A stretch of DNA of 64,000 nt from assembly GCA_003435055.1 (NCBI GenBank), contig QUMM01000012.1, positions 16,009-80,008 of the forward strand. Direction: 5' to 3'. The position numbers and the translations under genes were made by a program. The notes beneath the pieces are model-generated. The model did not search any database. It was given only the letters and a program-made list of their open reading frames with translations, and was not told the DNA's origin. Below, in pieces: positions 1 through 64,000 of this stretch. This stretch comes from Lachnospiraceae bacterium OF09-6 (lineage in GTDB: Bacteria > Bacillota > Clostridia > Lachnospirales > Lachnospiraceae). Numbering within the stretch: position 1 is the first letter of the stretch; each line of letters opens with the position of its first letter.

Positions 1-2534
1 CGCGAAGCACAGAAGATTTTTTTCTACCTACACACAGGAACAGGTGGACGCCATTTTAAGCAGCTGCCACAGCAGCCAATAAGGCACGTATTCCATTATC
101 CAGAATGGCTGTAGAAGAGACGGGTATGGGGGTACTGGAAGACAAGGTAATCAAGAACCACTATGCGGCAGAATATATTTACAATGCCTATAAGAACACA
201 AAGACCTGTGGTGTAATTGAAGAAGATCCTGTCTATGGTATTACCAAAATTGCGGAACCTCTTGGAGTGATTGCGGCAGTGATACCTACCACGAATCCTA
301 CGTCTACCGCTATTTTTAAGACGCTGATCTGTCTGAAGACACGAAATGGTATTATTATCAGTCCACATCCGCGGGCTAAGAACTGTACCGCAGCAGCTGC
401 AAAGATTGTTTTGGATGCAGCAGTAGCAGCCGGTGCACCGGAAGGTATTATCAAATGCATTGATGTTCCATCGTTGGAGCTGACCAATAAAGTGATGCAG
501 GAAGCAGACTGTATACTGGCTACCGGCGGCCCGGGTATGGTAAAGGCAGCTTATTCATCCGGAAAGCCTGCACTGGGCGTAGGTCCTGGTAATACGCCTG
601 TGATTATTGATGACACAGCAGATGTGAAGATGGCAGTAAACTCTATTATTCATTCCAAGACATTTGATAATGGTATGATCTGTGCATCGGAACAGTCTGT
701 TACAGTTCTGGAAAATGTATACAAGGCAGTAAAAGAAGAATTCAAGTACCGTGGCTGCTATTTCCTGAAAAAAGAGGAACTGGATAAGGTAAGATCCACG
801 ATCTTGATTAATGGTGCTTTAAATGCCAAGATCGTTGGTCAGAAAGCAGCTACCATTGCAAAGATGGCAGGAGTAGAAGTACCGGAAGAGACAAAGATCC
901 TGATCGGTGAAGTGGATTCTGTAGATATCAGTGAACCATTTGCTCATGAGAAGCTGTCACCGGTTCTGGCTATGTACAAGGCTAAGACATTTGATGAAGC
1001 ACTGGAAAAAGCTGCTCAGCTGGTAGCTGATGGCGGCTATGGCCATACATCATCTCTTTACATTAATGTAAATGAAAAAGAAAAAATGGCAAAGCATGCA
1101 GCTATGATGAAGACCTGCCGTATTCTGATTAATACTCCTTCCTCACAGGGGGGTATCGGAGATCTGTACAACTTCAGACTGGCTCCGTCTCTGACACTGG
1201 GATGTGGAAGCTGGGGTGGCAACTCTGTTTCTGAGAACGTTGGTGTCAAACATCTGATCAATATTAAGACCGTTGCAGAAAGGAGAGAAAACATGCTTTG
1301 GATGCGCACTCCGGAAAAGGTATATTTTAAAAAGGGCTGTACGCCTGTTGCACTGGATGAACTGAAAAATGTCATGGGTAAGAAGAGATGTTTTATTGTT
1401 ACTGACTCTTTCCTGTATAAGAATGGCTTTACAAAGAAGATAGAAGACAAACTGGATCAGATGGGTATTGTACATACCTGTTTCTCTGATGTAGAACCAG
1501 ATCCATCTCTGGCAAGTGCAAGAGCAGGGGCGGCAGCAATGAGAGCCTTTGAACCAGACTGTATTATTGCAATGGGCGGCGGATCTGCTATGGATGCCGG
1601 AAAAATCATGTGGGTATTATATGAAAATCCAGATGCAGATTTCTCAGAAATGTCCATGGATTTCATGGATATTCGTAAGAGAGTTTACACTTATCCTAAG
1701 ATGGGAAAGAAAGCCTATTTTATCGCAATCCCTACTTCATCCGGTACCGGATCTGAAGTGACACCATTTGCGATCATTACCGACCGTGAGACTGGAATCA
1801 AATGGCCGCTGGCTGATTATGAATTAATGCCGAATATGTCCATTGTAGATACTGACAACATGATGAGTGCACCAAAGGGTCTGACCTGTGCATCCGGTAT
1901 TGATGTTATGACTCATGCTATTGAAGCCTATGTTTCCATTATGGCATCTGATTATACGGACAGTCTTGCGCTTCGTGCCATCAAGCTGGTATTTGATTAT
2001 CTGCCGAGAGCTTATAAAGACGGTAATGATGTAGAAGCGAGAGACCATATGGCAAATGCTTCCTGTATGGCAGGTATGGCTTTCGCCAATGCATTCCTGG
2101 GTCTGAATCATTCTCTGGCACATAAGCTGGGAGCGTTCCATCATCTTCCTCACGGAATTGCAAATGCACTGGTATTGTTAAACGTAATGCGTTATAACAG
2201 TGCTGAGGTGCCGACAAAGATGGGTACTTTCCCACAGTATCAGTATCCACATGCCCTTCAGCGCTATGCAGAAATCGGAAGATATGTAGGACTGACCGGT
2301 AAAAATGATCAGGAAGTATTTGAAAAACTTCTGGCAAAACTGGATGAACTGATGCGTATCATCGAGATCAAACCAACGATCAAAGAGTATAACATAGACG
2401 AAAAGAAGTTCCTGGATACTCTGGATGAGATGTCCGAGCAGGCCTTTAATGACCAGTGTACCGGCGCCAACCCAAGATATCCACTGATTTCTGAAATCAA
2501 AGAACTGTATCTGAAATCCTATTATGGAAAATAA
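1..2534 (+). CDS. adhE: Bifunctional acetaldehyde-CoA/alcohol dehydrogenase AdhE, 5' end incomplete
   Basis: AdhE reduces acetyl-CoA to acetaldehyde and then ethanol, regenerating NAD+ in fermentation. An uninterrupted frame runs from an ATG at 105 (809 codons, against about 870 for the family). The N-terminal half is a CoA-acylating aldehyde dehydrogenase: nucleotide-binding stretch GGPGMVKAAYSSGKPALGVG and the catalytic Cys in MICASEQ. The C-terminal half is an iron alcohol dehydrogenase: GGGSAMDAGK and metal-binding histidines in NHSLAHKLGAFHHLPHG. The ATG at 105 is internal to the family alignment. Bases 1-104 still encode the preceding AdhE residues (REAQKIF, then TYTQEQVDAI, then AATAANKARIP) but in three successive frames, with an extra T in the run at 17-23 and about two lost bases near 56-60. 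The gene therefore continues off the left edge and its first 100 bases carry indels. Identification is very secure. Confidence 0.95.
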
Positions 2535-2558
2535 TCAGAACCAATCTGATCAAATTGA

Positions 2559-2594
2559 ATCAGGGCTGTGAAAGCAGCTCTGATTTTTATTTTT
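2559..2594 (+). terminator. Intrinsic terminator after adhE
   Basis: A stem of about ten base pairs (ATCAGGGCTG pairing with CAGCTCTGAT through one G-T pair) is followed by a T-rich tail, 25 bases downstream of the adhE stop. It separates adhE from the citrate synthase unit. Confidence 0.85.
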
Positions 2595-2614
2595 GGAAAT
2601 CGTTTGTTTTGTTC

Positions 2615-2643
2615 TTGACAATTTTTGTATAATTGTATACAAT
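2615..2643 (+). promoter_or_regulatory. Promoter of the Re-citrate synthase-GntR-icd unit
   Basis: TTGACA (2615-2620), a 17-base spacer and TACAAT (2638-2643), about 40 bases before the citrate synthase start. The core promoter is almost completely covered by the palindrome at 2620-2655, so a protein bound there should block RNA polymerase. Confidence 0.75.
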
Positions 2644-2655
2644 TATACAAAAATT
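2620..2655. promoter_or_regulatory. 36-bp perfect palindrome, candidate operator for the GntR regulator
   Basis: Two 18-base halves are exact reverse complements around the axis 2637/2638. The centre reads ATTGTATACAAT, flanked on each side by TATAATTG / CAATTATA. GntR regulators of the FadR/FCD subfamily bind short dyads of the TNGTNNNACNA kind, and the centre fits this. Position over the -35/-10 region and a FadR-type regulator as second gene of the same unit suggest autoregulated repression, which is inference. Because the element is a perfect dyad it could also form a hairpin, but no T-tract follows, so it is not a terminator. Confidence 0.75.
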
Positions 2656-2684
2656 AGGAAAAACAAAATGAGGAGTAATCAATC

Positions 2685-4076
2685 ATGGAAAACAGAAAAG
2701 TCAAAATGAATGAAAAGACCAATTTACTGGAATTGGAAGAACATATGTATCCACTGGTTGACGTACAGTCACCGAACGTATTCCGTAACCTTTTTCCTTA
2801 CGATGAAGTACCAAAGATCGCATTTAATGACCGAGTTGTACCTCATCACATGCCAGATGATATCTGGATTACGGATACCACATTCCGTGATGGACAGCAG
2901 TCCAGAGAGCCTTATACGACAGAACAGATCGTAAGGATCTATGATTATTTTCATAAGCTGGGTGGTCCAAATGGTAAGATCCGTGCCTGTGAATTTTTCC
3001 TGTACAGCAAAAAAGACAGGGATGCTGTTGAAAAATGTCTGGAGAAAGGATATCAGTTTCCGGAAGTTACCAGCTGGATTCGTGCTAATAAAAAGGATTT
3101 TCAGCTTGTAAAGGATATGGGCTTGAAAGAAACCGGTATTCTGGTCAGCTGTTCCGATTATCATATTTTTTATAAGATGAAGATGACTCGTTTTCAGGCT
3201 ATGTTCCATTATCTGAGCATTGTAAGAGACTGTCTGGATATGGGAATCAGTCCAAGATGCCATCTGGAGGATATTACCAGAGCAGATATTTACGGTTATG
3301 TTATTCCATTTTGTCTGGAACTGATGAAGCTGTCGGAAGAATATAAGATTCCGGTAAAAGTTCGCTGCTGTGATACCATGGGATATGGAGTAAATTATCC
3401 GGGTGCTGTGATTCCACGTTCCGTACAGGGTATCATCTATGGTATTATGACACATGCAGGTGTACCCAGTGAAATGATTGAATGGCATGGACACAATGAT
3501 TTTTATAAAGCTGTCAGCAATTCTACGACGGCATGGCTGTATGGTGCATCTGGTGTCAACTGTTCTCTGTTCGGTATAGGGGAACGTACCGGCAATACTC
3601 CTCTGGAAGCAATGGTATTTGAATATGCACAGCTGAGAGGAACTCTGGATGGTATGGATACGACTGTTATTACAGAGTTAAAGGAATATTATGAAAAAGA
3701 GATCGGTTATACTGTTCCGTCCAGAACACCATTTGTTGGAAAGAACTTTAATGTAACCCGTGCAGGTATTCACGCAGATGGTCTTTTGAAAAATGAAGAA
3801 ATCTACAATATTTTTGATACAGAAAAATTCCTGAACAGACCGGTTCTGGTTTCTGTATCTAACACTTCTGGTCTTGCGGGTATTGCCCACTGGATTAATA
3901 CCTATTATAAACTGCCTGCAGAAAAGAAGCTGGATAAGGAATGTGAACTGGTTAAGATGGTAAAAATATGGGTAGATCACGAATATGACGAAGGACGTGT
4001 GACAGTCATTACCGATGATGAACTGACGGATGTGATCGCTGACTGCTGTTCCAAATTAAATTATGACCTTATTTAG
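2685..4076 (+). CDS. Probable Re-citrate synthase (homocitrate/isopropylmalate synthase family)
   Basis: HMGL-like TIM-barrel enzyme of 463 residues. The entry motif is ITDTTFRDGQQSREPY (about residues 62-77), the variant of the DTTLRDGEQ metal/acyl-CoA motif; the HGHND metal-binding motif follows near residue 268 and GIGERTGNTPLE near 299. Isopropylmalate synthases have the same fold plus a C-terminal leucine-sensing domain, which is not evident here. In Clostridium kluyveri a protein of this family and size is the Re-face stereospecific citrate synthase. The neighbouring isocitrate dehydrogenase makes Re-citrate synthase (acetyl-CoA + oxaloacetate to citrate, leading to 2-oxoglutarate and glutamate) the best assignment; homocitrate or citramalate synthase are alternatives. 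A strong AGGAG lies before the ATG. No aconitase gene lies in the unit. Confidence 0.8.
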   Translation: MENRKVKMNEKTNLLELEEHMYPLVDVQSPNVFRNLFPYDEVPKIAFNDRVVPHHMPDDIWITDTTFRDGQQSREPYTTEQIVRIYDYFHKLGGPNGKIRACEFFLYSKKDRDAVEKCLEKGYQFPEVTSWIRANKKDFQLVKDMGLKETGILVSCSDYHIFYKMKMTRFQAMFHYLSIVRDCLDMGISPRCHLEDITRADIYGYVIPFCLELMKLSEEYKIPVKVRCCDTMGYGVNYPGAVIPRSVQGIIYGIMTHAGVPSEMIEWHGHNDFYKAVSNSTTAWLYGASGVNCSLFGIGERTGNTPLEAMVFEYAQLRGTLDGMDTTVITELKEYYEKEIGYTVPSRTPFVGKNFNVTRAGIHADGLLKNEEIYNIFDTEKFLNRPVLVSVSNTSGLAGIAHWINTYYKLPAEKKLDKECELVKMVKIWVDHEYDEGRVTVITDDELTDVIADCCSKLNYDLI

Positions 4077-4088
4077 CGGGAGAGGAAC

Positions 4089-4733
4089 ATGGAAGAGCAT
4101 TATTCTTTAGGCGGAAAGGTGTTTCAGCAACTGAAAAACAGTATTCTTGCTGGTGAATTTGAAAATGGAGCAGAACTGCGGGAGATTGCCCTGGCTAAAA
4201 AACTGGGGGTCAGCCGGACCCCTGTCAGAGAGGCTCTCAGACAGCTGGAGCAGGAAGGGCTGGTGGAGATTTATCCGAATCGAGGAGCCTACGTAAAGGG
4301 CATCACTTATAAAGACGTGGAAGATATTTTTCGTATCCGTGCACGTCTGGAAGGCCTCTGCGCGGAAATGGCAGTTTCTTCCATTACCCATGAGCAACTG
4401 GATAAATTAGATGAGATTATTTTACTTTCCAAATTTTATGAAGAAAAAAAGGATATGGAACATTTACTGAAGATGGACAGTCAGTTTCATGAAGTGTTGT
4501 TTGAATCCTGTGGAAGTAAAATGCTGGAGCATCAGTTGAAAGATTACCATCAGTATGTGCAGAAAGCACGGCTTCGATCTCTGAAGCGTCAGGAACGGGC
4601 CAAAAAATCAACACAGGAACATGAAGAGATCCTGCTGGCCATTAAGGATAGGGATGCCAAAAGAGCAGATGAGCTGGCGACCAGACATATCCTGAACGCC
4701 ATTGCGAACATACGGCTGGAACATGAATCCTGA
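4089..4733 (+). CDS. GntR family transcriptional regulator, FadR/FCD subfamily
   Basis: Protein of 214 residues with an N-terminal winged helix-turn-helix (about residues 8-72; typical LGVSRTPVREALRQLEQEGL) and an all-helical C-terminal FCD ligand domain. The FCD metal-site residues are visible as the D and H of MDSQFHEVLF and the H in TRHILNAIANIR. Such regulators usually sense a small carboxylate. It lies 12 bases after the citrate synthase gene and 21 before icd, so the ligand may be citrate, isocitrate or 2-oxoglutarate (inference). The palindrome at 2620-2655 is its likely operator. Confidence 0.88.
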   Translation: MEEHYSLGGKVFQQLKNSILAGEFENGAELREIALAKKLGVSRTPVREALRQLEQEGLVEIYPNRGAYVKGITYKDVEDIFRIRARLEGLCAEMAVSSITHEQLDKLDEIILLSKFYEEKKDMEHLLKMDSQFHEVLFESCGSKMLEHQLKDYHQYVQKARLRSLKRQERAKKSTQEHEEILLAIKDRDAKRADELATRHILNAIANIRLEHES

Positions 4734-4754
4734 CAGAAAGTGGAGGAATAGAAC

Positions 4755-5963
4755 ATGGATAAAATAGCAATGAAAACGCCTCTGGTAGAAATGGATGGAG
4801 ATGAGATGACCAGAATTCTCTGGTCCATGATCAAAGAGGAGCTTCTGCTTCCGTTTATTGATCTGAAGACAGAGTATTATGATCTGGGACTTGAAAACAG
4901 AGACGCGACCAATGATCAGGTGACTACAGACAGCGCGGAGGCTACCAGAAAATATGGGGTAGCTGTGAAGTGTGCCACCATCACACCGAATGCTGCCCGC
5001 ATGAAGGAATATCATTTGAAAGAAATGTGGAAGAGCCCAAATGGAACGATTCGTGCAATTCTGGATGGTACGGTTTTCCGTACACCGATCATCGTAAAAG
5101 GGATTGAGCCAAATGTCCGTACCTGGAAAAAGCCAATCACGATTGCACGACATGCTTATGGGGATGTCTATAAAGCAGTAGAGATGAAGGTCCCTGGACC
5201 GGGAAAAGCAGAGCTGGTGTTTACCGGAGAAGATGGAACCGTTATGAAAGAGACGATTCATGAATTCAAGGGAGCGGGTGTTATCCAGGGTATGCATAAT
5301 CTGAATAAATCCATTGAAAGCTATGCAAGAAGCTGTTTTGCTTATGCTCTGGATACCAGACAGGATCTGTGGTTTGCAACGAAAGATACGATTTCAAAAA
5401 AATATGATCATACTTTTAAAGACATTATGCAGGAGATCTACGAAAAAGAGTATGAAGAGAAGTTCAGGGCAGCCGGCATTACTTACTTCTATACACTGAT
5501 AGATGATGCGGTAGCACGGGTCATGAAATCTGAAGGCGGTTATATCTGGGCATGCAAGAACTATGACGGAGATGTGATGAGTGATATGATTTCCTCTGCA
5601 TTTGGCTCTCTGGCTATGATGACATCTGTATTAGTTTCACCGGAAGGAAACTATGAATATGAGGCGGCGCATGGAACGGTACAGAGACATTATTATAAGT
5701 ATCTGAAGGGAGAGGAGACCTCGACCAATTCAGTTGCAACGATTTTTGCATGGAGCGGTGCTTTAAGAAAACGAGGAGAACTGGATCAGATTCCGGAACT
5801 AATGGCATTTGCAGATAAACTGGAAAAAGCGACCCTGGATACGATTGAAAGTGGAAAGATGACCAAAGATCTTGCTTTGATTACCACTCTGGAGCATCCA
5901 ACTGTGCTGAACAGCAAAGATTTTATTCTGGCTATTCGTGAGACACTGACCCAAAATAACTAA
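4755..5963 (+). CDS. icd: NADP-dependent isocitrate dehydrogenase
   Basis: 402-residue enzyme of the eukaryote-like (type II) isocitrate dehydrogenase family, converting isocitrate to 2-oxoglutarate and CO2. It begins with [17 protein letters not shown] and carries the substrate-binding run [17 protein letters not shown] and the nucleotide-loop region [20 protein letters not shown]. Start at an ATG 8 bases after GGAGG. With the upstream Re-citrate synthase it forms the oxidative branch that supplies 2-oxoglutarate for glutamate; the missing aconitase step must be encoded elsewhere. Confidence 0.95.
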
Positions 5964-5978
5964 TGGAAAAATAGATTA

Positions 5979-6028
5979 AAAACGCAGTGACGGGAAAAGA
6001 GCTCTTTCTCATCGCTGCGTTTCTTTTT
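5979..6028. terminator. Bidirectional terminator between icd and the ABC-F gene
   Basis: AAACGCAG and CTGCGTTT form the outer stem, with further pairing in the GAAAAGAGCTCTTTC core. T-rich on the + side and A-rich before it, so it can serve both convergent genes. Confidence 0.75.
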
Positions 6029-6042
6029 GGTGTTATTGATTT

Positions 6043-7964
6043 TTACATAAGGGATTCCCAGACTTCATATAATGCTTCCAGTTTGTTGGCATTTTCTGTT
6101 TTCTCTTTATTCAGCTCCATACATTTGGCCACATCTGTATAAACAGATTCCAGACACATCTGGTCATCAATTTCCTGATTTCTGGCTTCCAGCTTCTGAA
6201 TCTGATCTTCTGTTTTTTTCAGATCATTCTGGCGTTTGCGTTCACGTGCCTGTTCTTCTTTTCGTTTCTGCCATTCATCTTTTCCGCTGGAGGCAATAGC
6301 GGCAGTAGTACTTTGCTCAACAGAGGAGACAGAAGTCTCTGGGGCATAGATTCTGGTCAGTTCTTCTCGTTTCTCCAGATAGTAGTCATAGTTACCAATA
6401 TAGTTTACCAATGTATTCCCAGTCAGATCCAGAATTCTGCTGGCGGTCTGATTGATAAAATAACGGTCATGGGAGACATATAGTACAGTTCCTGTGTATT
6501 GATTCAGTGCATGTTCCAGAATCTCTTTGGAGACAATATCCAGGTGGTTGGTCGGCTCATCCAGAATCAGGAAGTTGGCCTCTGACAGCATCAGTTTTGC
6601 CAGGGAAACACGCCCCCGTTCACCACCGCTTAAGTCTTTGATCTGTTTAAAGACATCATCTCCAGTAAAGAGAAATGCGGCCAGTGTGTTTCGGATCTCG
6701 GTATTGGTCAGAGTTGGATAATCGTCAGCAATTTCTTCAAACAGGGTCTTCTCCATATGAAGTACATGATGTTCCTGATCGTAATAGCCAATGTGCACCT
6801 TACTTCCCAGGGTAAAAGATCCGGCATCTGCCTCAATGACAGAATTGATAATCTTCAGGATCGTAGTTTTTCCGGTTCCGTTATTCCCGATAATCGCAAC
6901 TTTTTCGCCACGTTTAACAGAAAAATTCAAGTCAGAGAACAGCTGCTGGCTGTCAAAGGCTTTTGAAAGATGTTCTACTTTCAGAACGTCTTCCCCGCTT
7001 TCCACCCTTGGATGGAGCTGAAGATGAATCTCAGAATTTAATTCTGTCGGTTTTTCCAGACGATCGATTTTGTCCAGCATTTTTTCCCGGCTTTCTGCCC
7101 GTTTGATACTTTTTTCCCGGTTAAAGGATTTTAGCCTTGCGATCACCTGTTCCTGGTGTTTGATTTCCTGCTGCTGATTCATCCATGCTTTCAGCTGTGC
7201 GTTCCGCAGCATCGCTTTTTTCGCTGCATAATCTGAATAGTTTCCGAGAAAAACGGTGGCATGCCCGTTATCCAGTTCCACTACCTTAGTGACTACTTTA
7301 TTCAGGAAATACCGGTCATGCGCTACAATAATCACGGCGCCTGATAGTTGAGAAGGTATGTCTCCAGCCAGGCAATGGAATTCATATCCAGATGGTTGGT
7401 TGGCTCATCCAGCAGAATAATATCCGGTTTGGAGAGCAGCAGCTTACCAAGTGCTACACGGGTCTTTTGCCCGCCGGAAAGGGTTGCTACAGATTTGTCA
7501 AATTCACTTTCTTCAAATCCAAGACCCTTTAATACACCGATCAGTTCGCTTTTGTAGGCATATCCGTTGCGGTTTTCAAATTCGGTACTCAGACGGTGGT
7601 AAAGATCCAGGGTAGCAGTCAGTTCTTCGCCCTGCTGATGCTTCATATCCAGTTCCAGGGAACGAATCTTTTCTTCCATTTCGATAATCTCTTTTTTTAC
7701 TTCCAGAAGTTCTTCGTAGATGGTATGTTCCCCGGATACCGCCTCATGCTGTGCAAGGTATCCGATCGAAGCACCTCTGGAAAGAGTAACCTCACCACTG
7801 TCGGTAGGAAGCTGGTTCATAATGATCTTCAGCAGAGTGGATTTGCCGGCTCCGTTGATGCCGACGATTGCGGTTTTTTCCCGCTCCTCCACATGGAAAG
7901 AAACGTCTTTTAAAATCTGTTTTGTGCCAAAGGCTTTGTCTATATGGTTACATGAAAGTATCAT
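6043..7964 (-). CDS. ABC-F family ATP-binding protein (reading frame interrupted once)
   Basis: Soluble duplicated ATPase of the ABC-F group (ribosome-associated, translation/antibiotic-protection relatives). First ATPase domain, 7964 to about 7340: Walker A GINGAGKST, signature LSGGQKTR, Walker B LLDEPTNHLD. The second, after the charged linker: Walker A GNNGTGKTT, signature LSGGERGR, Walker B LILDEPTNHLD. A coiled-coil tail rich in K/E/R (EWQKRKEEQARERKRQ) ends the protein. The frame breaks at about 7340: the first half ends NYQAP-stop and the second resumes IIVAHDRYFLNK. Adding one C to the CC at 7340-7341 (+ strand) restores YQGAVIIVAHD, the universal sequence at this place. About 640 residues when restored. 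Transcribed away from the aspartokinase gene. Confidence 0.9.
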
Positions 7965-8042
7965 AATTCACATCCTATCATCATTCTGTCATTTATTTAC
8001 CTGCTACAGTTTATCATATTCCTTGAATTTACTCTAGCTTTT

Positions 8043-8071
8043 TTGCAGAAAATGCAGTAATATATTACATT
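8043..8071 (+). promoter_or_regulatory. Probable aspartokinase promoter
   Basis: TTGCAG (8043-8048), 17-base spacer, TACATT (8066-8071), placed 26 bases before the aspartokinase ATG. A reasonable but not ideal match to the sigma-A consensus. Confidence 0.5.
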
Positions 8072-8097
8072 GAAACAGATACACAGGAGGAGTTCGT

Positions 8098-9417
8098 ATG
8101 AAGAAAGTAGTGAAATTTGGCGGAAGTTCACTTGCAAGCGCCGAACAGTTTAACAAAGTAAAGAGTATTATTACAGCGGATCCACACAGAAGATATGTGA
8201 TTCCTTCCGCTCCTGGCAAACGCTTCAGTGATGATACCAAAGTCACTGATATGTTATACGATTGTTATGATACAGCAGTAAACGGAAAGAATTTTGAAGA
8301 AAAGCTGGATAAGATTCATGCAAGATATCAGGAAATTATCGATGGTCTGCATCTGAATCTTTCACTGGATGAAGAATTTGAGAAGATTTTTGAATATTTT
8401 CAGAACGGAGTCGGCGTGAATTATGCTGCATCAAGAGGAGAATATCTCAATGGTATCATTATGGCGCATTATCTCGGCTTTGATTTTATCGATGCGGCAG
8501 AAGTGATTTCCTTTGATGAGAATGGCGAATTTGATTCTGAGAAGACCAACAATATTTTAAGCATGCGTCTGGAGAAGACAGAACATGCGGTAATCCCTGG
8601 ATTCTACGGTGCGATGCCGAATGGTACGATTAAGACATTTTCCAGAGGCGGATCAGATATTACCGGTTCGATTGTAGCCCGTGCTGTGAAGGCAGATCTG
8701 TATGAGAACTGGACAGATGTGTCCGGATTTCTGGTAACAGATCCACGTATTGTAGAGAATCCGGAACCGATCGAGATTATTACTTATCGAGAGCTGCGTG
8801 AGCTTGCATATATGGGTGCATCCGTGCTGCATGACGAGGCTATTTTCCCGGTAAGAAGAGAAGGTATCCCGATCAATATTAAGAATACCAATGATCCATC
8901 TGCACCTGGAACACTGATTGTGGAGAGCACCTGTAAAAAGCCAAAGTATACGATTACCGGTATTGCAGGTAAGAAGGGCTTCGCATCCGTCAATCTGGAA
9001 AAAGACCGTATGAATACGGAGATTGGATTTGGCAGAAGAGTATTAAGCGTATTTGAAGAAAATGGTTTATCTTTTGAACATATTCCATCCGGCATTGATA
9101 CCATGAGTGTATTTGTACAGCAGTCTGATTTTGAGGAAAAAGAACAGAAGATTCTCGCGGGTCTTCACCGTAATGTGGATCCTGATTTCCTTGAGATTCA
9201 CTCGAATATTGCGTTGATTGCAGTGGTGGGACGTGGTATGAAGTCTACAGAAGGAACTGCCGGTAAATTATTCACTGCACTGGCAAAAGAAGATATCAAT
9301 ATTCGTATGATCGATCAGGGCTCCAGCGAATTGAATATTATTATTGGTGTGAATGAAAAAGACTTTGAAAAAGCTACAAAAGCGATCTATCATGCATTTA
9401 TTACTGTCACCCATTAA
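8098..9417 (+). CDS. Aspartate kinase (aspartokinase III-like)
   Basis: 439 residues. Phosphorylates L-aspartate, the first step to lysine, threonine, methionine and diaminopimelate. The kinase domain opens with VVKFGGSSLASAEQF, carries FSRGGSDITGSIVARA (about residues 181-196) and TDVSGFLVTDPRIV; two C-terminal ACT domains follow (one begins TGIAGKKGFASVNLEKD, the second IALIAVVGRGMKSTEGT). The RYVIPSAPGKRF stretch and length resemble the single-chain Bacillus YclM/ThrD type rather than the two-subunit LysC, but which amino acid inhibits it cannot be told. AGGAGG precedes the ATG. Confidence 0.93.
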   Translation: MKKVVKFGGSSLASAEQFNKVKSIITADPHRRYVIPSAPGKRFSDDTKVTDMLYDCYDTAVNGKNFEEKLDKIHARYQEIIDGLHLNLSLDEEFEKIFEYFQNGVGVNYAASRGEYLNGIIMAHYLGFDFIDAAEVISFDENGEFDSEKTNNILSMRLEKTEHAVIPGFYGAMPNGTIKTFSRGGSDITGSIVARAVKADLYENWTDVSGFLVTDPRIVENPEPIEIITYRELRELAYMGASVLHDEAIFPVRREGIPINIKNTNDPSAPGTLIVESTCKKPKYTITGIAGKKGFASVNLEKDRMNTEIGFGRRVLSVFEENGLSFEHIPSGIDTMSVFVQQSDFEEKEQKILAGLHRNVDPDFLEIHSNIALIAVVGRGMKSTEGTAGKLFTALAKEDINIRMIDQGSSELNIIIGVNEKDFEKATKAIYHAFITVTH

Positions 9418-9446
9418 TTGACAAGTATTTAACAGTATTGTATACT
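9418..9446 (+). promoter_or_regulatory. rex promoter
   Basis: TTGACA (9418-9423), exactly 17 bases, TATACT (9441-9446), directly behind the aspartokinase stop. A near-consensus promoter. It also rules out the ATG at 9438 as the rex start, since that codon lies inside the promoter. Confidence 0.8.
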
Positions 9447-9482
9447 AAAAAAGACAAAATCAATTTTGGGGGTGACGAAGCA

Positions 9483-10118
9483 GTGCAGGAACGGGAAATT
9501 TCAAAAGCCGTAATAAAACGTCTTCCACGCTACTACAGATACCTGGGCGAATTACTGGAACATAAAGTGGAACGTATTTCATCAAATGAATTAAGTGACA
9601 GAATGCAGGTTACTGCATCACAGATCCGGCAGGATTTGAATAATTTTGGCGGATTCGGGCAACAGGGATATGGATATAATGTAAAGTATCTGTATAATGA
9701 GATCGGAAAGATTCTTGGACTGGATAAGACATATAACATGATCATTATCGGTGCAGGGCATCTGGGTGAGGCCTTAGCGAATTACGTTAAGTTTGAAAAA
9801 CGTGGATTTCGAATTATTGGAATCTTTGATACTAACCCGGAGCTGGAGGGAAAGACGATCCGTGGGATTCAGATTATGATGGATGATCGGTTACCAGAGT
9901 TTCTTTCTTCTCATGATATTGATATCGCAACACTGACACTTCCGAAGGCAGGTGCGGAAGCAATTGCACCGGTATTGGTAAAGGGAGGAGTAAAAGCCAT
10001 CTGGAATTTTGCTCATACAGATCTGGATCTTCCACCGGATGTGGTAGTGGAGAATGTCCATCTGTCAGAAAGTCTGATGCAGTTATCCTATAATATCAAC
10101 AGAAAAAACAGAAAATAA
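9483..10118 (+). CDS. rex: Redox-sensing transcriptional repressor Rex
   Basis: 211 residues from a GTG at 9483, chosen because GGGGGTGA lies 8 bases upstream and the protein then begins like other Rex proteins (ISKAVIKRLPRYYRYLGELL). N-terminal winged helix, then a Rossmann fold with MIIGAGHLGEALANY that binds NADH/NAD+. A high NADH/NAD+ ratio releases Rex from DNA, de-repressing fermentation genes. adhE in this window is a classical Rex target, although its promoter lies outside. The C-terminal swapped helix is present (LSESLMQLSYNINR). Confidence 0.95.
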   Translation: MQEREISKAVIKRLPRYYRYLGELLEHKVERISSNELSDRMQVTASQIRQDLNNFGGFGQQGYGYNVKYLYNEIGKILGLDKTYNMIIIGAGHLGEALANYVKFEKRGFRIIGIFDTNPELEGKTIRGIQIMMDDRLPEFLSSHDIDIATLTLPKAGAEAIAPVLVKGGVKAIWNFAHTDLDLPPDVVVENVHLSESLMQLSYNINRKNRK

Positions 10119-10128
10119 GAAAAGCAAC

Positions 10129-10185
10129 GCTGCCAGAAGATTCCGGGCAACATGTTTCGGAAATATTTTTGGCAGCATTTCTTTT
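10129..10185 (+). terminator. Terminator after rex
   Basis: Outer stem GCTGCCA / TGGCAGC enclosing TTCCG / CGGAA, followed by ATTTCTTTT. It ends only about 10 bases before the nnrD start, so nnrD must rely on read-through or on sequence within the hairpin. Confidence 0.8.
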
Positions 10186-10194
10186 GGAGAGACT

Positions 10195-11036
10195 ATGCAG
10201 ATAACATCATATCAGCGAGAAAAATTAAAAGAAGCGTTGCCTCATCGCCAGGAAGACTCCAACAAGGGAGACTATGGGAAACTTTTGCTGATCGCAGGCA
10301 GCCGTAATATGTGTGGTGCAGCCTATCTGGCAGCGAAAGCAGCTTATCGTGCAGGTACCGGTCTGGTTTATATCTATACGGAAGAGTGCAACCGTATTAT
10401 TTTACAGGAACGAATACCGGAAGCGGTACTGTATACCTATTCACCGGAGCACTGGGAGGCAGACCGGCTGGAGGAAATCATGAAGGGAAAAACAGCCATT
10501 GCAGTCGGACCGGGGCTGGGACAGTCCACTGTGCAGAAGAGATCACGCGGGCTGTTTTGAGAAGTCAGCTTTCCAAGGTGGTCGATGCGGATGCATTAAA
10601 TCTTCTGGCAAAACACCCTGCCTGGTATGAAGAGAGAAATGGTTCCATGATTGTGACACCTCACCCGGCGGAAATGAGCCGGTTAAGTCAGATGTCCGTA
10701 AATGACATTCAGGCAGACAGGCATGCTTGTGCAAAAGCCTACGCCAAAATGCATCATGTGATTATGGTACTCAAAGGAAGTCACACCATTGTTACAGATG
10801 GAACGGATGAATATATAAATGATACGGGTAACCATGGTATGGCGACAGCGGGAAGCGGTGACGTACTGACAGGTATCATCGGTGGATTCCTCGCTCAGCA
10901 TATGGTGCCTTTTGAAGCAGCCCGGCTGGGGGTCTATGTGCATGGACTGGCGGGAGATGATGCAAAAAAGGAACGGGGGACCTATTCCATGATGGCAAGT
11001 GATATTGTGGAACATATTTTATATGGCATAGAATGA
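10195..11036 (+). CDS. nnrD: ADP-dependent NAD(P)H-hydrate dehydratase (reading frame interrupted once)
   Basis: Repairs hydrated NAD(P)H. Ribokinase-like fold with KGDYGKLLLIAGSRNMCGAA near the N-terminus, VGPGLGQS, VVDADALNLLA, TPHPAEMSRL, and the nucleotide site TAGSGDVLTGIIGG near the C-terminus. The first frame ends at 10560 and the remainder continues in another frame from about 10533. Restoring one G in GTGCAG (giving GTGGCAG) yields GQSTVAEEITRAVLRSQL, a smooth family-like sequence. The usual N-terminal epimerase half (NnrE) is absent. Length when restored is about 280 residues. Overlaps or abuts the alanine racemase gene. Confidence 0.88.
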
Positions 11037-11047
11037 AAGGTAATATC

Positions 11048-12193
11048 ATGAACAGTTATAGCAGAACTTATGCAGCCGTAGATCTGGATGCGGTTGTGTT
11101 TAATTTTGAATCCATGAGGAAAAATATCCGGGAAGATACCAGTATGATTGCAGTGATCAAAGCAGATGCATATGGACATGGAGCAGTTCCTGTTGCCAGA
11201 CTGCTGGAATCTTATTCTTATATCTGGGGATATGCGGTGGCTACAGCGGAAGAAGCTCTGGAACTCCGGAAAGCCGGTATTCACAAGCCGATCCTGATTC
11301 TGGGCTATGTCTTTGAAGAGTATTACGCAGATCTGATTGAAAATCAGGTGCGTTTTCCGGTTTTTGATTATGCGACAGCAAAATGTCTTTCGGATACAGC
11401 TGCAAAAAAGAATCTGACAGCACTGATACATCTGGCATTGGATACCGGAATGACCAGAATCGGTCTGAAAGACAATGAAGAAAGTGTAGAAGAAGTGCTT
11501 CAGATCAGCAAACTTCCGAATCTTCAAATCGAGGGGATGTTCACACATTTTGCCCGGGCGGATGAAAAAGATAAAACCTGTGCCAACCGACAGTTCCACA
11601 GGTATCTTACTTTTCGAGACCGTCTTGAGGAAGCAGGTATTCAGATTCCGATCTGTCACTGCTCCAACAGTGCGGGAATTATTGATATGCCATATGCAAA
11701 TCTGGATGTGGTAAGGGCAGGTATCACGATTTATGGAATCTATCCATCGGATGAAGTAGATAAGCCGACAGTACCGCTTCATCCTGTCATGGAATGGAAG
11801 GCCCGTGTTTCTTTTGTAAAAGAAGTGGAAGCAGGAGTAGAGATCAGCTATGGCGGAATCTATACCACTCCGGAAAAAATGTTGGTAGCAACAATCCCGG
11901 TCGGATATGCAGATGGATATCCACGTATGCTTTCGAACCGGGGCTGTGTCCTGATTCACGGACGCAGGGCTCCGATACTGGGACGTGTATGTATGGATCA
12001 GTTTATGGTAGATGTCACGGATATCCCGGATGTTCAGAGGGGAACAGAAGTGACTCTGATGGGGAAAGACCGGGAAGAGGAACTGCGTGTGGAGGAATTA
12101 TCGGAGCTGTGTCAGAGATTTCCGTATGAATTTGTCTGTAATATCAGCAGGCGGGTTCCCCGTGTTTATTATCGCCACGGGATGCCGGTGTAA
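11048..12193 (+). CDS. alr: Alanine racemase
   Basis: PLP enzyme interconverting L- and D-alanine for peptidoglycan. The lysine forming the Schiff base is in AVIKADAYGHGAVPVA; the second catalytic base lies in EISYGGIYTTPEK (Tyr), and the C-terminal LGRVCMDQFMVDVTD is typical. The start at 11048 gives MNSYSRTYAAVDLDAVVFN with AAAGG six bases upstream; an ATG at 11033, overlapping the nnrD stop, is the alternative (5 residues longer). The order nnrD-alr-mazF is as in Bacillus. Confidence 0.94.
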   Translation: MNSYSRTYAAVDLDAVVFNFESMRKNIREDTSMIAVIKADAYGHGAVPVARLLESYSYIWGYAVATAEEALELRKAGIHKPILILGYVFEEYYADLIENQVRFPVFDYATAKCLSDTAAKKNLTALIHLALDTGMTRIGLKDNEESVEEVLQISKLPNLQIEGMFTHFARADEKDKTCANRQFHRYLTFRDRLEEAGIQIPICHCSNSAGIIDMPYANLDVVRAGITIYGIYPSDEVDKPTVPLHPVMEWKARVSFVKEVEAGVEISYGGIYTTPEKMLVATIPVGYADGYPRMLSNRGCVLIHGRRAPILGRVCMDQFMVDVTDIPDVQRGTEVTLMGKDREEELRVEELSELCQRFPYEFVCNISRRVPRVYYRHGMPV

Positions 12194-12380
12194 CCAAAAG
12201 AGATCTTCCACATATAGTAAAAGGAATACGAAACGATAAAAACATTGCATAATTCCGGTCAGACAGGGAAATACTCCAGCCATCGGAGAAACTTAGGAAC
12301 AGTTACGCAACTGTCATATTTCTGAAAGACATAAAAATGACAGACGACTCCGACAACGATCAAAATGGAGTGTGAGTGTT
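12194..12380. other. alr-mazF intergenic region with a small hairpin and no antitoxin gene
   Basis: About 180 bases without a plausible reading frame. A perfect 6-bp stem ACAGTT-ACGC-AACTGT lies at 12299-12314; it lacks a T-tract and shares GAACAGTTACG with the 41-nt repeats at 49758 and 52993. No small ribbon-helix-helix antitoxin, expected here by analogy with Bacillus ndoAI, is encoded on either strand as far as I can read. Confidence 0.5.
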
Positions 12381-12737
12381 TTGATAATTCGCAGAGGAGA
12401 TATTTTTTATGCAGATCTGAGACCTGTCATCGGCTCAGAGCAGGGCGGCATCCGGCCGGTTCTGGTGATTCAGAATGACGTAGGAAATAAACACAGTCCT
12501 ACCGTGATTGTAGCAGCCATTACATCCAGAATGAATAAGGCAAAGCTGCCTACTCATATCGAAATTGACGCGGCAAGCTATCATATTGTAAAAGATTCTG
12601 TTATTTTACTGGAACAGCTTCGTACGATTGACAAATCACGCCTGAGAGATAAAGTCTGTCATCTGGATGAAGGAATTCTGAAAAAGATTGACCGGGCACT
12701 GATGATCAGTCTGGATTTAGGTACATACCTGTCTTGA
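12381..12737 (+). CDS. MazF/EndoA-type mRNA interferase, apparently without cognate antitoxin
   Basis: About 118 residues of the PemK/MazF family, sequence-specific endoribonucleases that cleave mRNA. Conserved blocks: [55 protein letters not shown] and [17 protein letters not shown] (catalytic Arg, Ser/Thr and acidic residues are in these). The start is uncertain: a TTG at 12381 gives the family-like MIIRRGD with GGAG ten bases upstream, while GTG at 12372 adds three residues. Located after alr as ndoA is in Bacillus, but the intervening antitoxin is missing. Confidence 0.92.
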
Positions 12738-12803
12738 CGAAATGAAAGATCAATGTTATATTTAAACGATGAATCTAAGATAAAACAGAAAGGATGTACG
12801 AAA

Positions 12804-13670
12804 TTGTCAAAATCTTTTATGGAGCGTCTCGCCCAGCAGTTTGGGATTTCTACTCCCAGCACAGAAGAATTTCAGGCAGAGATTGTCTCTATGGTAGAAG
12901 AAGGATGCCAGCAGGGAATCATACGGGAAGACGAGACAGATATGATTAAGAACATATTTGATCTTGCCAGACAGCAGGCACAGGATGTTATGACTCACAG
13001 ACGGCATATAGTTGGAATTGACTGTGAAATGACACTGAAGGATGCACTGGATTTTATGCTGAATGACAGCCATTCCAGATTTCCCGTTTATGAGGAAAAT
13101 ATGGATAATGTGATCGGTATTCTGTTTTTGAAAGACGCAATGAGATGCATGACTCAGCACGGATTTGCTGACTGGAAAATCCGCGATATCAGGGGACTTC
13201 TCAGAGAAGCTGTATTCATTCCGGAAACGAAGGAACTGACCAGTCTGTTTCAGATGATGCAGTCACAGAAGCTGCAGATGGTGATTATTGCCGATGAATA
13301 TGGACAGACGGCAGGTCTTGTGGCGATGGAGGACATTCTGGAGGTAATCGTTGGAAACATTCAGGATGAATATGATAATGATGAACCTGTCATTCAGAAA
13401 ATTGATGACGATACTTACCTGATTTCCGGTCTCGCACCGCTGACAGAAGTGGCAGAGGAGCTGGGAATCGAATTTGAAGAGACAGAGTTTGAGACGTTGA
13501 ACGGTTATCTGATTTCCAGACTGGATAAGATCCCGGATGAGGATGAACACTCCAGAATAGAAGCCTGCGGATATCTGTTCCAGATTGAGAAGGTCGCAAA
13601 TAAGATGATTGAGACAGTGAGAGTAAGTCGGCTTCCGGAGGAAGCTGTGGCTGACGAAATACAGGAATAA
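12804..13670 (+). CDS. CBS-domain protein with CorC_HlyC C-terminal domain (soluble)
   Basis: About 288 residues. A tandem CBS pair (about residues 50-175; [12 protein letters not shown] begins it and [20 protein letters not shown] ends it) is followed by a CorC_HlyC domain ([20 protein letters not shown]...[11 protein letters not shown]) also found in magnesium/cobalt efflux accessory proteins and transporters. The DUF21 membrane domain of full-length CNNM/HlyC transporters is absent, so this is the CorC-like soluble type. Start: TTG at 12804 preceded by AGAAAGGATG; an upstream ATG at 12753 has no good ribosome-binding site. Substrate unknown. Confidence 0.82.
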
Positions 13671-13683
13671 AGGAGAAAAGATT

Positions 13684-14412
13684 ATGTCAGGACATTCAAA
13701 GTTCGCTAACATCAAGCACAAAAAGGAAAAAAATGATGCAGCAAAGGGAAAGATTTTTACGATCATTGGACGTGAAATTGCAGTTGCTGTAAAAGAAGGC
13801 GGCGCAGACCCGGCTAATAACAGCAGACTTCGTGATGTAATTGCGAAAGCAAAGGCAAACAACATGCCAAATGATACCATTGACCGTGGTATTAAAAAGG
13901 CAGCAGGAGATGCCAATTCTGTAAATTATGAATACGTTTCTTATGAAGGATACGGACCAGGCGGAATCGCAATTATCGTGGATGCTCTGACCGACAACAA
14001 GAACCGTACTGCTGCCAATGTCAGAAGTGCATTCACAAAAGGAAGCGGAAGCATTGGTACTCCTGGATGTGTTTCTTACAGCTTTGATAAAAAAGGCCAG
14101 ATTATCATTGATAAAGAAGAATGTGAGATCGACGCAGATGATCTGATGATGATGGCTCTGGATGCCGGTGCAGAAGATTTCTCAGATGAAGAGGACAGCT
14201 TTGAGATCATCACAGATCCGGATGAGTTCAGCAATGTAAGAGAAGCACTGGAAAAAGAAGGCGTTCCGATGGCCTCTGCAGAAGTAACCATGATCCCACA
14301 GAACTATGTTGCTCTGACAGATGAGACTATGCTCAAAAATCTTCAGAGAACACTGGATCTTCTGGATGAAGACGATGATGTACAGAACGTATATACCAAT
14401 CTGGAGGAATAA
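13684..14412 (+). CDS. YebC/PmpR family regulatory protein
   Basis: 242 residues beginning [20 protein letters not shown], the family hallmark, followed by [17 protein letters not shown] and [18 protein letters not shown]. The YebC/TACO1 family binds nucleic acid and has been linked to transcription control and, more recently, to relieving ribosome stalling. AGGAG precedes the ATG. The stop overlaps or touches the next gene, suggesting co-transcription. Confidence 0.93.
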
Positions 14413-14414
14413 TG

Positions 14415-15197
14415 ATGGAAAATACATATCTTACAGCGCTGCACGGAATGGAAGGCGTCTTTGAACATATGGATCCTCTTCTGGAGAGATTTCATAAAAA
14501 ATTCTATATGGATGCTTTTTCTGAATTTTATGAATCCAGCTTTGTTGCTTTCCAGGCGCTGGAAGATGGATATCATAATGCAATCGATAAGGAACAGTTT
14601 ATTGCCAATATGGCAAATGCAGTTGCCGGTAAGGCAGATGATATACTTCAGGGAGTTACCAAAAAATCGAAAAAAAACGCGGTGGCCATGAATCTGAATC
14701 TGTTTATGGTTGTCTATGTACTGCCGGCACTTGGAAAATATGACGGAGAAAGCGTGAAGCCTCTGACGGACAGACTGTTGATTTCCTGGAAAGAAAAGTT
14801 CCCGGAGAGTAACATTTCAGCTGCCAGAGTGGAAGATATTCAGGCTGGTTTCAAGCACAAATGGTGTTATATTACCACAGCTGTCTGTGAGACATTCGGT
14901 AAACCAGATGACTGCTATGAACTGACACTCTTACGTAATTACCGAGATACCTACCTGATGGAGCAGGAAGATGGAGAAGCCATTATTCATGAATATTATG
15001 ATGTGGCTCCGACGATTGTAAAACATATTAATCATTCTGATCGAAAAGAGGAAGTTTACCGGCATATCTGGGAGACATATTTGAATCCATGTATTCACAT
15101 GATAGAGTCTGAACGTATGCAGGAATGCAGAGATCTTTATATTCAGATGGTGCATGATCTGGAAGAAGAGTATTTCTATACTTATCCATTATCATAA
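14415..15197 (+). CDS. CFI-box-CTERM domain protein of unknown function
   Basis: 260 residues with no transmembrane segment or signal peptide. Residues about 155-185 carry KWCYITTAVCETFGKPDDCY followed by ELTLLRNYRDTYL, matching the CFI-box (C-F/Y-I-x-T-A...LRxFRD) seen in diverse bacterial proteins. The rest is helical and acidic. ATG at 14415 is seven bases after GGAGG; 14412 would overlap the yebC stop. Translationally coupled to yebC, but I know of no established function. Confidence 0.7.
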   Translation: MENTYLTALHGMEGVFEHMDPLLERFHKKFYMDAFSEFYESSFVAFQALEDGYHNAIDKEQFIANMANAVAGKADDILQGVTKKSKKNAVAMNLNLFMVVYVLPALGKYDGESVKPLTDRLLISWKEKFPESNISAARVEDIQAGFKHKWCYITTAVCETFGKPDDCYELTLLRNYRDTYLMEQEDGEAIIHEYYDVAPTIVKHINHSDRKEEVYRHIWETYLNPCIHMIESERMQECRDLYIQMVHDLEEEYFYTYPLS

Positions 15198-15212
15198 CCG
15201 GCAACACGAGAT

Positions 15213-15250
15213 CCTTTGTCAGCAGGAAAGCTGACAGAGGATTTTCTTTT
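15213..15250 (+). terminator. Terminator after the CFI-box gene
   Basis: CCTTTGTCAGC pairs with GCTGACAGAGG across an AGGAAA loop and is followed by ATTTTCTTTT. Confidence 0.88.
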
Positions 15251-15323
15251 CCTGCAGAAGTTTTGTCCCGACAGGATGACATCCGGTATGAACTTTTACA
15301 GAACCGGACATACTATATTATAT

Positions 15324-15517
15324 GATGTCGGGGTCAAAAGCCCCCGACGTTGATGCCTACGGATTGTTTCGTGCTATGCACTCCCACAATCCTACCCAAT
15401 ATTCGCATATCGTGGGACTATCATCCCACTTTTATGCTCATATCGGGGCGGGTCCCAAGGACTTTCACCCACCTATGAGCAAGCTCATGTGGGTTTAGAC
15501 CTTTTGACCCTGGCATC
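15324..15517. mobile_element. 194-bp MITE-like structured repeat with terminal inverted repeats
   Basis: Ends GATGTCGGGGTCAAAAG (15324-15340) and CTTTTGACCCTGGCATC (15501-15517) are inverted repeats matching at 15 of 17 positions. Inside are several hairpins: GTCGGGG/CCCCGAC at the left end, GTGGGA/TCCCAC in the middle, and ACCCAC...ATGAGC-AA-GCTCAT...GTGGGT at the right. No reading frame of note. Visibly richer in G and C than the flanks. Sits between a terminator and the tepA-like gene in otherwise non-coding sequence, flanked by AT-rich sequence but without an unambiguous target duplication. A non-autonomous element or a structured RNA are both possible. Confidence 0.6.
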
Positions 15518-15544
15518 TTTATATACAAGAATGTGAGGTATGTC

Positions 15545-16237
15545 ATGGAAAGCGAAAAGAAAGAAGAGAAAATCAAAGAAGAAACAACAGAAGCAGGGAA
15601 CAGTCAGGATAAGAAAATCAGGGACTTTGGACAGGTATCTCTGGATCATCATATTCATCTCATTTCGATTATTGGAGAAATCGAGGGACATGAGTGTCTG
15701 CCTTCTGCAAGTAAAACTACAAAATACGAACATTTGCTGCCCCAGCTTGCTGCGATCGAAGACAGTCGTGACATTCAGGGGGTATTGGTGCTTCTGAATA
15801 CGGTCGGAGGTGATGTGGAGGCCGGGCTTGCTATTGCAGAGATGATTGCCTCTTTGAGTAAGCCAACTGTTTCACTGGTGCTGGGCGGCAGTCATTCGAT
15901 TGGGGTGCCAATTGCCGTTTCCACAGATTATTCCTTTATTGTAGAGACTGGTACTATGGTGATTCATCCGGTTCGTATGAGCGGAACTGTGATTGGCGCC
16001 CCACAGACCTATGATTATTTCCGGCAGATGCAGAATCGGATCCTTGGGTTCATTTCTTCTCATTGTGGTGCCAAAAGAGAACGCCTGGAAAAACTAATGC
16101 TGGATACAGGTATGTTAACAAAGGATCTTGGGACTATACTGGTAGGCCAGCAGGCAGTGGAAGAGCATATTATTGACGAAGTGGGAGGAATCTCTCAGGC
16201 ATTGAGAAAGATCTATGCAATGATAGGAGGAGATTGA
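15545..16237 (+). CDS. ClpP/TepA-like serine protease (translocation-enhancing protein family)
   Basis: 230 residues; ClpP-fold. After a charged N-terminus (MESEKKEEKIKEETTE) come ISIIGEIEGHECLP, VLLNTVGGDVEAGLAIAEMI, the nucleophile-elbow region LVLGGSHSIGVPIAV and TMVIHPVRM with the catalytic-type His. The same family member in Bacillus (TepA/YmfB) lies just upstream of spoIIIE, as here (tepA-uppP-ftsK). Start at 15545, with GAGG six bases upstream, is preferred to a GTG at 15533. Confidence 0.85.
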   Translation: MESEKKEEKIKEETTEAGNSQDKKIRDFGQVSLDHHIHLISIIGEIEGHECLPSASKTTKYEHLLPQLAAIEDSRDIQGVLVLLNTVGGDVEAGLAIAEMIASLSKPTVSLVLGGSHSIGVPIAVSTDYSFIVETGTMVIHPVRMSGTVIGAPQTYDYFRQMQNRILGFISSHCGAKRERLEKLMLDTGMLTKDLGTILVGQQAVEEHIIDEVGGISQALRKIYAMIGGD

Positions 16238-16252
16238 ACCTTCAGATAACAT

Positions 16253-16281
16253 TTGTACTGATTTTAAAATTATGCTATAAT
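16253..16281 (+). promoter_or_regulatory. uppP promoter
   Basis: TTGTAC (16253-16258), 17 bases, TATAAT (16276-16281), about 40 bases before the uppP start. Confidence 0.75.
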
Positions 16282-16321
16282 TTGAAATCATGTATAGGTA
16301 TGCACGGATAAGGAGAATGAT

Positions 16322-17200
16322 ATGACATTCATACAGTCAGTTTTTTTGGGCATCATTCAGGGGATCACTGAGTTTTTGCCAGTCAGCAGTTCCGGTCATC
16401 TGTCCATTCTTCGAAATCTTTTCGGAATTCGGACAGATGGCGGACTGCTTTTTGATGTAATGGTACATCTGGGAACTGTGATTGCAATCTGCGTGGTATT
16501 TCGCAGGGATGTACTGCGGATGATTGGAGAAACCATCCGCATGGTGTCTGATATCTGGGCTAATGGGTCTGTTTTGATACATAATAAGAAAGAGAAAGAT
16601 GCCAGACGGTATAAAAAAATATTACACAATAATTATCGGCGTTTTGTCGTTATGGTGCTTTGTGCCACGATACCTACTGCAGTGATCGGATATGCAGCCA
16701 GAGATCTGGTTACATTAGCTTCTGATTCTCTTCTTGCGCCTGGAATCGGCCTGATTTTGACAGCAGTTTTTCTGATTATTGCAGATGTATCGGAGAACGG
16801 AAAAAAGATTCCGAAGGATATCAGCTTTACGAATTCGTTTCTGGTAGGAATTGCCCAGGGAATTAGTACATTACCTGGGCTGTCACGATCAGGAACTACC
16901 ATTGCAGCCTGTCTGATCAGTGGGTATGACAAAAGGTTTGCGGTGAAGTATTCTTTTATTATGGCGATTCCGGCTATTTTGGGAGCAGCATGCCTGGAGA
17001 TTGGACAGGCATTTTCCAGCAGAATCAGTCTGTCACAGTTTTTTATTTACCTGGCGGGTGCTGTGACAGCAGGAGTTGTGGGATACTTCAGCTGCAGGAA
17101 GATGCTGACAATTGTCAGAAAGAAAAAATTCAGAGGATTTGCAATCTACTGCCTGATTCTTGGAAGTATTTCCATTATTGGGTATGTGGTTATGAGATAA
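16322..17200 (+). CDS. uppP: Undecaprenyl-diphosphatase UppP (BacA)
   Basis: 292-residue integral membrane enzyme that recycles undecaprenyl diphosphate to the lipid carrier of cell-wall synthesis; the family confers bacitracin tolerance. Signature blocks FLGIIQGITEFLPVSSSGHL at the N-terminus (catalytic Glu and the PVSSSGH run) and GIAQGISTLPGLSRSGTTIA (catalytic Arg) in the second half; multiple hydrophobic segments between. A hydrophilic insertion around residues 80-105 (NKKEKDARRYKK) is longer than in many homologues. Confidence 0.95.
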   Translation: MTFIQSVFLGIIQGITEFLPVSSSGHLSILRNLFGIRTDGGLLFDVMVHLGTVIAICVVFRRDVLRMIGETIRMVSDIWANGSVLIHNKKEKDARRYKKILHNNYRRFVVMVLCATIPTAVIGYAARDLVTLASDSLLAPGIGLILTAVFLIIADVSENGKKIPKDISFTNSFLVGIAQGISTLPGLSRSGTTIAACLISGYDKRFAVKYSFIMAIPAILGAACLEIGQAFSSRISLSQFFIYLAGAVTAGVVGYFSCRKMLTIVRKKKFRGFAIYCLILGSISIIGYVVMR

Positions 17201-17218
17201 TCGTTTAAGGGAGAGAAC

Positions 17219-20182
17219 ATGGCAACAAAGAAAAAAACAGCAACGGATCAGACAAAAGAGAAAAAATCTTCTTCTGGAAGAACACCGACTTCGAAAAAGA
17301 CAGGAACAAAAACTTCATCAGGCAAAAAAACAGGCAGCCAGAAGAATAACACCGGCAAAAGCAGCAAAAAACGCCAGTCTGTAGAGGTACCGGATATTTC
17401 GAGAACCAGAAAAACCGGAACTCCTGTATGGGCAGAAGTACTGCTCTGGCTGATGCTTGCTTTCTGCATCATTCTGTTTTTAGGAACGGTGTTTGGCGCA
17501 GGCGGTATCATTGGACGTTCCATCAGTGGATTCTTTTTTGGCATCTTTGGCCTGCTGGCTTATACACAGCCATTTATTTTATTTTTTATCACAGCTTTTC
17601 TGATTGCAAATCGGGGAAGTATGCAGGCCTGGATGAAAGTGCTTGCTATTTCACTGCTGGTGGTATCATTATGCTGTTTCTTTACGCTGGTATCCCATCC
17701 GCTTTCTGTTTCTATGACTCTGGGAGACTATTATAGTTCCTGCAGAGAAGAAAAAAACAGTGGAGGTATGGCAGGTGGAATGATTTATCTGCTGTTTTCT
17801 CCAAGAGTGGGAGAGATCGGTACCTGGATCTGCAATATTATTTTATTTATCATCAGTATGGTATTGCTCACCGGATATTCTGTCTTTGACAATATTCGCA
17901 GTGAAGGCGGTGATGCGCTGGGACAGGCCAGAACCCGCAAGCAGATGCAGCGTGAACTGAATCAGCAGAAAAAGAGACGAAGCCGGCTCCAGGAACAGGC
18001 TAAAATGCAGCAGGAGATTGAAGAGATACGTCAGGCGAATCACAGTCTTGCGAAAGAAATACGAGAGCCCAGGCGTGAACGCATCGTGACTGGTGTCAGT
18101 AAAAATACAACGTTTGATATGAATCTTCCTGCACCGGAGGAGGTACATGAAGTAGTTCCAAAGATTACCAGTGAGAAACGCACTGGAACTGCTGTGCTGG
18201 ATCCTTCCAGAGCTAAAAAAGCAGAGGAGGCCGTTCCAGGGCCAGAGAAGATAAAGTCTGTCACTGCAAAAAAGGTTACGAAGGCTGCAACGATTCCGGA
18301 AAACATTCCTGCAAAAAAGTCGGAGACAGTTCCGGAGCTGAATTTTACGATTCAGAGAAACGGAAGTTCCCAGGTGATTTCTTCTGCAACACCGGTAGCC
18401 ACAACCGTATCCAGAGAACCGTCACTGGGAATGCCGGAATTCCTGCAGGAAGCTGCATCCAGAAAGAACGCCAGAGAGCAGGCAGTTGATACAGGAAAAG
18501 AAGTCTCTGCCGATAAGACGGTATCGGAGACCGTACAGCCAACAGCCACAGATAAGACATCGGCAGAAGTGGATACCGTATCCGAAACAGGGGAGATTAC
18601 GGCAAAAACGAAACTGAAAAATCCTCATTCTTCCAGGGAAGAACAGGAGCTGGCACTGGACAGTGTGGCAGAAGAGATTAAACAAAATGAAGAAGCGCCG
18701 AAAGCGGAATATGTATTTCCACCACTGGATCTTTTGAAAAAACCTTCTGGATCTTCCGGTGGTAATACCAACGATGAAGTGACAGAAACGGCAAGAAAGC
18801 TGCAGGAAACACTTCACAGTTTCGGGGTGAATGTCACAGTAACGAATGTCAGCTGCGGTCCTGCAGTTACCCGTTATGAGCTTCAGCCGGAGCAGGGTGT
18901 AAAGGTTAGCCGTATTGTCAGCCTTGCTGATGATATCAAGCTGAATCTGGCGGCGGAAGATATTCGTATTGAGGCACCGATTCCCGGAAAGGCAGCTGTG
19001 GGTATTGAAGTACCAAATAAAGAGAACAGTGCGGTATACCTGAGAGAGCTTCTGGAATCTGATGAATTCCAGAATGCCAAATCAGATCTTTCCTTTGCAG
19101 TCGGAAAGGATATTGCCGGTAAGGTGGTAGTTACCGATATTGCAAAGATGCCGCACCTGTTGATTGCTGGTGCTACAGGCTCGGGTAAATCGGTCTGCAT
19201 TAACACATTGATCATGAGTATCATCTATAAAGCGGACCCGGAAGACGTGAAGCTGATCATGATTGACCCGAAAGTAGTAGAGCTTAGTGTTTATAATGGC
19301 ATTCCCCATCTTTTTATTCCGGTTGTCACGGATCCCAAAAAGGCTTCCGGCGCACTGAACTGGGGTGTTGCAGAGATGACAGACCGTTATCAGAAGTTTG
19401 CGGATGCCGGTGTCCGTGACTTGAAGGGTTACAATGCCAGGGTAGAACAACTGGGTGATATCGATGATCCGAATAAGCCAAAGAAACTGCCTCAGATTGT
19501 GATTATCGTTGACGAGCTGGCAGACCTGATGATGGTAGCGCCTGGTGAAGTGGAAGATGCGATCTGTCGTCTGGCTCAGCTGGCAAGAGCAGCGGGCATT
19601 CACCTGATTATTGCAACGCAGCGCCCATCTGTAAATGTCATCACTGGTCTGATTAAAGCGAATATGCCTTCCAGAATTGCATTTTCAGTAACCAGTGGCG
19701 TGGATTCCAGAACTATTCTGGATATGACAGGTGCGGAAAAGCTGCTTGGAAAGGGCGATATGCTGTTTTATCCGCAGGGCTATTCCAAACCGGTTCGTGT
19801 CCAGGGATCTTTTGTTTCAGATGCGGAAGTCAGCAAGGTGACGGAGTTTCTTACACAGAAAAATGATATGAGCGTTTACCATAAGCAGATGGAGGCACGG
19901 ATGAATACCGTAGCCCAGAGTTCTCCGGTTGCTCCTGGCGGAGCTGGAGGCGGCAATGAGCTGGACAGCCATTTTGCAGAAGCTGGTAAATTTATCATTG
20001 AAAAAGATAAGGCATCCATCGGTATGCTGCAGCGTGTATTCAAGATTGGATTTAATCGTGCAGCGCGTATTATGGATCAGCTTTCTGAAGCCGGTGTTGT
20101 TGGACCGGAAGAAGGCACAAAGCCAAGAAAAGTACTCATGTCTATGGAAGAATTTGAGCAATATATAGACGAGAATGTCTAA
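17219..20182 (+). CDS. ftsK: FtsK/SpoIIIE family DNA translocase
   Basis: 987 residues. Lys/Ser/Thr-rich N-terminus (to about 65), four hydrophobic segments (about 70-225), a long low-complexity linker (about 240-510), then the motor: Walker A GATGSGKSV, Walker B IIVDELADLMMV, and TQRPSVNVITGLIKANMPSR. The C-terminal gamma winged helix (KASIGMLQRVFKIGFNRAA...) reads orienting sequences and, in FtsK, contacts Xer recombinase. Pumps chromosome through the division or sporulation septum. Whether it acts as FtsK, SpoIIIE or both cannot be told from sequence. Start ATG preceded by AGGGAGAG. Confidence 0.95.
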   Translation: MATKKKTATDQTKEKKSSSGRTPTSKKTGTKTSSGKKTGSQKNNTGKSSKKRQSVEVPDISRTRKTGTPVWAEVLLWLMLAFCIILFLGTVFGAGGIIGRSISGFFFGIFGLLAYTQPFILFFITAFLIANRGSMQAWMKVLAISLLVVSLCCFFTLVSHPLSVSMTLGDYYSSCREEKNSGGMAGGMIYLLFSPRVGEIGTWICNIILFIISMVLLTGYSVFDNIRSEGGDALGQARTRKQMQRELNQQKKRRSRLQEQAKMQQEIEEIRQANHSLAKEIREPRRERIVTGVSKNTTFDMNLPAPEEVHEVVPKITSEKRTGTAVLDPSRAKKAEEAVPGPEKIKSVTAKKVTKAATIPENIPAKKSETVPELNFTIQRNGSSQVISSATPVATTVSREPSLGMPEFLQEAASRKNAREQAVDTGKEVSADKTVSETVQPTATDKTSAEVDTVSETGEITAKTKLKNPHSSREEQELALDSVAEEIKQNEEAPKAEYVFPPLDLLKKPSGSSGGNTNDEVTETARKLQETLHSFGVNVTVTNVSCGPAVTRYELQPEQGVKVSRIVSLADDIKLNLAAEDIRIEAPIPGKAAVGIEVPNKENSAVYLRELLESDEFQNAKSDLSFAVGKDIAGKVVVTDIAKMPHLLIAGATGSGKSVCINTLIMSIIYKADPEDVKLIMIDPKVVELSVYNGIPHLFIPVVTDPKKASGALNWGVAEMTDRYQKFADAGVRDLKGYNARVEQLGDIDDPNKPKKLPQIVIIVDELADLMMVAPGEVEDAICRLAQLARAAGIHLIIATQRPSVNVITGLIKANMPSRIAFSVTSGVDSRTILDMTGAEKLLGKGDMLFYPQGYSKPVRVQGSFVSDAEVSKVTEFLTQKNDMSVYHKQMEARMNTVAQSSPVAPGGAGGGNELDSHFAEAGKFIIEKDKASIGMLQRVFKIGFNRAARIMDQLSEAGVVGPEEGTKPRKVLMSMEEFEQYIDENV

Positions 20183-20197
20183 AAACTGAACAAAATA

Positions 20198-20226
20198 TTG
20201 ACGAAAATGACGAAATGAAGTATTAT
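20198..20226 (+). promoter_or_regulatory. nfnAB promoter
   Basis: TTGACG (20198-20203), 17 bases, TATTAT (20221-20226), between ftsK and nfnA; a strong sigma-A match. Confidence 0.8.
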
Positions 20227-20281
20227 GAAATAAGTTTGGAATTTAGCCTGATAAAGGCAGAATATAAAGGAGGAAATGTAT

Positions 20282-21172
20282 ATGTACAAGATTTTAGAAG
20301 CAGGTAAGCTTGCCGGCAACATCTACAAGATGGTTGTGGAAGCTCCTCGTGTTGCAAAACACTGCCTGCCGGGACAGTTTGTCATTGTAAAAATGGATGA
20401 AGTAGGCGAAAGAATTCCACTTACCATTTGTGATTATGATCGTGAGGCAGGGACTATTACTATAGTATTCCAGCCAATCGGAGCATCTACAGAAAAATTC
20501 TCCATGCTTCAGGCTGGTGATTCTTTCAGAGACTTTGTAGGACCACTTGGCCAGCCTTCTGATTTATGTACAGAACCACTGGAAGAAGTAAAGAAAAAGA
20601 AGATCCTGTTCGTTGCAGGTGGTGTAGGAACTGCACCTGTTTATCCTCAGGTAAAATGGCTGCATGAGCATGGGGTAGATGTAGATGTTATCGTTGGTGC
20701 CAAGACAAAAGATCTTGTGATTCTGGAGAAAGAACTTCAGGAAGTGTCAGGTAATCTTTACATTACAACAGATGACGGATCCTATGGAAGAAGCGGTATG
20801 GTTACCAAAGTAATCGAAGATCTGGTAACAAAAGAAGGTAAGACTTACGATCACTGTGTTTCCATCGGGCCTATGATTATGATGAAATTCTGCTGCCTGA
20901 CTACAAAGAAACTAAACATTCCTACTGTTGTCAGTATGAACCCGATTATGGTAGACGGTACAGGTATGTGTGGTGCCTGTCGAGTGATGGTAGGTGATGA
21001 GGTAAAATTTGCATGCGTAGACGGACCTGAATTTGATGGTCATAAGATCGATTTCGACGTAGCCATGAAGAGACAGGCTCTTTACAAGACAGAAGAAGGC
21101 CGTGCTTTATTAAAACTGCGTGAAGGTGAAACACATCATGGCGGATGTGGAAATTGTGGAGGTGACAAATAA
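20282..21172 (+). CDS. nfnA: NfnA, small subunit of electron-bifurcating ferredoxin:NADP+ transhydrogenase
   Basis: 296 residues. FAD-binding ferredoxin-reductase domain with RIPLTICDYD (flavin site), VAGGVGTAPVYPQ, and a C-terminal cysteine cluster DGTGMCGACRVMVGDEVKFAC that holds the 2Fe-2S centre, as in dihydroorotate dehydrogenase electron-transfer subunits. Its partner NfnB overlaps by one base, which marks the pair as NfnAB: NADH and reduced ferredoxin together reduce two NADP+. Start: ATG 20282 is about eight bases after AAAGGAGG; ATG 20276 is too close. Extra C-terminal Cys run HHGGCGNCGG is notable. Confidence 0.92.
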   Translation: MYKILEAGKLAGNIYKMVVEAPRVAKHCLPGQFVIVKMDEVGERIPLTICDYDREAGTITIVFQPIGASTEKFSMLQAGDSFRDFVGPLGQPSDLCTEPLEEVKKKKILFVAGGVGTAPVYPQVKWLHEHGVDVDVIVGAKTKDLVILEKELQEVSGNLYITTDDGSYGRSGMVTKVIEDLVTKEGKTYDHCVSIGPMIMMKFCCLTTKKLNIPTVVSMNPIMVDGTGMCGACRVMVGDEVKFACVDGPEFDGHKIDFDVAMKRQALYKTEEGRALLKLREGETHHGGCGNCGGDK

Positions 21173-22560
21173 TGGCAGATGTATTAAAGAAAGTTCCTGT
21201 AAGAGAACAGGATCCACAGGTCAGAGCAACCAATTTTGACGAAGTATGTCTGGGATACAATAAAGAAGAGGCAATGGAAGAAGCTTCCAGATGTCTCAAC
21301 TGTAAGAATGCAAAATGTGTACAGGGATGTCCTGTAAGCATTAATATTCCTGGATTTATTCATGAAGTAAAAGAAGGAAACTTTGAAGAAGCATACAAAG
21401 TAATTTCCGAATCTTCCGCACTTCCTGCTATCTGTGGCCGTGTTTGCCCACAGGAAAGCCAGTGTGAAGGAAAATGTATCCGTGGTATCAAGGGTGAAGC
21501 AGTTTCCATCGGTAAGCTGGAACGTTTTGTGGCTGACTGGGCAAGAGAGAATGGCATGAAACCAGCTCCTGCTGCACAGAAAAATGGAAAGAAAGTAGCA
21601 GTGATCGGTTCCGGTCCTTCCGGACTTACCTGTGCCGGTGACCTTGCAAAGCTGGGTTACGATGTTACTATTTTTGAAGCGCTTCATGAAGCCGGCGGCG
21701 TTCTGGTATATGGTATCCCTGAATTCCGTCTTCCGAAGCTGGATGTAGTAGCAAAAGAAGTAGAAAATGTAAAAGCGCTGGGTGTTAAGATTGAGACGAA
21801 TGTAATCATCGGCCGCTCCATCACGATTGATGAGCTGATGGAGGAAGAAGGATTTGAAGCTGTATTTATCGGATCTGGCGCCGGTCTTCCAATGTTCATG
21901 GGTATTCCTGGAGAAACTGCAAAGGGTGTATTTTCAGCGAATGAATACCTGACCAGAAATAATTTGATGAAAGCTTTCCGTGAAGATTATGATACACCAA
22001 TCGTAAGAGGCAAAAAAGTAGCCGTTGTCGGTGGTGGTAACGTAGCGATGGATGCTGCCAGAACAGCACTTCGTCTCGGTGCAGAAGTACATATCGTATA
22101 CAGAAGAAGTGAGGCAGAACTTCCTGCAAGAGCAGAAGAAGTACATCATGCAAAAGAAGAAGGTGTTATCTTCGATCTTCTGACCAATCCGACTGAGATC
22201 CTGGTCAATGAAGAGGATGCGGTAGCAGGTATGAAGTGTGTACGCATGGAACTTGGTGAGCCGGATGCATCTGGAAGAAGACGACCGGTTGCTATTCCTG
22301 GATCTGAATTTGTACTGGATGTGGACACCGTTATTATGTCCCTTGGTACTTCACCAAACCCACTGATTTCTTCTACTACAATCGGTCTGGATACAAATAA
22401 GCGTAAATGTATCATTGCAGATGAAGAAACTGGTAAGACATCTAAGGATGGCGTGTATGCCGGTGGTGATGCTGTTACGGGTGCAGCTACTGTTATTCTT
22501 GCTATGGGAGCAGGTAAAGCAGCAGCAAAAGGTATTCACGAATTCTTAAGCAATAAATAA
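21172..22560 (+). CDS. nfnB: NfnB, large subunit of electron-bifurcating transhydrogenase (GltD-like)
   Basis: 462 residues, homologous to the glutamate synthase small subunit. N-terminal cysteines CLNCKNAKCVQGCPV and CGRVCPQESQCEGKC bind two 4Fe-4S clusters; FAD site VAVIGSGPSGLTCAGDLAKL (about 142-161); NADPH site VAVVGGGNVAMDAARTALRL (about 283-302); C-terminal YAGGDAVTGAATVILAMGAG. Adjacent nfnA and the lack of a large glutamate synthase gene support NfnB instead of GltD. Confidence 0.92.
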   Translation: MADVLKKVPVREQDPQVRATNFDEVCLGYNKEEAMEEASRCLNCKNAKCVQGCPVSINIPGFIHEVKEGNFEEAYKVISESSALPAICGRVCPQESQCEGKCIRGIKGEAVSIGKLERFVADWARENGMKPAPAAQKNGKKVAVIGSGPSGLTCAGDLAKLGYDVTIFEALHEAGGVLVYGIPEFRLPKLDVVAKEVENVKALGVKIETNVIIGRSITIDELMEEEGFEAVFIGSGAGLPMFMGIPGETAKGVFSANEYLTRNNLMKAFREDYDTPIVRGKKVAVVGGGNVAMDAARTALRLGAEVHIVYRRSEAELPARAEEVHHAKEEGVIFDLLTNPTEILVNEEDAVAGMKCVRMELGEPDASGRRRPVAIPGSEFVLDVDTVIMSLGTSPNPLISSTTIGLDTNKRKCIIADEETGKTSKDGVYAGGDAVTGAATVILAMGAGKAAAKGIHEFLSNK

Positions 22561-22582
22561 AAAAATATAGAATCAGGAAGAG

Positions 22583-22612
22583 GACTGCAGTAGAAAACTG
22601 CAGCCCTTTTTC
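22583..22612 (+). terminator. Terminator after nfnB
   Basis: GGACTGCAGT and ACTGCAGCCC pair around AGAAA, followed by TTTTT. Confidence 0.85.
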
Positions 22613-22647
22613 CGTATCTGTTTCTATGATCAGATAAAGGAGTCGTT

Positions 22648-23127
22648 ATGAAAATTACCATTTTTTGCGTTGGAAAAATCAAGGAAAAATATTTTAGTGA
22701 TGCCATTGCCGAGTATGCCAAACGGCTTTCCAGATATTGTAAGCTGGAAATTGTGGAAGTAGCAGATGAAAAGACTCCGGATTGTGCCAGTCAGACGGAA
22801 ATTGACCAGATTAAGGCAAAAGAAGGCGACCGTCTGTTAAAATATGTAAAAGATGATGCGTTTAAAATCGTTTTGGCTATTCAGGGCTCACGTATGACAT
22901 CTGAAAAGTTCTCCGCTTATATAGAACAGCTTGGGGTACGGGGAGTGAGCCATATTATGTTCTTTATTGGAGGATCTTTGGGACTGGATGAGCGTATTCT
23001 GAAAATGGCCGACTATAGTCTGAGCTTTTCCGATATGACTTTCCCTCATCAGTTGATGAGGGTGATATTGCTGGAGCAGATCTACCGTGGATATCGGATT
23101 TCTTTTGGTGAACCATACCATAAATGA
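22648..23127 (+). CDS. rlmH: 23S rRNA (pseudouridine1915-N3)-methyltransferase RlmH
   Basis: 159-residue SPOUT methyltransferase modifying helix 69 of 23S rRNA. C-terminal knot residues MFFIGGSLGLDERI and SLSFSDMTFPHQLMRVILLEQIYRGYRI are diagnostic, as is the conserved SFGEPYHK end. AAAGGAG lies upstream of the ATG. Confidence 0.96.
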   Translation: MKITIFCVGKIKEKYFSDAIAEYAKRLSRYCKLEIVEVADEKTPDCASQTEIDQIKAKEGDRLLKYVKDDAFKIVLAIQGSRMTSEKFSAYIEQLGVRGVSHIMFFIGGSLGLDERILKMADYSLSFSDMTFPHQLMRVILLEQIYRGYRISFGEPYHK

Positions 23128-23155
23128 ACAATGAATGAAAACGAGGTTCAAGCTT

Positions 23156-23707
23156 ATGAGAACAATAGCAGATAAAATAGAAACCATAATCAGTCAATAT
23201 CCCCTGATCCAGTATGCGTTCTGTGCTACATCGGAATTGGTATTTTCCGAAAAAGTGCGTCATATCTGTGAGACCGAGTGTGAACGTTACGGAAAATCAT
23301 GGTCCTGTCCTCCAGGGGTAGGAGAAGTAGAAGAATGCCGCAAACGCTGTCAAGATTATGACCGGGTACTGCTTTATACGACGCAGGCAGAAGTGACGGA
23401 CTCTTCCATTTTTTCCGAAGCACTGGCCTCTCGTACCTCTCACGAAGAAATCACCAGAGAAATGCTAAAAGAATTTCGTGAAGCAGGGATTTCCTGTTTT
23501 GCATTGTCAGGAGATTCCTGTCAGATTTGCAGCAAATGTGCATATCCGGACGGCTGCCGTCATCCGGATATGGCGATTCCCTGTATAGAGAGTTATGGCA
23601 TATTAGTTATAGATCTGACGGAAAAATATCAGATAGATTTTTACACGGATATGCATACGGTTACCTGGTTTGGACTGATTTTTTACCGGGAAAAAGATCG
23701 GGAGTGA
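23156..23707 (+). CDS. DUF2284 predicted metal-binding protein
   Basis: 183 residues rich in cysteine: CETECERYGKSWSCPPG near residue 40 and CQICSKCAYPDGCRHP near 122, the pattern of DUF2284 proteins that probably bind an iron-sulfur cluster. No enzymatic role is established. ATG 23156 is preferred because GAGG lies eight bases upstream; an in-frame ATG at 23135 adds seven residues. Confidence 0.8.
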   Translation: MRTIADKIETIISQYPLIQYAFCATSELVFSEKVRHICETECERYGKSWSCPPGVGEVEECRKRCQDYDRVLLYTTQAEVTDSSIFSEALASRTSHEEITREMLKEFREAGISCFALSGDSCQICSKCAYPDGCRHPDMAIPCIESYGILVIDLTEKYQIDFYTDMHTVTWFGLIFYREKDRE

Positions 23708-23763
23708 CATATCTGTATCAGAAAATACATATCTTTTAGAAAACAGCATAGATTGGTGAAAAA

Positions 23764-24033
23764 ATGTTCTTTCTGAAATCAGCTCCCAGGGTTATGGAAA
23801 CCATGGAAATCCCAGCGGACACGTTTCCGGGGTGCGCTTATCTGCAATTATTTGGAAATCGGCAGATGAAGCTGGAAAACTACAGCCGCATCATTGATTA
23901 TGATGAAAAAAAGCTGCTCCTGCAATGTAAAACCTGTCAGATAGAACTCTGCGGTCATGATCTGCTGATCCTGGAATATTCAGGTACCCGGCTGACTGTG
24001 GCGGGCTGTATTGAGCAAATCACTTTTTTGTAA
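23764..24033 (+). CDS. yqfC: Sporulation protein YqfC (YabP/YqfC family)
   Basis: 89-residue beta-rich protein containing LQLFGNRQMKLENYSRIIDY and a C-terminal LEYSGTRLTVAGCIEQITFL typical of YabP/YqfC. In Bacillus yqfC is a sigma-E gene followed by yqfD, as here. Ends 13 bases before the yqfD start. Confidence 0.88.
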   Translation: MFFLKSAPRVMETMEIPADTFPGCAYLQLFGNRQMKLENYSRIIDYDEKKLLLQCKTCQIELCGHDLLILEYSGTRLTVAGCIEQITFL

Positions 24034-24046
24034 AGGCAGGTTTTTT

Positions 24047-25294
24047 ATGCAGAATGAATATTCTCTTCTGACAGGATATATCAGAGTATCAGTTACCGGC
24101 TGTTCCTGTGAACGTTTTTTCAATCTCTGTGTCAATCATGGGATTCCTCTGTATCAAATTGCAGGGGGAGACGAGAACTTTACAATGACTATGAAAGCGG
24201 AAGATTTCCTGAAAATTAAACGTCTTGTAAAAAAATGCCGTGTACATGTATCTGTGACCAGAAAATACGGTTTTCCTTTTTTTCTGAAACAGCACCGAAA
24301 ACGCAAGTTTCTTTTGCTTGGATGGATCTGGTGCTGTTTTTTTCTATATTTGCTGTCCCAGCATATCTGGAAAATCGAGATCCATGGAAATCAGGAAATT
24401 ACCAGGGAGCAGCTGATGCAGTATCTGAATGATTCCAGTATCGGATACGGAAGTGCAAAGAAAGACATCGACTGTAAACAGACCGCAGCTGATATTCGAA
24501 ATGCTTTCCCGAAAGTTACCTGGGTGGCTGTCCGAAAACAGGGAACACTTTTGAAAATTGATCTGAAGGAAAATACAGACCAAAGCTATTCTGTGCTTCC
24601 AGAAGAAACCTCGTTCGATTCATCAGGAAGCAGTCTGGTCGCAGCCTGCGACGGAACGGTCACAGATATGGTCATCCGTTCAGGTGTGGCCTGCGTGGCA
24701 ATCGGGCAGGAGGTGCAAAAAGGAGATCTGCTTGTATCTGGTATTATTCCGGTCACGAATGATGAAAATGAAGTTGTTGCGCAGGAATACGTAAATGCAG
24801 ATGCAGATATTGTGTTGGAGATTTCCGATACTTACACCAGCATCATTTCACGGGAGCAGATGCAGATTCTTTTTTCTGAGGAAGTGAAGCATAGATATTA
24901 TTTGAAGTTCTTTCAACAATTCTTTTCTACGCTGACGGATCTTCCAGATACAACACAGCACGAAATAGTAACAGAAGAACATCAGCTGACCCTTTTTTCG
25001 GATTTCTATCTTCCTGTGATATGGGGAAAAATCAGAATCCGGACATTCGCTCAGCATCCGGTTCTTCTGTCAGACCGGAAGCTGAAGGAACTTTCTATCC
25101 AGAGACTGGATAAATTTATTGCGGAAAAAAAAGAAAAAGGGGTTCAAATATTGAAAAAAAATGTTAGAATAGAAACAGGTATGACTTTCTGTAAGTGTGT
25201 CTGTACTTATCAGGCATATACTTCAGACACCAGACGCATACCATCCATGCAGACAGAAGTCATGGAAGACAACAAGGAAGGAACCTTTTCATGA
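24047..25294 (+). CDS. yqfD: Sporulation protein YqfD (SpoIV-associated)
   Basis: 415 residues from ATG 24047 (a TTG at 24011 inside yqfC is rejected). N-terminal domain GYIRVSVTGCSCERFFNLC, then the amphipathic RKRKFLLLGWIWCCFFLYLL membrane segment near residue 85, and an extracytoplasmic part with VTDMVIRSGVACVAIGQEVQ (a biotinyl-lipoyl-like fold). Mother-cell membrane protein in spore formers; role unknown. The stop overlaps the phoH start in ATGA. Confidence 0.9.
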   Translation: MQNEYSLLTGYIRVSVTGCSCERFFNLCVNHGIPLYQIAGGDENFTMTMKAEDFLKIKRLVKKCRVHVSVTRKYGFPFFLKQHRKRKFLLLGWIWCCFFLYLLSQHIWKIEIHGNQEITREQLMQYLNDSSIGYGSAKKDIDCKQTAADIRNAFPKVTWVAVRKQGTLLKIDLKENTDQSYSVLPEETSFDSSGSSLVAACDGTVTDMVIRSGVACVAIGQEVQKGDLLVSGIIPVTNDENEVVAQEYVNADADIVLEISDTYTSIISREQMQILFSEEVKHRYYLKFFQQFFSTLTDLPDTTQHEIVTEEHQLTLFSDFYLPVIWGKIRIRTFAQHPVLLSDRKLKELSIQRLDKFIAEKKEKGVQILKKNVRIETGMTFCKCVCTYQAYTSDTRRIPSMQTEVMEDNKEGTFS

Positions 25295-26304
25295 GTATTA
25301 TAGAGACATCGGTTACGATACCGGCGAATCTGGAAGCAAATATCTTCGGTCAGTTTGACCAGCATGTCAAGCGGATCGAGAAGACGCTGCATGTTACGAT
25401 TATTTCCAGAGAAGGCAATATTAAGATCCTGGGCAGTGAATATGGATCCAGGAAAGCAGCTCAGATTATTGAGAGTTTGACCACATTGGCGAAAGCCGGC
25501 AATACCATTACCGAACAGAATGTAGATTACGTACTGGCACTTGCCATGGAAGATCAGGAGTCGGCTATCGTAGAGATTGATAAGGACTGTATCTGCCATA
25601 CGATCAATGGCAGGCAGATAAAGCCAAAGACATTAGGGCAGAAAGCTTATATTGATGCGATCCGCAAGAATATGATCGTATTTGGGATCGGACCTGCCGG
25701 TACCGGAAAGACCTATCTGGCCATGGCGATGGCCATTCAGGCATTTAAAAACGAAGAAGTTGCAAGAATTATTCTTACAAGACCTGCAATTGAAGCAGGC
25801 GAAAAACTTGGATTTTTGCCAGGGGATCTGCAAAGCAAAGTAGACCCTTACCTGCGTCCTTTGTATGATGCATTGTATCAGATCATGGGACCGGAGAGTT
25901 TCCAGAAAAATATGGAAAAAGGACTGATTGAGGTGGCACCTCTGGCATATATGAGAGGCCGTACTCTGGATAATGCCTATATCATTCTGGATGAAGCCCA
26001 GAATACCACACCGGCACAGATGAAGATGTTCCTGACAAGAATCGGATTCGGATCCAAGGTGATTGTCACCGGGGATATGACACAGAAGGATCTTCCGTCC
26101 GGCACGCAGTCCGGATTGGATGTAGCTGCCAGAGTGCTTGGAAAGGTGGAAGGAATTGCATTCTGCACACTTACCAATAAAGACGTGGTTCGTCATCCTC
26201 TGGTACAGAAGATTGTAAAGGCTTATGATGATTATGAGGCGAAGCAGAGCAGACGTACTGCTTCCAGAAAACAGAAAAGTTCGTCAGAACATCAGAGAGG
26301 ATAA
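25291..26304 (+). CDS. phoH: PhoH-like ATPase (PhoH/YbeZ)
   Basis: 337 residues from ATG 25291 (GGAAGGAACC upstream). N-terminal KH-like region, then an ATPase with Walker A GIGPAGTGKTYLAMA (about 130-144), TRPAIEAGEKLGFLPGD and Walker B YIILDEAQNTTPAQMKMFLT. The YbeZ type is functionally linked with the RNase YbeY, whose gene follows directly. The order yqfC-yqfD-phoH-ybeY is that of Bacillus except that the HD-phosphohydrolase pgpH is missing between phoH and ybeY. Confidence 0.94.
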   Translation: MSIIETSVTIPANLEANIFGQFDQHVKRIEKTLHVTIISREGNIKILGSEYGSRKAAQIIESLTTLAKAGNTITEQNVDYVLALAMEDQESAIVEIDKDCICHTINGRQIKPKTLGQKAYIDAIRKNMIVFGIGPAGTGKTYLAMAMAIQAFKNEEVARIILTRPAIEAGEKLGFLPGDLQSKVDPYLRPLYDALYQIMGPESFQKNMEKGLIEVAPLAYMRGRTLDNAYIILDEAQNTTPAQMKMFLTRIGFGSKVIVTGDMTQKDLPSGTQSGLDVAARVLGKVEGIAFCTLTNKDVVRHPLVQKIVKAYDDYEAKQSRRTASRKQKSSSEHQRG

Positions 26305-26309
26305 CGACT

Positions 26310-26810
26310 ATGACACTGAATCTATCTGAAGAATGTACCAATGAATTTGAGTTTGACTGCAAAGAAGTAGCCTTTCAGGTAATGAATGCCGTTCTGGATT
26401 CAGAAAAATGTCCTTATGAAGCAACGGTTGATCTTACGCTAACAACAGACAGCGAAATCCATGAGATTAATCTGCAGCAGAGGGGAATTGACCGGGCTAC
26501 CGATGTACTGTCATTTCCAATGACGCAGTTTCCGGTGCCGGGAGAATTTGATTTTCTTGAAGAAGAGGGCATGGACAGTTTTGATCCGGACAGTGGGGAA
26601 CTGATGCTGGGCGATATCGTGATCTCAGTGGATCATGTAAATGCGCAGGCTGCTGAATACGGGCATTCACAGCTGCGTGAGTTCGCTTTTCTGGTGGCTC
26701 ACAGTATGTATCATCTCATTGGCTATGATCATATGACAGAGCCGGAAGCAAAGATTATGGAACAAAAGCAAAAAGACATACTGAATCTTTTGCATATAAA
26801 CCGAGATTGA
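26310..26810 (+). CDS. ybeY: Endoribonuclease YbeY (rRNA maturation factor)
   Basis: 166 residues. RGIDRATDVLSFPM is the family block, and the zinc-binding HSMYHLIGYDH motif near the C-terminus contains the three His ligands. The usual Gly after the first His is a Ser here. Acts in 16S rRNA 3' processing and ribosome quality control. Begins five bases after phoH. Confidence 0.95.
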   Translation: MTLNLSEECTNEFEFDCKEVAFQVMNAVLDSEKCPYEATVDLTLTTDSEIHEINLQQRGIDRATDVLSFPMTQFPVPGEFDFLEEEGMDSFDPDSGELMLGDIVISVDHVNAQAAEYGHSQLREFAFLVAHSMYHLIGYDHMTEPEAKIMEQKQKDILNLLHINRD

Positions 26811-26836
26811 TTTTTTAAACAAAGGAGGCTATAACT

Positions 26837-28069
26837 ATGAGAAAGAAACTGGTAGCGTGTTTACTTGGGGTATCTGCAATGTCTGCTCTGGTGACCGGAC
26901 AGCTGGTATACGCTGAGGAATATTATGATGACGGAACCTATTATGATATTGATTCCTACAATGAAGAATACTATGATGATGGCTCTTACAGCGAAGAATA
27001 CTCTGATGATTCGTCCGAAAGTGCCGGAAGTTCTGATTCCTGGTATCAGACACCTCGTACTGATATTCAGCGAGGCGGCGGGGAAAGAGAAACACCGGAT
27101 GAGAATGGACAGATTCACAGTTATCTGACCGGACAGCTTACGGATGCAGAAATTGCGCTTCAGCGGCCGGTTGCTGTGATGATTAACAATATTATCAATG
27201 CTCTGCCACAGTCTGGAATAGAGAATGCATCTGTGATTTACGAAGCTCCGGTTGAAGGAGAAATTACTCGTATGATGGCTATCTTTGATTCTGTAGATGG
27301 CATTGACAAGATTGGTCCGGTCAGAAGCTGTCGTGACTATTATATTGACTGGGCGCTGGAATTCGATGCAATCTATGTACACTATGGACAGGCAGTATAT
27401 GCTTATGATTTACTGAATTCTGATATGGTAAATAATATCAGTGGTCTGCAGTATCAGGATTCCGTTGGCGAACTGAATGGTTATGCCGGTGAAGATGTTT
27501 TCTTCCGTTCTTCTGACCGTGTAGCACCACATAACTGCTATACCAGTGGAGAGGGTATCTTAAAAGGTATCGAACGCAAGGGCTACAGCATGGAACTGGA
27601 TAATGACTATACCGGTCACTTCAAGTTCGCTGCTGACGGAGAGACAGTAACTTATCCGGAAGGAACTGCAACCCATATTGTACCGCATAAGTATACAAAC
27701 TATCCGTTCTTCGATTATGATACTACAACCGAAAAATACTTAAGAAGTGAATATCCTGACCGCTCTGCAGGTGCTGCACAGATTGATGATACCACAGGTG
27801 ATCAGCTGGCCGTTGATAACGTGATCATTCAGTATTGCGAGATTCAGAATTATGATGATCATGGATATCTGAATATCAACACCAATTCAGGCGGAGATGC
27901 AATCCTGTTCACAAAAGGTACCTATGAACATGCGACCTGGATAAAAGATTCAGACTGGGGTCCTGCAAAATATTATGATGCAGATGGCAATGAAATTGCA
28001 ATTAATCAGGGTAAGACCTGGGTATGCATCGTACAGGATACCAGAAAAGACGATACAAGTTTTGAATAA
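26837..28069 (+). CDS. Secreted DUF3048 domain protein with Tyr/Asp-rich N-terminal segment
   Basis: 410 residues. Cleavable signal peptide (KKLVACLLGVSAMSALVTG, probable cut after VYA), then about 45 residues made almost only of E, Y, D, S and G (EEYYDDGTYYDIDSYNEEYY and onward), and then the DUF3048 domain, recognisable from PVAVMINNIINALPQSGIEN, ASVIYEAPVEGEITRMMAIF and IGPVRSCRDYYIDWALEFDA. The family includes Bacillus YerB, a lipoprotein; no lipobox Cys is seen here. Function unknown. Strong AAAGGAGG ribosome-binding site. Confidence 0.85.
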   Translation: MRKKLVACLLGVSAMSALVTGQLVYAEEYYDDGTYYDIDSYNEEYYDDGSYSEEYSDDSSESAGSSDSWYQTPRTDIQRGGGERETPDENGQIHSYLTGQLTDAEIALQRPVAVMINNIINALPQSGIENASVIYEAPVEGEITRMMAIFDSVDGIDKIGPVRSCRDYYIDWALEFDAIYVHYGQAVYAYDLLNSDMVNNISGLQYQDSVGELNGYAGEDVFFRSSDRVAPHNCYTSGEGILKGIERKGYSMELDNDYTGHFKFAADGETVTYPEGTATHIVPHKYTNYPFFDYDTTTEKYLRSEYPDRSAGAAQIDDTTGDQLAVDNVIIQYCEIQNYDDHGYLNINTNSGGDAILFTKGTYEHATWIKDSDWGPAKYYDADGNEIAINQGKTWVCIVQDTRKDDTSFE

Positions 28070-28137
28070 TGCAAGAGACATACAAAAGATCAGACAGAAC
28101 AAAGAGTAACAAAAAGTAACATGGAGGATAAGGCTAA

Positions 28138-29822
28138 GTGGAAAAGAAAGAAAACAAATCGAATTATTTAGTGCAGGGTACCATTCTTGCTGTGGCATCG
28201 ATTATTGCCAGAGTCATTGGAATGATTTATCGAATTCCCCTGACCAATATACTGGGAGATGAGGGAAACGGTTATTACACCACTGCCAATCAGATCTATA
28301 CGATCCTGTTAATGATTTCCACTTTCAGCCTGCCTCTTGCCGTTTCCAAACTGGTTTCCGAACGGATTCACCAGAGGCAGTATAAAAATGCACAGAAAGT
28401 ATTCCGTTGTGCCATGCGATTCTCTGTCATAGCAGGCGGCGTCATCTCATTGCTGACCTTCTTTCTGGCTGGCGTTATCTGTGGCAGCATTATGAAAGTA
28501 GACCATGCATCCTACGCACTGCGTGTTCTGTCACCGGCTATCTTTATTTTTGCCATCGCCGGTGTCTTTCGTGGATATTTTCAGGGGCATGAGTCCATGG
28601 TTCCTACAGCTGTTTCTCAGATTATTGAACAGATTGTAAACGCTTTTGTGTCTGTGATAGCAGCTGCGCTGTTATTCCGTTATGGAGTCTCTGTTGCCGT
28701 AGATGATCCGTCTATGGGACCGGCGATGGGAGCAGCAGGCGGTACATCCGGTACCGTGGTCAGTGTAGCCGTCGCACTTGTTTTTCTGGTAATTGTATAT
28801 AGTGTTTTCCAGAAATCCAATCGCAGGTATCTGCGCCATGACCAGACGAAAAGAACCGAGTCTGACCGGGCAATTTATACAGCTATTCTTGCGACCATTT
28901 TACCGGTAGTGCTGAGTACACTGATTTACAATATCACCCCGACGTTGGATCAGTCTATTTTTAATACGATTCTGGCAGGGCAGGGATATACCAAGGAACA
29001 ATACACGATCATCTATGGTATTTACAGCGGAAAGTTTTATGTTCTGATGAACGTACCTCTGGTACTGGCTTCTTCGCTGGCTCCATCGGTAGTTCCGTCT
29101 TTATCGGCGGCTATGATTAACGGGGATTACCGTGATGCAAAGATCAAGGTGCGCACTACCATGCGCTATACGATGATCATTACGATTCCATGTGCGGTGG
29201 GGCTGGCAGCGCTTGCTTCGCCGATTATGCAGCTGTTATTCCGTGACAGCCACAGACTTCCTGCAAGCATTATGCAGGCAGGCGGCTGATGATTGTTCTC
29301 TTTGCAATCTCTACGCTTTCCACAGCTGTTTTGCAGGGAATGAGCCGGATGCGAGAACCGGTAAAGCACAGTGCGATAGCGCTTGTGATCCATGTCTTAG
29401 CCCTGATTCTCTTTTTAAAGAGATTTAATCTGAATATTTATGGTGTCGTATATGCCAATACACTGTTTGCTTTTATTGTATGTGTGTTGAATTCCATGGC
29501 CATTAAGAGACATCTGCATTATCGGCAGGAGATTCCGAAGACCTTTATCATTCCACTGATTTCCGCCGCATTTATGGGAATCGCAGCCATAGCAGTATAT
29601 TGGGGCGTCGATCATCTGATTCTGCTGGCAGGTGGAAGTGACCCTTCTGATATGCTTACTTACATTGCCAATGCGATTGCGGTTCTTCTGGCAGTTCTCA
29701 TTGCCATTCTGGTGTATGGGTTCTTTCTGATCCGTCTGAAAGGCATCCGTGAATCAGAGATTGAGACATTGCCAAAAGGTGCAACACTGATCGCAATTTT
29801 AAGAAAAATCAAATTTTTATAG
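28138..29822 (+). CDS. SpoVB/MurJ-like polysaccharide flippase (reading frame interrupted once)
   Basis: About 560 residues when restored, with 12-14 hydrophobic segments; oligosaccharidyl-lipid flippase superfamily. The start VQGTILAVASIIARVIGMIY with RIPLTNILGDEGNGYYTTAN is the usual SpoVB/YtgP beginning. Such proteins move lipid-linked sugars such as lipid II or cortex precursors across the membrane. The frame ends at 29289 (MQAGG-stop) and resumes at 29289 (MIVLFAISTLSTAVLQG). Adding one C to GGCTGATG restores GGLMIVLF. GTG start at 28138 behind GGAGG. Confidence 0.87.
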
Positions 29823-29845
29823 GGATACAGCAGGAGGTAAAAAGG

Positions 29846-30690
29846 TTGGATATCCGTGAGACATTAAAAGACAAAAGCAGAATTATCATTAAGATCGGAT
29901 CTTCTTCCCTGACGCATCCACAGACCGGTGCGTTGGATCTGACTAAGCTGGAGATTCTGATCCGTGAGATCTGTAATATTAAAAATATGGGAAAAGATGT
30001 GATTCTGGTATCTTCCGGTGCCATTGCTGTAGGCAGCCGGAGTGCTGGTTTTCAGAGAAAACCCAAAAAACTGGAAGAGAAGCAGGCTTGTGCGGCCATC
30101 GGTCAGGCACAGCTGATGATGATTTATCAGAAGCTGTTTGCCGAATATGGTCATATGGCTGCACAGGTGCTGATGACCAAGAATACGATTACGAATGATG
30201 AAAGCAGGCGTAATGCTTATAACACTTTTCAGGAATTGCTGAAACTGGATGCGATTCCGATTGTAAATGAAAATGATACCGTATCTACTTATGAGATTCA
30301 GTTTGGTGACAACGATACGTTGTCTGCCTGGTGTCTTCTCTGGTAGGGGCTGATTTACTGATTCTGCTGTCGGATATTGACGGACTCTTTACTGATGATC
30401 CTCATCGAAATCCTGACGCAGAATTTATCCATGTAGTAGAGAGTTTAAATGAAGATCTGATGAAAATGGGGAAAGGCACCACCAGTTCAGTAGGAACCGG
30501 TGGCATGAGCACCAAGCTGTCAGCAGCCAGAATAGCAACCTCATCCGGGGCAGACATGATCATCGCCAACGGAAAAGATTTTCATATTATTCATAAACTT
30601 CTCCTGGGAGAAAACTTAGGCACCCTGTTTCTGGGAAAGAAAGATCATACGTTTTCGCTGGAAGAATATCTGCATAGCATCAATAAATAA
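29846..30690 (+). CDS. proB: Glutamate 5-kinase ProB (reading frame interrupted once)
   Basis: First enzyme of proline synthesis. TTG start behind AGGAGG. Visible motifs: IIIKIGSSSLTH, ILVSSGAIAVGSRSAGF, CAAIGQAQLM, IPIVNENDTVST, FGDNDTLSA, then LLILLSDIDGLFTDDP and GTGGMSTKLSAARIA. Length when restored is about 281 residues, the short form without a PUA domain. The frame breaks at about 30327: restoring GCCCTGG from GCCTGG gives DTLSALVSSLVGADLL, as in the family. No proA is adjacent. Confidence 0.92.
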
Positions 30691-30705
30691 CAAACAGGAG
30701 GAACT

Positions 30706-30942
30706 ATGGGAGTTTCAGAAAAACAAATAGCACGTATTAATGAACTTGCACATAAAGCCAAAGCGGAAGGACTGACTGCAGAAGAAAAAATGGAGCAGCA
30801 GGTACTTCGTGCAGAATATATCGCAGCATTCAGAGCCAGCTTAAAATCACAGCTGGATAATATTGATATCAAAGAAAAAGATGGAACTATTGTAAATCTG
30901 GGTGAAAAATACGGAGCAAAACATGGAAAAAAAGGAAATTAG
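30706..30942 (+). CDS. DUF896 (YnzC/YnzC-like) small protein
   Basis: 78 residues beginning IARINELAHKAKAEGLTAEE, followed by EQQVLRAEYIAAFR and NIDIKEKDGTIVNLG, the complete DUF896 signature. Small helical cytoplasmic protein; relatives in Bacillus sit in the SOS-induced yneA operon. AGGAGG upstream. Its end overlaps the next gene by 20 bases. Confidence 0.92.
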   Translation: MGVSEKQIARINELAHKAKAEGLTAEEKMEQQVLRAEYIAAFRASLKSQLDNIDIKEKDGTIVNLGEKYGAKHGKKGN

Positions 30943-32878
30943 AAAAAAAGTATTCCAGGTCAGAAAAAGTTCTGATCCACAGGAATTAGAGAAAAAAAGC
31001 CAACTGATTAATCAGAAAATTATTGAGTTGCCGGCATTTCAAAATGCCGACACTATTTTTGTCTATATGGACTGTAAGGGAGAAGTGTCTGTTCGGCCAA
31101 TGCTGGAAGCAGCATGGGCTATGGGTAAGAAGACTGCTGCTCCAAAGGTAACAGGGCCTGGTACCATGAAGTATTATTACATTACTTCTTATGATGATCT
31201 GGCTCCTGGATATTATGATATTCCAGAACCAGTTACTGAGATAGAAGCAACGGAAGAAGATGCTTTTTTGATTGTGCCGGGCGTAGGATTTGATAAGAAC
31301 CGCCATCGTTGTGGTTACGGACAGGGATTTTATGACCGTTTTCTGGCGGCTCATCCGGGTATGACCAGTGTAGCCATTGCCTTTGATTTTCAGGTATTTG
31401 ATCAGATTCCTTCTGATCAGTATGATGTGGCACCAGAACTGCTAGTAACGGAATCTACGATATATGGAGAAATCATCCCGAAAAAAGAACCGGAACGACA
31501 GTACTATTTCATGGAAAAATGCAGAGAAAAGATTGCTGAGCTCTCAAAGGAGCTTGGACGTCCGCTGACGGCATCTCCAATCACATTTGGCTGTCAGATG
31601 AATGCCAGAGACAGTGAGAAGCTGGCCGGTATTCTGGAAAAGATCGGCTATCAGCTGGTGGAAGGGGAAGATGCAGACTTTGTCATTTATAATACCTGTA
31701 CCGTAAGGGAAAATGCCAACCTGCGTGTTTATGGCCGCCTTGGAGTTCTTGGCGGTATTAAGAAAAAACATCCTCATATGCTGATCGCTTTATGTGGCTG
31801 CATGATGCAGGAAAAAGAAGTTGTGGAAAAGCTGCAGAAGAGTTATCGTTTTGTTGACCTGATCTTTGGAACCCACAATATCTATAAGTTTGCGGAGCTG
31901 ATTTACCAGCGGCTGACTTCCGGTAAGATGGTGATTGATGTCTGGAAGGATACGACCAGGATTGTGGAAGATCTTCCGGTAGAGCGAAAATATCCATTTA
32001 AGTCTGGGGTGAACATCATGTTTGGCTGCAACAATTTCTGCAGTTACTGTATTGTTCCGTATGTTCGCGGCAGGGAACGAAGCAGAGAACCGAAGGATAT
32101 CATCCGGGAAATAGAACGTCTGGTAGCGGATGGAGTGGTAGAAGTCATGCTTCTGGGACAGAATGTGAACTCTTATGGCAAAAATCTGGAACAGCCGGTT
32201 ACGTTCGCACAGCTCCTTCAGGAAATCGAAAAAATTGAAGGGCTGGAACGTATCCGTTTTATGACCTCCCATCCCAAGGATTTATCTGATGAATTGATTG
32301 AGGTGATGGCGCATTCGAAGAAAATCTGCAAGCACATGCATCTTCCTCTGCAGTCAGGAAGCAGCCGACTTTTAAAGATTATGAACCGTCATTACGACAA
32401 AGAACAGTATCTGACACTGGTGAAAAAATTAAAAGATGCGATACCGGATATTTCCCTGACTACCGATATCATTGTAGGTTTCCCGGGGGAGACAGAAGAA
32501 GACTTTGAAGAAACACTGGATGTGGTAAGAAAAGTTCGCTATGACAGTGCTTTTACTTTCATCTATTCCAAACGTACCGGTACACCTGCTGCCAAAATGG
32601 ACAATCAGGTGCCGGAAGAAGTTGTAAAGCCTCGTTTTGACCGTCTGTTAAAAGAAGTACAGGAAATCTCAAGAGAAGAATCTGCCCGGCTGACCGGTCA
32701 GACCCTGCCGGTACTGGTAGAAGAGATCAATGATCATGATGCCTCTCTGGTGACCGGACGATTGAGCAACAATCTCTTGGTACATTTTCCGGGAACAGCT
32801 GATCTGATCGGAAAGATCGTAGATGTTTATCTGGCAGAATGTAAGGGCTTTTATTATATGGGAGAAATGAAGAAATAA
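30923..32878 (+). CDS. miaB: Fused 5-formyltetrahydrofolate cyclo-ligase / tRNA methylthiotransferase MiaB
   Basis: A single frame of 651 residues. Residues 1 to about 190 are a complete 5-formyl-THF cyclo-ligase (RKKVFQVRKSSDPQELEKKS, IVPGVGFDKNRHRCGYGQGF with YDRF after it). From about residue 195 the protein is MiaB, which adds methylthio to isopentenyl-A37: cluster cysteines in FGCQMNARDSEK, YNTCTVRENANLRVYGRLG and ALCGCMMQ; radical-SAM CNNFCSYCIVPYVRGRER; a TRAM domain at the end. The junction (VTESTIYGEIIPKKEPERQY) contains neither stop nor a convincing ribosome-binding site. ATG 30923 has GGAG eight bases upstream. Because the assembly has many lost bases, a missing stop or frame change between two genes cannot be excluded. 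Confidence 0.85.
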   Translation: MEKKEIRKKVFQVRKSSDPQELEKKSQLINQKIIELPAFQNADTIFVYMDCKGEVSVRPMLEAAWAMGKKTAAPKVTGPGTMKYYYITSYDDLAPGYYDIPEPVTEIEATEEDAFLIVPGVGFDKNRHRCGYGQGFYDRFLAAHPGMTSVAIAFDFQVFDQIPSDQYDVAPELLVTESTIYGEIIPKKEPERQYYFMEKCREKIAELSKELGRPLTASPITFGCQMNARDSEKLAGILEKIGYQLVEGEDADFVIYNTCTVRENANLRVYGRLGVLGGIKKKHPHMLIALCGCMMQEKEVVEKLQKSYRFVDLIFGTHNIYKFAELIYQRLTSGKMVIDVWKDTTRIVEDLPVERKYPFKSGVNIMFGCNNFCSYCIVPYVRGRERSREPKDIIREIERLVADGVVEVMLLGQNVNSYGKNLEQPVTFAQLLQEIEKIEGLERIRFMTSHPKDLSDELIEVMAHSKKICKHMHLPLQSGSSRLLKIMNRHYDKEQYLTLVKKLKDAIPDISLTTDIIVGFPGETEEDFEETLDVVRKVRYDSAFTFIYSKRTGTPAAKMDNQVPEEVVKPRFDRLLKEVQEISREESARLTGQTLPVLVEEINDHDASLVTGRLSNNLLVHFPGTADLIGKIVDVYLAECKGFYYMGEMKK

Positions 32879-35528
32879 TGAGTGACAAAAATACAATGAC
32901 ACCCATGATGCAGCAGTACTTGAAGACAAAAGAAGAGTACCGGGACTGCATCCTGTTTTACCGACTGGGTGACTTTTACGAAATGTTCTTTGACGATGCC
33001 ATTACTGCATCCAGAGAACTGGAGATCACATTAACCGGTAAGAACTGCGGACTGGAAGAACGTGCGCCAATGTGCGGTATTCCGTTCCATGCCGTAGACG
33101 GTTATCTGAATAAACTGGTATCCAAGGGTTATAAAGTAGCGATCTGTGAGCAGGTAGAGGATCCAAAGACCGCAAAAGGAATTGTAAAGCGAGAAGTGAT
33201 TCGTATCGTAACACCTGGTACTACCTTGGATGCTCTGGCGCTGGATGAAACAAAAAACAATTACCTGATGTCTATTGTATATACGGCAGACAGATATGGA
33301 ATCTCTGTGGCAGATATCACCACCGGAGTTTATTTTGTAACCGAAGTAGATTCTGCCAAAAAACTAAATGACGAGATCTCCAGGTATGCACCGTCAGAGA
33401 TTATCTGCAATCATTCTTTTTATGTCAGTGGAATTGATGTGGAAGATTTCCGTACCAGATTGGGTATTTCGGTGTATTCTCTGGACAGCTGGTATTTTGA
33501 CGATGAGCTTTGTAAAAAGGCACTGATGGATCATTTTCATATGAGTACGCTTTCCGGTCTGGGACTGGATGATTTTGACTGCGGCGTGATTGCAGCAGGT
33601 GCTTTATTGCAGTATCTGATTGAGACACAGAAAACATCGATTTCTAACCTGACGAAGCTGACACCGTATATTACTGGAAAGTTCATGTTAATTGACAGCT
33701 CCAGCCGCCGCAATCTGGAGCTTTGCGAGACCTTACGTGAAAAACAGAAACGTGGCTCCCTGTTATGGGTGCTGGATAAGACCAAGACGGCCATGGGAGC
33801 CCGCATGCTGCGCAGTTTTATTGAACAGCCTTTGATCGATCTGGAAGAGATCGAGAAGCGGCAGCAGGCGATATCAGAACTGAACCAGAATGCCATAGCC
33901 AGAGAAGAGATCCGGGAATACTTAAATCCTGTTTATGACCTGGAACGACTGATCAGTAAGATCAGTTACCAGTCAGCAAATCCACGGGATCTGATTGCCT
34001 TTAAGAGTTCTCTGGAGATGCTTCCGGCCATCCGCTGTCTGCTGGATGATTTTCAGGGAGATCTGCTAAAGGAGATTCAGACGGATCTGGATCCGCTTCA
34101 GGATCTGTATGAACTGGTTGATCAGGCAATTATGGATGAACCTCCGATTTCTGTCAGAGACGGGGATATGATCAAAACAGGATTTCATGAAGAAGTAGAT
34201 AAACTTCGTAATGCCAAGACAGAAGGCAAGACCTGGATTGCACAGCTGGAAGCAAAAGAACGGGAAGCAACAGGTATTAAAAATCTACGTATTAAGTACA
34301 ATAAGGTATTTGGCTATTATCTGGAAGTGACGAATTCTTATAAGGACCTGGTTCCGGAACACTATATGCGAAAACAGACACTGGCCAATGCGGAACGCTA
34401 CATCACGCCGGAACTAAAAGAACTGGAAGATATGATTCTGGGAGCAGAAGACAAACTGGTGGCTTTGGAATATAATCTGTTCTGTGAAGTGAGAGATAAA
34501 CTGGGAGCAGAGATCATCCGTATTCAGAAGACAGCAAAAGCGATTGCTGCACTGGATGTATTTGCATCTCTTTCTCTGGTGGCAGAACGCAATAATTATG
34601 TCTGCCCGAAGATGAACACCAAAGGATTGATTCAGATCAAGGACGGACGTCATCCGGTAGTCGAAAAAATGATCGATCATGATATGTTCATTGCCAATGA
34701 TACCCTGCTGGATAATGGCAAAAATCGTATTTCTATCATTACCGGACCGAATATGGCCGGTAAATCTACGTATATGCGTCAGACTGCCCTGATTGTGCTG
34801 ATGGCTCAGATTGGATCCTTTGTACCGGCATCCAGTGCGAAAATTGGCATTGTAGACGGATCTTTACCCGTGTAGGAGCATCCGATGATCTGGCTTCCGG
34901 TCAGAGTACCTTTATGGTAGAGATGACGGAAGTTGCCAATATTCTGCGTAATGCCACCTCCAACAGTCTGTTGATTCTGGATGAAATCGGTCGTGGAACC
35001 AGTACTTTTGACGGCCTTAGTATTGCATGGGCGGTAGTAGAGCACATCAGCAATCCAAAGCTTCTTGGAGCCAAGACTTTATTTGCCACTCATTATCATG
35101 AGCTGACCGAACTGGAAGGCAAGCTTTCCAATGTAAATAATTATTGTATCGCTGTAAAAGAAAAAGGCGATGATATTGTATTTTTACGAAAGATTGTCAA
35201 GGGCGGTGCTGATAAGAGTTACGGTATTCAGGTCGCCAAGCTGGCCGGTGTACCGGACAGTGTCATTGAACGTGCCAAGGAACTGGTACAGGAACTCAGC
35301 GATGCAGACATTACAGAGACTGTCAGTGAGATTGCACAGGAGAAAAAGTCCAAAAGCAAAGTCCAGAAGTACGACCAGGTAGATCTGGAACAGATGACGC
35401 TGATGGATACCGTCAGTGACGAGGATGTCCTGAATGAATTAAAAGAAATCGAGATTTCCACTCTGACACCGATAGAAGCGCTGAATGTACTGAATCGTTT
35501 ACAGAACCGATTAAAGAACAGATGGTAA
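32878..35528 (+). CDS. mutS: DNA mismatch repair protein MutS (reading frame interrupted once)
   Basis: Mismatch recognition ATPase. The mismatch-binding N-terminus has [15 protein letters not shown] (the Phe-x-Glu wedge is FYEMF), the lever and clamp domains follow, and the ATPase carries Walker [14 protein letters not shown], then [20 protein letters not shown] and [11 protein letters not shown]. The first frame ends at 34875 and the rest resumes by 34914. Restoring GACCGG from GACGG at about 34857 gives [20 protein letters not shown], the universal sequence. About 883 residues when restored. ATG overlaps the MiaB stop by one base. Confidence 0.95.
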
Positions 35529-35542
35529 AGAAGGGCTGATAC

Positions 35543-37553
35543 ATGAATAAAATTGTCGTATTAGATGAACAGACCATTGATAAAATTGCAGCCGGGGAGG
35601 TCATTGAACGACCGTCCTCTATTGTAAAAGAGCTGGTGGAAAATGCCATTGATGCAGGAGCCACGGCTGTTACTGTTGAGATCAAAGAGGGAGGAATCTC
35701 TTTTATCCGTATCACAGATAACGGTTCCGGTATTGAAGCAGAGCAGATTCCAACTGCTTTTTTACGTCATGCAACCAGTAAAATCCGAACGGCAGAAGAT
35801 TTGCTGGATGTCACCTCCCTGGGATTTCGTGGTGAGGCACTTTCCAGTATTGCAGCGGTCTGCCAGGTAGAACTGATCAGTAAGACACCGGAAAGTCTGA
35901 CCGGTACCCGCTATCTGATCGAAGGAGGAAAGGAAAAGAGTCTGGAAGAGATCGGTGCGCCTTCCGGCACTACATTTCTGGTACGGAACATTTTCTACAA
36001 TACGCCGGCCAGAAAGAAGTTTTTAAAAACCCCTCAGACCGAAACGGGATATATCAGCGAACTGATGGAACGCATGGCGCTGTCCCATCCGGAAGTATCC
36101 TTTAAATTTATTGCCGGTTCCCAGGTGAAGCTTCATACCTCCGGGAATCATCGGCTGAAAGATATTATCTATAATATTTACGGAAGAGATATTACAAATA
36201 ATCTTCTGGAAGTGGAAAAAACCTTTGAAAATGGAATGAAGATCACAGGATTCATTGGGAAACCGGTGATCTCCAGGGGAAACAGAAACTTTGAAAACTA
36301 TTTCGTAAACGGACGGTATATTAAGAGTAAAATTATATCCAAGGCGATCGAGGATGCATACCAGTCCTTTATGATGAAGCATAAATATCCATTTACCGTA
36401 CTGCATTTCCAAATCGATACGGAGATGCTGGACATCAATGTCCATCCAACAAAGATGGAGCTTCGGTTTGCGGAAAATGAAAAACTGTATGAGGATGTCT
36501 ATCATACGATTTTAAATACGCTTTCCCATAAAGAGATGATCGTTCAGGTCAGCGTGGGAAAAGAAGAAAAAGAAGAGTGTATACAGGAGAAAAAAGAAAG
36601 TCTGCCGGAACCATTCGAAAAGAACCGTATTTCTTCCATGCAGATGGTATCTGGACAAGACAGTGTTATACAGGAACGTGAGGCACAGCCATCGCGGGAG
36701 AAATTAAGTCTCCTGGCGCATCAGACATCTGTTCCTGTAAAAAAGCAGTTGAGCGAAGAAGATACCAGGGCTATCCGGGAGATACATCGTCCTATACGGC
36801 ACCATCCTGGCAGCCAGAAAGATCTGAGCGGGCGATGCAGTCTGCTGTATCATCAGAAGTCACAGACTCACAGACTTCACCGGCTGCCAGATATTCTATG
36901 GAAATGGAACAGATGGCGAACAGCAGCGTGAAAGAATCGGATTTCTTTTCAGAAAAACTGCTGGACCGTCAGAATGTAAAAGAACACCGGATTATCGGAC
37001 AGCTGTTTGATACTTACTGGCTGATTGAATTCCGGGATAATCTTTTTATCATTGACCAGCATGCGGCACACGAAAAGGTACTATACGAAAAAACCATGAA
37101 AGCGATGGACAAGCGAGAATATACCTCCCAGATCCTGAATCCGCCGGTGATACTGACCTTAAGCATTCAGGAAGCAGAGACGCTGCAGAAACATATGCCT
37201 TATTTCCAGGAGATTGGATTTGAGATTGAGGAATTTGGAGGCAAAGAATATGCCTGAGAGCAGTACCGGATAATCTGTTCGGTATTGCCAAAGACGATCT
37301 ATTTATTGAGATGCTGGATGCGCTGGAGAGTCAGCCGGCAAGTGCCAGCGTGGATCTTATCAAAGACAGGGTAGCTACCATGTCCTGCAAGGCAGCTGTG
37401 AAAGGCAATCATAAGCTGTCTGTCTCGGAAGTACATGCCCTGATCGATGAACTGATGACACTGGAGAATCCATACCACTGTCCTCACGGACGACCAACGA
37501 TTATCTCCATGTCCAAGTATGAGATTGAAAAGAAATTCAAACGAATTGTATAA
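35543..37553 (+). CDS. mutL: DNA mismatch repair protein MutL (reading frame interrupted twice)
   Basis: GHKL ATPase N-terminus: IDKIAAGEVIERPSSIVKEL, AIDAGATAV, TDNGSGIE, TSLGFRGEALSSIAAV. The C-terminal part carries the endonuclease motif DQHAAHEKVLYEK (DQHA-x2-E-x4-E class) and CPHGRPT, so this is a nicking MutL as in bacteria lacking MutH. Frame changes are at about 36791 (restoring CCC gives HRPYTAPSW) and about 37253 (restoring GCCCTG gives KEYALRAVPDNLFGI); both are single lost bases. About 670 residues when restored. Confidence 0.93.
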
Positions 37554-37573
37554 AAGAAATGAAAAGGAAATCA

Positions 37574-38542
37574 ATGGAAACGATGAAACAACCATTAGTG
37601 ATTTTAACCGGTCCAACTGCAGTGGGGAAAACGGCGCTGTCCATCCATCTTGCACAGGCAATTGGAGGAGAAATTATTTCAGCAGATTCCATGCAGATAT
37701 ACAAGGGTATGGACATTGGTTCGGCCAAAATTCGTCCGGAAGAAATGCAGGGTGTTCCCCATTATCTGATTGATGAATTAGAACCGGACGAAGAATTCCA
37801 TGTTGTGCGTTTTCAGCAGATGGCAAAAAAGTATTTGCAGCAGATCTATGATCATGGACATATTCCCATCGTGGTAGGCGGCACCGGATTTTATATTCAG
37901 GCCTTATTGTATGATATAGATTTTACAGAAAACAAAGGAGATCCTGCTATCCGGCAGCAGCTGGAGGCTCTGGCAGCAGAAAAAGGGGCAGAATATTTAC
38001 ATCAGAAACTGGCAGAAGTAGATCCGAAATCAGCAGAAGATATCCATGCCAACAATGTAAAACGGGTGGTCCGGGCTTTGGAGTTTTACCAGGAAACCGG
38101 GACGAGAATCTCCGAACACAACGAGCAGGAGCAGCAAAAAAAATCCCCTTATAATTTTGCCTATTTTGTCTTAAACGATGAACGAAAAAAGTTGTATGAA
38201 CGCATTGATCAACGTATTGATCAGATGCTTGACGATGGGCTGGCAGAGGAAGTTACATTCCTGAAGAAAAAAGGCTATACCAGAGATATGGTATCCATGC
38301 AGGGACTGGGCTACAAAGAGATTCTGGACTATCTGGATGGAACAATCTCTCTGGAAGAAGCCATTTATCGGATCAAACGGGATACCCGTCACTTCGCCAA
38401 ACGGCAGATTACCTGGTTTAAGCGGGAACGGGATGTTACCTGGATATCCAAAGATGATTTTGAGAGAAAAGAAACCAGCATCCTGGAATTTATGATAACT
38501 ACATTACAGCAAAAAGGAATATTACCGGAACAGACGGTATAG
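37574..38542 (+). CDS. miaA: tRNA dimethylallyltransferase MiaA
   Basis: 322 residues. Transfers the dimethylallyl group to A37 of tRNAs reading UNN codons, making the substrate of MiaB. P-loop LTGPTAVGKTALSIHLA, ISADSMQIYKGMDIGSAK, VGGTGFYIQALL, QGLGYKEIL and AKRQITWFKRER are all present. ATG 37574 follows AAAGGA; 37559 is an alternative. No hfq gene follows, although it often does in relatives. Confidence 0.95.
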   Translation: METMKQPLVILTGPTAVGKTALSIHLAQAIGGEIISADSMQIYKGMDIGSAKIRPEEMQGVPHYLIDELEPDEEFHVVRFQQMAKKYLQQIYDHGHIPIVVGGTGFYIQALLYDIDFTENKGDPAIRQQLEALAAEKGAEYLHQKLAEVDPKSAEDIHANNVKRVVRALEFYQETGTRISEHNEQEQQKKSPYNFAYFVLNDERKKLYERIDQRIDQMLDDGLAEEVTFLKKKGYTRDMVSMQGLGYKEILDYLDGTISLEEAIYRIKRDTRHFAKRQITWFKRERDVTWISKDDFERKETSILEFMITTLQQKGILPEQTV

Positions 38543-38569
38543 AATCCAACAGCAGACGAGGAGAAAATT

Positions 38570-39874
38570 ATGAATACAGAAACAATCACAGGCATGTATC
38601 AGGAACTGGGCGTAGACAAAGACGTTCTGGATTTTGGAAATGCCGTTGAGAAAACATTGAAGAAGCGATTTGCTCAGATCGATGAGGTTACAGAATATAA
38701 TCAGCTGAAGGTGATCGGTGCCATGCAGAAATGCCGGGTCAGCGCAGAATGTTTCCAGGGCAGTACCGGGTATGGATATAATGATCTGGGACGTGAAACG
38801 CTTGAAAGTGTCTATGCTGCTGTTTTCCACACAGAAGCAGCACTGGTACGTCCACAGATTACCTGTGGAACCCATGCACTGGCACTGGCACTGGCTGGCA
38901 ATTTGCGTCCAGGTGATGAGATGATCTCTATTTCCGGGAAACCATACGATACTCTGGAAGAAGTCATCGGTATCCGTCCATCCAACGGATCTCTGGCAGA
39001 ATATGGCATTGCTTATGCACAGGTTGATCTGACACCGGAAGGAGAATTTGACTTTGAAGGAATCCGAAAAGCCATTTCTTCCAAAACAAAACTGGTAGAA
39101 ATTCAGCGCTCCAAGGGCTACCAGACTCGTCCTTCTCTGTCTGTTTCCAGGATCGCAGAAGCCATTCAGTTTGTGAAATCCATTCGATCTGACATCATCG
39201 TTATGGTAGATAACTGTTACGGAGAATTCGTAGAGACGATGGAACCAAGTGATTTTGGAGCGGATATGGTAGTTGGTTCTCTGATTAAAAATCCAGGCGG
39301 TGGCCTGGCACCAATCGGCGGCTATATTGCAGGAAACAGTGCCTGCATTGAAAATTGTGCCTATCGATTGACTTCTCCTGGACTTGGAAAAGAAGTAGGT
39401 GCTTCCCTTGGTGTAAATAAAGACTTTTTCCAGGGATTATTCCTGGCTCCAACCGTGGTAAATGGGGCTTTAAAAGGCGCTATCTTTGCAGCAAATATCT
39501 ATGAAAAACTGGGCTTTCATGTAATACCGGATGGATCAGAAAGCCGTCATGATATTATCCAGGCTGTAGAATTTGGCTATCCGGAGGGCGTGATTGCTTT
39601 CTGTGAGGGGATTCAGGCAGCGGCTCCGGTAGACAGCTATGTAACACCGGAACCATGGGCTATGCCTGGTTATGACAGTGATGTCATCATGGCAGCAGGG
39701 GCTTTTATCCAGGGATCCTCTATTGAACTGAGTGCAGATGGTCCAATCAAACCGCCTTATGCAGTCTATTTTCAGGGCGGACTGACCTGGCAGCATGCCA
39801 AGCTGGGAATTCTGAAGTCTCTGCAGCGCATGAAAGAACGTAACCTTGTAGATCTTTCTAACGTAACGATATAG
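38570..39874 (+). CDS. Methionine gamma-lyase family / YnbB-like PLP protein
   Basis: 434 residues of the aluminium-resistance / YnbB branch of PLP-dependent Cys/Met enzymes. Pattern: GYGYNDLGRETLESVYAAVF, ITCGTHALALALAGNLRPGD, VEIQRSKGYQTRPSL, VDNCYGEFVE and the PLP-lysine region GSLIKNPGGGLAPIGGYIAG. Position after miaA is conserved in Bacillus and Clostridia. The substrate is unproven. Confidence 0.87.
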   Translation: MNTETITGMYQELGVDKDVLDFGNAVEKTLKKRFAQIDEVTEYNQLKVIGAMQKCRVSAECFQGSTGYGYNDLGRETLESVYAAVFHTEAALVRPQITCGTHALALALAGNLRPGDEMISISGKPYDTLEEVIGIRPSNGSLAEYGIAYAQVDLTPEGEFDFEGIRKAISSKTKLVEIQRSKGYQTRPSLSVSRIAEAIQFVKSIRSDIIVMVDNCYGEFVETMEPSDFGADMVVGSLIKNPGGGLAPIGGYIAGNSACIENCAYRLTSPGLGKEVGASLGVNKDFFQGLFLAPTVVNGALKGAIFAANIYEKLGFHVIPDGSESRHDIIQAVEFGYPEGVIAFCEGIQAAAPVDSYVTPEPWAMPGYDSDVIMAAGAFIQGSSIELSADGPIKPPYAVYFQGGLTWQHAKLGILKSLQRMKERNLVDLSNVTI

Positions 39875-39887
39875 GTAAGGATAAAAC

Positions 39888-41144
39888 ATGAAATCAATCA
39901 TTGTAATCGGTGGCGGAGCTTCCGGTCTCATGGCGGCCATTGCAGCAGCCCGAGAGGGGGCTCGCGTTACCGTTCTGGAAGCTATGGACAAGCCGGCAAA
40001 AAAGCTTTTAATGACCGGTAATGGCAGATGTAATCTTACCAGTCTGGATTTTTCCAGAGAGGACTGTTACCGTGGTGGGAACAGGATGTTCTGTCAGCAG
40101 GTGCTGTCACAGTTCGACCATCACAGTACCATGCAGTTCTTTGAAGAAATGGGACTTTTGCTCCAGAACCGGGGCAGTGGGGTTTATCCGCTGACGGATC
40201 AGGCATCTTCCGTGGCTGACCGTCTGCTTCTTGAGATTCAGAAGCTTTCTGTAAAGCTAAAATGCCGGGAAAAAGTAACTGGGATAGAAAAAAAAGAGGG
40301 TAAATGGACGGTTTATACAGAAAGCTGGCACTATGAAGCAGATGCGGTGATCCTGGCCTGTGGCTCTCAGGCAGTTCCGGCTACCGGATCGGATGGAAGT
40401 GGCTATGCGCTGGCCAGGATGTGTGGACATACTATACAAAAACCATTTCCAGCGCTGGTACCACTAAAATGCCAGGAATCTTTTGTAAAAAAAATGGCTG
40501 GTCTCCGTACCAGAGCAGTAATAGACATGGAGATCTGGCCTTCTGACGGATCTGCGGTTCAACAATTTTCTGAATCGGGAGAACTACAGTGGGCGGAATA
40601 TGGAATCTCTGGGATTGTAGTATTTCAGCTCAGCCGATATGCATCCGCGACGCTGCAGCAAAAGGGCCGTGTGCAGGTAAGCGTAGACTGTCTGCCTTCG
40701 GTGACAGAGGAAAGGTTATTTGACCTTTTGTACAAAAAGAAGGAGAAAGAATCCATTGGGGACCGTCTTACCGGTATCCTTCCGAAGAAAATGATTCCTG
40801 TGATACTGGAACTCTGTCAGATCAGGAAAGCTTCTGACAGACCGGACGAAACGCAGATAAAGCGTATCTGTAAGATGATCAAACATCTGCCACTTACCGT
40901 AACCGGAACCAGATCCTTTGAGCAGGCACAGGTATGTGGAGGTGGGGTGACTCTTTCTGAGATTGATCCGTGCACGATGGAATCACGCATCATCAGCGGT
41001 CTGTATCTGACAGGAGAACTGATGGATGTAGACGGTATCTGCGGAGGATACAACCTGCAGTGGGCCTGGTCCACCGGATATCTTGCAGGGAAGAGCAGTG
41101 CTGCAAAAGTTACCAGTCACAAAAAAGGAGAAGACCATGATTAG
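39888..41144 (+). CDS. HI0933/BaiN-like FAD-dependent oxidoreductase
   Basis: 418 residues. FAD-binding IVIGGGASGLMAAIAAAREG at the N-terminus, then the family-specific KKLLMTGNGRCNLTS, GSGVYPLTDQASSVAD, GSDGSGYALARMCGHT, and the closing FAD loop LMDVDGICGGYNLQWAWSTG. Some members have been assigned as bile-acid or flavin reductases, but substrate prediction from sequence is unsafe. The next gene starts inside its last codons. Confidence 0.87.
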   Translation: MKSIIVIGGGASGLMAAIAAAREGARVTVLEAMDKPAKKLLMTGNGRCNLTSLDFSREDCYRGGNRMFCQQVLSQFDHHSTMQFFEEMGLLLQNRGSGVYPLTDQASSVADRLLLEIQKLSVKLKCREKVTGIEKKEGKWTVYTESWHYEADAVILACGSQAVPATGSDGSGYALARMCGHTIQKPFPALVPLKCQESFVKKMAGLRTRAVIDMEIWPSDGSAVQQFSESGELQWAEYGISGIVVFQLSRYASATLQQKGRVQVSVDCLPSVTEERLFDLLYKKKEKESIGDRLTGILPKKMIPVILELCQIRKASDRPDETQIKRICKMIKHLPLTVTGTRSFEQAQVCGGGVTLSEIDPCTMESRIISGLYLTGELMDVDGICGGYNLQWAWSTGYLAGKSSAAKVTSHKKGEDHD

Positions 41145-42726
41145 AATACAGCAGTTAAAGGTACCGCTGAATTATAATGAAGCATTTTTACGTAAAGAGA
41201 TTGCCAGAAAACTAAAAATCCAGGCTTCGGATATCAAAGAATTACGGGTTCGCAAACAGTCTCTGGATGCCAGGAAAAAGCCAGATTTATATTATGTACT
41301 GACGGTAGACTTCTGTCTGGCAAAAGAGCAGCAGGTTTTGAAAAAAAAGCAGCATATAACCATTAGTCAGGTTACGGGTTCTCCATATCAGATGCCAGAG
41401 GGGGGAAGTGAAACGCTTCCTCATCGCCCGGTAATTGCCGGGTTTGGCCCTGCCGGTCTTTTCTGTGCGCTGCTGCTGGCAAGAGCAGGTTACTGTCCGC
41501 TGGTGCTGGAGCGGGGAGCTGATGTGGATCAAAGAACTACAGCGGTAGAACAATTCTGGAAAAATGGAATTCTGGACACGGAATCGAACATACAGTTCGG
41601 GGAAGGCGGCGCTGGTACGTTTTCCGATGGAAAACTGAATACACTGGTAAAAGATGCCTGTGGGAGAAATCACTATGTATTAAAAACCTTCGTAGAAGCC
41701 GGTGCTGACCCGGATATTTTATATGTGAACAAACCACATATCGGAACGGATGTACTTAGAAATGTAGTAAAACATATTCGACAGGAGATTCTTTCTCTTG
41801 GAGGCGAAGTACGTTTTGGATGTAAGGTTACCGATCTGAAAATCAAAGATCAGCAGCTTGCCGGTGTCTGTGTAAATCATACCGAAGAGATCCCATGTGA
41901 AGCACTGGTTCTGGCCATTGGCCATAGTGCAAGGGATACCTTTGCCATGCTTCATGAACATCAGGTTCTGATGCAGCCCAAGTCTTTTGCGGTGGGACTT
42001 CGGATTGAACATCCACAGTCTATGATTAATCTGTCCCAGTATGGGCAGGAGCACCATCCGTTGCTTGGAGCAGCCAATTATAAAGTGACCAGAAAACTGG
42101 CAAATGGACGAGGCGTCTATTCCTTCTGTATGTGTCCGGGCGGTTACGTGGTAAATGCTTCTTCAGAAGAAGGACGCCTGGCGGTAAATGGTATGAGCTA
42201 CCGGGCCAGAGACAGCCGCAATGCCAACAGCGCTATGATCGTAACGGTAACACCGGATGACTTTGGCCATGCAGGAGTACTGGGCGGAATTGAATTTCAG
42301 AGAGATCTGGAGAAAGCAGCCTGGCAGGCCGGCAACGGAAAGGTGCCTGTGCAGTTATTGGGAGATTTCTGTGAAAACAGAACATCCACGGGACTTGGCG
42401 ATGTGACACCTTGTATCAAAGGAAACTGGCAGTTTGGCAATTTAAGAGAAGTACTTCCGGAAATCATCAGTCAGTCTCTGATCGAAGGGGTACATGGATT
42501 TGAACGGCAGATTCATGGATTTTCCAGATCAGATGCGCTGTTTTCCGGTGTAGAATCCAGGACTTCCTCTCCAGTACGTATTGTACGTGATGAGCGGTTC
42601 CTGTCCAGTCTGACAGGGCTATATCCTTGCGGAGAGGGCGCCGGATATGCCGGAGGAATCACCTCTGCAGCCATGGATGGCATGAAAGTTGCTGAGGCAG
42701 TCATCAAAAAATATAGGAAAAATTAA
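41137..42726 (+). CDS. NAD(P)/FAD-dependent dehydrogenase of unknown substrate
   Basis: 529 residues from ATG 41137 (AAAGGAG upstream; longer upstream reading is inside the previous gene). N-terminal domain of about 90 residues (LKVPLNYNEAFLRKEIARKL) precedes a FAD fold VIAGFGPAGLFCALLLARAG; also ESNIQFGEGGAGTFSDGKLN, FCMCPGGYVVNASSE and YPCGEGAGYAGGITSAAMDG at the end. This long form is widespread in Clostridia next to the HI0933-type gene. Function unknown. Confidence 0.85.
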   Translation: MIRIQQLKVPLNYNEAFLRKEIARKLKIQASDIKELRVRKQSLDARKKPDLYYVLTVDFCLAKEQQVLKKKQHITISQVTGSPYQMPEGGSETLPHRPVIAGFGPAGLFCALLLARAGYCPLVLERGADVDQRTTAVEQFWKNGILDTESNIQFGEGGAGTFSDGKLNTLVKDACGRNHYVLKTFVEAGADPDILYVNKPHIGTDVLRNVVKHIRQEILSLGGEVRFGCKVTDLKIKDQQLAGVCVNHTEEIPCEALVLAIGHSARDTFAMLHEHQVLMQPKSFAVGLRIEHPQSMINLSQYGQEHHPLLGAANYKVTRKLANGRGVYSFCMCPGGYVVNASSEEGRLAVNGMSYRARDSRNANSAMIVTVTPDDFGHAGVLGGIEFQRDLEKAAWQAGNGKVPVQLLGDFCENRTSTGLGDVTPCIKGNWQFGNLREVLPEIISQSLIEGVHGFERQIHGFSRSDALFSGVESRTSSPVRIVRDERFLSSLTGLYPCGEGAGYAGGITSAAMDGMKVAEAVIKKYRKN

Positions 42727-42735
42727 GGATTCGAA

Positions 42736-42781
42736 CCTATACATTTGATAGGGTTTATGATAATATATTTTTGATTATCAT
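42736..42781. promoter_or_regulatory. Two small dyads upstream of radC
   Basis: CCTAT-N8-ATAGG (42736-42753) and ATGATAAT-N9-ATTATCAT (42757-42781) lie directly before radC. No T-tract in the + direction. They could be an operator or leader structure; no consensus promoter could be assigned. Confidence 0.35.
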
Positions 42782-42802
42782 GCCGGGAATGCAAAAAATG
42801 AT

Positions 42803-43516
42803 ATGAAATATACCATCAAAGAACTGCCTGCAGACCAGCGTCCTTATGAGAAATGCAGCCGCTATGGCTGCGATTCTTTAAGCGATGCAGAGCTGCTGGC
42901 TGTCATTTTACGCACAGGAACAGGTGGCAGCACATCGGTGGACCTGGCGTGTGAAATATTACAAAAGTCCGGAGGAGAAGATTTGTCCGGACTGTACAAA
43001 ATCAGTATTCCTGAACTTTGTCAGATAAAGGGAATCGGAAAAGTAAAGGCACTGCAGATCAAGTGCATCGCAGAACTCTCCAGGAGAATGGCCAAAGCCG
43101 GAGCAAGAAAAAAGCATCCTTTTGGCAGTGCACTGGAGATTGCCGAATACTATATGGAAGATTTTCGTCATTCTGATCAGGAACATGTATTTGTGATGTC
43201 TTTTGATACCAAAGGACATCTCCTGGGAGATAAAATTATTACAAAAGGTACCGTGAATCAGTCACTGATTACGCCAAGAGAAGTCTATCTGGAAGCCATG
43301 CATAATCATGCAGCATACATTATTCTGCTGCATAATCATCCAAGTGGTGATGCGACTCCCAGTCAGGAGGATGTTGCAATTACCACGCGTATGGCTCAGG
43401 CTGGAAGCATTCTTGGAATTCCGCTGATGGATCACATTATTCTTGGTAATCAGTGCTATTATAGTTTCTGTGAACATCATGCATTCACAGACGAGGAGAC
43501 ACCAGACGGTACGTAA
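42803..43516 (+). CDS. radC: RadC family JAB-domain protein
   Basis: 237 residues with an N-terminal helix-hairpin-helix (LCQIKGIGKVKALQIKCIAE) and a C-terminal JAMM/MPN metal site EAMHNHAAYIILLHNHPSGD followed by ATPSQEDVAITTRM. The name is historical; a direct repair role is not established. It precedes mreB, as in Bacillus. Confidence 0.93.
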   Translation: MKYTIKELPADQRPYEKCSRYGCDSLSDAELLAVILRTGTGGSTSVDLACEILQKSGGEDLSGLYKISIPELCQIKGIGKVKALQIKCIAELSRRMAKAGARKKHPFGSALEIAEYYMEDFRHSDQEHVFVMSFDTKGHLLGDKIITKGTVNQSLITPREVYLEAMHNHAAYIILLHNHPSGDATPSQEDVAITTRMAQAGSILGIPLMDHIILGNQCYYSFCEHHAFTDEETPDGT

Positions 43517-43533
43517 AAAACAAGGGGTAAAAC

Positions 43534-44559
43534 ATGGCATTTCATCATGCACTTGGTATAGATTTTGGTACAGACACCATCAAAATCTGTGATAAAAAAA
43601 ATCGATTTACAGTCTGTGAAAAAAATATGATAGCGATCCGTGATGAAAAAAGGGTGATTGCTATTGGAGATGCGGCTTATGAGATGTTTGAAAAGACACC
43701 CATGAATGTCAGAGCCGCCTGTCCCATGGCCCGCGGGGTGATTGCAGAAGCCAGAAATGCGGAGATCGTCTTATCACATCTGTTAAAAAAACACAAGTCT
43801 ATTCTGTCCGGCCGTCCTGCCATATTTATAGCGGTACCGCGGGATATTTCTGCTGTAGAGAAAAGGGCTTATTACACCGTATTGATCAATATTGTTCCGG
43901 AGAACAAGATCTATCTGGTAGACAAGGGCATTGCGGATAATCTGGGTGTAGGAGTCTCTATGGATTCTCCAAGAGCCAGTATGCTGGTGAATATGGGAGC
44001 GGGAACGACAGAAGTATCTGTGGTTGCCGGAGGAAAGATCCTGATTAGTAAGACGCTTCAGATTGGAGGCGACCAGCTGGATGAGGACATCATTACCATG
44101 TGTCGCCGTATGTTCCATATTCATATTGGAAAGAAGACGGCAGTCCGGTTGAAGACGGCTTTGGCTTATGTAGGAGATGGACCGGCCAATTCTATGGTAG
44201 TGTATGGTATCAGTACGGTCTCAGGACATCCAATGACTGCAGAGGTTACTTCTATGGCAGTCAGTATCTGTATGGAACATACCATTCAGATGATTGCAGA
44301 AGAATTGCGTGGCATGATCGACCGGCTTCCGCCGCAGTTCCATCAGGATATTCTGGAGGCAGGTTTTTGCCTTATAGGAGGCTCTGCCATGATATTTAAT
44401 CTGTCTGATTATTTCCGCAGACAGGTTCATGTACCGGTGTCTCTGGTTCCAGAGCCTGGACTGACGACCTTACGGGGAATTCAGGCAATTATGAATCAAA
44501 AAGATCTGGTGAAAAACTATACTTATTCTTTGCGGGATCTGACAGGAAGTTTTATATAA
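43534..44559 (+). CDS. mreB: MreB-like rod shape-determining actin
   Basis: 341 residues, actin-fold. Phosphate loop 1 LGIDFGTDTIKICD, MLVNMGAGTTEVSVVAGG (phosphate 2) and CLIGGSAMIFNLSDYF (adenosine motif) are visible. Somewhat divergent from canonical MreB (for instance FGTDTIKI in place of LGTANTLV), but the following mreC, mreD, PBP2 and rodA genes place it in the elongasome. Confidence 0.93.
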   Translation: MAFHHALGIDFGTDTIKICDKKNRFTVCEKNMIAIRDEKRVIAIGDAAYEMFEKTPMNVRAACPMARGVIAEARNAEIVLSHLLKKHKSILSGRPAIFIAVPRDISAVEKRAYYTVLINIVPENKIYLVDKGIADNLGVGVSMDSPRASMLVNMGAGTTEVSVVAGGKILISKTLQIGGDQLDEDIITMCRRMFHIHIGKKTAVRLKTALAYVGDGPANSMVVYGISTVSGHPMTAEVTSMAVSICMEHTIQMIAEELRGMIDRLPPQFHQDILEAGFCLIGGSAMIFNLSDYFRRQVHVPVSLVPEPGLTTLRGIQAIMNQKDLVKNYTYSLRDLTGSFI

Positions 44560-44568
44560 GAGGTTATT

Positions 44569-45428
44569 ATGAAGAAAAATACAATGGAAGAACACACCAA
44601 AAGTAAATTAATTCTATTCTTTTTATCTTTATTTTGCGGCATTATGATTATCGTAAGTTTTGCGCTGGAATTCACAGACAGTCCGGTGAAAGATGTAGTT
44701 GGCGTGGTACTGACGCCGATACAGAGCGGTATCAATCATGTGGGGGATGGTTTTCCGGAAAGATGGATTATTTTGAGGACAACCTGAAGCTGGCAGCCCA
44801 GAACGAAGAGCTTCAAAGCCAGGTAGATCAGCTTACTGTTGAGAATACCCAGCTTCTGCAGGATAAAGATGAGTTAAACAGCCTGCGGGATCTGTATGAA
44901 CTGGATCATAAGTATGAGACTTATGAAAAAGTGGGAGCAAGAGTGATTTCTAAAGACGACAGCTCCAACTGGTTTAATACCTTTACGATTGACAAAGGAT
45001 CCAATGACGGACTGGCCGTGGATATGAATGTGATGGCCGGTTCCGGTCTGGTCGGAATCATCACGGACGTGGGACCGAACTGGGCAACGGTTCGTTCTAT
45101 TATAGATGATTACAGTAACGTCAGTGCACAGATCAGTGAAACAGAAGATACCTGTATCATTGCCGGAGATCTTTCTCTGACCGATGAAGGAACAGTGCGT
45201 CTGGTAAAGCTGAATGATCCAGACTCTAAGGTTAAAGTGGGAGATACGGTAGTGACCTCCCAGATCAGTGACATTTTTCTTCCGGGAATTCTGATCGGAT
45301 ACGTATCGGAGATCGGAGTGGATTCCAACAATCTGACTCATTCCGGTCTGGTATCTACCGTCGTAGATTTTAAGGACATCAAAGAAGTTCTGGTGATTAA
45401 GAATCTGAAGCAGAAGGCAGAATCATAG
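44569..45428 (+). CDS. mreC: Cell shape protein MreC (reading frame interrupted once)
   Basis: One N-terminal membrane anchor (KLILFFLSLFCGIMIIVSFA), a coiled coil (NLKLAAQNEELQSQVDQLTV) and two beta domains (VMAGSGLVGIITDVGPNWAT, GDTVVTSQISDIFLPGILIG). The first frame ends at 44787. The real sequence continues from about 44746 in another frame; adding one G to the G run 44742-44746 joins INHVG to GWFSGKMDYFEDN. About 286 residues when restored. Scaffolds the elongation complex outside the membrane. Confidence 0.92.
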
Positions 45429-45444
45429 GGTTGGAGGATAGAAG

Positions 45445-45975
45445 ATGAGAACGAACGTAAGTATTTTTTTCCTGATGCTGATCTGTCTGCTTCTCCAGTG
45501 TACGTTAATGCCGGCTATATCCATTGCATCTATTACACCAAACCTGATGATTTCTTTTACGGTATCATTTGGTCTGATGCGTGGAAAAAAGTCGGGTATG
45601 CTCATCGGATTTTTTTCCGGGCTGTTGATGGATCTGCTGTGCATGGTGCTTGGCTATTATGTGATTGGCTTCCGTGCCTTTATCTATATGTATATCGGGT
45701 ATCTGTGCGGGTACTGTTATCAGATATTTTATGATGATGATGTAAAAATGCCGGTTCTCCTGACAGCCGCAGGTGATCTGGCTTATGGATTGATTGTCTA
45801 TGTGGCACAGTTCCTATTGAGGGGGAGAGTTGATTTCTTTTTTTATTTAAAGCGGATTATCATTCCAGAGATGATCTATACCGTTTTAGTAACTTTAGTG
45901 CTTTATCGAGTTTTTCTGTTTCTGAATAAGAAAATAGAAAAAACGGCAAAAAGGAGTGTAGACAGCTTTGTTTAA
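45445..45975 (+). CDS. mreD: Rod shape-determining protein MreD
   Basis: 176 residues, about five hydrophobic segments, with the MreD feature LMRGKKSGMLIGFFSGLLMD. Small integral membrane partner of MreC. The stop overlaps the PBP2 start. Confidence 0.9.
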   Translation: MRTNVSIFFLMLICLLLQCTLMPAISIASITPNLMISFTVSFGLMRGKKSGMLIGFFSGLLMDLLCMVLGYYVIGFRAFIYMYIGYLCGYCYQIFYDDDVKMPVLLTAAGDLAYGLIVYVAQFLLRGRVDFFFYLKRIIIPEMIYTVLVTLVLYRVFLFLNKKIEKTAKRSVDSFV

Positions 45976-48882
45976 AAAACTTAAGAAAATTCTTTCACGA
46001 TTTTTTCAGTCACGATCAGTGATTTTATCCATTCTGCTGGTTGTGATGGCGTTTGTGCTGGTTCGCCGGTTATTTGATCTGCAGATCATCAACGGAGAAT
46101 CTTATCAGGATAATTATAATCTTCAGATTACCCGGGAGACCACGATTCCAAGTACCAGAGGATGCATCTATGACAGTGACGGTAATCTGCTGGCCTATAA
46201 TAAGCTGGCCTATGACGTGACTTTTCGGGATGTGGGAAGCTATGAAACCACCAGAGAAAAGAACCTGACCATCAACGGATATCTGTATCAGATCATGCAG
46301 ATTCTGTATGCCAACGGTGATGATGTGTATACAGATTTTGCTATCAGGATCAATGATGCGGGAGAATATGAATATACAAAAAGTGGTACCAATCTGCTTC
46401 GTTTCCGTGCCGATGTATACGGACAGTCAGACCCGGCGGATATGACACCTGCCCAGAAAGCAGTGTCTGCGGAGGACATGGTAAAGGAACTGGGTGGAGA
46501 TGGTGATTATGGATTCTGGGTAATCTTAGATTCTCTGGAGAAGCCTTATACGGCAGAAGAACTGGCTCAGTATGGTCTTCCGGAGACATTGTCACAGGAG
46601 GATGCCCTGAAGATCATCGCCATGCGAAGTGCCATCAATCAGAACAACTATCAGAAGTATATCTCTACCACAATTGCAAAGGATATTTCGGATAAGTCCA
46701 TGTCCAGTCTGATGGAGAGTAAGGGCTATTACGTTGGAGTAGACGTTGAGGAGAGTTCCATCCGTGTATACAACGAAAGCCTGTATTATGCAAATATCAT
46801 TGGATATACCGGTAAGATCTCGGCAGAAGAAATTCAGTCACTGAATACCGATTCTGGAGAGAACAAGTACGATACCACAGATATCGTTGGTAAGGCTGGG
46901 CTGGAGCAGTACTATGAAAAAGAGCTTCAGGGTGTGGACGGCAAGAAAACGGTCTACGTAAACAACCTTGGTAAGGTTCTAAAGGAAGACTCACAGGTAG
47001 ATCCACAGACCGGTGATGATATCTATCTGACTCTGAAGACGGACTGGCAGAAAGCCGGTTATCAGCTGCTGGAGCAGTACGTTGCCGGAATTGTGTGGTC
47101 AAATACATGGGATTATAAAGAATTTGATAATTCTCAGGTAGGTACCAATGAGATTGTTATTCCGGTTTATGATATTTACTATGCATTATTTGAGAATAAT
47201 GTACTGAGTGTATCCCATCTGCGTTCCAGTGAAGCAACAGAGCTGGAGAAAAAGGTCTACAATATGTTCCTGGATAAGAAGGAACAACTGTTTGCAGACC
47301 TGAAAGCAGAACTGTTATCTGATTCGGCAAAGCCTTACAGTGAATTGAGCAAAGAGATGCAGGCTTATATCACCTATCTGCTGGATACAACAATGACAGA
47401 ACTTGGCATTATCCGGGAAGATGCTATCGATACTACAGACAGCACCTATCTGGCCTGGACCAATGATGAAAGCATCAGTCTGCGGGATTATCTGACTTAT
47501 GCGATCTCGAAAGACTGGATGGACATAACCCAGATCAGTACGGATACCCAGTTCCTGGACAGCGACGAGATCTTCTCCAGTCTGTGTGATTATCTGTCGG
47601 AGTATGTGACAGACGATAACAACTTCAGCAAGATCGTATACCGCTATATGATCGAAAACGACCAGTTAAGCCCACAGATCGAATGTCAGCTGTTGTATGA
47701 TCAGGGCATTCTGGAACCGGATGATGCCACCTATCAGGGCTTGGTGATGGCAGTGTCTATTCCTTTGATTTTATCAAGAATAAGATCTATAATCTGGAGA
47801 TCAAACCGGCATCACTGGGATTATCACCGTGCTCCGGTTCCATGGTTATCACAGACCCGAACAATGGTAATGTACTGGCATGTATTTCTTATCCTGGTTA
47901 TGACAACAATCGTCTGGCCAATGATATGGATGAGGAGTACTTCTCGGAACTGGTAACAGACAAGTCCAGTCCGTTTTATAATAAAGCGACTCAGGAGCTG
48001 ACGGCTCCGGGTTCTACGTATAAGATTGTAACCTCTGTAGCCGGTGTGATGGAAGGTGTCATCTCAGAAGGGGAAACCATCAACTGTACCGGTAAGTTCG
48101 AGGATGTGGATCCTGCCATTAAATGCTGGATTTATCCTGGTATGCATGGTGCAGTTAGTCTGGCTACTGCGATTCAGGAGTCCTGTAACTACTTCTTCAA
48201 TGCAGTTGGTGTCCGTCTTGGTAATCTGGGTGGAACCAATGGAGAATCGGATGATGCCACCGGTATTGCCAAACTGGCCAAGTATGCTTCCATGTTCGGT
48301 TTTGATCAGGAGACTGGTATCGAAATGGATGAAAGTACACCACGTATTTCTGATCAGGCAGAAGCACCATCTGCCATGGGACAGGGTAACAACGCTTATG
48401 CCACAGTACAGCTGGCCCGCTATGCAGCAACGATTGCAAACAGTGGTACCTGCTATGATCTGACACTGGTTGACAAGATCACAGATTCTACCGGACGAAC
48501 CATCATGGAAAAAGAACCGGTGGTTCACAGTAATGTAGAAGCCACAGACAGCCTGTGGAACACCATCCATACCGGTATGAACCAGATGATTAAGCAGAAC
48601 ACTTACTGGCAGGATATCGAAATCGATATGGCCGGTAAAACGGGTACCGCCGAAGAGACCGGTGTACCAAGCCACGCTTTGTTTATCGGTTATGCCCCTT
48701 ATGATAATCCGGAGATCGCCATTGCCTGCCGTATCACCAACGGTTATACATCAGCGAATGCGTCTCTTCTTGCAAAGGATATGATCCGCTATATCTATGA
48801 TCTGGCTGATAAAGATACTCTGATTACCGGACATGCATCCGTTTACTCCGGTGGAACCATTTCCGGTGCACGTACTGACTAA
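45968..48882 (+). CDS. mrdA: Class B penicillin-binding protein PBP2 (reading frame interrupted once)
   Basis: About 971 residues when restored. TTG start overlapping the mreD stop, one membrane anchor (about 18-38), a dimerisation domain, and the transpeptidase: active-site Ser in APGSTYKIVTS, SCN in QESCNYFFNAV and AGKTGTAEE. Much longer than Gram-negative PBP2 (about 630): roughly 250 extra residues between the dimerisation region and active site (around residues 370-600). The first frame ends at 47956 and the true one resumes before 47842; restoring TTGGGT from TTGGT at about 47743 gives YQGLGDGSVYSFDFIKNK. Cross-links side-wall peptidoglycan together with RodA. Confidence 0.92.
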
Positions 48883-48967
48883 TTGACAGATCTGCAAAAG
48901 ACAGTGAAGCGAAGATACCACAGACAGATAACGGGAAATCCCCGTATAGAAGATGGGAGGATATCGC

Positions 48968-49771
48968 ATGAGTGAAGTGATTGTCATTACTTCTGGAAAG
49001 GGTGGTGTGGGAAAAACTACACTGTGCGCCAACCTTGGCGCCGCCTTTGCCAGAATGGAAAAAAAGTGTGTAGTAGTTGACACAGACCTGGGACTTCGGA
49101 ACCTGGATGTCGTCATGGGACTGGAGAACCGGATTGTTTACAACCTGATTGATGTAGCAGAAGGGAACTGCCGCCTGAAGCAGGCTCTGGTACGAGATAA
49201 GCATTATCCTGGTCTCTATCTGCTTCCTGCAGCACAGACAAGGGATAAGTCGGCGATTACCCCACAACAGCTGATTAAGCTTACGGATGACCTGCGGGCG
49301 CATTTTGAGTATATTCTGATCGACTGCCCGGCCGGCATCGAACAGGGCTTTCAGAATGCTGTTGCACCGGCAGACAGGGCCATTGTAGTGACCACACCGG
49401 AGGTTTCGGCCATACGGGATGCCGATCGGATCATCGGTCTTCTGGAAGCTGCACAGATGAAAAAAACGGAAATGGTGATCAACCGTATTCGTCCTGCTAT
49501 GGTGGCCAGAGGTGAAATGATGTCCGTGGAAGATGTGACAGAGATTCTGGCGATACCACTGATTGGCACCCTTGCTGATCAGGAAGACATTGTGATTGCA
49601 ACGAATCAGGGAGAGCCCCTCGCAGGAAAAGATTCTCTGGCAGGGCAGGAGTTTCTGAATATTGCCCGGCGTATCATGGGAGAGCCGGTATCCTTCCCGG
49701 AGCTGAGCCAGGAAGAGGGACTTTTGCAGAGGCTGAAACATATTTTAAGGAAAAACAGTAACTATTCATAA
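48968..49771 (+). CDS. minD: Septum-site determining protein MinD
   Basis: 267 residues; deviant Walker A SGKGGVGKTTLCANLG, DTDLGLRNLDVVMGLENRI, IDCPAGIEQGF and an amphipathic C-terminus (LLQRLKHILRKN) as membrane-targeting sequence. ATG 48968 is preceded by GGGAGG. No minC before or minE after it, unlike most Min loci. The last 14 bases overlap a 41-nt repeat. Confidence 0.93.
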   Translation: MSEVIVITSGKGGVGKTTLCANLGAAFARMEKKCVVVDTDLGLRNLDVVMGLENRIVYNLIDVAEGNCRLKQALVRDKHYPGLYLLPAAQTRDKSAITPQQLIKLTDDLRAHFEYILIDCPAGIEQGFQNAVAPADRAIVVTTPEVSAIRDADRIIGLLEAAQMKKTEMVINRIRPAMVARGEMMSVEDVTEILAIPLIGTLADQEDIVIATNQGEPLAGKDSLAGQEFLNIARRIMGEPVSFPELSQEEGLLQRLKHILRKNSNYS

Positions 49772-49798
49772 CCCACTGTGAGGAAACTGAACAGTTAC
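49758..49798. repeat. 41-nt imperfect palindrome, copy 1
   Basis: GTAAC at one end and GTTAC at the other, with an inner TTCA/TGAA stem and the loop AACCCACTGTGA. Matches copy 2 at 52993-53033 at 36 of 41 positions. It overlaps the end of minD and ends 38 bases before rodA. No T-tract, so not an intrinsic terminator. Confidence 0.75.
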
Positions 49799-49836
49799 GA
49801 AAAACGTATAAAACATGACAAATACAGGAAAAAAAC

Positions 49837-50940
49837 ATGATTAAACAATATAGATTAAGAGACTACAAATTTCGATTAGTATTATGGGTCATTGCACTGA
49901 CCGTACTGGGAATTATGATCATCGGAAGTGCAGACAGTGACGTACAGAGTAAACAGATTATTGGTTTGATCCTTGGACTGATTGCCATGGTCATTGTATC
50001 ATTGATCGATTACACCTGGCTTCTGAAGTTTTACTGGATTTTCTATTTTATCGGGCTTTTGATGCTGGCTGCAATCTTTGTCATCGGACGAAATGTCAAT
50101 GGCGCTACCAGATGGCTGGTAATCGGTGGTATTCAGATCCAGCCTTCTGACTTTATGAAGATCATTCTGATTATGTTTTATGCTCAATATTTTGCCAGGC
50201 ATGAAGATGATATCAGCAGTCCCAAAACAATCATCAAGTCATTGGTGATTCTGGCAGTACCGCTGGTCATGATCTACAAACAGCCGAACCTTTCTACCAC
50301 GATTCTGGTACTGATACTTTTTTCTGTAATTTATTTTGTTGCAGGATTGAGCTATAAAGTAATCGGTGGTATACTGATTGTATTGGTACCTGCTTTTACG
50401 GTACTGATCAGTATGATTTTAAAACCTGGACAGACATTGATTCAGGAATACCAGATCAGGCGAATTCTCGCATGGCTGTATCCTGATCAATATCCTTCCG
50501 ATGCGGCACAGCAGGTCAATTCCATTATGGCGATCGGCTCCGGTCAGCTCTATGGAAAGGGACTGGATACCACAGCCATTGAATCTGTAAAAAACGGTAA
50601 CTTTATTCCAGAGGCACAGACAGACTTTATCTTTGCCGTTGCCGGCGAAGAGATTGGATTTCTTGGATGTTGTATCATCATCATTCTGGAAATGCTTATC
50701 GCCATTGAATGCATCCGTGTGGGACAAAAAGCAAGAGAAAAGTCTGGTTCGATTCTCTGCTGTGGTATGGGTGCACTGATTGCTCTTCAGAGTATCATGA
50801 ATATCTGTGTTGCTACAGGACTGATGCCAAACACGGGACTTCCGCTTCCTTTTGTAAGTTCCGGTCTTTCTTCCCTGATTACACTGTTTGTTGGTATCGG
50901 GCTGGTATTGAATGTAGGACTTCAGGTTAAAAAATATTAA
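49837..50940 (+). CDS. rodA: SEDS peptidoglycan polymerase RodA
   Basis: 367 residues, about ten hydrophobic segments. SEDS markers: NGATRWLVIGGIQIQPSDFM near residue 88, QVNSIMAIGSGQLYGKGL, PEAQTDFIFAVAGEEIGFLG and the C-terminal NTGLPLPFVSSGLSSLITLF. Next to mreBCD and PBP2 it is most likely RodA, not FtsW or SpoVE. Confidence 0.92.
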   Translation: MIKQYRLRDYKFRLVLWVIALTVLGIMIIGSADSDVQSKQIIGLILGLIAMVIVSLIDYTWLLKFYWIFYFIGLLMLAAIFVIGRNVNGATRWLVIGGIQIQPSDFMKIILIMFYAQYFARHEDDISSPKTIIKSLVILAVPLVMIYKQPNLSTTILVLILFSVIYFVAGLSYKVIGGILIVLVPAFTVLISMILKPGQTLIQEYQIRRILAWLYPDQYPSDAAQQVNSIMAIGSGQLYGKGLDTTAIESVKNGNFIPEAQTDFIFAVAGEEIGFLGCCIIIILEMLIAIECIRVGQKAREKSGSILCCGMGALIALQSIMNICVATGLMPNTGLPLPFVSSGLSSLITLFVGIGLVLNVGLQVKKY

Positions 50941-50957
50941 CGAAAGGATGTACTGTT

Positions 50958-51353
50958 ATGAATATCGGATTAGTAGCACATGATTCCAAAAAAGTACTGA
51001 TGCAAAACTTTTGTATCGCATATCGTGGTATACTTGCCAAACACACCTTATTTGCCACTGGCACAACAGGAAGGCTGATCGAAGAAGCCACTTCCCTGAA
51101 TATTAATAAATATATCGCCGGGCATCTTGGTGGTATTCAGCAGATTGCAGCCCAGATTGAGCATAACCAACTGGATCTGATGATCTTTCTGCGTGATCCG
51201 CTTCAGCCAAAAAAGCACGAACCGGATATTAAAAATGTATTTCGGCTTTGCGACACGTACAACGTGCCTCTGGCAACCAATCTTGCCACTGCTGAGATGC
51301 TGATTAAATCCCTTGACAGAGGAGAGTTAGAGTGGCGTGAAATGTACAGATAG
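50958..51353 (+). CDS. mgsA: Methylglyoxal synthase
   Basis: 131 residues. Converts dihydroxyacetone phosphate to methylglyoxal. Contains VAHDSKK, LFATGTTGRLIEEATSL, GHLGGIQQIAAQI and the catalytic Asp in MIFLRDPLQPKKHEPDI. The mgsA-after-rodA order is common in Clostridia. AAAGGATG precedes the ATG. Confidence 0.96.
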   Translation: MNIGLVAHDSKKVLMQNFCIAYRGILAKHTLFATGTTGRLIEEATSLNINKYIAGHLGGIQQIAAQIEHNQLDLMIFLRDPLQPKKHEPDIKNVFRLCDTYNVPLATNLATAEMLIKSLDRGELEWREMYR

Positions 51354-51378
51354 AGAACTTACCAGACAGGAACGACGA

Positions 51379-52400
51379 ATGCAGATCCGCAGGCGTCAGC
51401 GCAGGAAGGCACTGAGCTTTCTGCTGTTACTGATCTGCCTGATCGTTCTGATTGGATTTATTGTATTTTATTTTTTATTCCGATCTCATGAGATCAGCTT
51501 TACGAACCCCTATGACATGAGCAGTCAGGTCTACGGTGTGCTGGAGACTCCACAGAAGAGTCAGAGGCGGAACCCTTTACAAAAGACCTTTGTGTTACTG
51601 CCGGAGATGTTGCTTTTGAAGATGAGAATCTTCAGACTGCAGAGGCTGGCACGATTATGGATCTGAGTACGCATGAAGTGCTGTTTGCGCAAAACGTACA
51701 TGAACGCTTATATCCGGCCAGCCTGACCAAGGTTATGACCGCTTTGGTTGCTATCAGGTATGGCAATCTGGATGATGTCATTACAATTGATGAGAATGCA
51801 CTGGATATTGATCCGGAATCTTCTGTCTGCTATCTGGAGCTGGGGGATCAGTACACATTAAAGCAGCTGATTTATGGTATGCTGCTCGCTTCCGGTAATG
51901 ATGCAGCGAATGCGATTGCATGGCATGTGGGAGGCAGTCTGGAGGGCTTTGTATCTCTTATGAATCAGGAAGCCGCTGCGATAGGAGCAACGAATTCACA
52001 CTTCATGAATGCGCATGGTCTTCAGGATGAGAATCATTATACGACACCATATGACATGTATCTGATCTTTAATGAGGCCATCAAATACAGTACCTTTACC
52101 GATGCTATCAACCAGCAGAGTTACACGGTTACTTATACAGCCGGAGACGGAGAGCAGTATGAGCGTACCTGGTTTGCTACCAACTATTATTTTACCGGTG
52201 AAGCAACTCCGCCGGACAACGTAACAGTCTTCGGAGGCAAGACCGGAACCACAGATGAAGCTGGTGCCTGCCTTTCTCTGCTTACCAAGGACCCTTATGG
52301 GAACTCCTATTTCAGCATTATTATGAAGGCAGATACGAAAGATGATCTGTACAGTGACATGAATGATTTACTGTCAATAATTAACAAAAAACAGTTGTAA
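51379..52400 (+). CDS. D-alanyl-D-alanine carboxypeptidase (DacF-like; reading frame interrupted once)
   Basis: Low-molecular-weight PBP that trims the terminal D-Ala from peptidoglycan stems. Membrane anchor near the N-terminus (ALSFLLLLICLIVLIGFIVF), then the transpeptidase-type motifs SLTK (PASLTKVMTALVA), SGN (LLASGNDAANAIA) and KTG (GGKTGTTDEAG). The start at 51379 has AGGAA upstream; GTG at 51337, overlapping mgsA, is an alternative. The frame breaks around 51550: adding one C to CTCCACAG gives ETPTEESEAEPFTKD, which then runs through AGDVAFEDENLQTAEAGTIM to the catalytic domain. Confidence 0.9.
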
Positions 52401-52423
52401 TTTAGAAATGAATGCAGTATAAT
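52395..52423 (+). promoter_or_regulatory. Promoter of the small P-loop gene
   Basis: TTGTAA (52395-52400, including the stop of the previous gene), 17 bases, TATAAT (52418-52423). It sets the transcript start near 52430 and so excludes a translation start at 52412. Confidence 0.8.
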
Positions 52424-52456
52424 TTTACATATACGAAACCGAAGGAGGAGATTACG

Positions 52457-52870
52457 ATGATACAGATAATCGCTGGAGAAAAAGGAAACGGAAAAACAAA
52501 GTGTTTACTGGACAAGGTAAATTCTGAAATAAAATCTGTACACGGTAATATTGTCTATCTGGACAAAAATTCAAAACATATGTACGAGTTAAATAACAAG
52601 GTTCGTCTCATTGATGCATCTGAATTCATGATTGACAATGCAGACAACTTTATTGGATTTATATGTGGTGTAATTTCCCAGGATCACGATCTTGAACAGA
52701 TGTATCTTGACAGTTTTCTGAAAGTTGCCAAACTGGAAGGTGCTGATATCAGTGCTACTTTATCCAAGCTGGAAACTATCGGTGAGAAATATCATGTAAC
52801 ATTTGTATTAAGCATTTCTATGGATCCGGCTAAGTTACCGGAAGATATGAAGAGTAAAGTGATCAACTAG
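52457..52870 (+). CDS. Small P-loop protein of unknown function
   Basis: 137 residues from an ATG preceded by GAAGGAGG. The N-terminus IQIIAGEKGNGKTKCLLDKV has a Walker A-like GEKGNGKTK; IVYLDKN and FVLSISMD are hydrophobic strands, giving a truncated nucleotide-binding fold without an obvious Walker B acidic pair. Database names for such proteins may include 'twitching motility PilT', but I see no pilus context. It has its own promoter and terminator, and ACATATACGAA occurs on both sides (52427-52437 and 52883-52893). Confidence 0.7.
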   Translation: MIQIIAGEKGNGKTKCLLDKVNSEIKSVHGNIVYLDKNSKHMYELNNKVRLIDASEFMIDNADNFIGFICGVISQDHDLEQMYLDSFLKVAKLEGADISATLSKLETIGEKYHVTFVLSISMDPAKLPEDMKSKVIN

Positions 52871-52909
52871 TTGCATTTTACTACATATACGAAGTGTATC
52901 AGAAAAGAG

Positions 52910-52943
52910 AAAATGCCGGATAATGTCTATCCGGCATTTTTTT
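52910..52943 (+). terminator. Terminator after the P-loop gene
   Basis: AAAATGCCGGATA pairs with TATCCGGCATTTT around ATGTC, followed by TTTT; a very strong intrinsic terminator. Confidence 0.93.
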
Positions 52944-52992
52944 CATGACATATAGAGGAAGGTTCGCAGAGCGTGTATTCTATTGTTGGATG

Positions 52993-53033
52993 GTAACGAT
53001 TCAGAACCCACTGTGAAGGTACTGAACAGTTAC
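52993..53033. repeat. 41-nt imperfect palindrome, copy 2
   Basis: GTAAC...TTCAG...CTGAA...GTTAC with the loop AACCCACTGTGA. Same length and orientation as copy 1 at 49758-49798, and again about 30 bases before a gene start (53064). Confidence 0.75.
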
Positions 53034-53063
53034 GTTAGATGTATTTGAATGTAAGGAGTAAGA

Positions 53064-54496
53064 ATGGTTATACGGAAACCCAGAAAAAGCAAAGTTGTAA
53101 AAATCAATCATCATTCCATGCTAAATATTGGAACTTTCATGTTTGGAATTTTGTTTGTCTATATGATTATCTGCCTGATTATGTATCTGACCTCCCCGCA
53201 TGTGACCGCATATGAAGTCACTGCAGGTCCGCTGTCCGGTAATTATAAATATACTGCACTGGCGCTTAAATCGGAAAAGGTCGTATACAGCACCGGCAGT
53301 GGAGATATTCAGTATTATGCCAGGGAGAACAGCAAAGTGGGAGTCGGGAACGCCATCTACTCGCTTGGAGCATTAAGTGCTTCCCAGTCTGAACTTGGTA
53401 CACAGTCGGTGGATGCTTCCTCTGCGGATACAGACACCCAGGAGAGTACTGAGCAGACGGCGGCTGATCAGGGTACTGCACAGGATAACACGGATTTTTC
53501 CTCTTTTCGTAATATAGCGTCCAGCTTTTCCACGAATTATTCTTCCATGGATTATCAGACCGTATATAATTTTAAAGCGGATGCACAGACCGCTATCTTT
53601 GAAACTTATACACAGAATCAGACTTCGTCCAGCTATACCGGTCAGAATCTTATCACCACAGATACCGATGGTATTGTAGTTTATTCTATAGATGGTATGG
53701 AAGATAAGACAGCGGATGATGTTCGACTCAGTGATTTTAATAAAACCAATTACAAAAGAACCAATCTTCGCATGAAAGACAGCGTCAGTGCCAATGATCC
53801 TGTCTATAAACTGATCACCGGTGAAGAGTGGTCTCTGATCATTCCACTGGATATCAAGACTGCTACAGAACTGGCAGATTCCACTACAGTACGTTTTACT
53901 TTCCTGGAAGACAAATCAACATTTAACGCAGATTTTTCGATTCTTCAAAATGAGGATGGCTTTTTTGGAAAACTGGATATCAGCAACTCTGTCATCCGTT
54001 TTGCCGGTGACCGTTTTATTGATATTGAGCTTCAGGTCAATAAAGCCAGTGGCTGAAGATCCCAAATACCGCCATTGCTGAGAAGACATTTTATCGGATT
54101 CCGAAAGAATATGTCTCTGTCAATGAAGACAATGAGGATGAAATCAGCCTGATTAAAGAGACCTATGATACAGATGGTTCTGCCATCACAAAATATATAA
54201 CAGCTACAGTATATGACAAGACGGATACCGATTATTATGTAGATACCGGGCTCTTTGAAGAAGGAGATTATGTGCTGATGAAGGATTCCTCCAAGCGGTA
54301 TCAGATATCTGAGACCAAGTCTCTGATCGGAGTCTACAACATCAATAAGGGTTATGCCGTATTTCGTGAAATTACGATCATTGATGAAAATGAGGAATAT
54401 TGTATTGTAGAGAGTAATTCCAGCTATGGACTGGCACAATATGACCACATAGCGCTGGATGCATCCACTGTAAAAGAAGATGCCATTGTGGTATGA
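53064..54496 (+). CDS. HlyD-like membrane-anchored protein (reading frame interrupted once)
   Basis: About 477 residues when restored. One N-terminal membrane segment (about 17-42), a beta-rich part starting TAYEVTAGPLSGNYKYTALA, a low-complexity S/T/D/Q linker (about 110-150) and a C-terminal part with NTAIAEKTFYRIPKEYVSV. It resembles HlyD-family adaptors but has no partner transporter here; in related Clostridia a protein like this precedes yggS-sepF, which fits a role at the division site (inference). The frame stops at 54056 in GGCTGAAG; restoring GGCCTGAAG gives NKASGLKIPNTAIAEKT. Confidence 0.75.
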
Positions 54497-54523
54497 TGAT
54501 GGAAAAAAGGAGATGTCACTGTT

Positions 54524-55216
54524 ATGATAAAAGAAAATTATCTGGATGTACAAAAGAAGGTTGTTGCAGCCTGTGAACGCGCAGGCAGAGATCCAAAAGA
54601 AGTTACATTGATCGCTGTCAGCAAAACAAAACCAGTATCCATGATTGAAGAACTTCTTCCTCTCGGTGTGGTTGATTTTGGTGAAAATAAGCCTCAGGAG
54701 CTGAAGGAAAAATATGAAGTTCTGCCAAAAGATCTGAAATGGCACATGATCGGTCATCTTCAGAGAAACAAAGTAAAATATATCATCGATAAAGCCTGCA
54801 TGATTCATTCACTGGAATCCCTTCGTCTGGCTGAGACAATTCAATCCGAGGCAGAAAAGCATCAAGTGATTATGCCGGTGCTGATTGAAGTGAATGCGGC
54901 ACAGGAAGAATCCAAATTTGGTCTGACGCTGGATGAGACACCTGCATTCATTGAACAGGTCGCAGCTTTTCCAAATCTTAGGGTATCCGGTCTCATGACG
55001 ATTGCTCCTTTTGTTGAAAACCCAGAAGATAACCGGGTTCACTTTCAAAATTTATATAATTTATTTATTGACATTAAACAAAGAAACATTGATAATGTAA
55101 GTATGTGCAATCTCAGCATGGGTATGACAAATGATTATGAGGTTGCCATTGAAGAAGGTGCCACCATGGTAAGAGTTGGAACCGGTATTTTCGGTGCCCG
55201 TTCTTATCCGGTATAA
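54524..55216 (+). CDS. YggS/PLPBP family pyridoxal phosphate homeostasis protein
   Basis: 230 residues. PLP-lysine block LIAVSKTKP near residue 30, VVDFGENKPQELKEKY, WHMIGHLQRNKVKYI, SMGMTNDYEVAIEEGATMVR and VGTGIFGAR. In Firmicutes (ylmE) it lies just before sepF. Binds PLP and balances the vitamin B6 and amino acid pools; no catalytic activity is known. Confidence 0.95.
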   Translation: MIKENYLDVQKKVVAACERAGRDPKEVTLIAVSKTKPVSMIEELLPLGVVDFGENKPQELKEKYEVLPKDLKWHMIGHLQRNKVKYIIDKACMIHSLESLRLAETIQSEAEKHQVIMPVLIEVNAAQEESKFGLTLDETPAFIEQVAAFPNLRVSGLMTIAPFVENPEDNRVHFQNLYNLFIDIKQRNIDNVSMCNLSMGMTNDYEVAIEEGATMVRVGTGIFGARSYPV

Positions 55217-55239
55217 AGAAAAAAGATTGGAGCAAAAGA

Positions 55240-55860
55240 ATGAGTTTTATCGATAAGATATTGAACGCCATGAAGTTAAATGATGACTACGATGACGATG
55301 ATGATTTTTTAGATGATGATATGGATGACTATGAAGAAGAGCGTCCGAAAAAGAGCTTCTTCAAAAAGAACCAGTCAGATTCTTTTGATGATATAGATGA
55401 TGATGACTTCGAAGAAGAACCATTAGCAAGAAAAAGCCTGAAGCAGCCAGTAAAGACTCTGAAGACAGTGAATTCTTCCAAACCAAAAACCAGCAATAAT
55501 TACTCTGCACCAAAGGCCACTGCTACCAGCAGCAAGGTTTCTCCGATTCGTACACGAAAAGCAGCCAATGATATGGCAGTATGTGTAGTGAAGCCACGTA
55601 ACATGGAAGATGCACGGGAGATTACGGAGACTCTGCTGGCCAATTGTACTGTTGTTCTGAATATGGAAGGACTGGATCTGGATCTGGCACAACGCATCAT
55701 TGATTTTACCTCTGGTTCCTGTTATGCCATCAACGGCAATCTCCAGAAGATCAGCAACTACATATTCATCATTACCCCTGCATCGGTAGATGTATCCGGA
55801 GATTTTCAGGATCTTTTAAATGGAGCTTTTGATATTCCATCTATGAATTTTAATTATTAA
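55240..55860 (+). CDS. sepF: Cell division protein SepF
   Basis: 206 residues. Starts with an amphipathic membrane helix (SFIDKILNAMKL), followed by a very acidic linker (about 14-65, mainly D and E), a basic/Ser/Thr stretch, and the C-terminal SepF fold (about 110-206; VCVVKPRNMEDAREI, LDLDLAQRIIDFTSGSCYAI, IFIITPASVDVSG). Aligns FtsZ filaments at the septum. Confidence 0.94.
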   Translation: MSFIDKILNAMKLNDDYDDDDDFLDDDMDDYEEERPKKSFFKKNQSDSFDDIDDDDFEEEPLARKSLKQPVKTLKTVNSSKPKTSNNYSAPKATATSSKVSPIRTRKAANDMAVCVVKPRNMEDAREITETLLANCTVVLNMEGLDLDLAQRIIDFTSGSCYAINGNLQKISNYIFIITPASVDVSGDFQDLLNGAFDIPSMNFNY

Positions 55861-55862
55861 TT

Positions 55863-56651
55863 ATGACCAAAGAAGAGACTTTATTTCAGAGAAGACTACT
55901 GGATCTGGCAAACATGGCAGATCAGCGTAATATTGTATTATTCAGTGACTTTCTGAGCCTGAATGAATTGAATATTTACCATAGCAGCAAAAAAGAACTG
56001 GGATTTGTGACCTGCCGGCTCTTTGGAGGCTATGAAGCAGCGGAGCGTCAGATGATAGCATTTATACCTGATGCTCTTTCTTATGATATCGGTACTGACC
56101 CTGAGAGCCTTCCATATGGCTGGGAGTACCCCTTTTCCTGTATCCGTATTTTACCGCTTCATGAAAAATATGCGGATAAACTGACACACAGAGATTTTCT
56201 GGGGGCAATTTTACATATTGGGATAGAACGCAGCAAAATCGGTGATGTTTTACTGACAGAAGACGGAACCTATGTATTCTGCCATAACACTATGACAGAA
56301 CTGCTTTGTCAGGAACTGACTCATATTAAGCATACATCCGTTTATGCACAGTGTACCGGCCTGAAGGATTTTTCCTGGCATCCGTCCTATGAGACGATTC
56401 ATGGAACGGTAGCGTCTCTGCGGCTTGACAGCCTTCTGTCTCTGGCATTTAACTCATCCAGAAGCAGCCTGACATCACTGGTAGAAAATGGCAGTGTCTA
56501 TGTAAATGGTCGTCTGACTACATCCAATGGCTATAAATTAAAAGAAAATGATATCATATCCGTCCGCGGCTATGGCAAGTTCAAATATTGTCAGACACTT
56601 TCTGAAACACGAAAGGGACGTCTGTCTGTTGAACTTCAGCGTTATAAATAA
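55863..56651 (+). CDS. ylmH: YlmH family S4-domain RNA-binding protein
   Basis: 262 residues. C-terminal S4 RNA-binding domain (about 180-250; RLDSLLSLAFNSSRSSLTSL, VYVNGRLTTSNGYKL, DIISVRGYGKF). YlmH relatives rescue stalled 50S subunits with peptidyl-tRNA. Located after sepF as in other Firmicutes, starting three bases after it. Confidence 0.92.
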   Translation: MTKEETLFQRRLLDLANMADQRNIVLFSDFLSLNELNIYHSSKKELGFVTCRLFGGYEAAERQMIAFIPDALSYDIGTDPESLPYGWEYPFSCIRILPLHEKYADKLTHRDFLGAILHIGIERSKIGDVLLTEDGTYVFCHNTMTELLCQELTHIKHTSVYAQCTGLKDFSWHPSYETIHGTVASLRLDSLLSLAFNSSRSSLTSLVENGSVYVNGRLTTSNGYKLKENDIISVRGYGKFKYCQTLSETRKGRLSVELQRYK

Positions 56652-56672
56652 AAGAAAAGGAGTCGAAACACT

Positions 56673-57791
56673 ATGGAAACAAATGCATCTACCTTACTGG
56701 TAAAAACGGGAAAAGACCAGAGTTATACCATTTATTTTGAACAGAGCTTTGCCGGGCTGGCTTCCTGCCTGGAGAAGGACTGTCACATCTCCGGCAGAAA
56801 GATCTGTATTGTTTCTGACAGCAATGTATTTCCATTGTATGGAGATGACATCGTAAAAGAGCTGAACGGAAAATGTGTACATTTAACCAGTTTTATTTTC
56901 CCAGCAGGGGAAAAGAACAAAACCCTGGATATCGTAAGAGACTTGTATGAACATCTGATTCTGGAACATTTTGAACGCCGGGATCTGATCCTTGCGCTGG
57001 GCGGCGGTGTGGTAGGAGATCTTGCCGGCTATGCTGCAGCTACTTATCTGCGGGGGATTGATTTTGTCCAGGTGCCAACTACGCTGTTGTCGCAGGTAGA
57101 CAGCAGTATTGGCGGAAAAACAGGAGTAGATTTTGACAGTTACAAAAATATGGTTGGTGCTTTTCATCAGCCTTCCCTGGTTTATATGAATCTGAACACT
57201 TTGAAAACTCTGGATGCACAGCAGTTTGCCTGCGGCATGGGTGAGATTCTGAAGCATGGTCTGATTAAGAATGCGGACTACTATGAATGGCTGATTAATC
57301 ATATGATGGAGATCAATGACCGGGAACTTCCGGTATTGCTGGAGATGGTTCAGGAAAGCTGTCGTATTAAAGGCGCAGTCGTAGAAAAAGATCCAACAGA
57401 AAAAGGAGAACGTGCCCTGCTGAATTTTGGTCATACCATCGGACATGCCATTGAAAAGGTTAAATCCCCGGAACTTCTTCATGGTCAGTGTGTAGCATTG
57501 GGGTCTGTAGCAGCTGCCTATATTTCTTTTAAAAGAGGCCTGCTGAGTACGGAGGAATTCTACGAGATTCGCGATATGAATGTTGGATTCGATCTCTCGT
57601 TCCTGGTAGATGGAATCAACAGTCAGGAAATTCTTCGTATTACCAAATCTGATAAAAAAATGGATGCAGGAAGGGTGAAATTCATTTTGTTAAAGGGAAT
57701 TGGAAAGGCATTTATTGATCATACTGTAACGGATGAAGAAATGCTGGATGCCATTGAATTTCTTAATGCAGATAATCTGGAAAAGGAGTAG
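56673..57791 (+). CDS. aroB: 3-dehydroquinate synthase
   Basis: 372 residues, second step of the shikimate pathway, NAD- and metal-dependent. LALGGGVVGDLAGYAAATYL (NAD-binding), VPTTLLSQVDSSIGGKTGVD, KNMVGAFHQP, EILKHGLIKN and NFGHTIGHAIEK (metal His) are all present. Strong AAAAGGAG. Its place between ylmH and lspA, where divIVA is usual, is uncommon. Confidence 0.95.
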   Translation: METNASTLLVKTGKDQSYTIYFEQSFAGLASCLEKDCHISGRKICIVSDSNVFPLYGDDIVKELNGKCVHLTSFIFPAGEKNKTLDIVRDLYEHLILEHFERRDLILALGGGVVGDLAGYAAATYLRGIDFVQVPTTLLSQVDSSIGGKTGVDFDSYKNMVGAFHQPSLVYMNLNTLKTLDAQQFACGMGEILKHGLIKNADYYEWLINHMMEINDRELPVLLEMVQESCRIKGAVVEKDPTEKGERALLNFGHTIGHAIEKVKSPELLHGQCVALGSVAAAYISFKRGLLSTEEFYEIRDMNVGFDLSFLVDGINSQEILRITKSDKKMDAGRVKFILLKGIGKAFIDHTVTDEEMLDAIEFLNADNLEKE

Positions 57792-57827
57792 TTGCCATAA
57801 CTTTGTTATGTCAACTAAAGAACTATT

Positions 57828-58328
57828 ATGATAGATTCAAAGAAAAACAGACGGTTTTACTTCATCGGATTGGCAACATTATTTCTCCTGATATTACTGG
57901 ATCAGCTGACCAAGTTCGCTGCAGTTCAGTTTCTGAAAGGCAATTCCAGTATTTCCATCCTTCCTGGCATATTGGAACTGTATTATCTGGAAAATCATGG
58001 AGCTGCCTGGGGAATCCTGGAAAATGCACGTTACTTTTTTCTGTTTGCTGCAGTGATTCTGGTGGGGGTTCTGTTTTATTATTATCGTCGCATTCCGACA
58101 GAGAAACATTGGAATTTCTGTCGTTTTCTTATGATCATGCTGGCATCCGGAGCCATCGGGAATGCGATTGACCGATTCTGGCATGGATATGTGATTGATT
58201 TTCTCTATGTTTCGATCATTGATTTTCCTGTTTTTAATGTAGCTGACTGTTATGTCACCCTTTCTATTTTGCTATTTTTCATATATTACAGAAAAGAGGT
58301 AGGTACGTGGATCAGAAGCGACTCATAG
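57828..58328 (+). CDS. lspA: Lipoprotein signal peptidase LspA
   Basis: 166 residues with four membrane segments; aspartic peptidase that removes lipoprotein signal peptides. Catalytic aspartates in ASGAIGNAIDRFWHGYVIDF and FPVFNVADCYVTLS; ENHGAAWGILE is the conserved N-A-W loop. Ends inside the start of the pseudouridine synthase gene. Confidence 0.94.
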   Translation: MIDSKKNRRFYFIGLATLFLLILLDQLTKFAAVQFLKGNSSISILPGILELYYLENHGAAWGILENARYFFLFAAVILVGVLFYYYRRIPTEKHWNFCRFLMIMLASGAIGNAIDRFWHGYVIDFLYVSIIDFPVFNVADCYVTLSILLFFIYYRKEVGTWIRSDS

Positions 58329-59236
58329 CTTCCGGTGATTTTTCCGGCATTCGGATAGATAAGTTCCTTTCCGATCAGTTTCCGGAATTTTCCCGGTCTT
58401 ATATTCAGAAATTAATCAAAGATGGCCAGGTAACTGCCGATGAAAAAGTGATCAAATCCAATTACAAAATCAGTGGATCGGAGGAGATTATCCTGACGAT
58501 TCCTGATCAGGTGATTCCAGATATTCTGCCAGAAAATATTCCCCTGGATATTCTCTATGAAGATCAGGATCTGATAGTTGTCAATAAGCCAAAGGGAATG
58601 GTAGTACATCCGGCTGCCGGTCATTACAGCGGTACTCTGGTGAATGCGATTATGTATCACTGTGGTGATGAACTGTCCGGCATCAATGGTGTCATGCGGC
58701 CGGGGATCGTCCATCGGATTGATCAAAATACAACAGGAAGTCTTCTGATCTGCAAAAATGACATGGCACATAATGCCATCGCAGAGCAGCTAAAGGTTCA
58801 TTCTATTACCAGAAAATATCGAGCCATCGTTCACGGCAATCTAAAAGAAGATCATGGTACAGTGAATGCGCCTATTGGCAGACATCCTGTTGACCGGAAA
58901 AAAATGGCCATAGAACCACGCAATGGAAAAGAAGCCATTACCCATTATCAGGTATTGGAACGGTTTGGTAACTATACTTATATTGAATGTCAGCTGGAGA
59001 CAGGACGTACTCATCAGATTCGAGTTCATATGAGCAGTATTCATCATCCGATCGTGGGCGATGATGTCTATGGTCCGGCCAAATGTCCGTTTCCCGGATT
59101 GCAGGGACAGACTCTTCATGCTCAGGTGCTGGGATTTATTCATCCACGAACAGGTCAGTACATGGAATTCTCAGCTCCACTGCCAGAATATTTTGAAAAC
59201 CTGTTAAAAAAATTACGCACCACTTCAGCCAGGTAA
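58307..59236 (+). CDS. RluA/RluD family pseudouridine synthase
   Basis: 309 residues from a GTG with AGAGGTAGG upstream. N-terminal S4 domain (RIDKFLSDQFPEFSRSYIQK), then the catalytic GIVHRIDQNTTGSLLICKND (catalytic Asp in HRIDQNTTG) and CQLETGRTHQIRVHM, GDDVYGPAKCPF. Probably modifies 23S rRNA; the gene follows lspA as ylyB does in Bacillus. Confidence 0.94.
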   Translation: MDQKRLIASGDFSGIRIDKFLSDQFPEFSRSYIQKLIKDGQVTADEKVIKSNYKISGSEEIILTIPDQVIPDILPENIPLDILYEDQDLIVVNKPKGMVVHPAAGHYSGTLVNAIMYHCGDELSGINGVMRPGIVHRIDQNTTGSLLICKNDMAHNAIAEQLKVHSITRKYRAIVHGNLKEDHGTVNAPIGRHPVDRKKMAIEPRNGKEAITHYQVLERFGNYTYIECQLETGRTHQIRVHMSSIHHPIVGDDVYGPAKCPFPGLQGQTLHAQVLGFIHPRTGQYMEFSAPLPEYFENLLKKLRTTSAR

Positions 59237-59252
59237 TGAAGTGTATGATTCT

Positions 59253-59294
59253 TTGTACAATTTGCTGTACAAGTTACTGCCTATATTGTATAAT
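59253..59294 (+). promoter_or_regulatory. Promoter with overlapping dyad before the cytidylate-kinase-like gene
   Basis: TTGTACA (59253-59259) and TGTACAA (59266-59272) are inverted repeats six bases apart; the second covers a -35-like TGTACA, followed by 17 bases and TATAAT (59289-59294). The dyad is in operator position. Confidence 0.6.
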
Positions 59295-59337
59295 AGTAAC
59301 GAAATTAATTTATCCAAAAGAGCAGGAGGAGATTACT

Positions 59338-59988
59338 ATGGCATGTAAATCAATCATCACAATCGGAAGACAATATGGAAGCGGTGGAAGAGAGATTGGA
59401 CAAAAACTTGCTGAGGCTTTTGGAATCAAATGCTATGATAATGAATTATTAGACCGTGCAGCCAAAGAGAGTGGAATCTGTCAGGAACTTTTTGAGAATC
59501 ATGATGAGAAGCCAACTAACAGCTTTCTTTATTCTCTGGTTATGGATACGTATTCTATGGGATATGCATCTTCTGCATTATCCGGTATGCCGATCAATCA
59601 TAAAGTATTTCTGGCACAGTTCAATGCCATCAAAGATATCGCAAAAGAAGGTCCATGTGTTATGGTTGGACGTTGTGCAGACTATGCACTGGAAGCGTTT
59701 CCGAATCATATCTCTGTTTTTATCTATGGAGATCTGGATACCAGAATTCATCGTATCGCCAAACGTCATGAATGGAGCGCTTCTAAAGCCAGGGATGCGA
59801 TTACCAAAACAGATAAGCAGCGGGCAAGCTATTACAACTATTATACCAGCAAAAAATGGGGCGATATCAGCAGCTATGATCTCTGCGTGAACAGCTCTGT
59901 TCTTGGCATTGATGGTACCGTAGATTTGATTAAAAAATTCGTGGAAGAGAAAGAAGAGCGAAAGATTCCACGCCATTTATCGGAATAA
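59338..59988 (+). CDS. Cytidylate kinase-like family protein
   Basis: 216 residues from ATG 59338 behind AGGAGGAG; the frame extends 34 codons upstream but these lie over the promoter. P-loop-like ITIGRQYGSGGREIGQKLAE, CYDNELLDRAAKESGI and CVMVGRCADYAL are as in the AAA_26/cytidylate-kinase-like family. The true CMP kinase Cmk is a different, longer protein, so the substrate is unknown. Confidence 0.87.
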   Translation: MACKSIITIGRQYGSGGREIGQKLAEAFGIKCYDNELLDRAAKESGICQELFENHDEKPTNSFLYSLVMDTYSMGYASSALSGMPINHKVFLAQFNAIKDIAKEGPCVMVGRCADYALEAFPNHISVFIYGDLDTRIHRIAKRHEWSASKARDAITKTDKQRASYYNYYTSKKWGDISSYDLCVNSSVLGIDGTVDLIKKFVEEKEERKIPRHLSE

Positions 59989-60009
59989 TTGCAGGAGAGT
60001 ACAACCATT

Positions 60010-60446
60010 ATGAAATTTGTGATTCAACGTGTGCAGGAGGCCTCTGTTACCGTAGATCAGACCTGCATCGGTCAGATACATAAAGGATTTCTGGTTCTGA
60101 TCGGGATCGGAAAAGATGACACCAGAGAGATTGCAGATCAGCTGATCAAAAGATGATTCAGCTTCGCATCTTTGAAGATGAAAATGGAAAAACCAATCTG
60201 GCTCTCAAAGACGTAGATGGTAGCCTGTTGCTGGTTTCTCAGTTTACGCTATATGCCAATTGTAAAAAGGGTAATCGTCCAAGTTTTGTGGATGCCGCAT
60301 CTCCGGATATGGCCAATACATTATATGAATACATTATTTCTGAATGCCGGAAACAAATTCCATGTGTAGAAACCGGCAGATTCGGAGCAGATATGAAGGT
60401 CAGTCTGATCAATGATGGTCCGTTCACAGTGATACTTGAAAATTAA
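60010..60446 (+). CDS. dtd: D-aminoacyl-tRNA deacylase Dtd (reading frame interrupted once)
   Basis: Removes D-amino acids wrongly attached to t[18 protein letters not shown] at the start, [20 protein letters not shown] with FVDAASPD (family SQxTLYA and active-site region), [20 protein letters not shown] at the end (GPxT class). The first frame ends at 60155. Adding one A to the A run at 60148-60151 joins DQLIKK to [15 protein letters not shown]. About 145 residues when restored. Confidence 0.93.
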
Positions 60447-60447
60447 A

Positions 60448-60502
60448 TAAAAAAGAATTCCTCTGTCAGATCAAAACGAATCTGGCAGAGGAATTCTTTT
60501 TT
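60448..60502 (+). terminator. Terminator after dtd, target of the group II intron
   Basis: A long stem (AAGAATTCCTCTG and CAGAGGAATTCTT arms, roughly 20 bp in all, with AAAACG-containing loop) followed by TTTTTT. The intron starts three bases after the T-run, the position typical of class C introns. Confidence 0.93.
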
Positions 60503-60504
60503 AC

Positions 60505-62388
60505 GTGCGCCCGGCGGCGCACGTTTCTAACGGGTGCAAGTCCCGAATCCGCCCGGTAGTGGGAAGGATATAGCCGAAGGCAAGGGTGTCCATCGTGAGG
60601 TGGAATCTGAAGGAAGCCGGATGTGGGAACAGACTAACCACGGGCAAATCTCTGGTCTGACGAACAGAAATCACATATAAGGTTTCGCATGAGGGTAAGA
60701 TTGCGTAACAAATCGAAGCCCAATAACTACACGGAATTATGCGGAATAAATGTGGCAGATAGATGGAGAGAAAGAAACGTGTGGTACCCGGGGAGATCTG
60801 TGCGGAATGCTTTGAAAGAAGTAACCATTGCCCAAAGCAGTGCTGAACGTACAGAAGTCAGCAGAGGTCATAGTAGCCGAGAGGTGAAGGATCGAATCAA
60901 TAGGAGTCTTAAGTATGACCCGGAAAGGAGAAATGAGCAGATGGATGCAGAAAACAAGGAAAGCTGCTTGCAAAGAGATAGCGCGGAACGTAAAGGGTAT
61001 GTAAGAGCGCACCGTTCATTTAACCGGATATGGAAAGAAAGAGACAGTGCAGAGCCGGATATCTTAGGTAAGATACTGAATAAGGACAACCTCAACAGAG
61101 CTTACAAGAGAGTGAAGGCAAACAAGGGAGCGCCGGGAGTAGATGGAATGACCGTTGAAGAGGCGTTTCTGTGGCTAAGGGAACACAGCCATGAACTGAC
61201 GGAGAGAATAAGAAAAGGGCATTATACCCCATCTCCTGTCAGAAGAGCGGAGATTCCAAAGCCAGATGGCAGAGTACGAAAGCTCGGTATTCCGACCGTC
61301 ATAGACCGCATCATCCAACAGGCAATGTCACAACAGCTGATACCGATCTATGAGCCGAAGTTTTCAGATGGAAGTTTTGGATACCGTCCGGGACGAAGTG
61401 CGAAAGACGCAGTTCAGAAGATAAAGGAGTATGCAGAACAGGGATATACAAGAGCTGTGGTTCTTGACTTGTCAAAGTATTTCGATACACTGAACCATGA
61501 ATTACTGGTAAATATCCTGCGCAGAGATGTAAAGGACGAAAGGGTGATTCAGATGATAAAGAGGTATTTAAGAAGTGGAGTGATGGAAAACGGTGTAGTC
61601 GTTAAGACGGAAGAAGGTTCGCCGCAGGGAGGAAATCTCTCCCCGCTATTAGCCAATGTTTATCTTAACGAGTTTGACCAGGAGTTCAACAAAAGAGGAG
61701 TGCCGTGCATTCGCTATGCAGATGATATCGTACTGTTAGCGAAGAGTGAGCGGGCATCTGAGAGATTGAAATATCTGGAAGGGACACTGAAACTAAAGGT
61801 GAACCGGGAGAAAAGTCGTACGGTCAGCGTGTTTGCAATACGAAATTTTAAGTACCTTGGCTTCTGTTTCGGGAAGAACGGAAAAGGAATCTATGTCCGT
61901 GTTCATGGAAAGTCATGGAAGAAAGCCAAGGACAACCTGCGAAAGCTCACTTCCCGGAGTAAGTGCGGAAGTATAGTAAAGACTATGGAACATATAAAAG
62001 AATACATGCGTGGATGGTTGAACTATTACAGTATAGCAGACATGAAGAACAACATCGAAGGCCTGAATGGATGGCTGTACAGAAGGATACGGATGTGTAT
62101 CTGGAAACAGTGGAAACTGCCAAAGACGCGAAAACGGAAGCTGATAGGACTGGGAATGCCAGAATGGGTAGCAAGTAAAGGAGCCTACAGTCGAAAGTCC
62201 TATTGGAGAATGGCAGGGAGCGGTGTACTAAACAGAGCCCTAACAAAAGAAAGACTGATAAACTGGGGCTTTTATGATTTAGCCACAGCCTATCAGTCCA
62301 TGCACGTCAACTATTGAAACCGCCGTGTACCGAACGGTACGCACGGTGGTGTGAGAGGACGGCGGTTAGTCACCGCCTCCTACTCTAT
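60505..62388 (+). mobile_element. Bacterial class C group II intron
   Basis: The 5' end GTGCGCC begins right after TTTTTTAC of a terminator; the first hairpin is GTGCGCC/GGCGCAC. The 3' end shows domain V (CCGCCGTGTACCG...CGGTACGCACGGTGG with GTGAGAGG) and domain VI (GGCGG...CCGCC with an unpaired A), finishing CTACTCTAT. The encoded reverse transcriptase lies in domain IV. Class C introns lack an endonuclease and home to terminator hairpins, which explains this site. The 3' exon begins TGCAATC. No frame interruption is seen in the intron, unlike in the host genes. Confidence 0.88.
60941..62317 (+). CDS. Group II intron reverse transcriptase/maturase
   Basis: 458 residues from ATG 60941, chosen because AGGAG lies ten bases upstream and because sequence before it belongs to ribozyme domains I-IV, although the frame is open from 60689. 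Reverse transcriptase blocks: KRVKANKGAPGVDGMTVEE, IPKPDGRVRKLGIPTVIDRI, FGYRPGRSAKDA, VLDLSKYFDTLNHELL, GSPQGGNLSPLLANVYLNEF and catalytic IRYADDIVLLA. The maturase/thumb region has EYMRGWLNYYSIADMK. No HNH endonuclease domain, as expected for class C. Confidence 0.95.
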   Translation: MDAENKESCLQRDSAERKGYVRAHRSFNRIWKERDSAEPDILGKILNKDNLNRAYKRVKANKGAPGVDGMTVEEAFLWLREHSHELTERIRKGHYTPSPVRRAEIPKPDGRVRKLGIPTVIDRIIQQAMSQQLIPIYEPKFSDGSFGYRPGRSAKDAVQKIKEYAEQGYTRAVVLDLSKYFDTLNHELLVNILRRDVKDERVIQMIKRYLRSGVMENGVVVKTEEGSPQGGNLSPLLANVYLNEFDQEFNKRGVPCIRYADDIVLLAKSERASERLKYLEGTLKLKVNREKSRTVSVFAIRNFKYLGFCFGKNGKGIYVRVHGKSWKKAKDNLRKLTSRSKCGSIVKTMEHIKEYMRGWLNYYSIADMKNNIEGLNGWLYRRIRMCIWKQWKLPKTRKRKLIGLGMPEWVASKGAYSRKSYWRMAGSGVLNRALTKERLINWGFYDLATAYQSMHVNY

Positions 62389-62407
62389 TGCAATCATATA
62401 GGGGAAT

Positions 62408-63466
62408 CTAATCTTCCCTGAGGCGTACTGCAGAGGCAGCTTTGCGGCGTCTCTGGTCATCCATGGCAGCATAATGCTTTTTGGTGGTATTGACGTCCTT
62501 ATGGCCCAGAACATCAGCTACCAGATAGATATCACCGGTTTCCTGATAAAGGGCGGTACCATAGGTGCTTCGCAGTTTGTGTGGTGTAATTTTTTTTGTT
62601 CCTGTAATCTGAGAAGCATATTTTTTTACCAGATTTTCTACCGCCTTAATGCCGATTCGTTTGCGCTGGGTAGAGAGAAACAGCGCATTTTCATGGCCTG
62701 TAATTGGTGTGATGCCTTCCCGTACCGCCAGATAATCCCGCAGAGTAGCTTCTACTTCCTCACCAAAATAAACAATCATTTCATTTCCGCCTTTTCGGAC
62801 AACTTTAATTCCATTATTTTTAAAATCTACATCATTCAAATCCAGTCCCACGCATTCCGATACACGAATTCCAGTTCCAAGTAAAAGGGTAATCAATGCC
62901 AGATCACGAACTTTTGTCTTTTCCCAGTAGACTTTTTTCTGGCCGGTCAGTTCATCACCGCCATGTTCGATAAAATCCAGCAGCATAGCCGTTTCATCCG
63001 CATCCAGACGAATAATAGCCTTATCATGAATCTTTGGCATGTCAACCAATACGGATGGATTGGTCTGAATCATTTCATGCTTATAATAGTAAGCGTAGAA
63101 CCCTCTGAGAGCCACCATTTTGCGTTTTAAGGCACGTTCACCGTTCGTGTGAAGATTTTCCCGGTCACCGTATACTTTTAAGTATTCCAGGTATTCCTCG
63201 ATGTCCAGAGCCTTGATCTGATCCAGAACGGATACCTGAATATCAGATATCGATTTACCTTTCAATGCAGGATTCTCATTTAAGAGAAACTGAAAAAACA
63301 CACGAATGTCATACGCATAAGAAATCCTGGTTCGTGTAGATGTGGTCGGTTCAATGGCCCGGAAATAATCCTTTGCAAAAGGCGGAAGCGTTTTCAGAAT
63401 TTCCCGTAAACGTAAGGTATTGTCAATGTCAGTTTGCTCATGGTATGTCATAGATGTCTGATCCAT
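62408..63466 (-). CDS. Tyrosine recombinase, XerS-like
   Basis: 352 residues. N-terminal core-binding domain (about 20-155), then the catalytic domain: LLLGTGIRVSECVGLDLNDV (first Arg), KVVRKGGNEM (Lys), ITPHKLRSTYGTALYQETGD (HxxR), and LGHKDVNTTKKHYAAMD (His and nucleophile Tyr). Length and single-gene context resemble XerS of streptococci (about 356 residues) more than XerC/XerD (about 300). It could be the chromosome-dimer resolvase of this organism or an element integrase; no element genes surround it. GGAAAGGA precedes the ATG on the minus strand. A dif-like dyad lies about 33 bases upstream. Confidence 0.85.
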   Translation of the reverse strand: MDQTSMTYHEQTDIDNTLRLREILKTLPPFAKDYFRAIEPTTSTRTRISYAYDIRVFFQFLLNENPALKGKSISDIQVSVLDQIKALDIEEYLEYLKVYGDRENLHTNGERALKRKMVALRGFYAYYYKHEMIQTNPSVLVDMPKIHDKAIIRLDADETAMLLDFIEHGGDELTGQKKVYWEKTKVRDLALITLLLGTGIRVSECVGLDLNDVDFKNNGIKVVRKGGNEMIVYFGEEVEATLRDYLAVREGITPITGHENALFLSTQRKRIGIKAVENLVKKYASQITGTKKITPHKLRSTYGTALYQETGDIYLVADVLGHKDVNTTKKHYAAMDDQRRRKAASAVRLRED

Positions 63467-63498
63467 AAATATAAAAGTTCCTTTCCGAATTACTATTC

Positions 63499-63532
63499 AT
63501 CTATTCGTTAAACTATGGTTTGTCGAATAGAT
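63499..63532. promoter_or_regulatory. 34-bp dyad, candidate dif site or recombinase operator
   Basis: Outer arms ATCTATTCG (63499-63507) and CGAATAGAT (63524-63532) are perfect inverted repeats; inside them AAAC-TATG-GTTT is a second perfect dyad. The size and two-arm layout suit a tyrosine recombinase site (two arms of 11-14 bases around a 6-8-base centre). It lies just downstream of the recombinase's own -10, between promoter and start codon. Confidence 0.6.
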
Positions 63533-63541
63533 ATGTAGAAT

Positions 63542-63570
63542 ATTATATCATCTTCTCAGACACATGACAA
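63542..63570 (-). promoter_or_regulatory. Recombinase promoter
   Basis: Minus strand TTGTCA (63570-63565), 17 bases, TATAAT (63547-63542). The transcript should start a few bases before the dyad at 63499-63532. The -35 box lies inside the end of the truncated Abi-type reading frame. Confidence 0.8.
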
Positions 63571-63684
63571 GTCTGCTGTTGTCATTATATGAATTGCTGC
63601 TGGAACATCTGAGATGGTCAATTGCTTTTCCTTCTGCAATTTCTCAATTTGCTGATCATATGTAAGAAATTTTTTCTCCATCAT
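63556..63684 (-). pseudogene. Truncated Abi_2 (AbiD/AbiF-like) abortive-infection gene
   Basis: 42-codon frame, too short to be a complete family member. It begins MMEKKFLTYDQQIEKLQKEK, then QLTISDVPAAIH, which has the look of an Abi_2-family N-terminus (a short helix of the KxFLTYxQQIxKL type followed by a 'IISD' turn). After about residue 32 the likeness ends and the frame runs into the recombinase promoter and stops. TAGGAGAA lies upstream of the ATG, so translation may still start. A full gene would need some 250-300 further residues. Confidence 0.6.
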
Positions 63685-63701
63685 ATATTCTCCTATATAC
63701 T

Positions 63702-63728
63702 AAGAAAAGGAGCCCACGCATGAGCTCC
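63702..63728 (-). terminator. Terminator ending the small RNA
   Basis: Eight-pair stem with a TGCG tetraloop and a T-rich tail on the minus strand, 18 bases before the Abi-type start codon; transcription must read through it for the protein gene to be expressed. Confidence 0.85.
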
Positions 63729-63768
63729 TCCGGCTACGGGCCCCTCAAGCATCCGTAGCACAACCACT
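63702..63768 (-). ncRNA. Small structured RNA upstream of the Abi-type frame
   Basis: Predicted transcript of about 67 nt. Hairpin 1: GCTACGG (63759-63753) pairs with CCGTAGC (63739-63733) around a 13-base loop. Hairpin 2: GGAGCTCA-TGCG-TGGGCTCC (63728-63709) with one G-T pair, followed by TTTTCTT, an intrinsic terminator. A near-consensus promoter lies seven bases ahead of the start. Promoter, structured RNA, terminator, then an Abi-type gene is the architecture of RNA-protein abortive-infection loci (the AbiF-associated RNA motif and, by analogy, type III toxin-antitoxin). Whether it belongs to the described AbiF RNA motif cannot be decided without a covariance search. Confidence 0.6.
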
Positions 63769-63818
63769 AAAGATAATATACCGGATTAAGTCCAGAATGT
63801 CAATTTATTTTTAGTGGT
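63763..63818. repeat. 14-bp inverted repeats enclosing the small-RNA promoter
   Basis: ACCACTAAAGATAA (63763-63776) and TTATTTTTAGTGGT (63805-63818) are inverted repeats with 13 of 14 matches, 28 bases apart. They bracket the promoter, with one arm over the transcription start and -10. The layout is that of an invertible promoter or of a two-site operator. Confidence 0.6.
63775..63803 (-). promoter_or_regulatory. Strong promoter of the small RNA
   Basis: Minus strand TTGACA (63803-63798), exactly 17 bases, TATATT (63780-63775). Confidence 0.8.
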
Positions 63819-64000
63819 ACTTCTAATTTATTCAGCTGACAAATATTTATGCATGTCTTATATTACACTATTCCTTTTCATAAAAGCGGTATAATAACTA
63901 AGGAATTATTCTTTCCAGCTGGTACTAATTTACCATCTTTGCTTAAATCCTTCTATTTGAATCACTTTCACTTAAATCAACACTATTTTACCATTTTACT
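63819..64000. other. AT-rich sequence without a recognised feature
   Basis: Read on both strands; all frames contain frequent stops, and no RNA structure or repeat with the rest of the window was noticed. It may be the promoter region or decayed remains of an element beyond the edge. Confidence 0.5.

Follow-up and report, generated by a model that had tools for sequence, protein, structure and literature searches.

A two-hairpin RNA family linked to Abi_2/AbiF genes, with a solitary member beside a gene remnant

The RNA locus and its surroundings

Near one end of the window, by which we mean the whole 64,000-nt stretch of DNA that was analyzed, the minus strand carries a promoter, a small RNA with two hairpins and the remnant of an Abi_2/AbiF gene, followed by a gene for a tyrosine recombinase. 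The RNA matches a model, R1, built from 43 aligned RNAs. The features of the locus are the following.

63798–63803, minus strand: −35 hexamer TTGACA of the RNA promoter, read from the sequence, with similar promoters in most relatives
63775–63780, minus strand: −10 hexamer TATATT, 6 nt 5′ of the RNA, read from the sequence, with similar promoters in relatives
63702–63768, minus strand: 67-nt two-hairpin RNA, matching R1 positions 1–67 (85.4 bits, E = 1.2e-21, with the window among the 43 training sequences)
63733–63759, minus strand: hairpin 1, with a 7-bp stem (GCTACGG/CCGTAGC) and a conserved CUYGNG loop segment, from the RNA alignment
63702–63730, minus strand: hairpin 2, an intrinsic terminator with loop segment CATGCGTG and tail TTTTCTT, from sequence and alignment
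63690–63694, minus strand: ribosome-binding site AGGAG, from the sequence
63556–63684, minus strand: 42-codon remnant of an Abi_2/AbiF gene, with ATG at 63684 and homology over residues 2–35
63499–63532, minus strand: 34-bp imperfect inverted repeat 5′ of the recombinase gene, with conservation at 20 of 27 related loci
62408–63466, minus strand: downstream neighbor, a tyrosine recombinase gene, XerS-like but below the XerS cut-off in the domain search

The promoter (TTGACA-17 nt-TATATT) agrees with the consensus at 11 of 12 positions, and on its own it does not rise above chance, as 2 kb of sequence contain four promoter-like sites against 5.6 in shuffled versions. The 69-nt stretch 63700–63768 is predicted to fold into the two hairpins with a minimum free energy of −28.4 kcal/mol and a z-score of only −1.82, which is mildly unusual, and the window RNA forms all 18 pairs of the R1 model; real support for the structure comes from covariation, described below, rather than from the folding energy of a single sequence. 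By sequence, hairpin 2 has a stem of at least 8 bp, a 4-nt loop and the TTTTCTT tail, and it was not among the calls of a simple terminator scan.

The remnant ORF starts 17 nt past the end of the RNA. Its residues 2–35 align to positions 1–34 of our own Abi_2/AbiF profile (29.7 bits, E = 3.4e-8 in a search of the window), it matches the PADLOC AbiD model (E = 1.1e-4), and phmmer against 120 listed homologues gives a best E of 1.8e-10. The stub has no match to Abi_2 (PF07751) in Pfam; in the intact relative at locus L024 (Blautia schinkii) the Pfam match starts at residue 32. Matches of the stub to DeaD_dimer and ORF56 lie below cut-off. The rest of the protein of ~310 residues, including its HEPN motif, is absent from the stub, and a profile search of the 64-kb window found no second Abi_2 stretch (next best E = 0.44). 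A tblastn search of phages and plasmids with the stub gave no match.

The first-pass annotation had described a promoter and a two-hairpin RNA with its own terminator 5′ of a cut-off Abi-type ORF. Sequence, covariation and relatives all bear out the arrangement, and the ORF is indeed truncated, with about 35 residues kept; the truncation lies inside the window, not at its edge. The pairing of a truncated gene with an intact promoter and RNA is true of this locus and recurs across the RNA family. The order typical of type III toxin-antitoxin systems, with RNA, terminator and toxin gene following one another 5′ to 3′, is present, with a stub of residues 2–35 in place of a functional endoribonuclease toxin and a single RNA copy in place of ToxI-like tandem repeats.

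The stub ends near the 34-bp inverted repeat at 63499–63532, which we take to resemble a dif-type recombination site. The recombinase stretch has DNA matches in 256 of 299 genomes, and the ones inspected fall within the recombinase gene; the sequence common to the xer loci of relatives begins at about 63532–63545. Because the RNA was not found at any of the 22 related recombinase loci searched, RNA and stub appear to have been inserted locally, next to a conserved gene. Elsewhere in the window, a group II intron with a reverse transcriptase/maturase occupies 60589–62317 on the plus strand, and a Clostridiales-1 RNA (RF01699) lies at 15351–15518 on the minus strand (149.8 bits).

The R1 family and its linkage to Abi_2 genes

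Among 50,697 phage records, a DNA search for distant relatives matched one, MT835668, in which the RNA lies 5′ of an intact Abi_2 gene and a second copy lies 3′ of it; the protein encoded there has 1896 homologues at E ≤ 1e-3. Matches in plasmids were weak (E of 0.2 or worse). The first viral scans gave no match, and the alignment-based scans that came after them produced 48 genome loci and 10 viral loci, with the RNA within 130 nt 5′ of the gene in most.

Covariation was assessed in 43 aligned RNAs, with identical ones removed and the window included, over 18 pairs and 765 cells. Paired nucleotides occupy 96.7% of these cells, against 40–52% in slid controls, and double changes occur in 13 of the 18 pairs, amounting to 70 cells against 14.5 in shuffles, a level that none of 500 shuffles reached. 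An alignment of 74 R1 hits, which was fitted to the model and includes the loci used for building it, contains 248 double-change cells against 74.3 in shuffles. Compensatory changes in the hairpins are plentiful in both alignments. The alignment runs the full length of the RNAs, broken only by a small insertion in L056 and gaps of one base, and conservation of hairpin 1, of its loop and of the 5′ leader equals that of the terminator.

Our genome sample comprised 299 genomes of the family of Blautia schinkii (genome G003, the source of L024), taken by inference to be the Lachnospiraceae. R1 hits at E ≤ 0.01 are found in 63 of them, 52 of which have a hit of at least 43 bits; in a phylum-wide sample, three of 299 genomes have a hit at E ≤ 1e-4, all three being members of the family sample as well. 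The genome scan gave 86 hits, of which 70 score at least 43 bits, and the 16 below 40 bits, including L141, L142 and the second hit in L108, were kept out of the counts. The weak hit in L142 lies 5′ of an ORF resembling prolyl-tRNA synthetase and is presumably a T-box, and for this reason weak R1 hits were not trusted.

The RNA had initially been related to the published abiF motif, an identification that did not survive. That motif (RF03085) is likewise a small structured RNA reported 5′ of Abi_2/AbiF genes, but it comprises 37 positions and its sequence is unlike that of R1. RF03085 has no match at E ≤ 10 in window positions 63400–64000 (gathering score 37 bits), and R1 was not found at the 12 RF03085 loci searched (best score 12.2 bits); we rejected membership of the window RNA in RF03085, as neither model finds the loci of the other in the searches made. 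In the same 299 genomes RF03085 occurs in 6 above its cut-off and in 21 at E ≤ 0.01, never at R1 places, and the comparison with R1 (63 vs 21; 52 vs 6) favors the latter, which was built from the same family in a sample centered on a carrier. R1 is absent from Rfam 15, and the Rfam matches obtained for the window were weak hits, mostly to snoRNA families and also to miRNA and lncRNA families, and were rejected. The window RNA genuinely belongs to a family of AbiF-antitoxin-type RNAs, and neither an R1-type family nor the tRNA-array copies considered below are described among the matches listed in the open-licence literature.

The link between this RNA and Abi_2 genes is firm. Among 59 loci collected through protein and phage matches, without removal of duplicates, the Abi_2 gene is intact at 44, meaning that a single frame covers at least 285 profile positions, and the RNA lies upstream in 40 of these, so that the suggested association of a structured RNA with abi genes holds in all but four cases. 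The proteins at these four (L046, L047, L058 and L059) share about 30% identity with the query, and L046 has almost no upstream sequence to search. Where the gene is not intact the RNA is present at 12 of 15 loci, namely 11 of the 12 with a recognized 5′ end of the gene, and L035; the 5′ end is missing in L042 and L043, and in L049 it is present and the RNA absent.

From the perspective of the RNA, an intact Abi_2 gene follows 31 of the 70 genome hits that score 43 bits or more, which supplies intact copies with full-length genes elsewhere in the family; another two lie 3′ of such a gene, one is at a contig edge, and 15 accompany a gene that is broken or a relic (by visual judgment in L076 and L088). 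For the remaining 21, no Abi_2 was detected in the flanking sequence searched, which spans several kb in most loci. Solitary copies are therefore common: at 36 of 70 hits the searched flank has either a broken Abi_2 gene or no such gene. The distance from RNA end to Abi_2 match is 14–130 nt in the 31 intact copies and 14–57 nt in 29 of them. Promoters with at least 9 of 12 matches, scored as the best match in a short stretch and without a shuffled control, accompany 28 of 31 copies with intact genes, 13 of 15 with broken genes and 13 of 21 with none; beside intact genes the promoter has a 17-nt spacer and ends 6–7 nt 5′ of the RNA (28/31). Pairing in the three classes is 96.9, 96.7 and 95.4%, figures for which the model itself selects and in which the intact class includes the second hits of L063 and L108.

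RNA and protein distances are correlated across 62 loci (Mantel r = 0.83, 0/2000), which may reflect just linked or shared inheritance. The fifth RNA base is G in all 32 loci whose protein is at least 54% identical to that of L001, and A in all 30 loci at 47% identity or less. The phage tRNA-array RNAs described below resemble those of the second identity group, of which L104 is an example.

At several loci a second RNA copy lies 3′ of the abi gene in the same direction (L001:1322-1389, L002:4994-5061, L003:6576-6643, L009:2959-3026, L018:4501-4564 and L020:1249-1315), 35–82 nt past the gene, or 1639 nt in L003. These second copies start with TATGG where the first start with AGTGG, and by eye most are without a good promoter. 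Solitary RNAs could arise if the two copies recombined. In L116:248-382 two tandem copies lie 5′ of an intact Abi_2 gene, an arrangement recalling the repeat antitoxins of type III systems that was seen only there among the loci searched with R1. In two further genomes, an RNA without a good promoter (L067:1501-1567 and L073:1501-1567) lies 5′ of an operon whose second ORF resembles, by eye, a zeta-type toxin; the two RNAs are identical at 61 of 67 positions, counted by eye, and the surrounding 882-nt block at 88.7%.

The intact proteins of relatives appear to be HEPN ribonuclease-like toxins of the AbiF type (Abi_2), judging from their own relatives. The L024 protein matches Pfam Abi_2 (PF07751) with 167 bits, and RN.CAH, an instance of the RxxxxH HEPN motif, is invariant in the alignment of intact proteins. 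Their sole match by sequence in the PDB is 8vz6, the PbAbiF dimer bound to its ncRNA (E = 9e-18), in which the R and H are aligned, and the same entry is the sole significant fold match of the predicted L024 structure (pLDDT 92.1; E = 9.6e-10).

RNA copies in phages

Pattern scans of viral contigs followed by R1 identified 15 strong viral loci and a weak one, L219, with five partial hits of 16–20 bits left out of the count. Abi_2 adjoins the RNA in seven of the strong loci, six of them on contigs from the alignment-based scan, and was not detected in the other eight (L200, L218, L233, L225, L230, L232, L223 and L224). A search for PF07751 over ten whole viral records, these eight together with L236 and L237, gave none in ten where R1 gave eight; the records may be fragments, the longest having 170,146 bases, and the Pfam search included no positive viral control. 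Our own profile detects Abi_2 in viral loci L216, L241 and L242 and has no match in the stretches of the ten records to which it was applied.

In five of these records, which represent two diverged phage types, the RNA is located directly between tRNA-Met and tRNA-Arg, at the following places.

L225:2474-2540, first phage type: RNA, R1 match
L230:5228-5294, first phage type: RNA, R1 match
L232:4092-4158, first phage type: RNA, R1 match
L218:202-268, second phage type: RNA, R1 match
L233:5598-5664, second phage type: RNA, R1 match
L225, minus strand, the array: tRNA-Met 2541-2617, RNA 2474-2540, tRNA-Arg 2395-2471

The RNA lies 0–4 nt from tRNA-Met and 2 nt from tRNA-Arg, and tRNA processing would therefore release it. 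Between the two phage types the RNA is identical at 61 of 67 positions, whereas tRNA-Met is 62.7%, tRNA-Arg 63.2%, tRNA-Thr 63.2% and tRNA-Ala 68.4% identical; the HU-like gene reaches 75.1%, the start of the exonuclease gene 76.4%, tRNA-Asp 93.5% and tRNA-Asn 100%. The six differences comprise one A-U/G-C swap (positions 13 and 33), a change of one partner at each of positions 31 and 55 that leaves the pair intact, one loop base and one tail base. Both hairpins are kept, and the U-tract is lost (ATTATT, ATCATT). A cis-acting attenuator would not be kept at such a site, and a trans-acting structured RNA could be.

R1 has no match in L236 and L237, which are related phages by their exonuclease and have tRNA arrays, nor in the phage regions L243 and L244, and the phage-type RNA likewise had no match among 50,697 phage records and 72,556 plasmid records. 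Database matches to the surroundings of this RNA cover part only and are mostly tRNA genes by the annotations listed. Most relatives of the exonuclease come from phages of Firmicutes (216 records). The phrog_284 exonucleases of the two types (L233:6135-7367 and L232:4630-5847) are 76% identical over the N-terminal 330 nt and 45% over the remainder, as if the catalytic part had been exchanged.

Among the other viral copies without abi, L223 and L224 have a promoter (by eye) and the RNA beside an ORF pair resembling RelE/Phd (by eye), and the genome locus L122, one of the 21 without Abi_2, has the same RNA as L223. In L200 a holin gene and an exonuclease gene flank the RNA. An RF03085 abiF RNA has been reported from cyanophage S-CREM1 (excerpt of PMC9964418).

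A probable antitoxin role and the meaning of solitary copies

ToxIN resembles the R1-Abi_2 loci in that an RNA antitoxin is paired with a toxin, and a terminator lies between the two. ToxI is a pseudoknot RNA made of tandem repeats, and ToxN does not belong to the HEPN proteins, whereas R1 RNAs have two hairpins and usually occur in one copy (two in L116), and some of their viral copies lie in tRNA arrays. A closer counterpart is RCd22-AbiFCd of the Clostridioides difficile prophage phi027, in which, according to the parts of PMC12373285 consulted, the RNA neutralizes the toxin in cis and in trans and the mRNA arises by read-through. Those parts describe, as at R1 loci, a SigA promoter, a short structured RNA and a Rho-independent terminator, followed by an Abi_2/AbiF gene whose product has the HEPN RNase motif. 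The main form of RCd22 is 98 nt long (132 nt in full), with two RF03085 motifs and a separate terminator (PMC12373285, same parts), whereas the window RNA is 67 nt long, has two unlike hairpins of which the second is the terminator, has no RF03085 match, and precedes a stub. PbAbiF is reported to bind one ncRNA per monomer, with an antitoxin role (Zilberzwige-Tal 2025, as relayed in excerpts of PMC12804078, PMC12737573 and PMC12373285). It is the only significant solved relative of the intact proteins (8vz6), a likeness at the protein level with 20% identity to the L024 model in the fold alignment, and the absence of recognizable sequence common to R1 and RF03085 means that the mode of binding is not transferable.

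We consider it likely that the 67-nt R1 RNAs, a family centered on the Lachnospiraceae, are antitoxins of AbiF-type toxins and that the window copy became solitary after toxin loss; the antitoxin function itself we infer strongly. The steps proposed are modeled on PbAbiF and the AbiF of C. difficile. One promoter would yield mostly the short RNA, since hairpin 2 would terminate transcription, and occasional read-through past this hairpin would yield the toxin mRNA, so that the terminator would set the ratio of RNA to mRNA; the RNA would then bind and block the AbiF toxin. In the window, reduction of the toxin gene to a 42-codon stub would have left the RNA solitary. With no toxin in the window, the module cannot work as a toxin-antitoxin pair, and any action would have to come from the RNA alone. 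This RNA probably continues to be transcribed and might in principle bind AbiF arriving from elsewhere, although its expression and usefulness are matters that we infer only. The viral copies without detected Abi_2 make neutralization more credible than it would be from the window alone. As a family of this kind, R1 would widen the known antitoxin side of AbiF systems beyond Rfam.

Whether the window RNA is instead a neutral fossil, the toxin having been deleted recently and the RNA having yet to decay, is a question on which we see even chances. Young pseudogenes would account for the intact RNA at 11 of 12 broken genes with a recognized 5′ end (12 of 15 overall), a good promoter is missing from eight of the 21 copies without Abi_2 nearby, and the RNAs of L067 and L073, at 61/67 by eye, are hardly above the 88.7% of their block. 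The window promoter and all 18 model pairs are nevertheless intact, and solitary copies recur in many genomes and in viral records, although detection by the model favors intact copies.

It is improbable that the RNA serves purely as an attenuator in cis, with hairpin 2 limiting abi transcription and with no antitoxin activity in trans. In 29 of the 31 copies beside intact genes the terminator hairpin ends 14–57 nt 5′ of the Abi_2 match, which would suit such a role, but hairpin 1, the loop and the 5′ leader are conserved as much as the terminator, further RNA copies lie 3′ of some abi genes, and the viral copies in tRNA arrays have neither a U-tract nor a detected abi gene to attenuate; the C. 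difficile counterpart, moreover, is reported to act in both ways (excerpts of PMC12373285). A guide-like RNA of an RNA-guided nuclease is far less probable still: AbiF toxins and their RNAs are proposed ancestors of CRISPR-Cas13 (excerpts of PMC12165695 and PMC12737573), yet R1 RNAs align over their whole length with no variable spacer-like segment. That promoter and hairpins coincide by chance, as the promoter scan and the folding z-score would permit, is scarcely conceivable in view of the covariation, the Abi_2 linkage, the relatives found both by DNA and by protein, and the R1 match at E = 1.2e-21, even with the window in the training set.

If R1 RNAs are antitoxins, as we favor, the solitary phage RNAs might be decoys against AbiF that are released by tRNA processing, and the bacterial solitary copies leftovers or retained shields against incoming AbiF modules, a reading to which we give an even chance of being right. 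Were it true, solitary bacterial copies, including that of the window, would be the host-side counterpart. Solitary copies thereby pose a testable question, namely how phages escape AbiF and whether an RNA mimic suffices. RNA anti-CRISPRs offer a further parallel to the phage R1 copies. These copies also parallel pseudo-ToxI of phage phiTE, described in an excerpt of PMC3475682 as an antitoxin-like RNA by which a phage can escape the toxin, and a DNA region of lactococcal phage sk1 protects phage 712 from AbiF, according to the title of a reference in PMC12737573.
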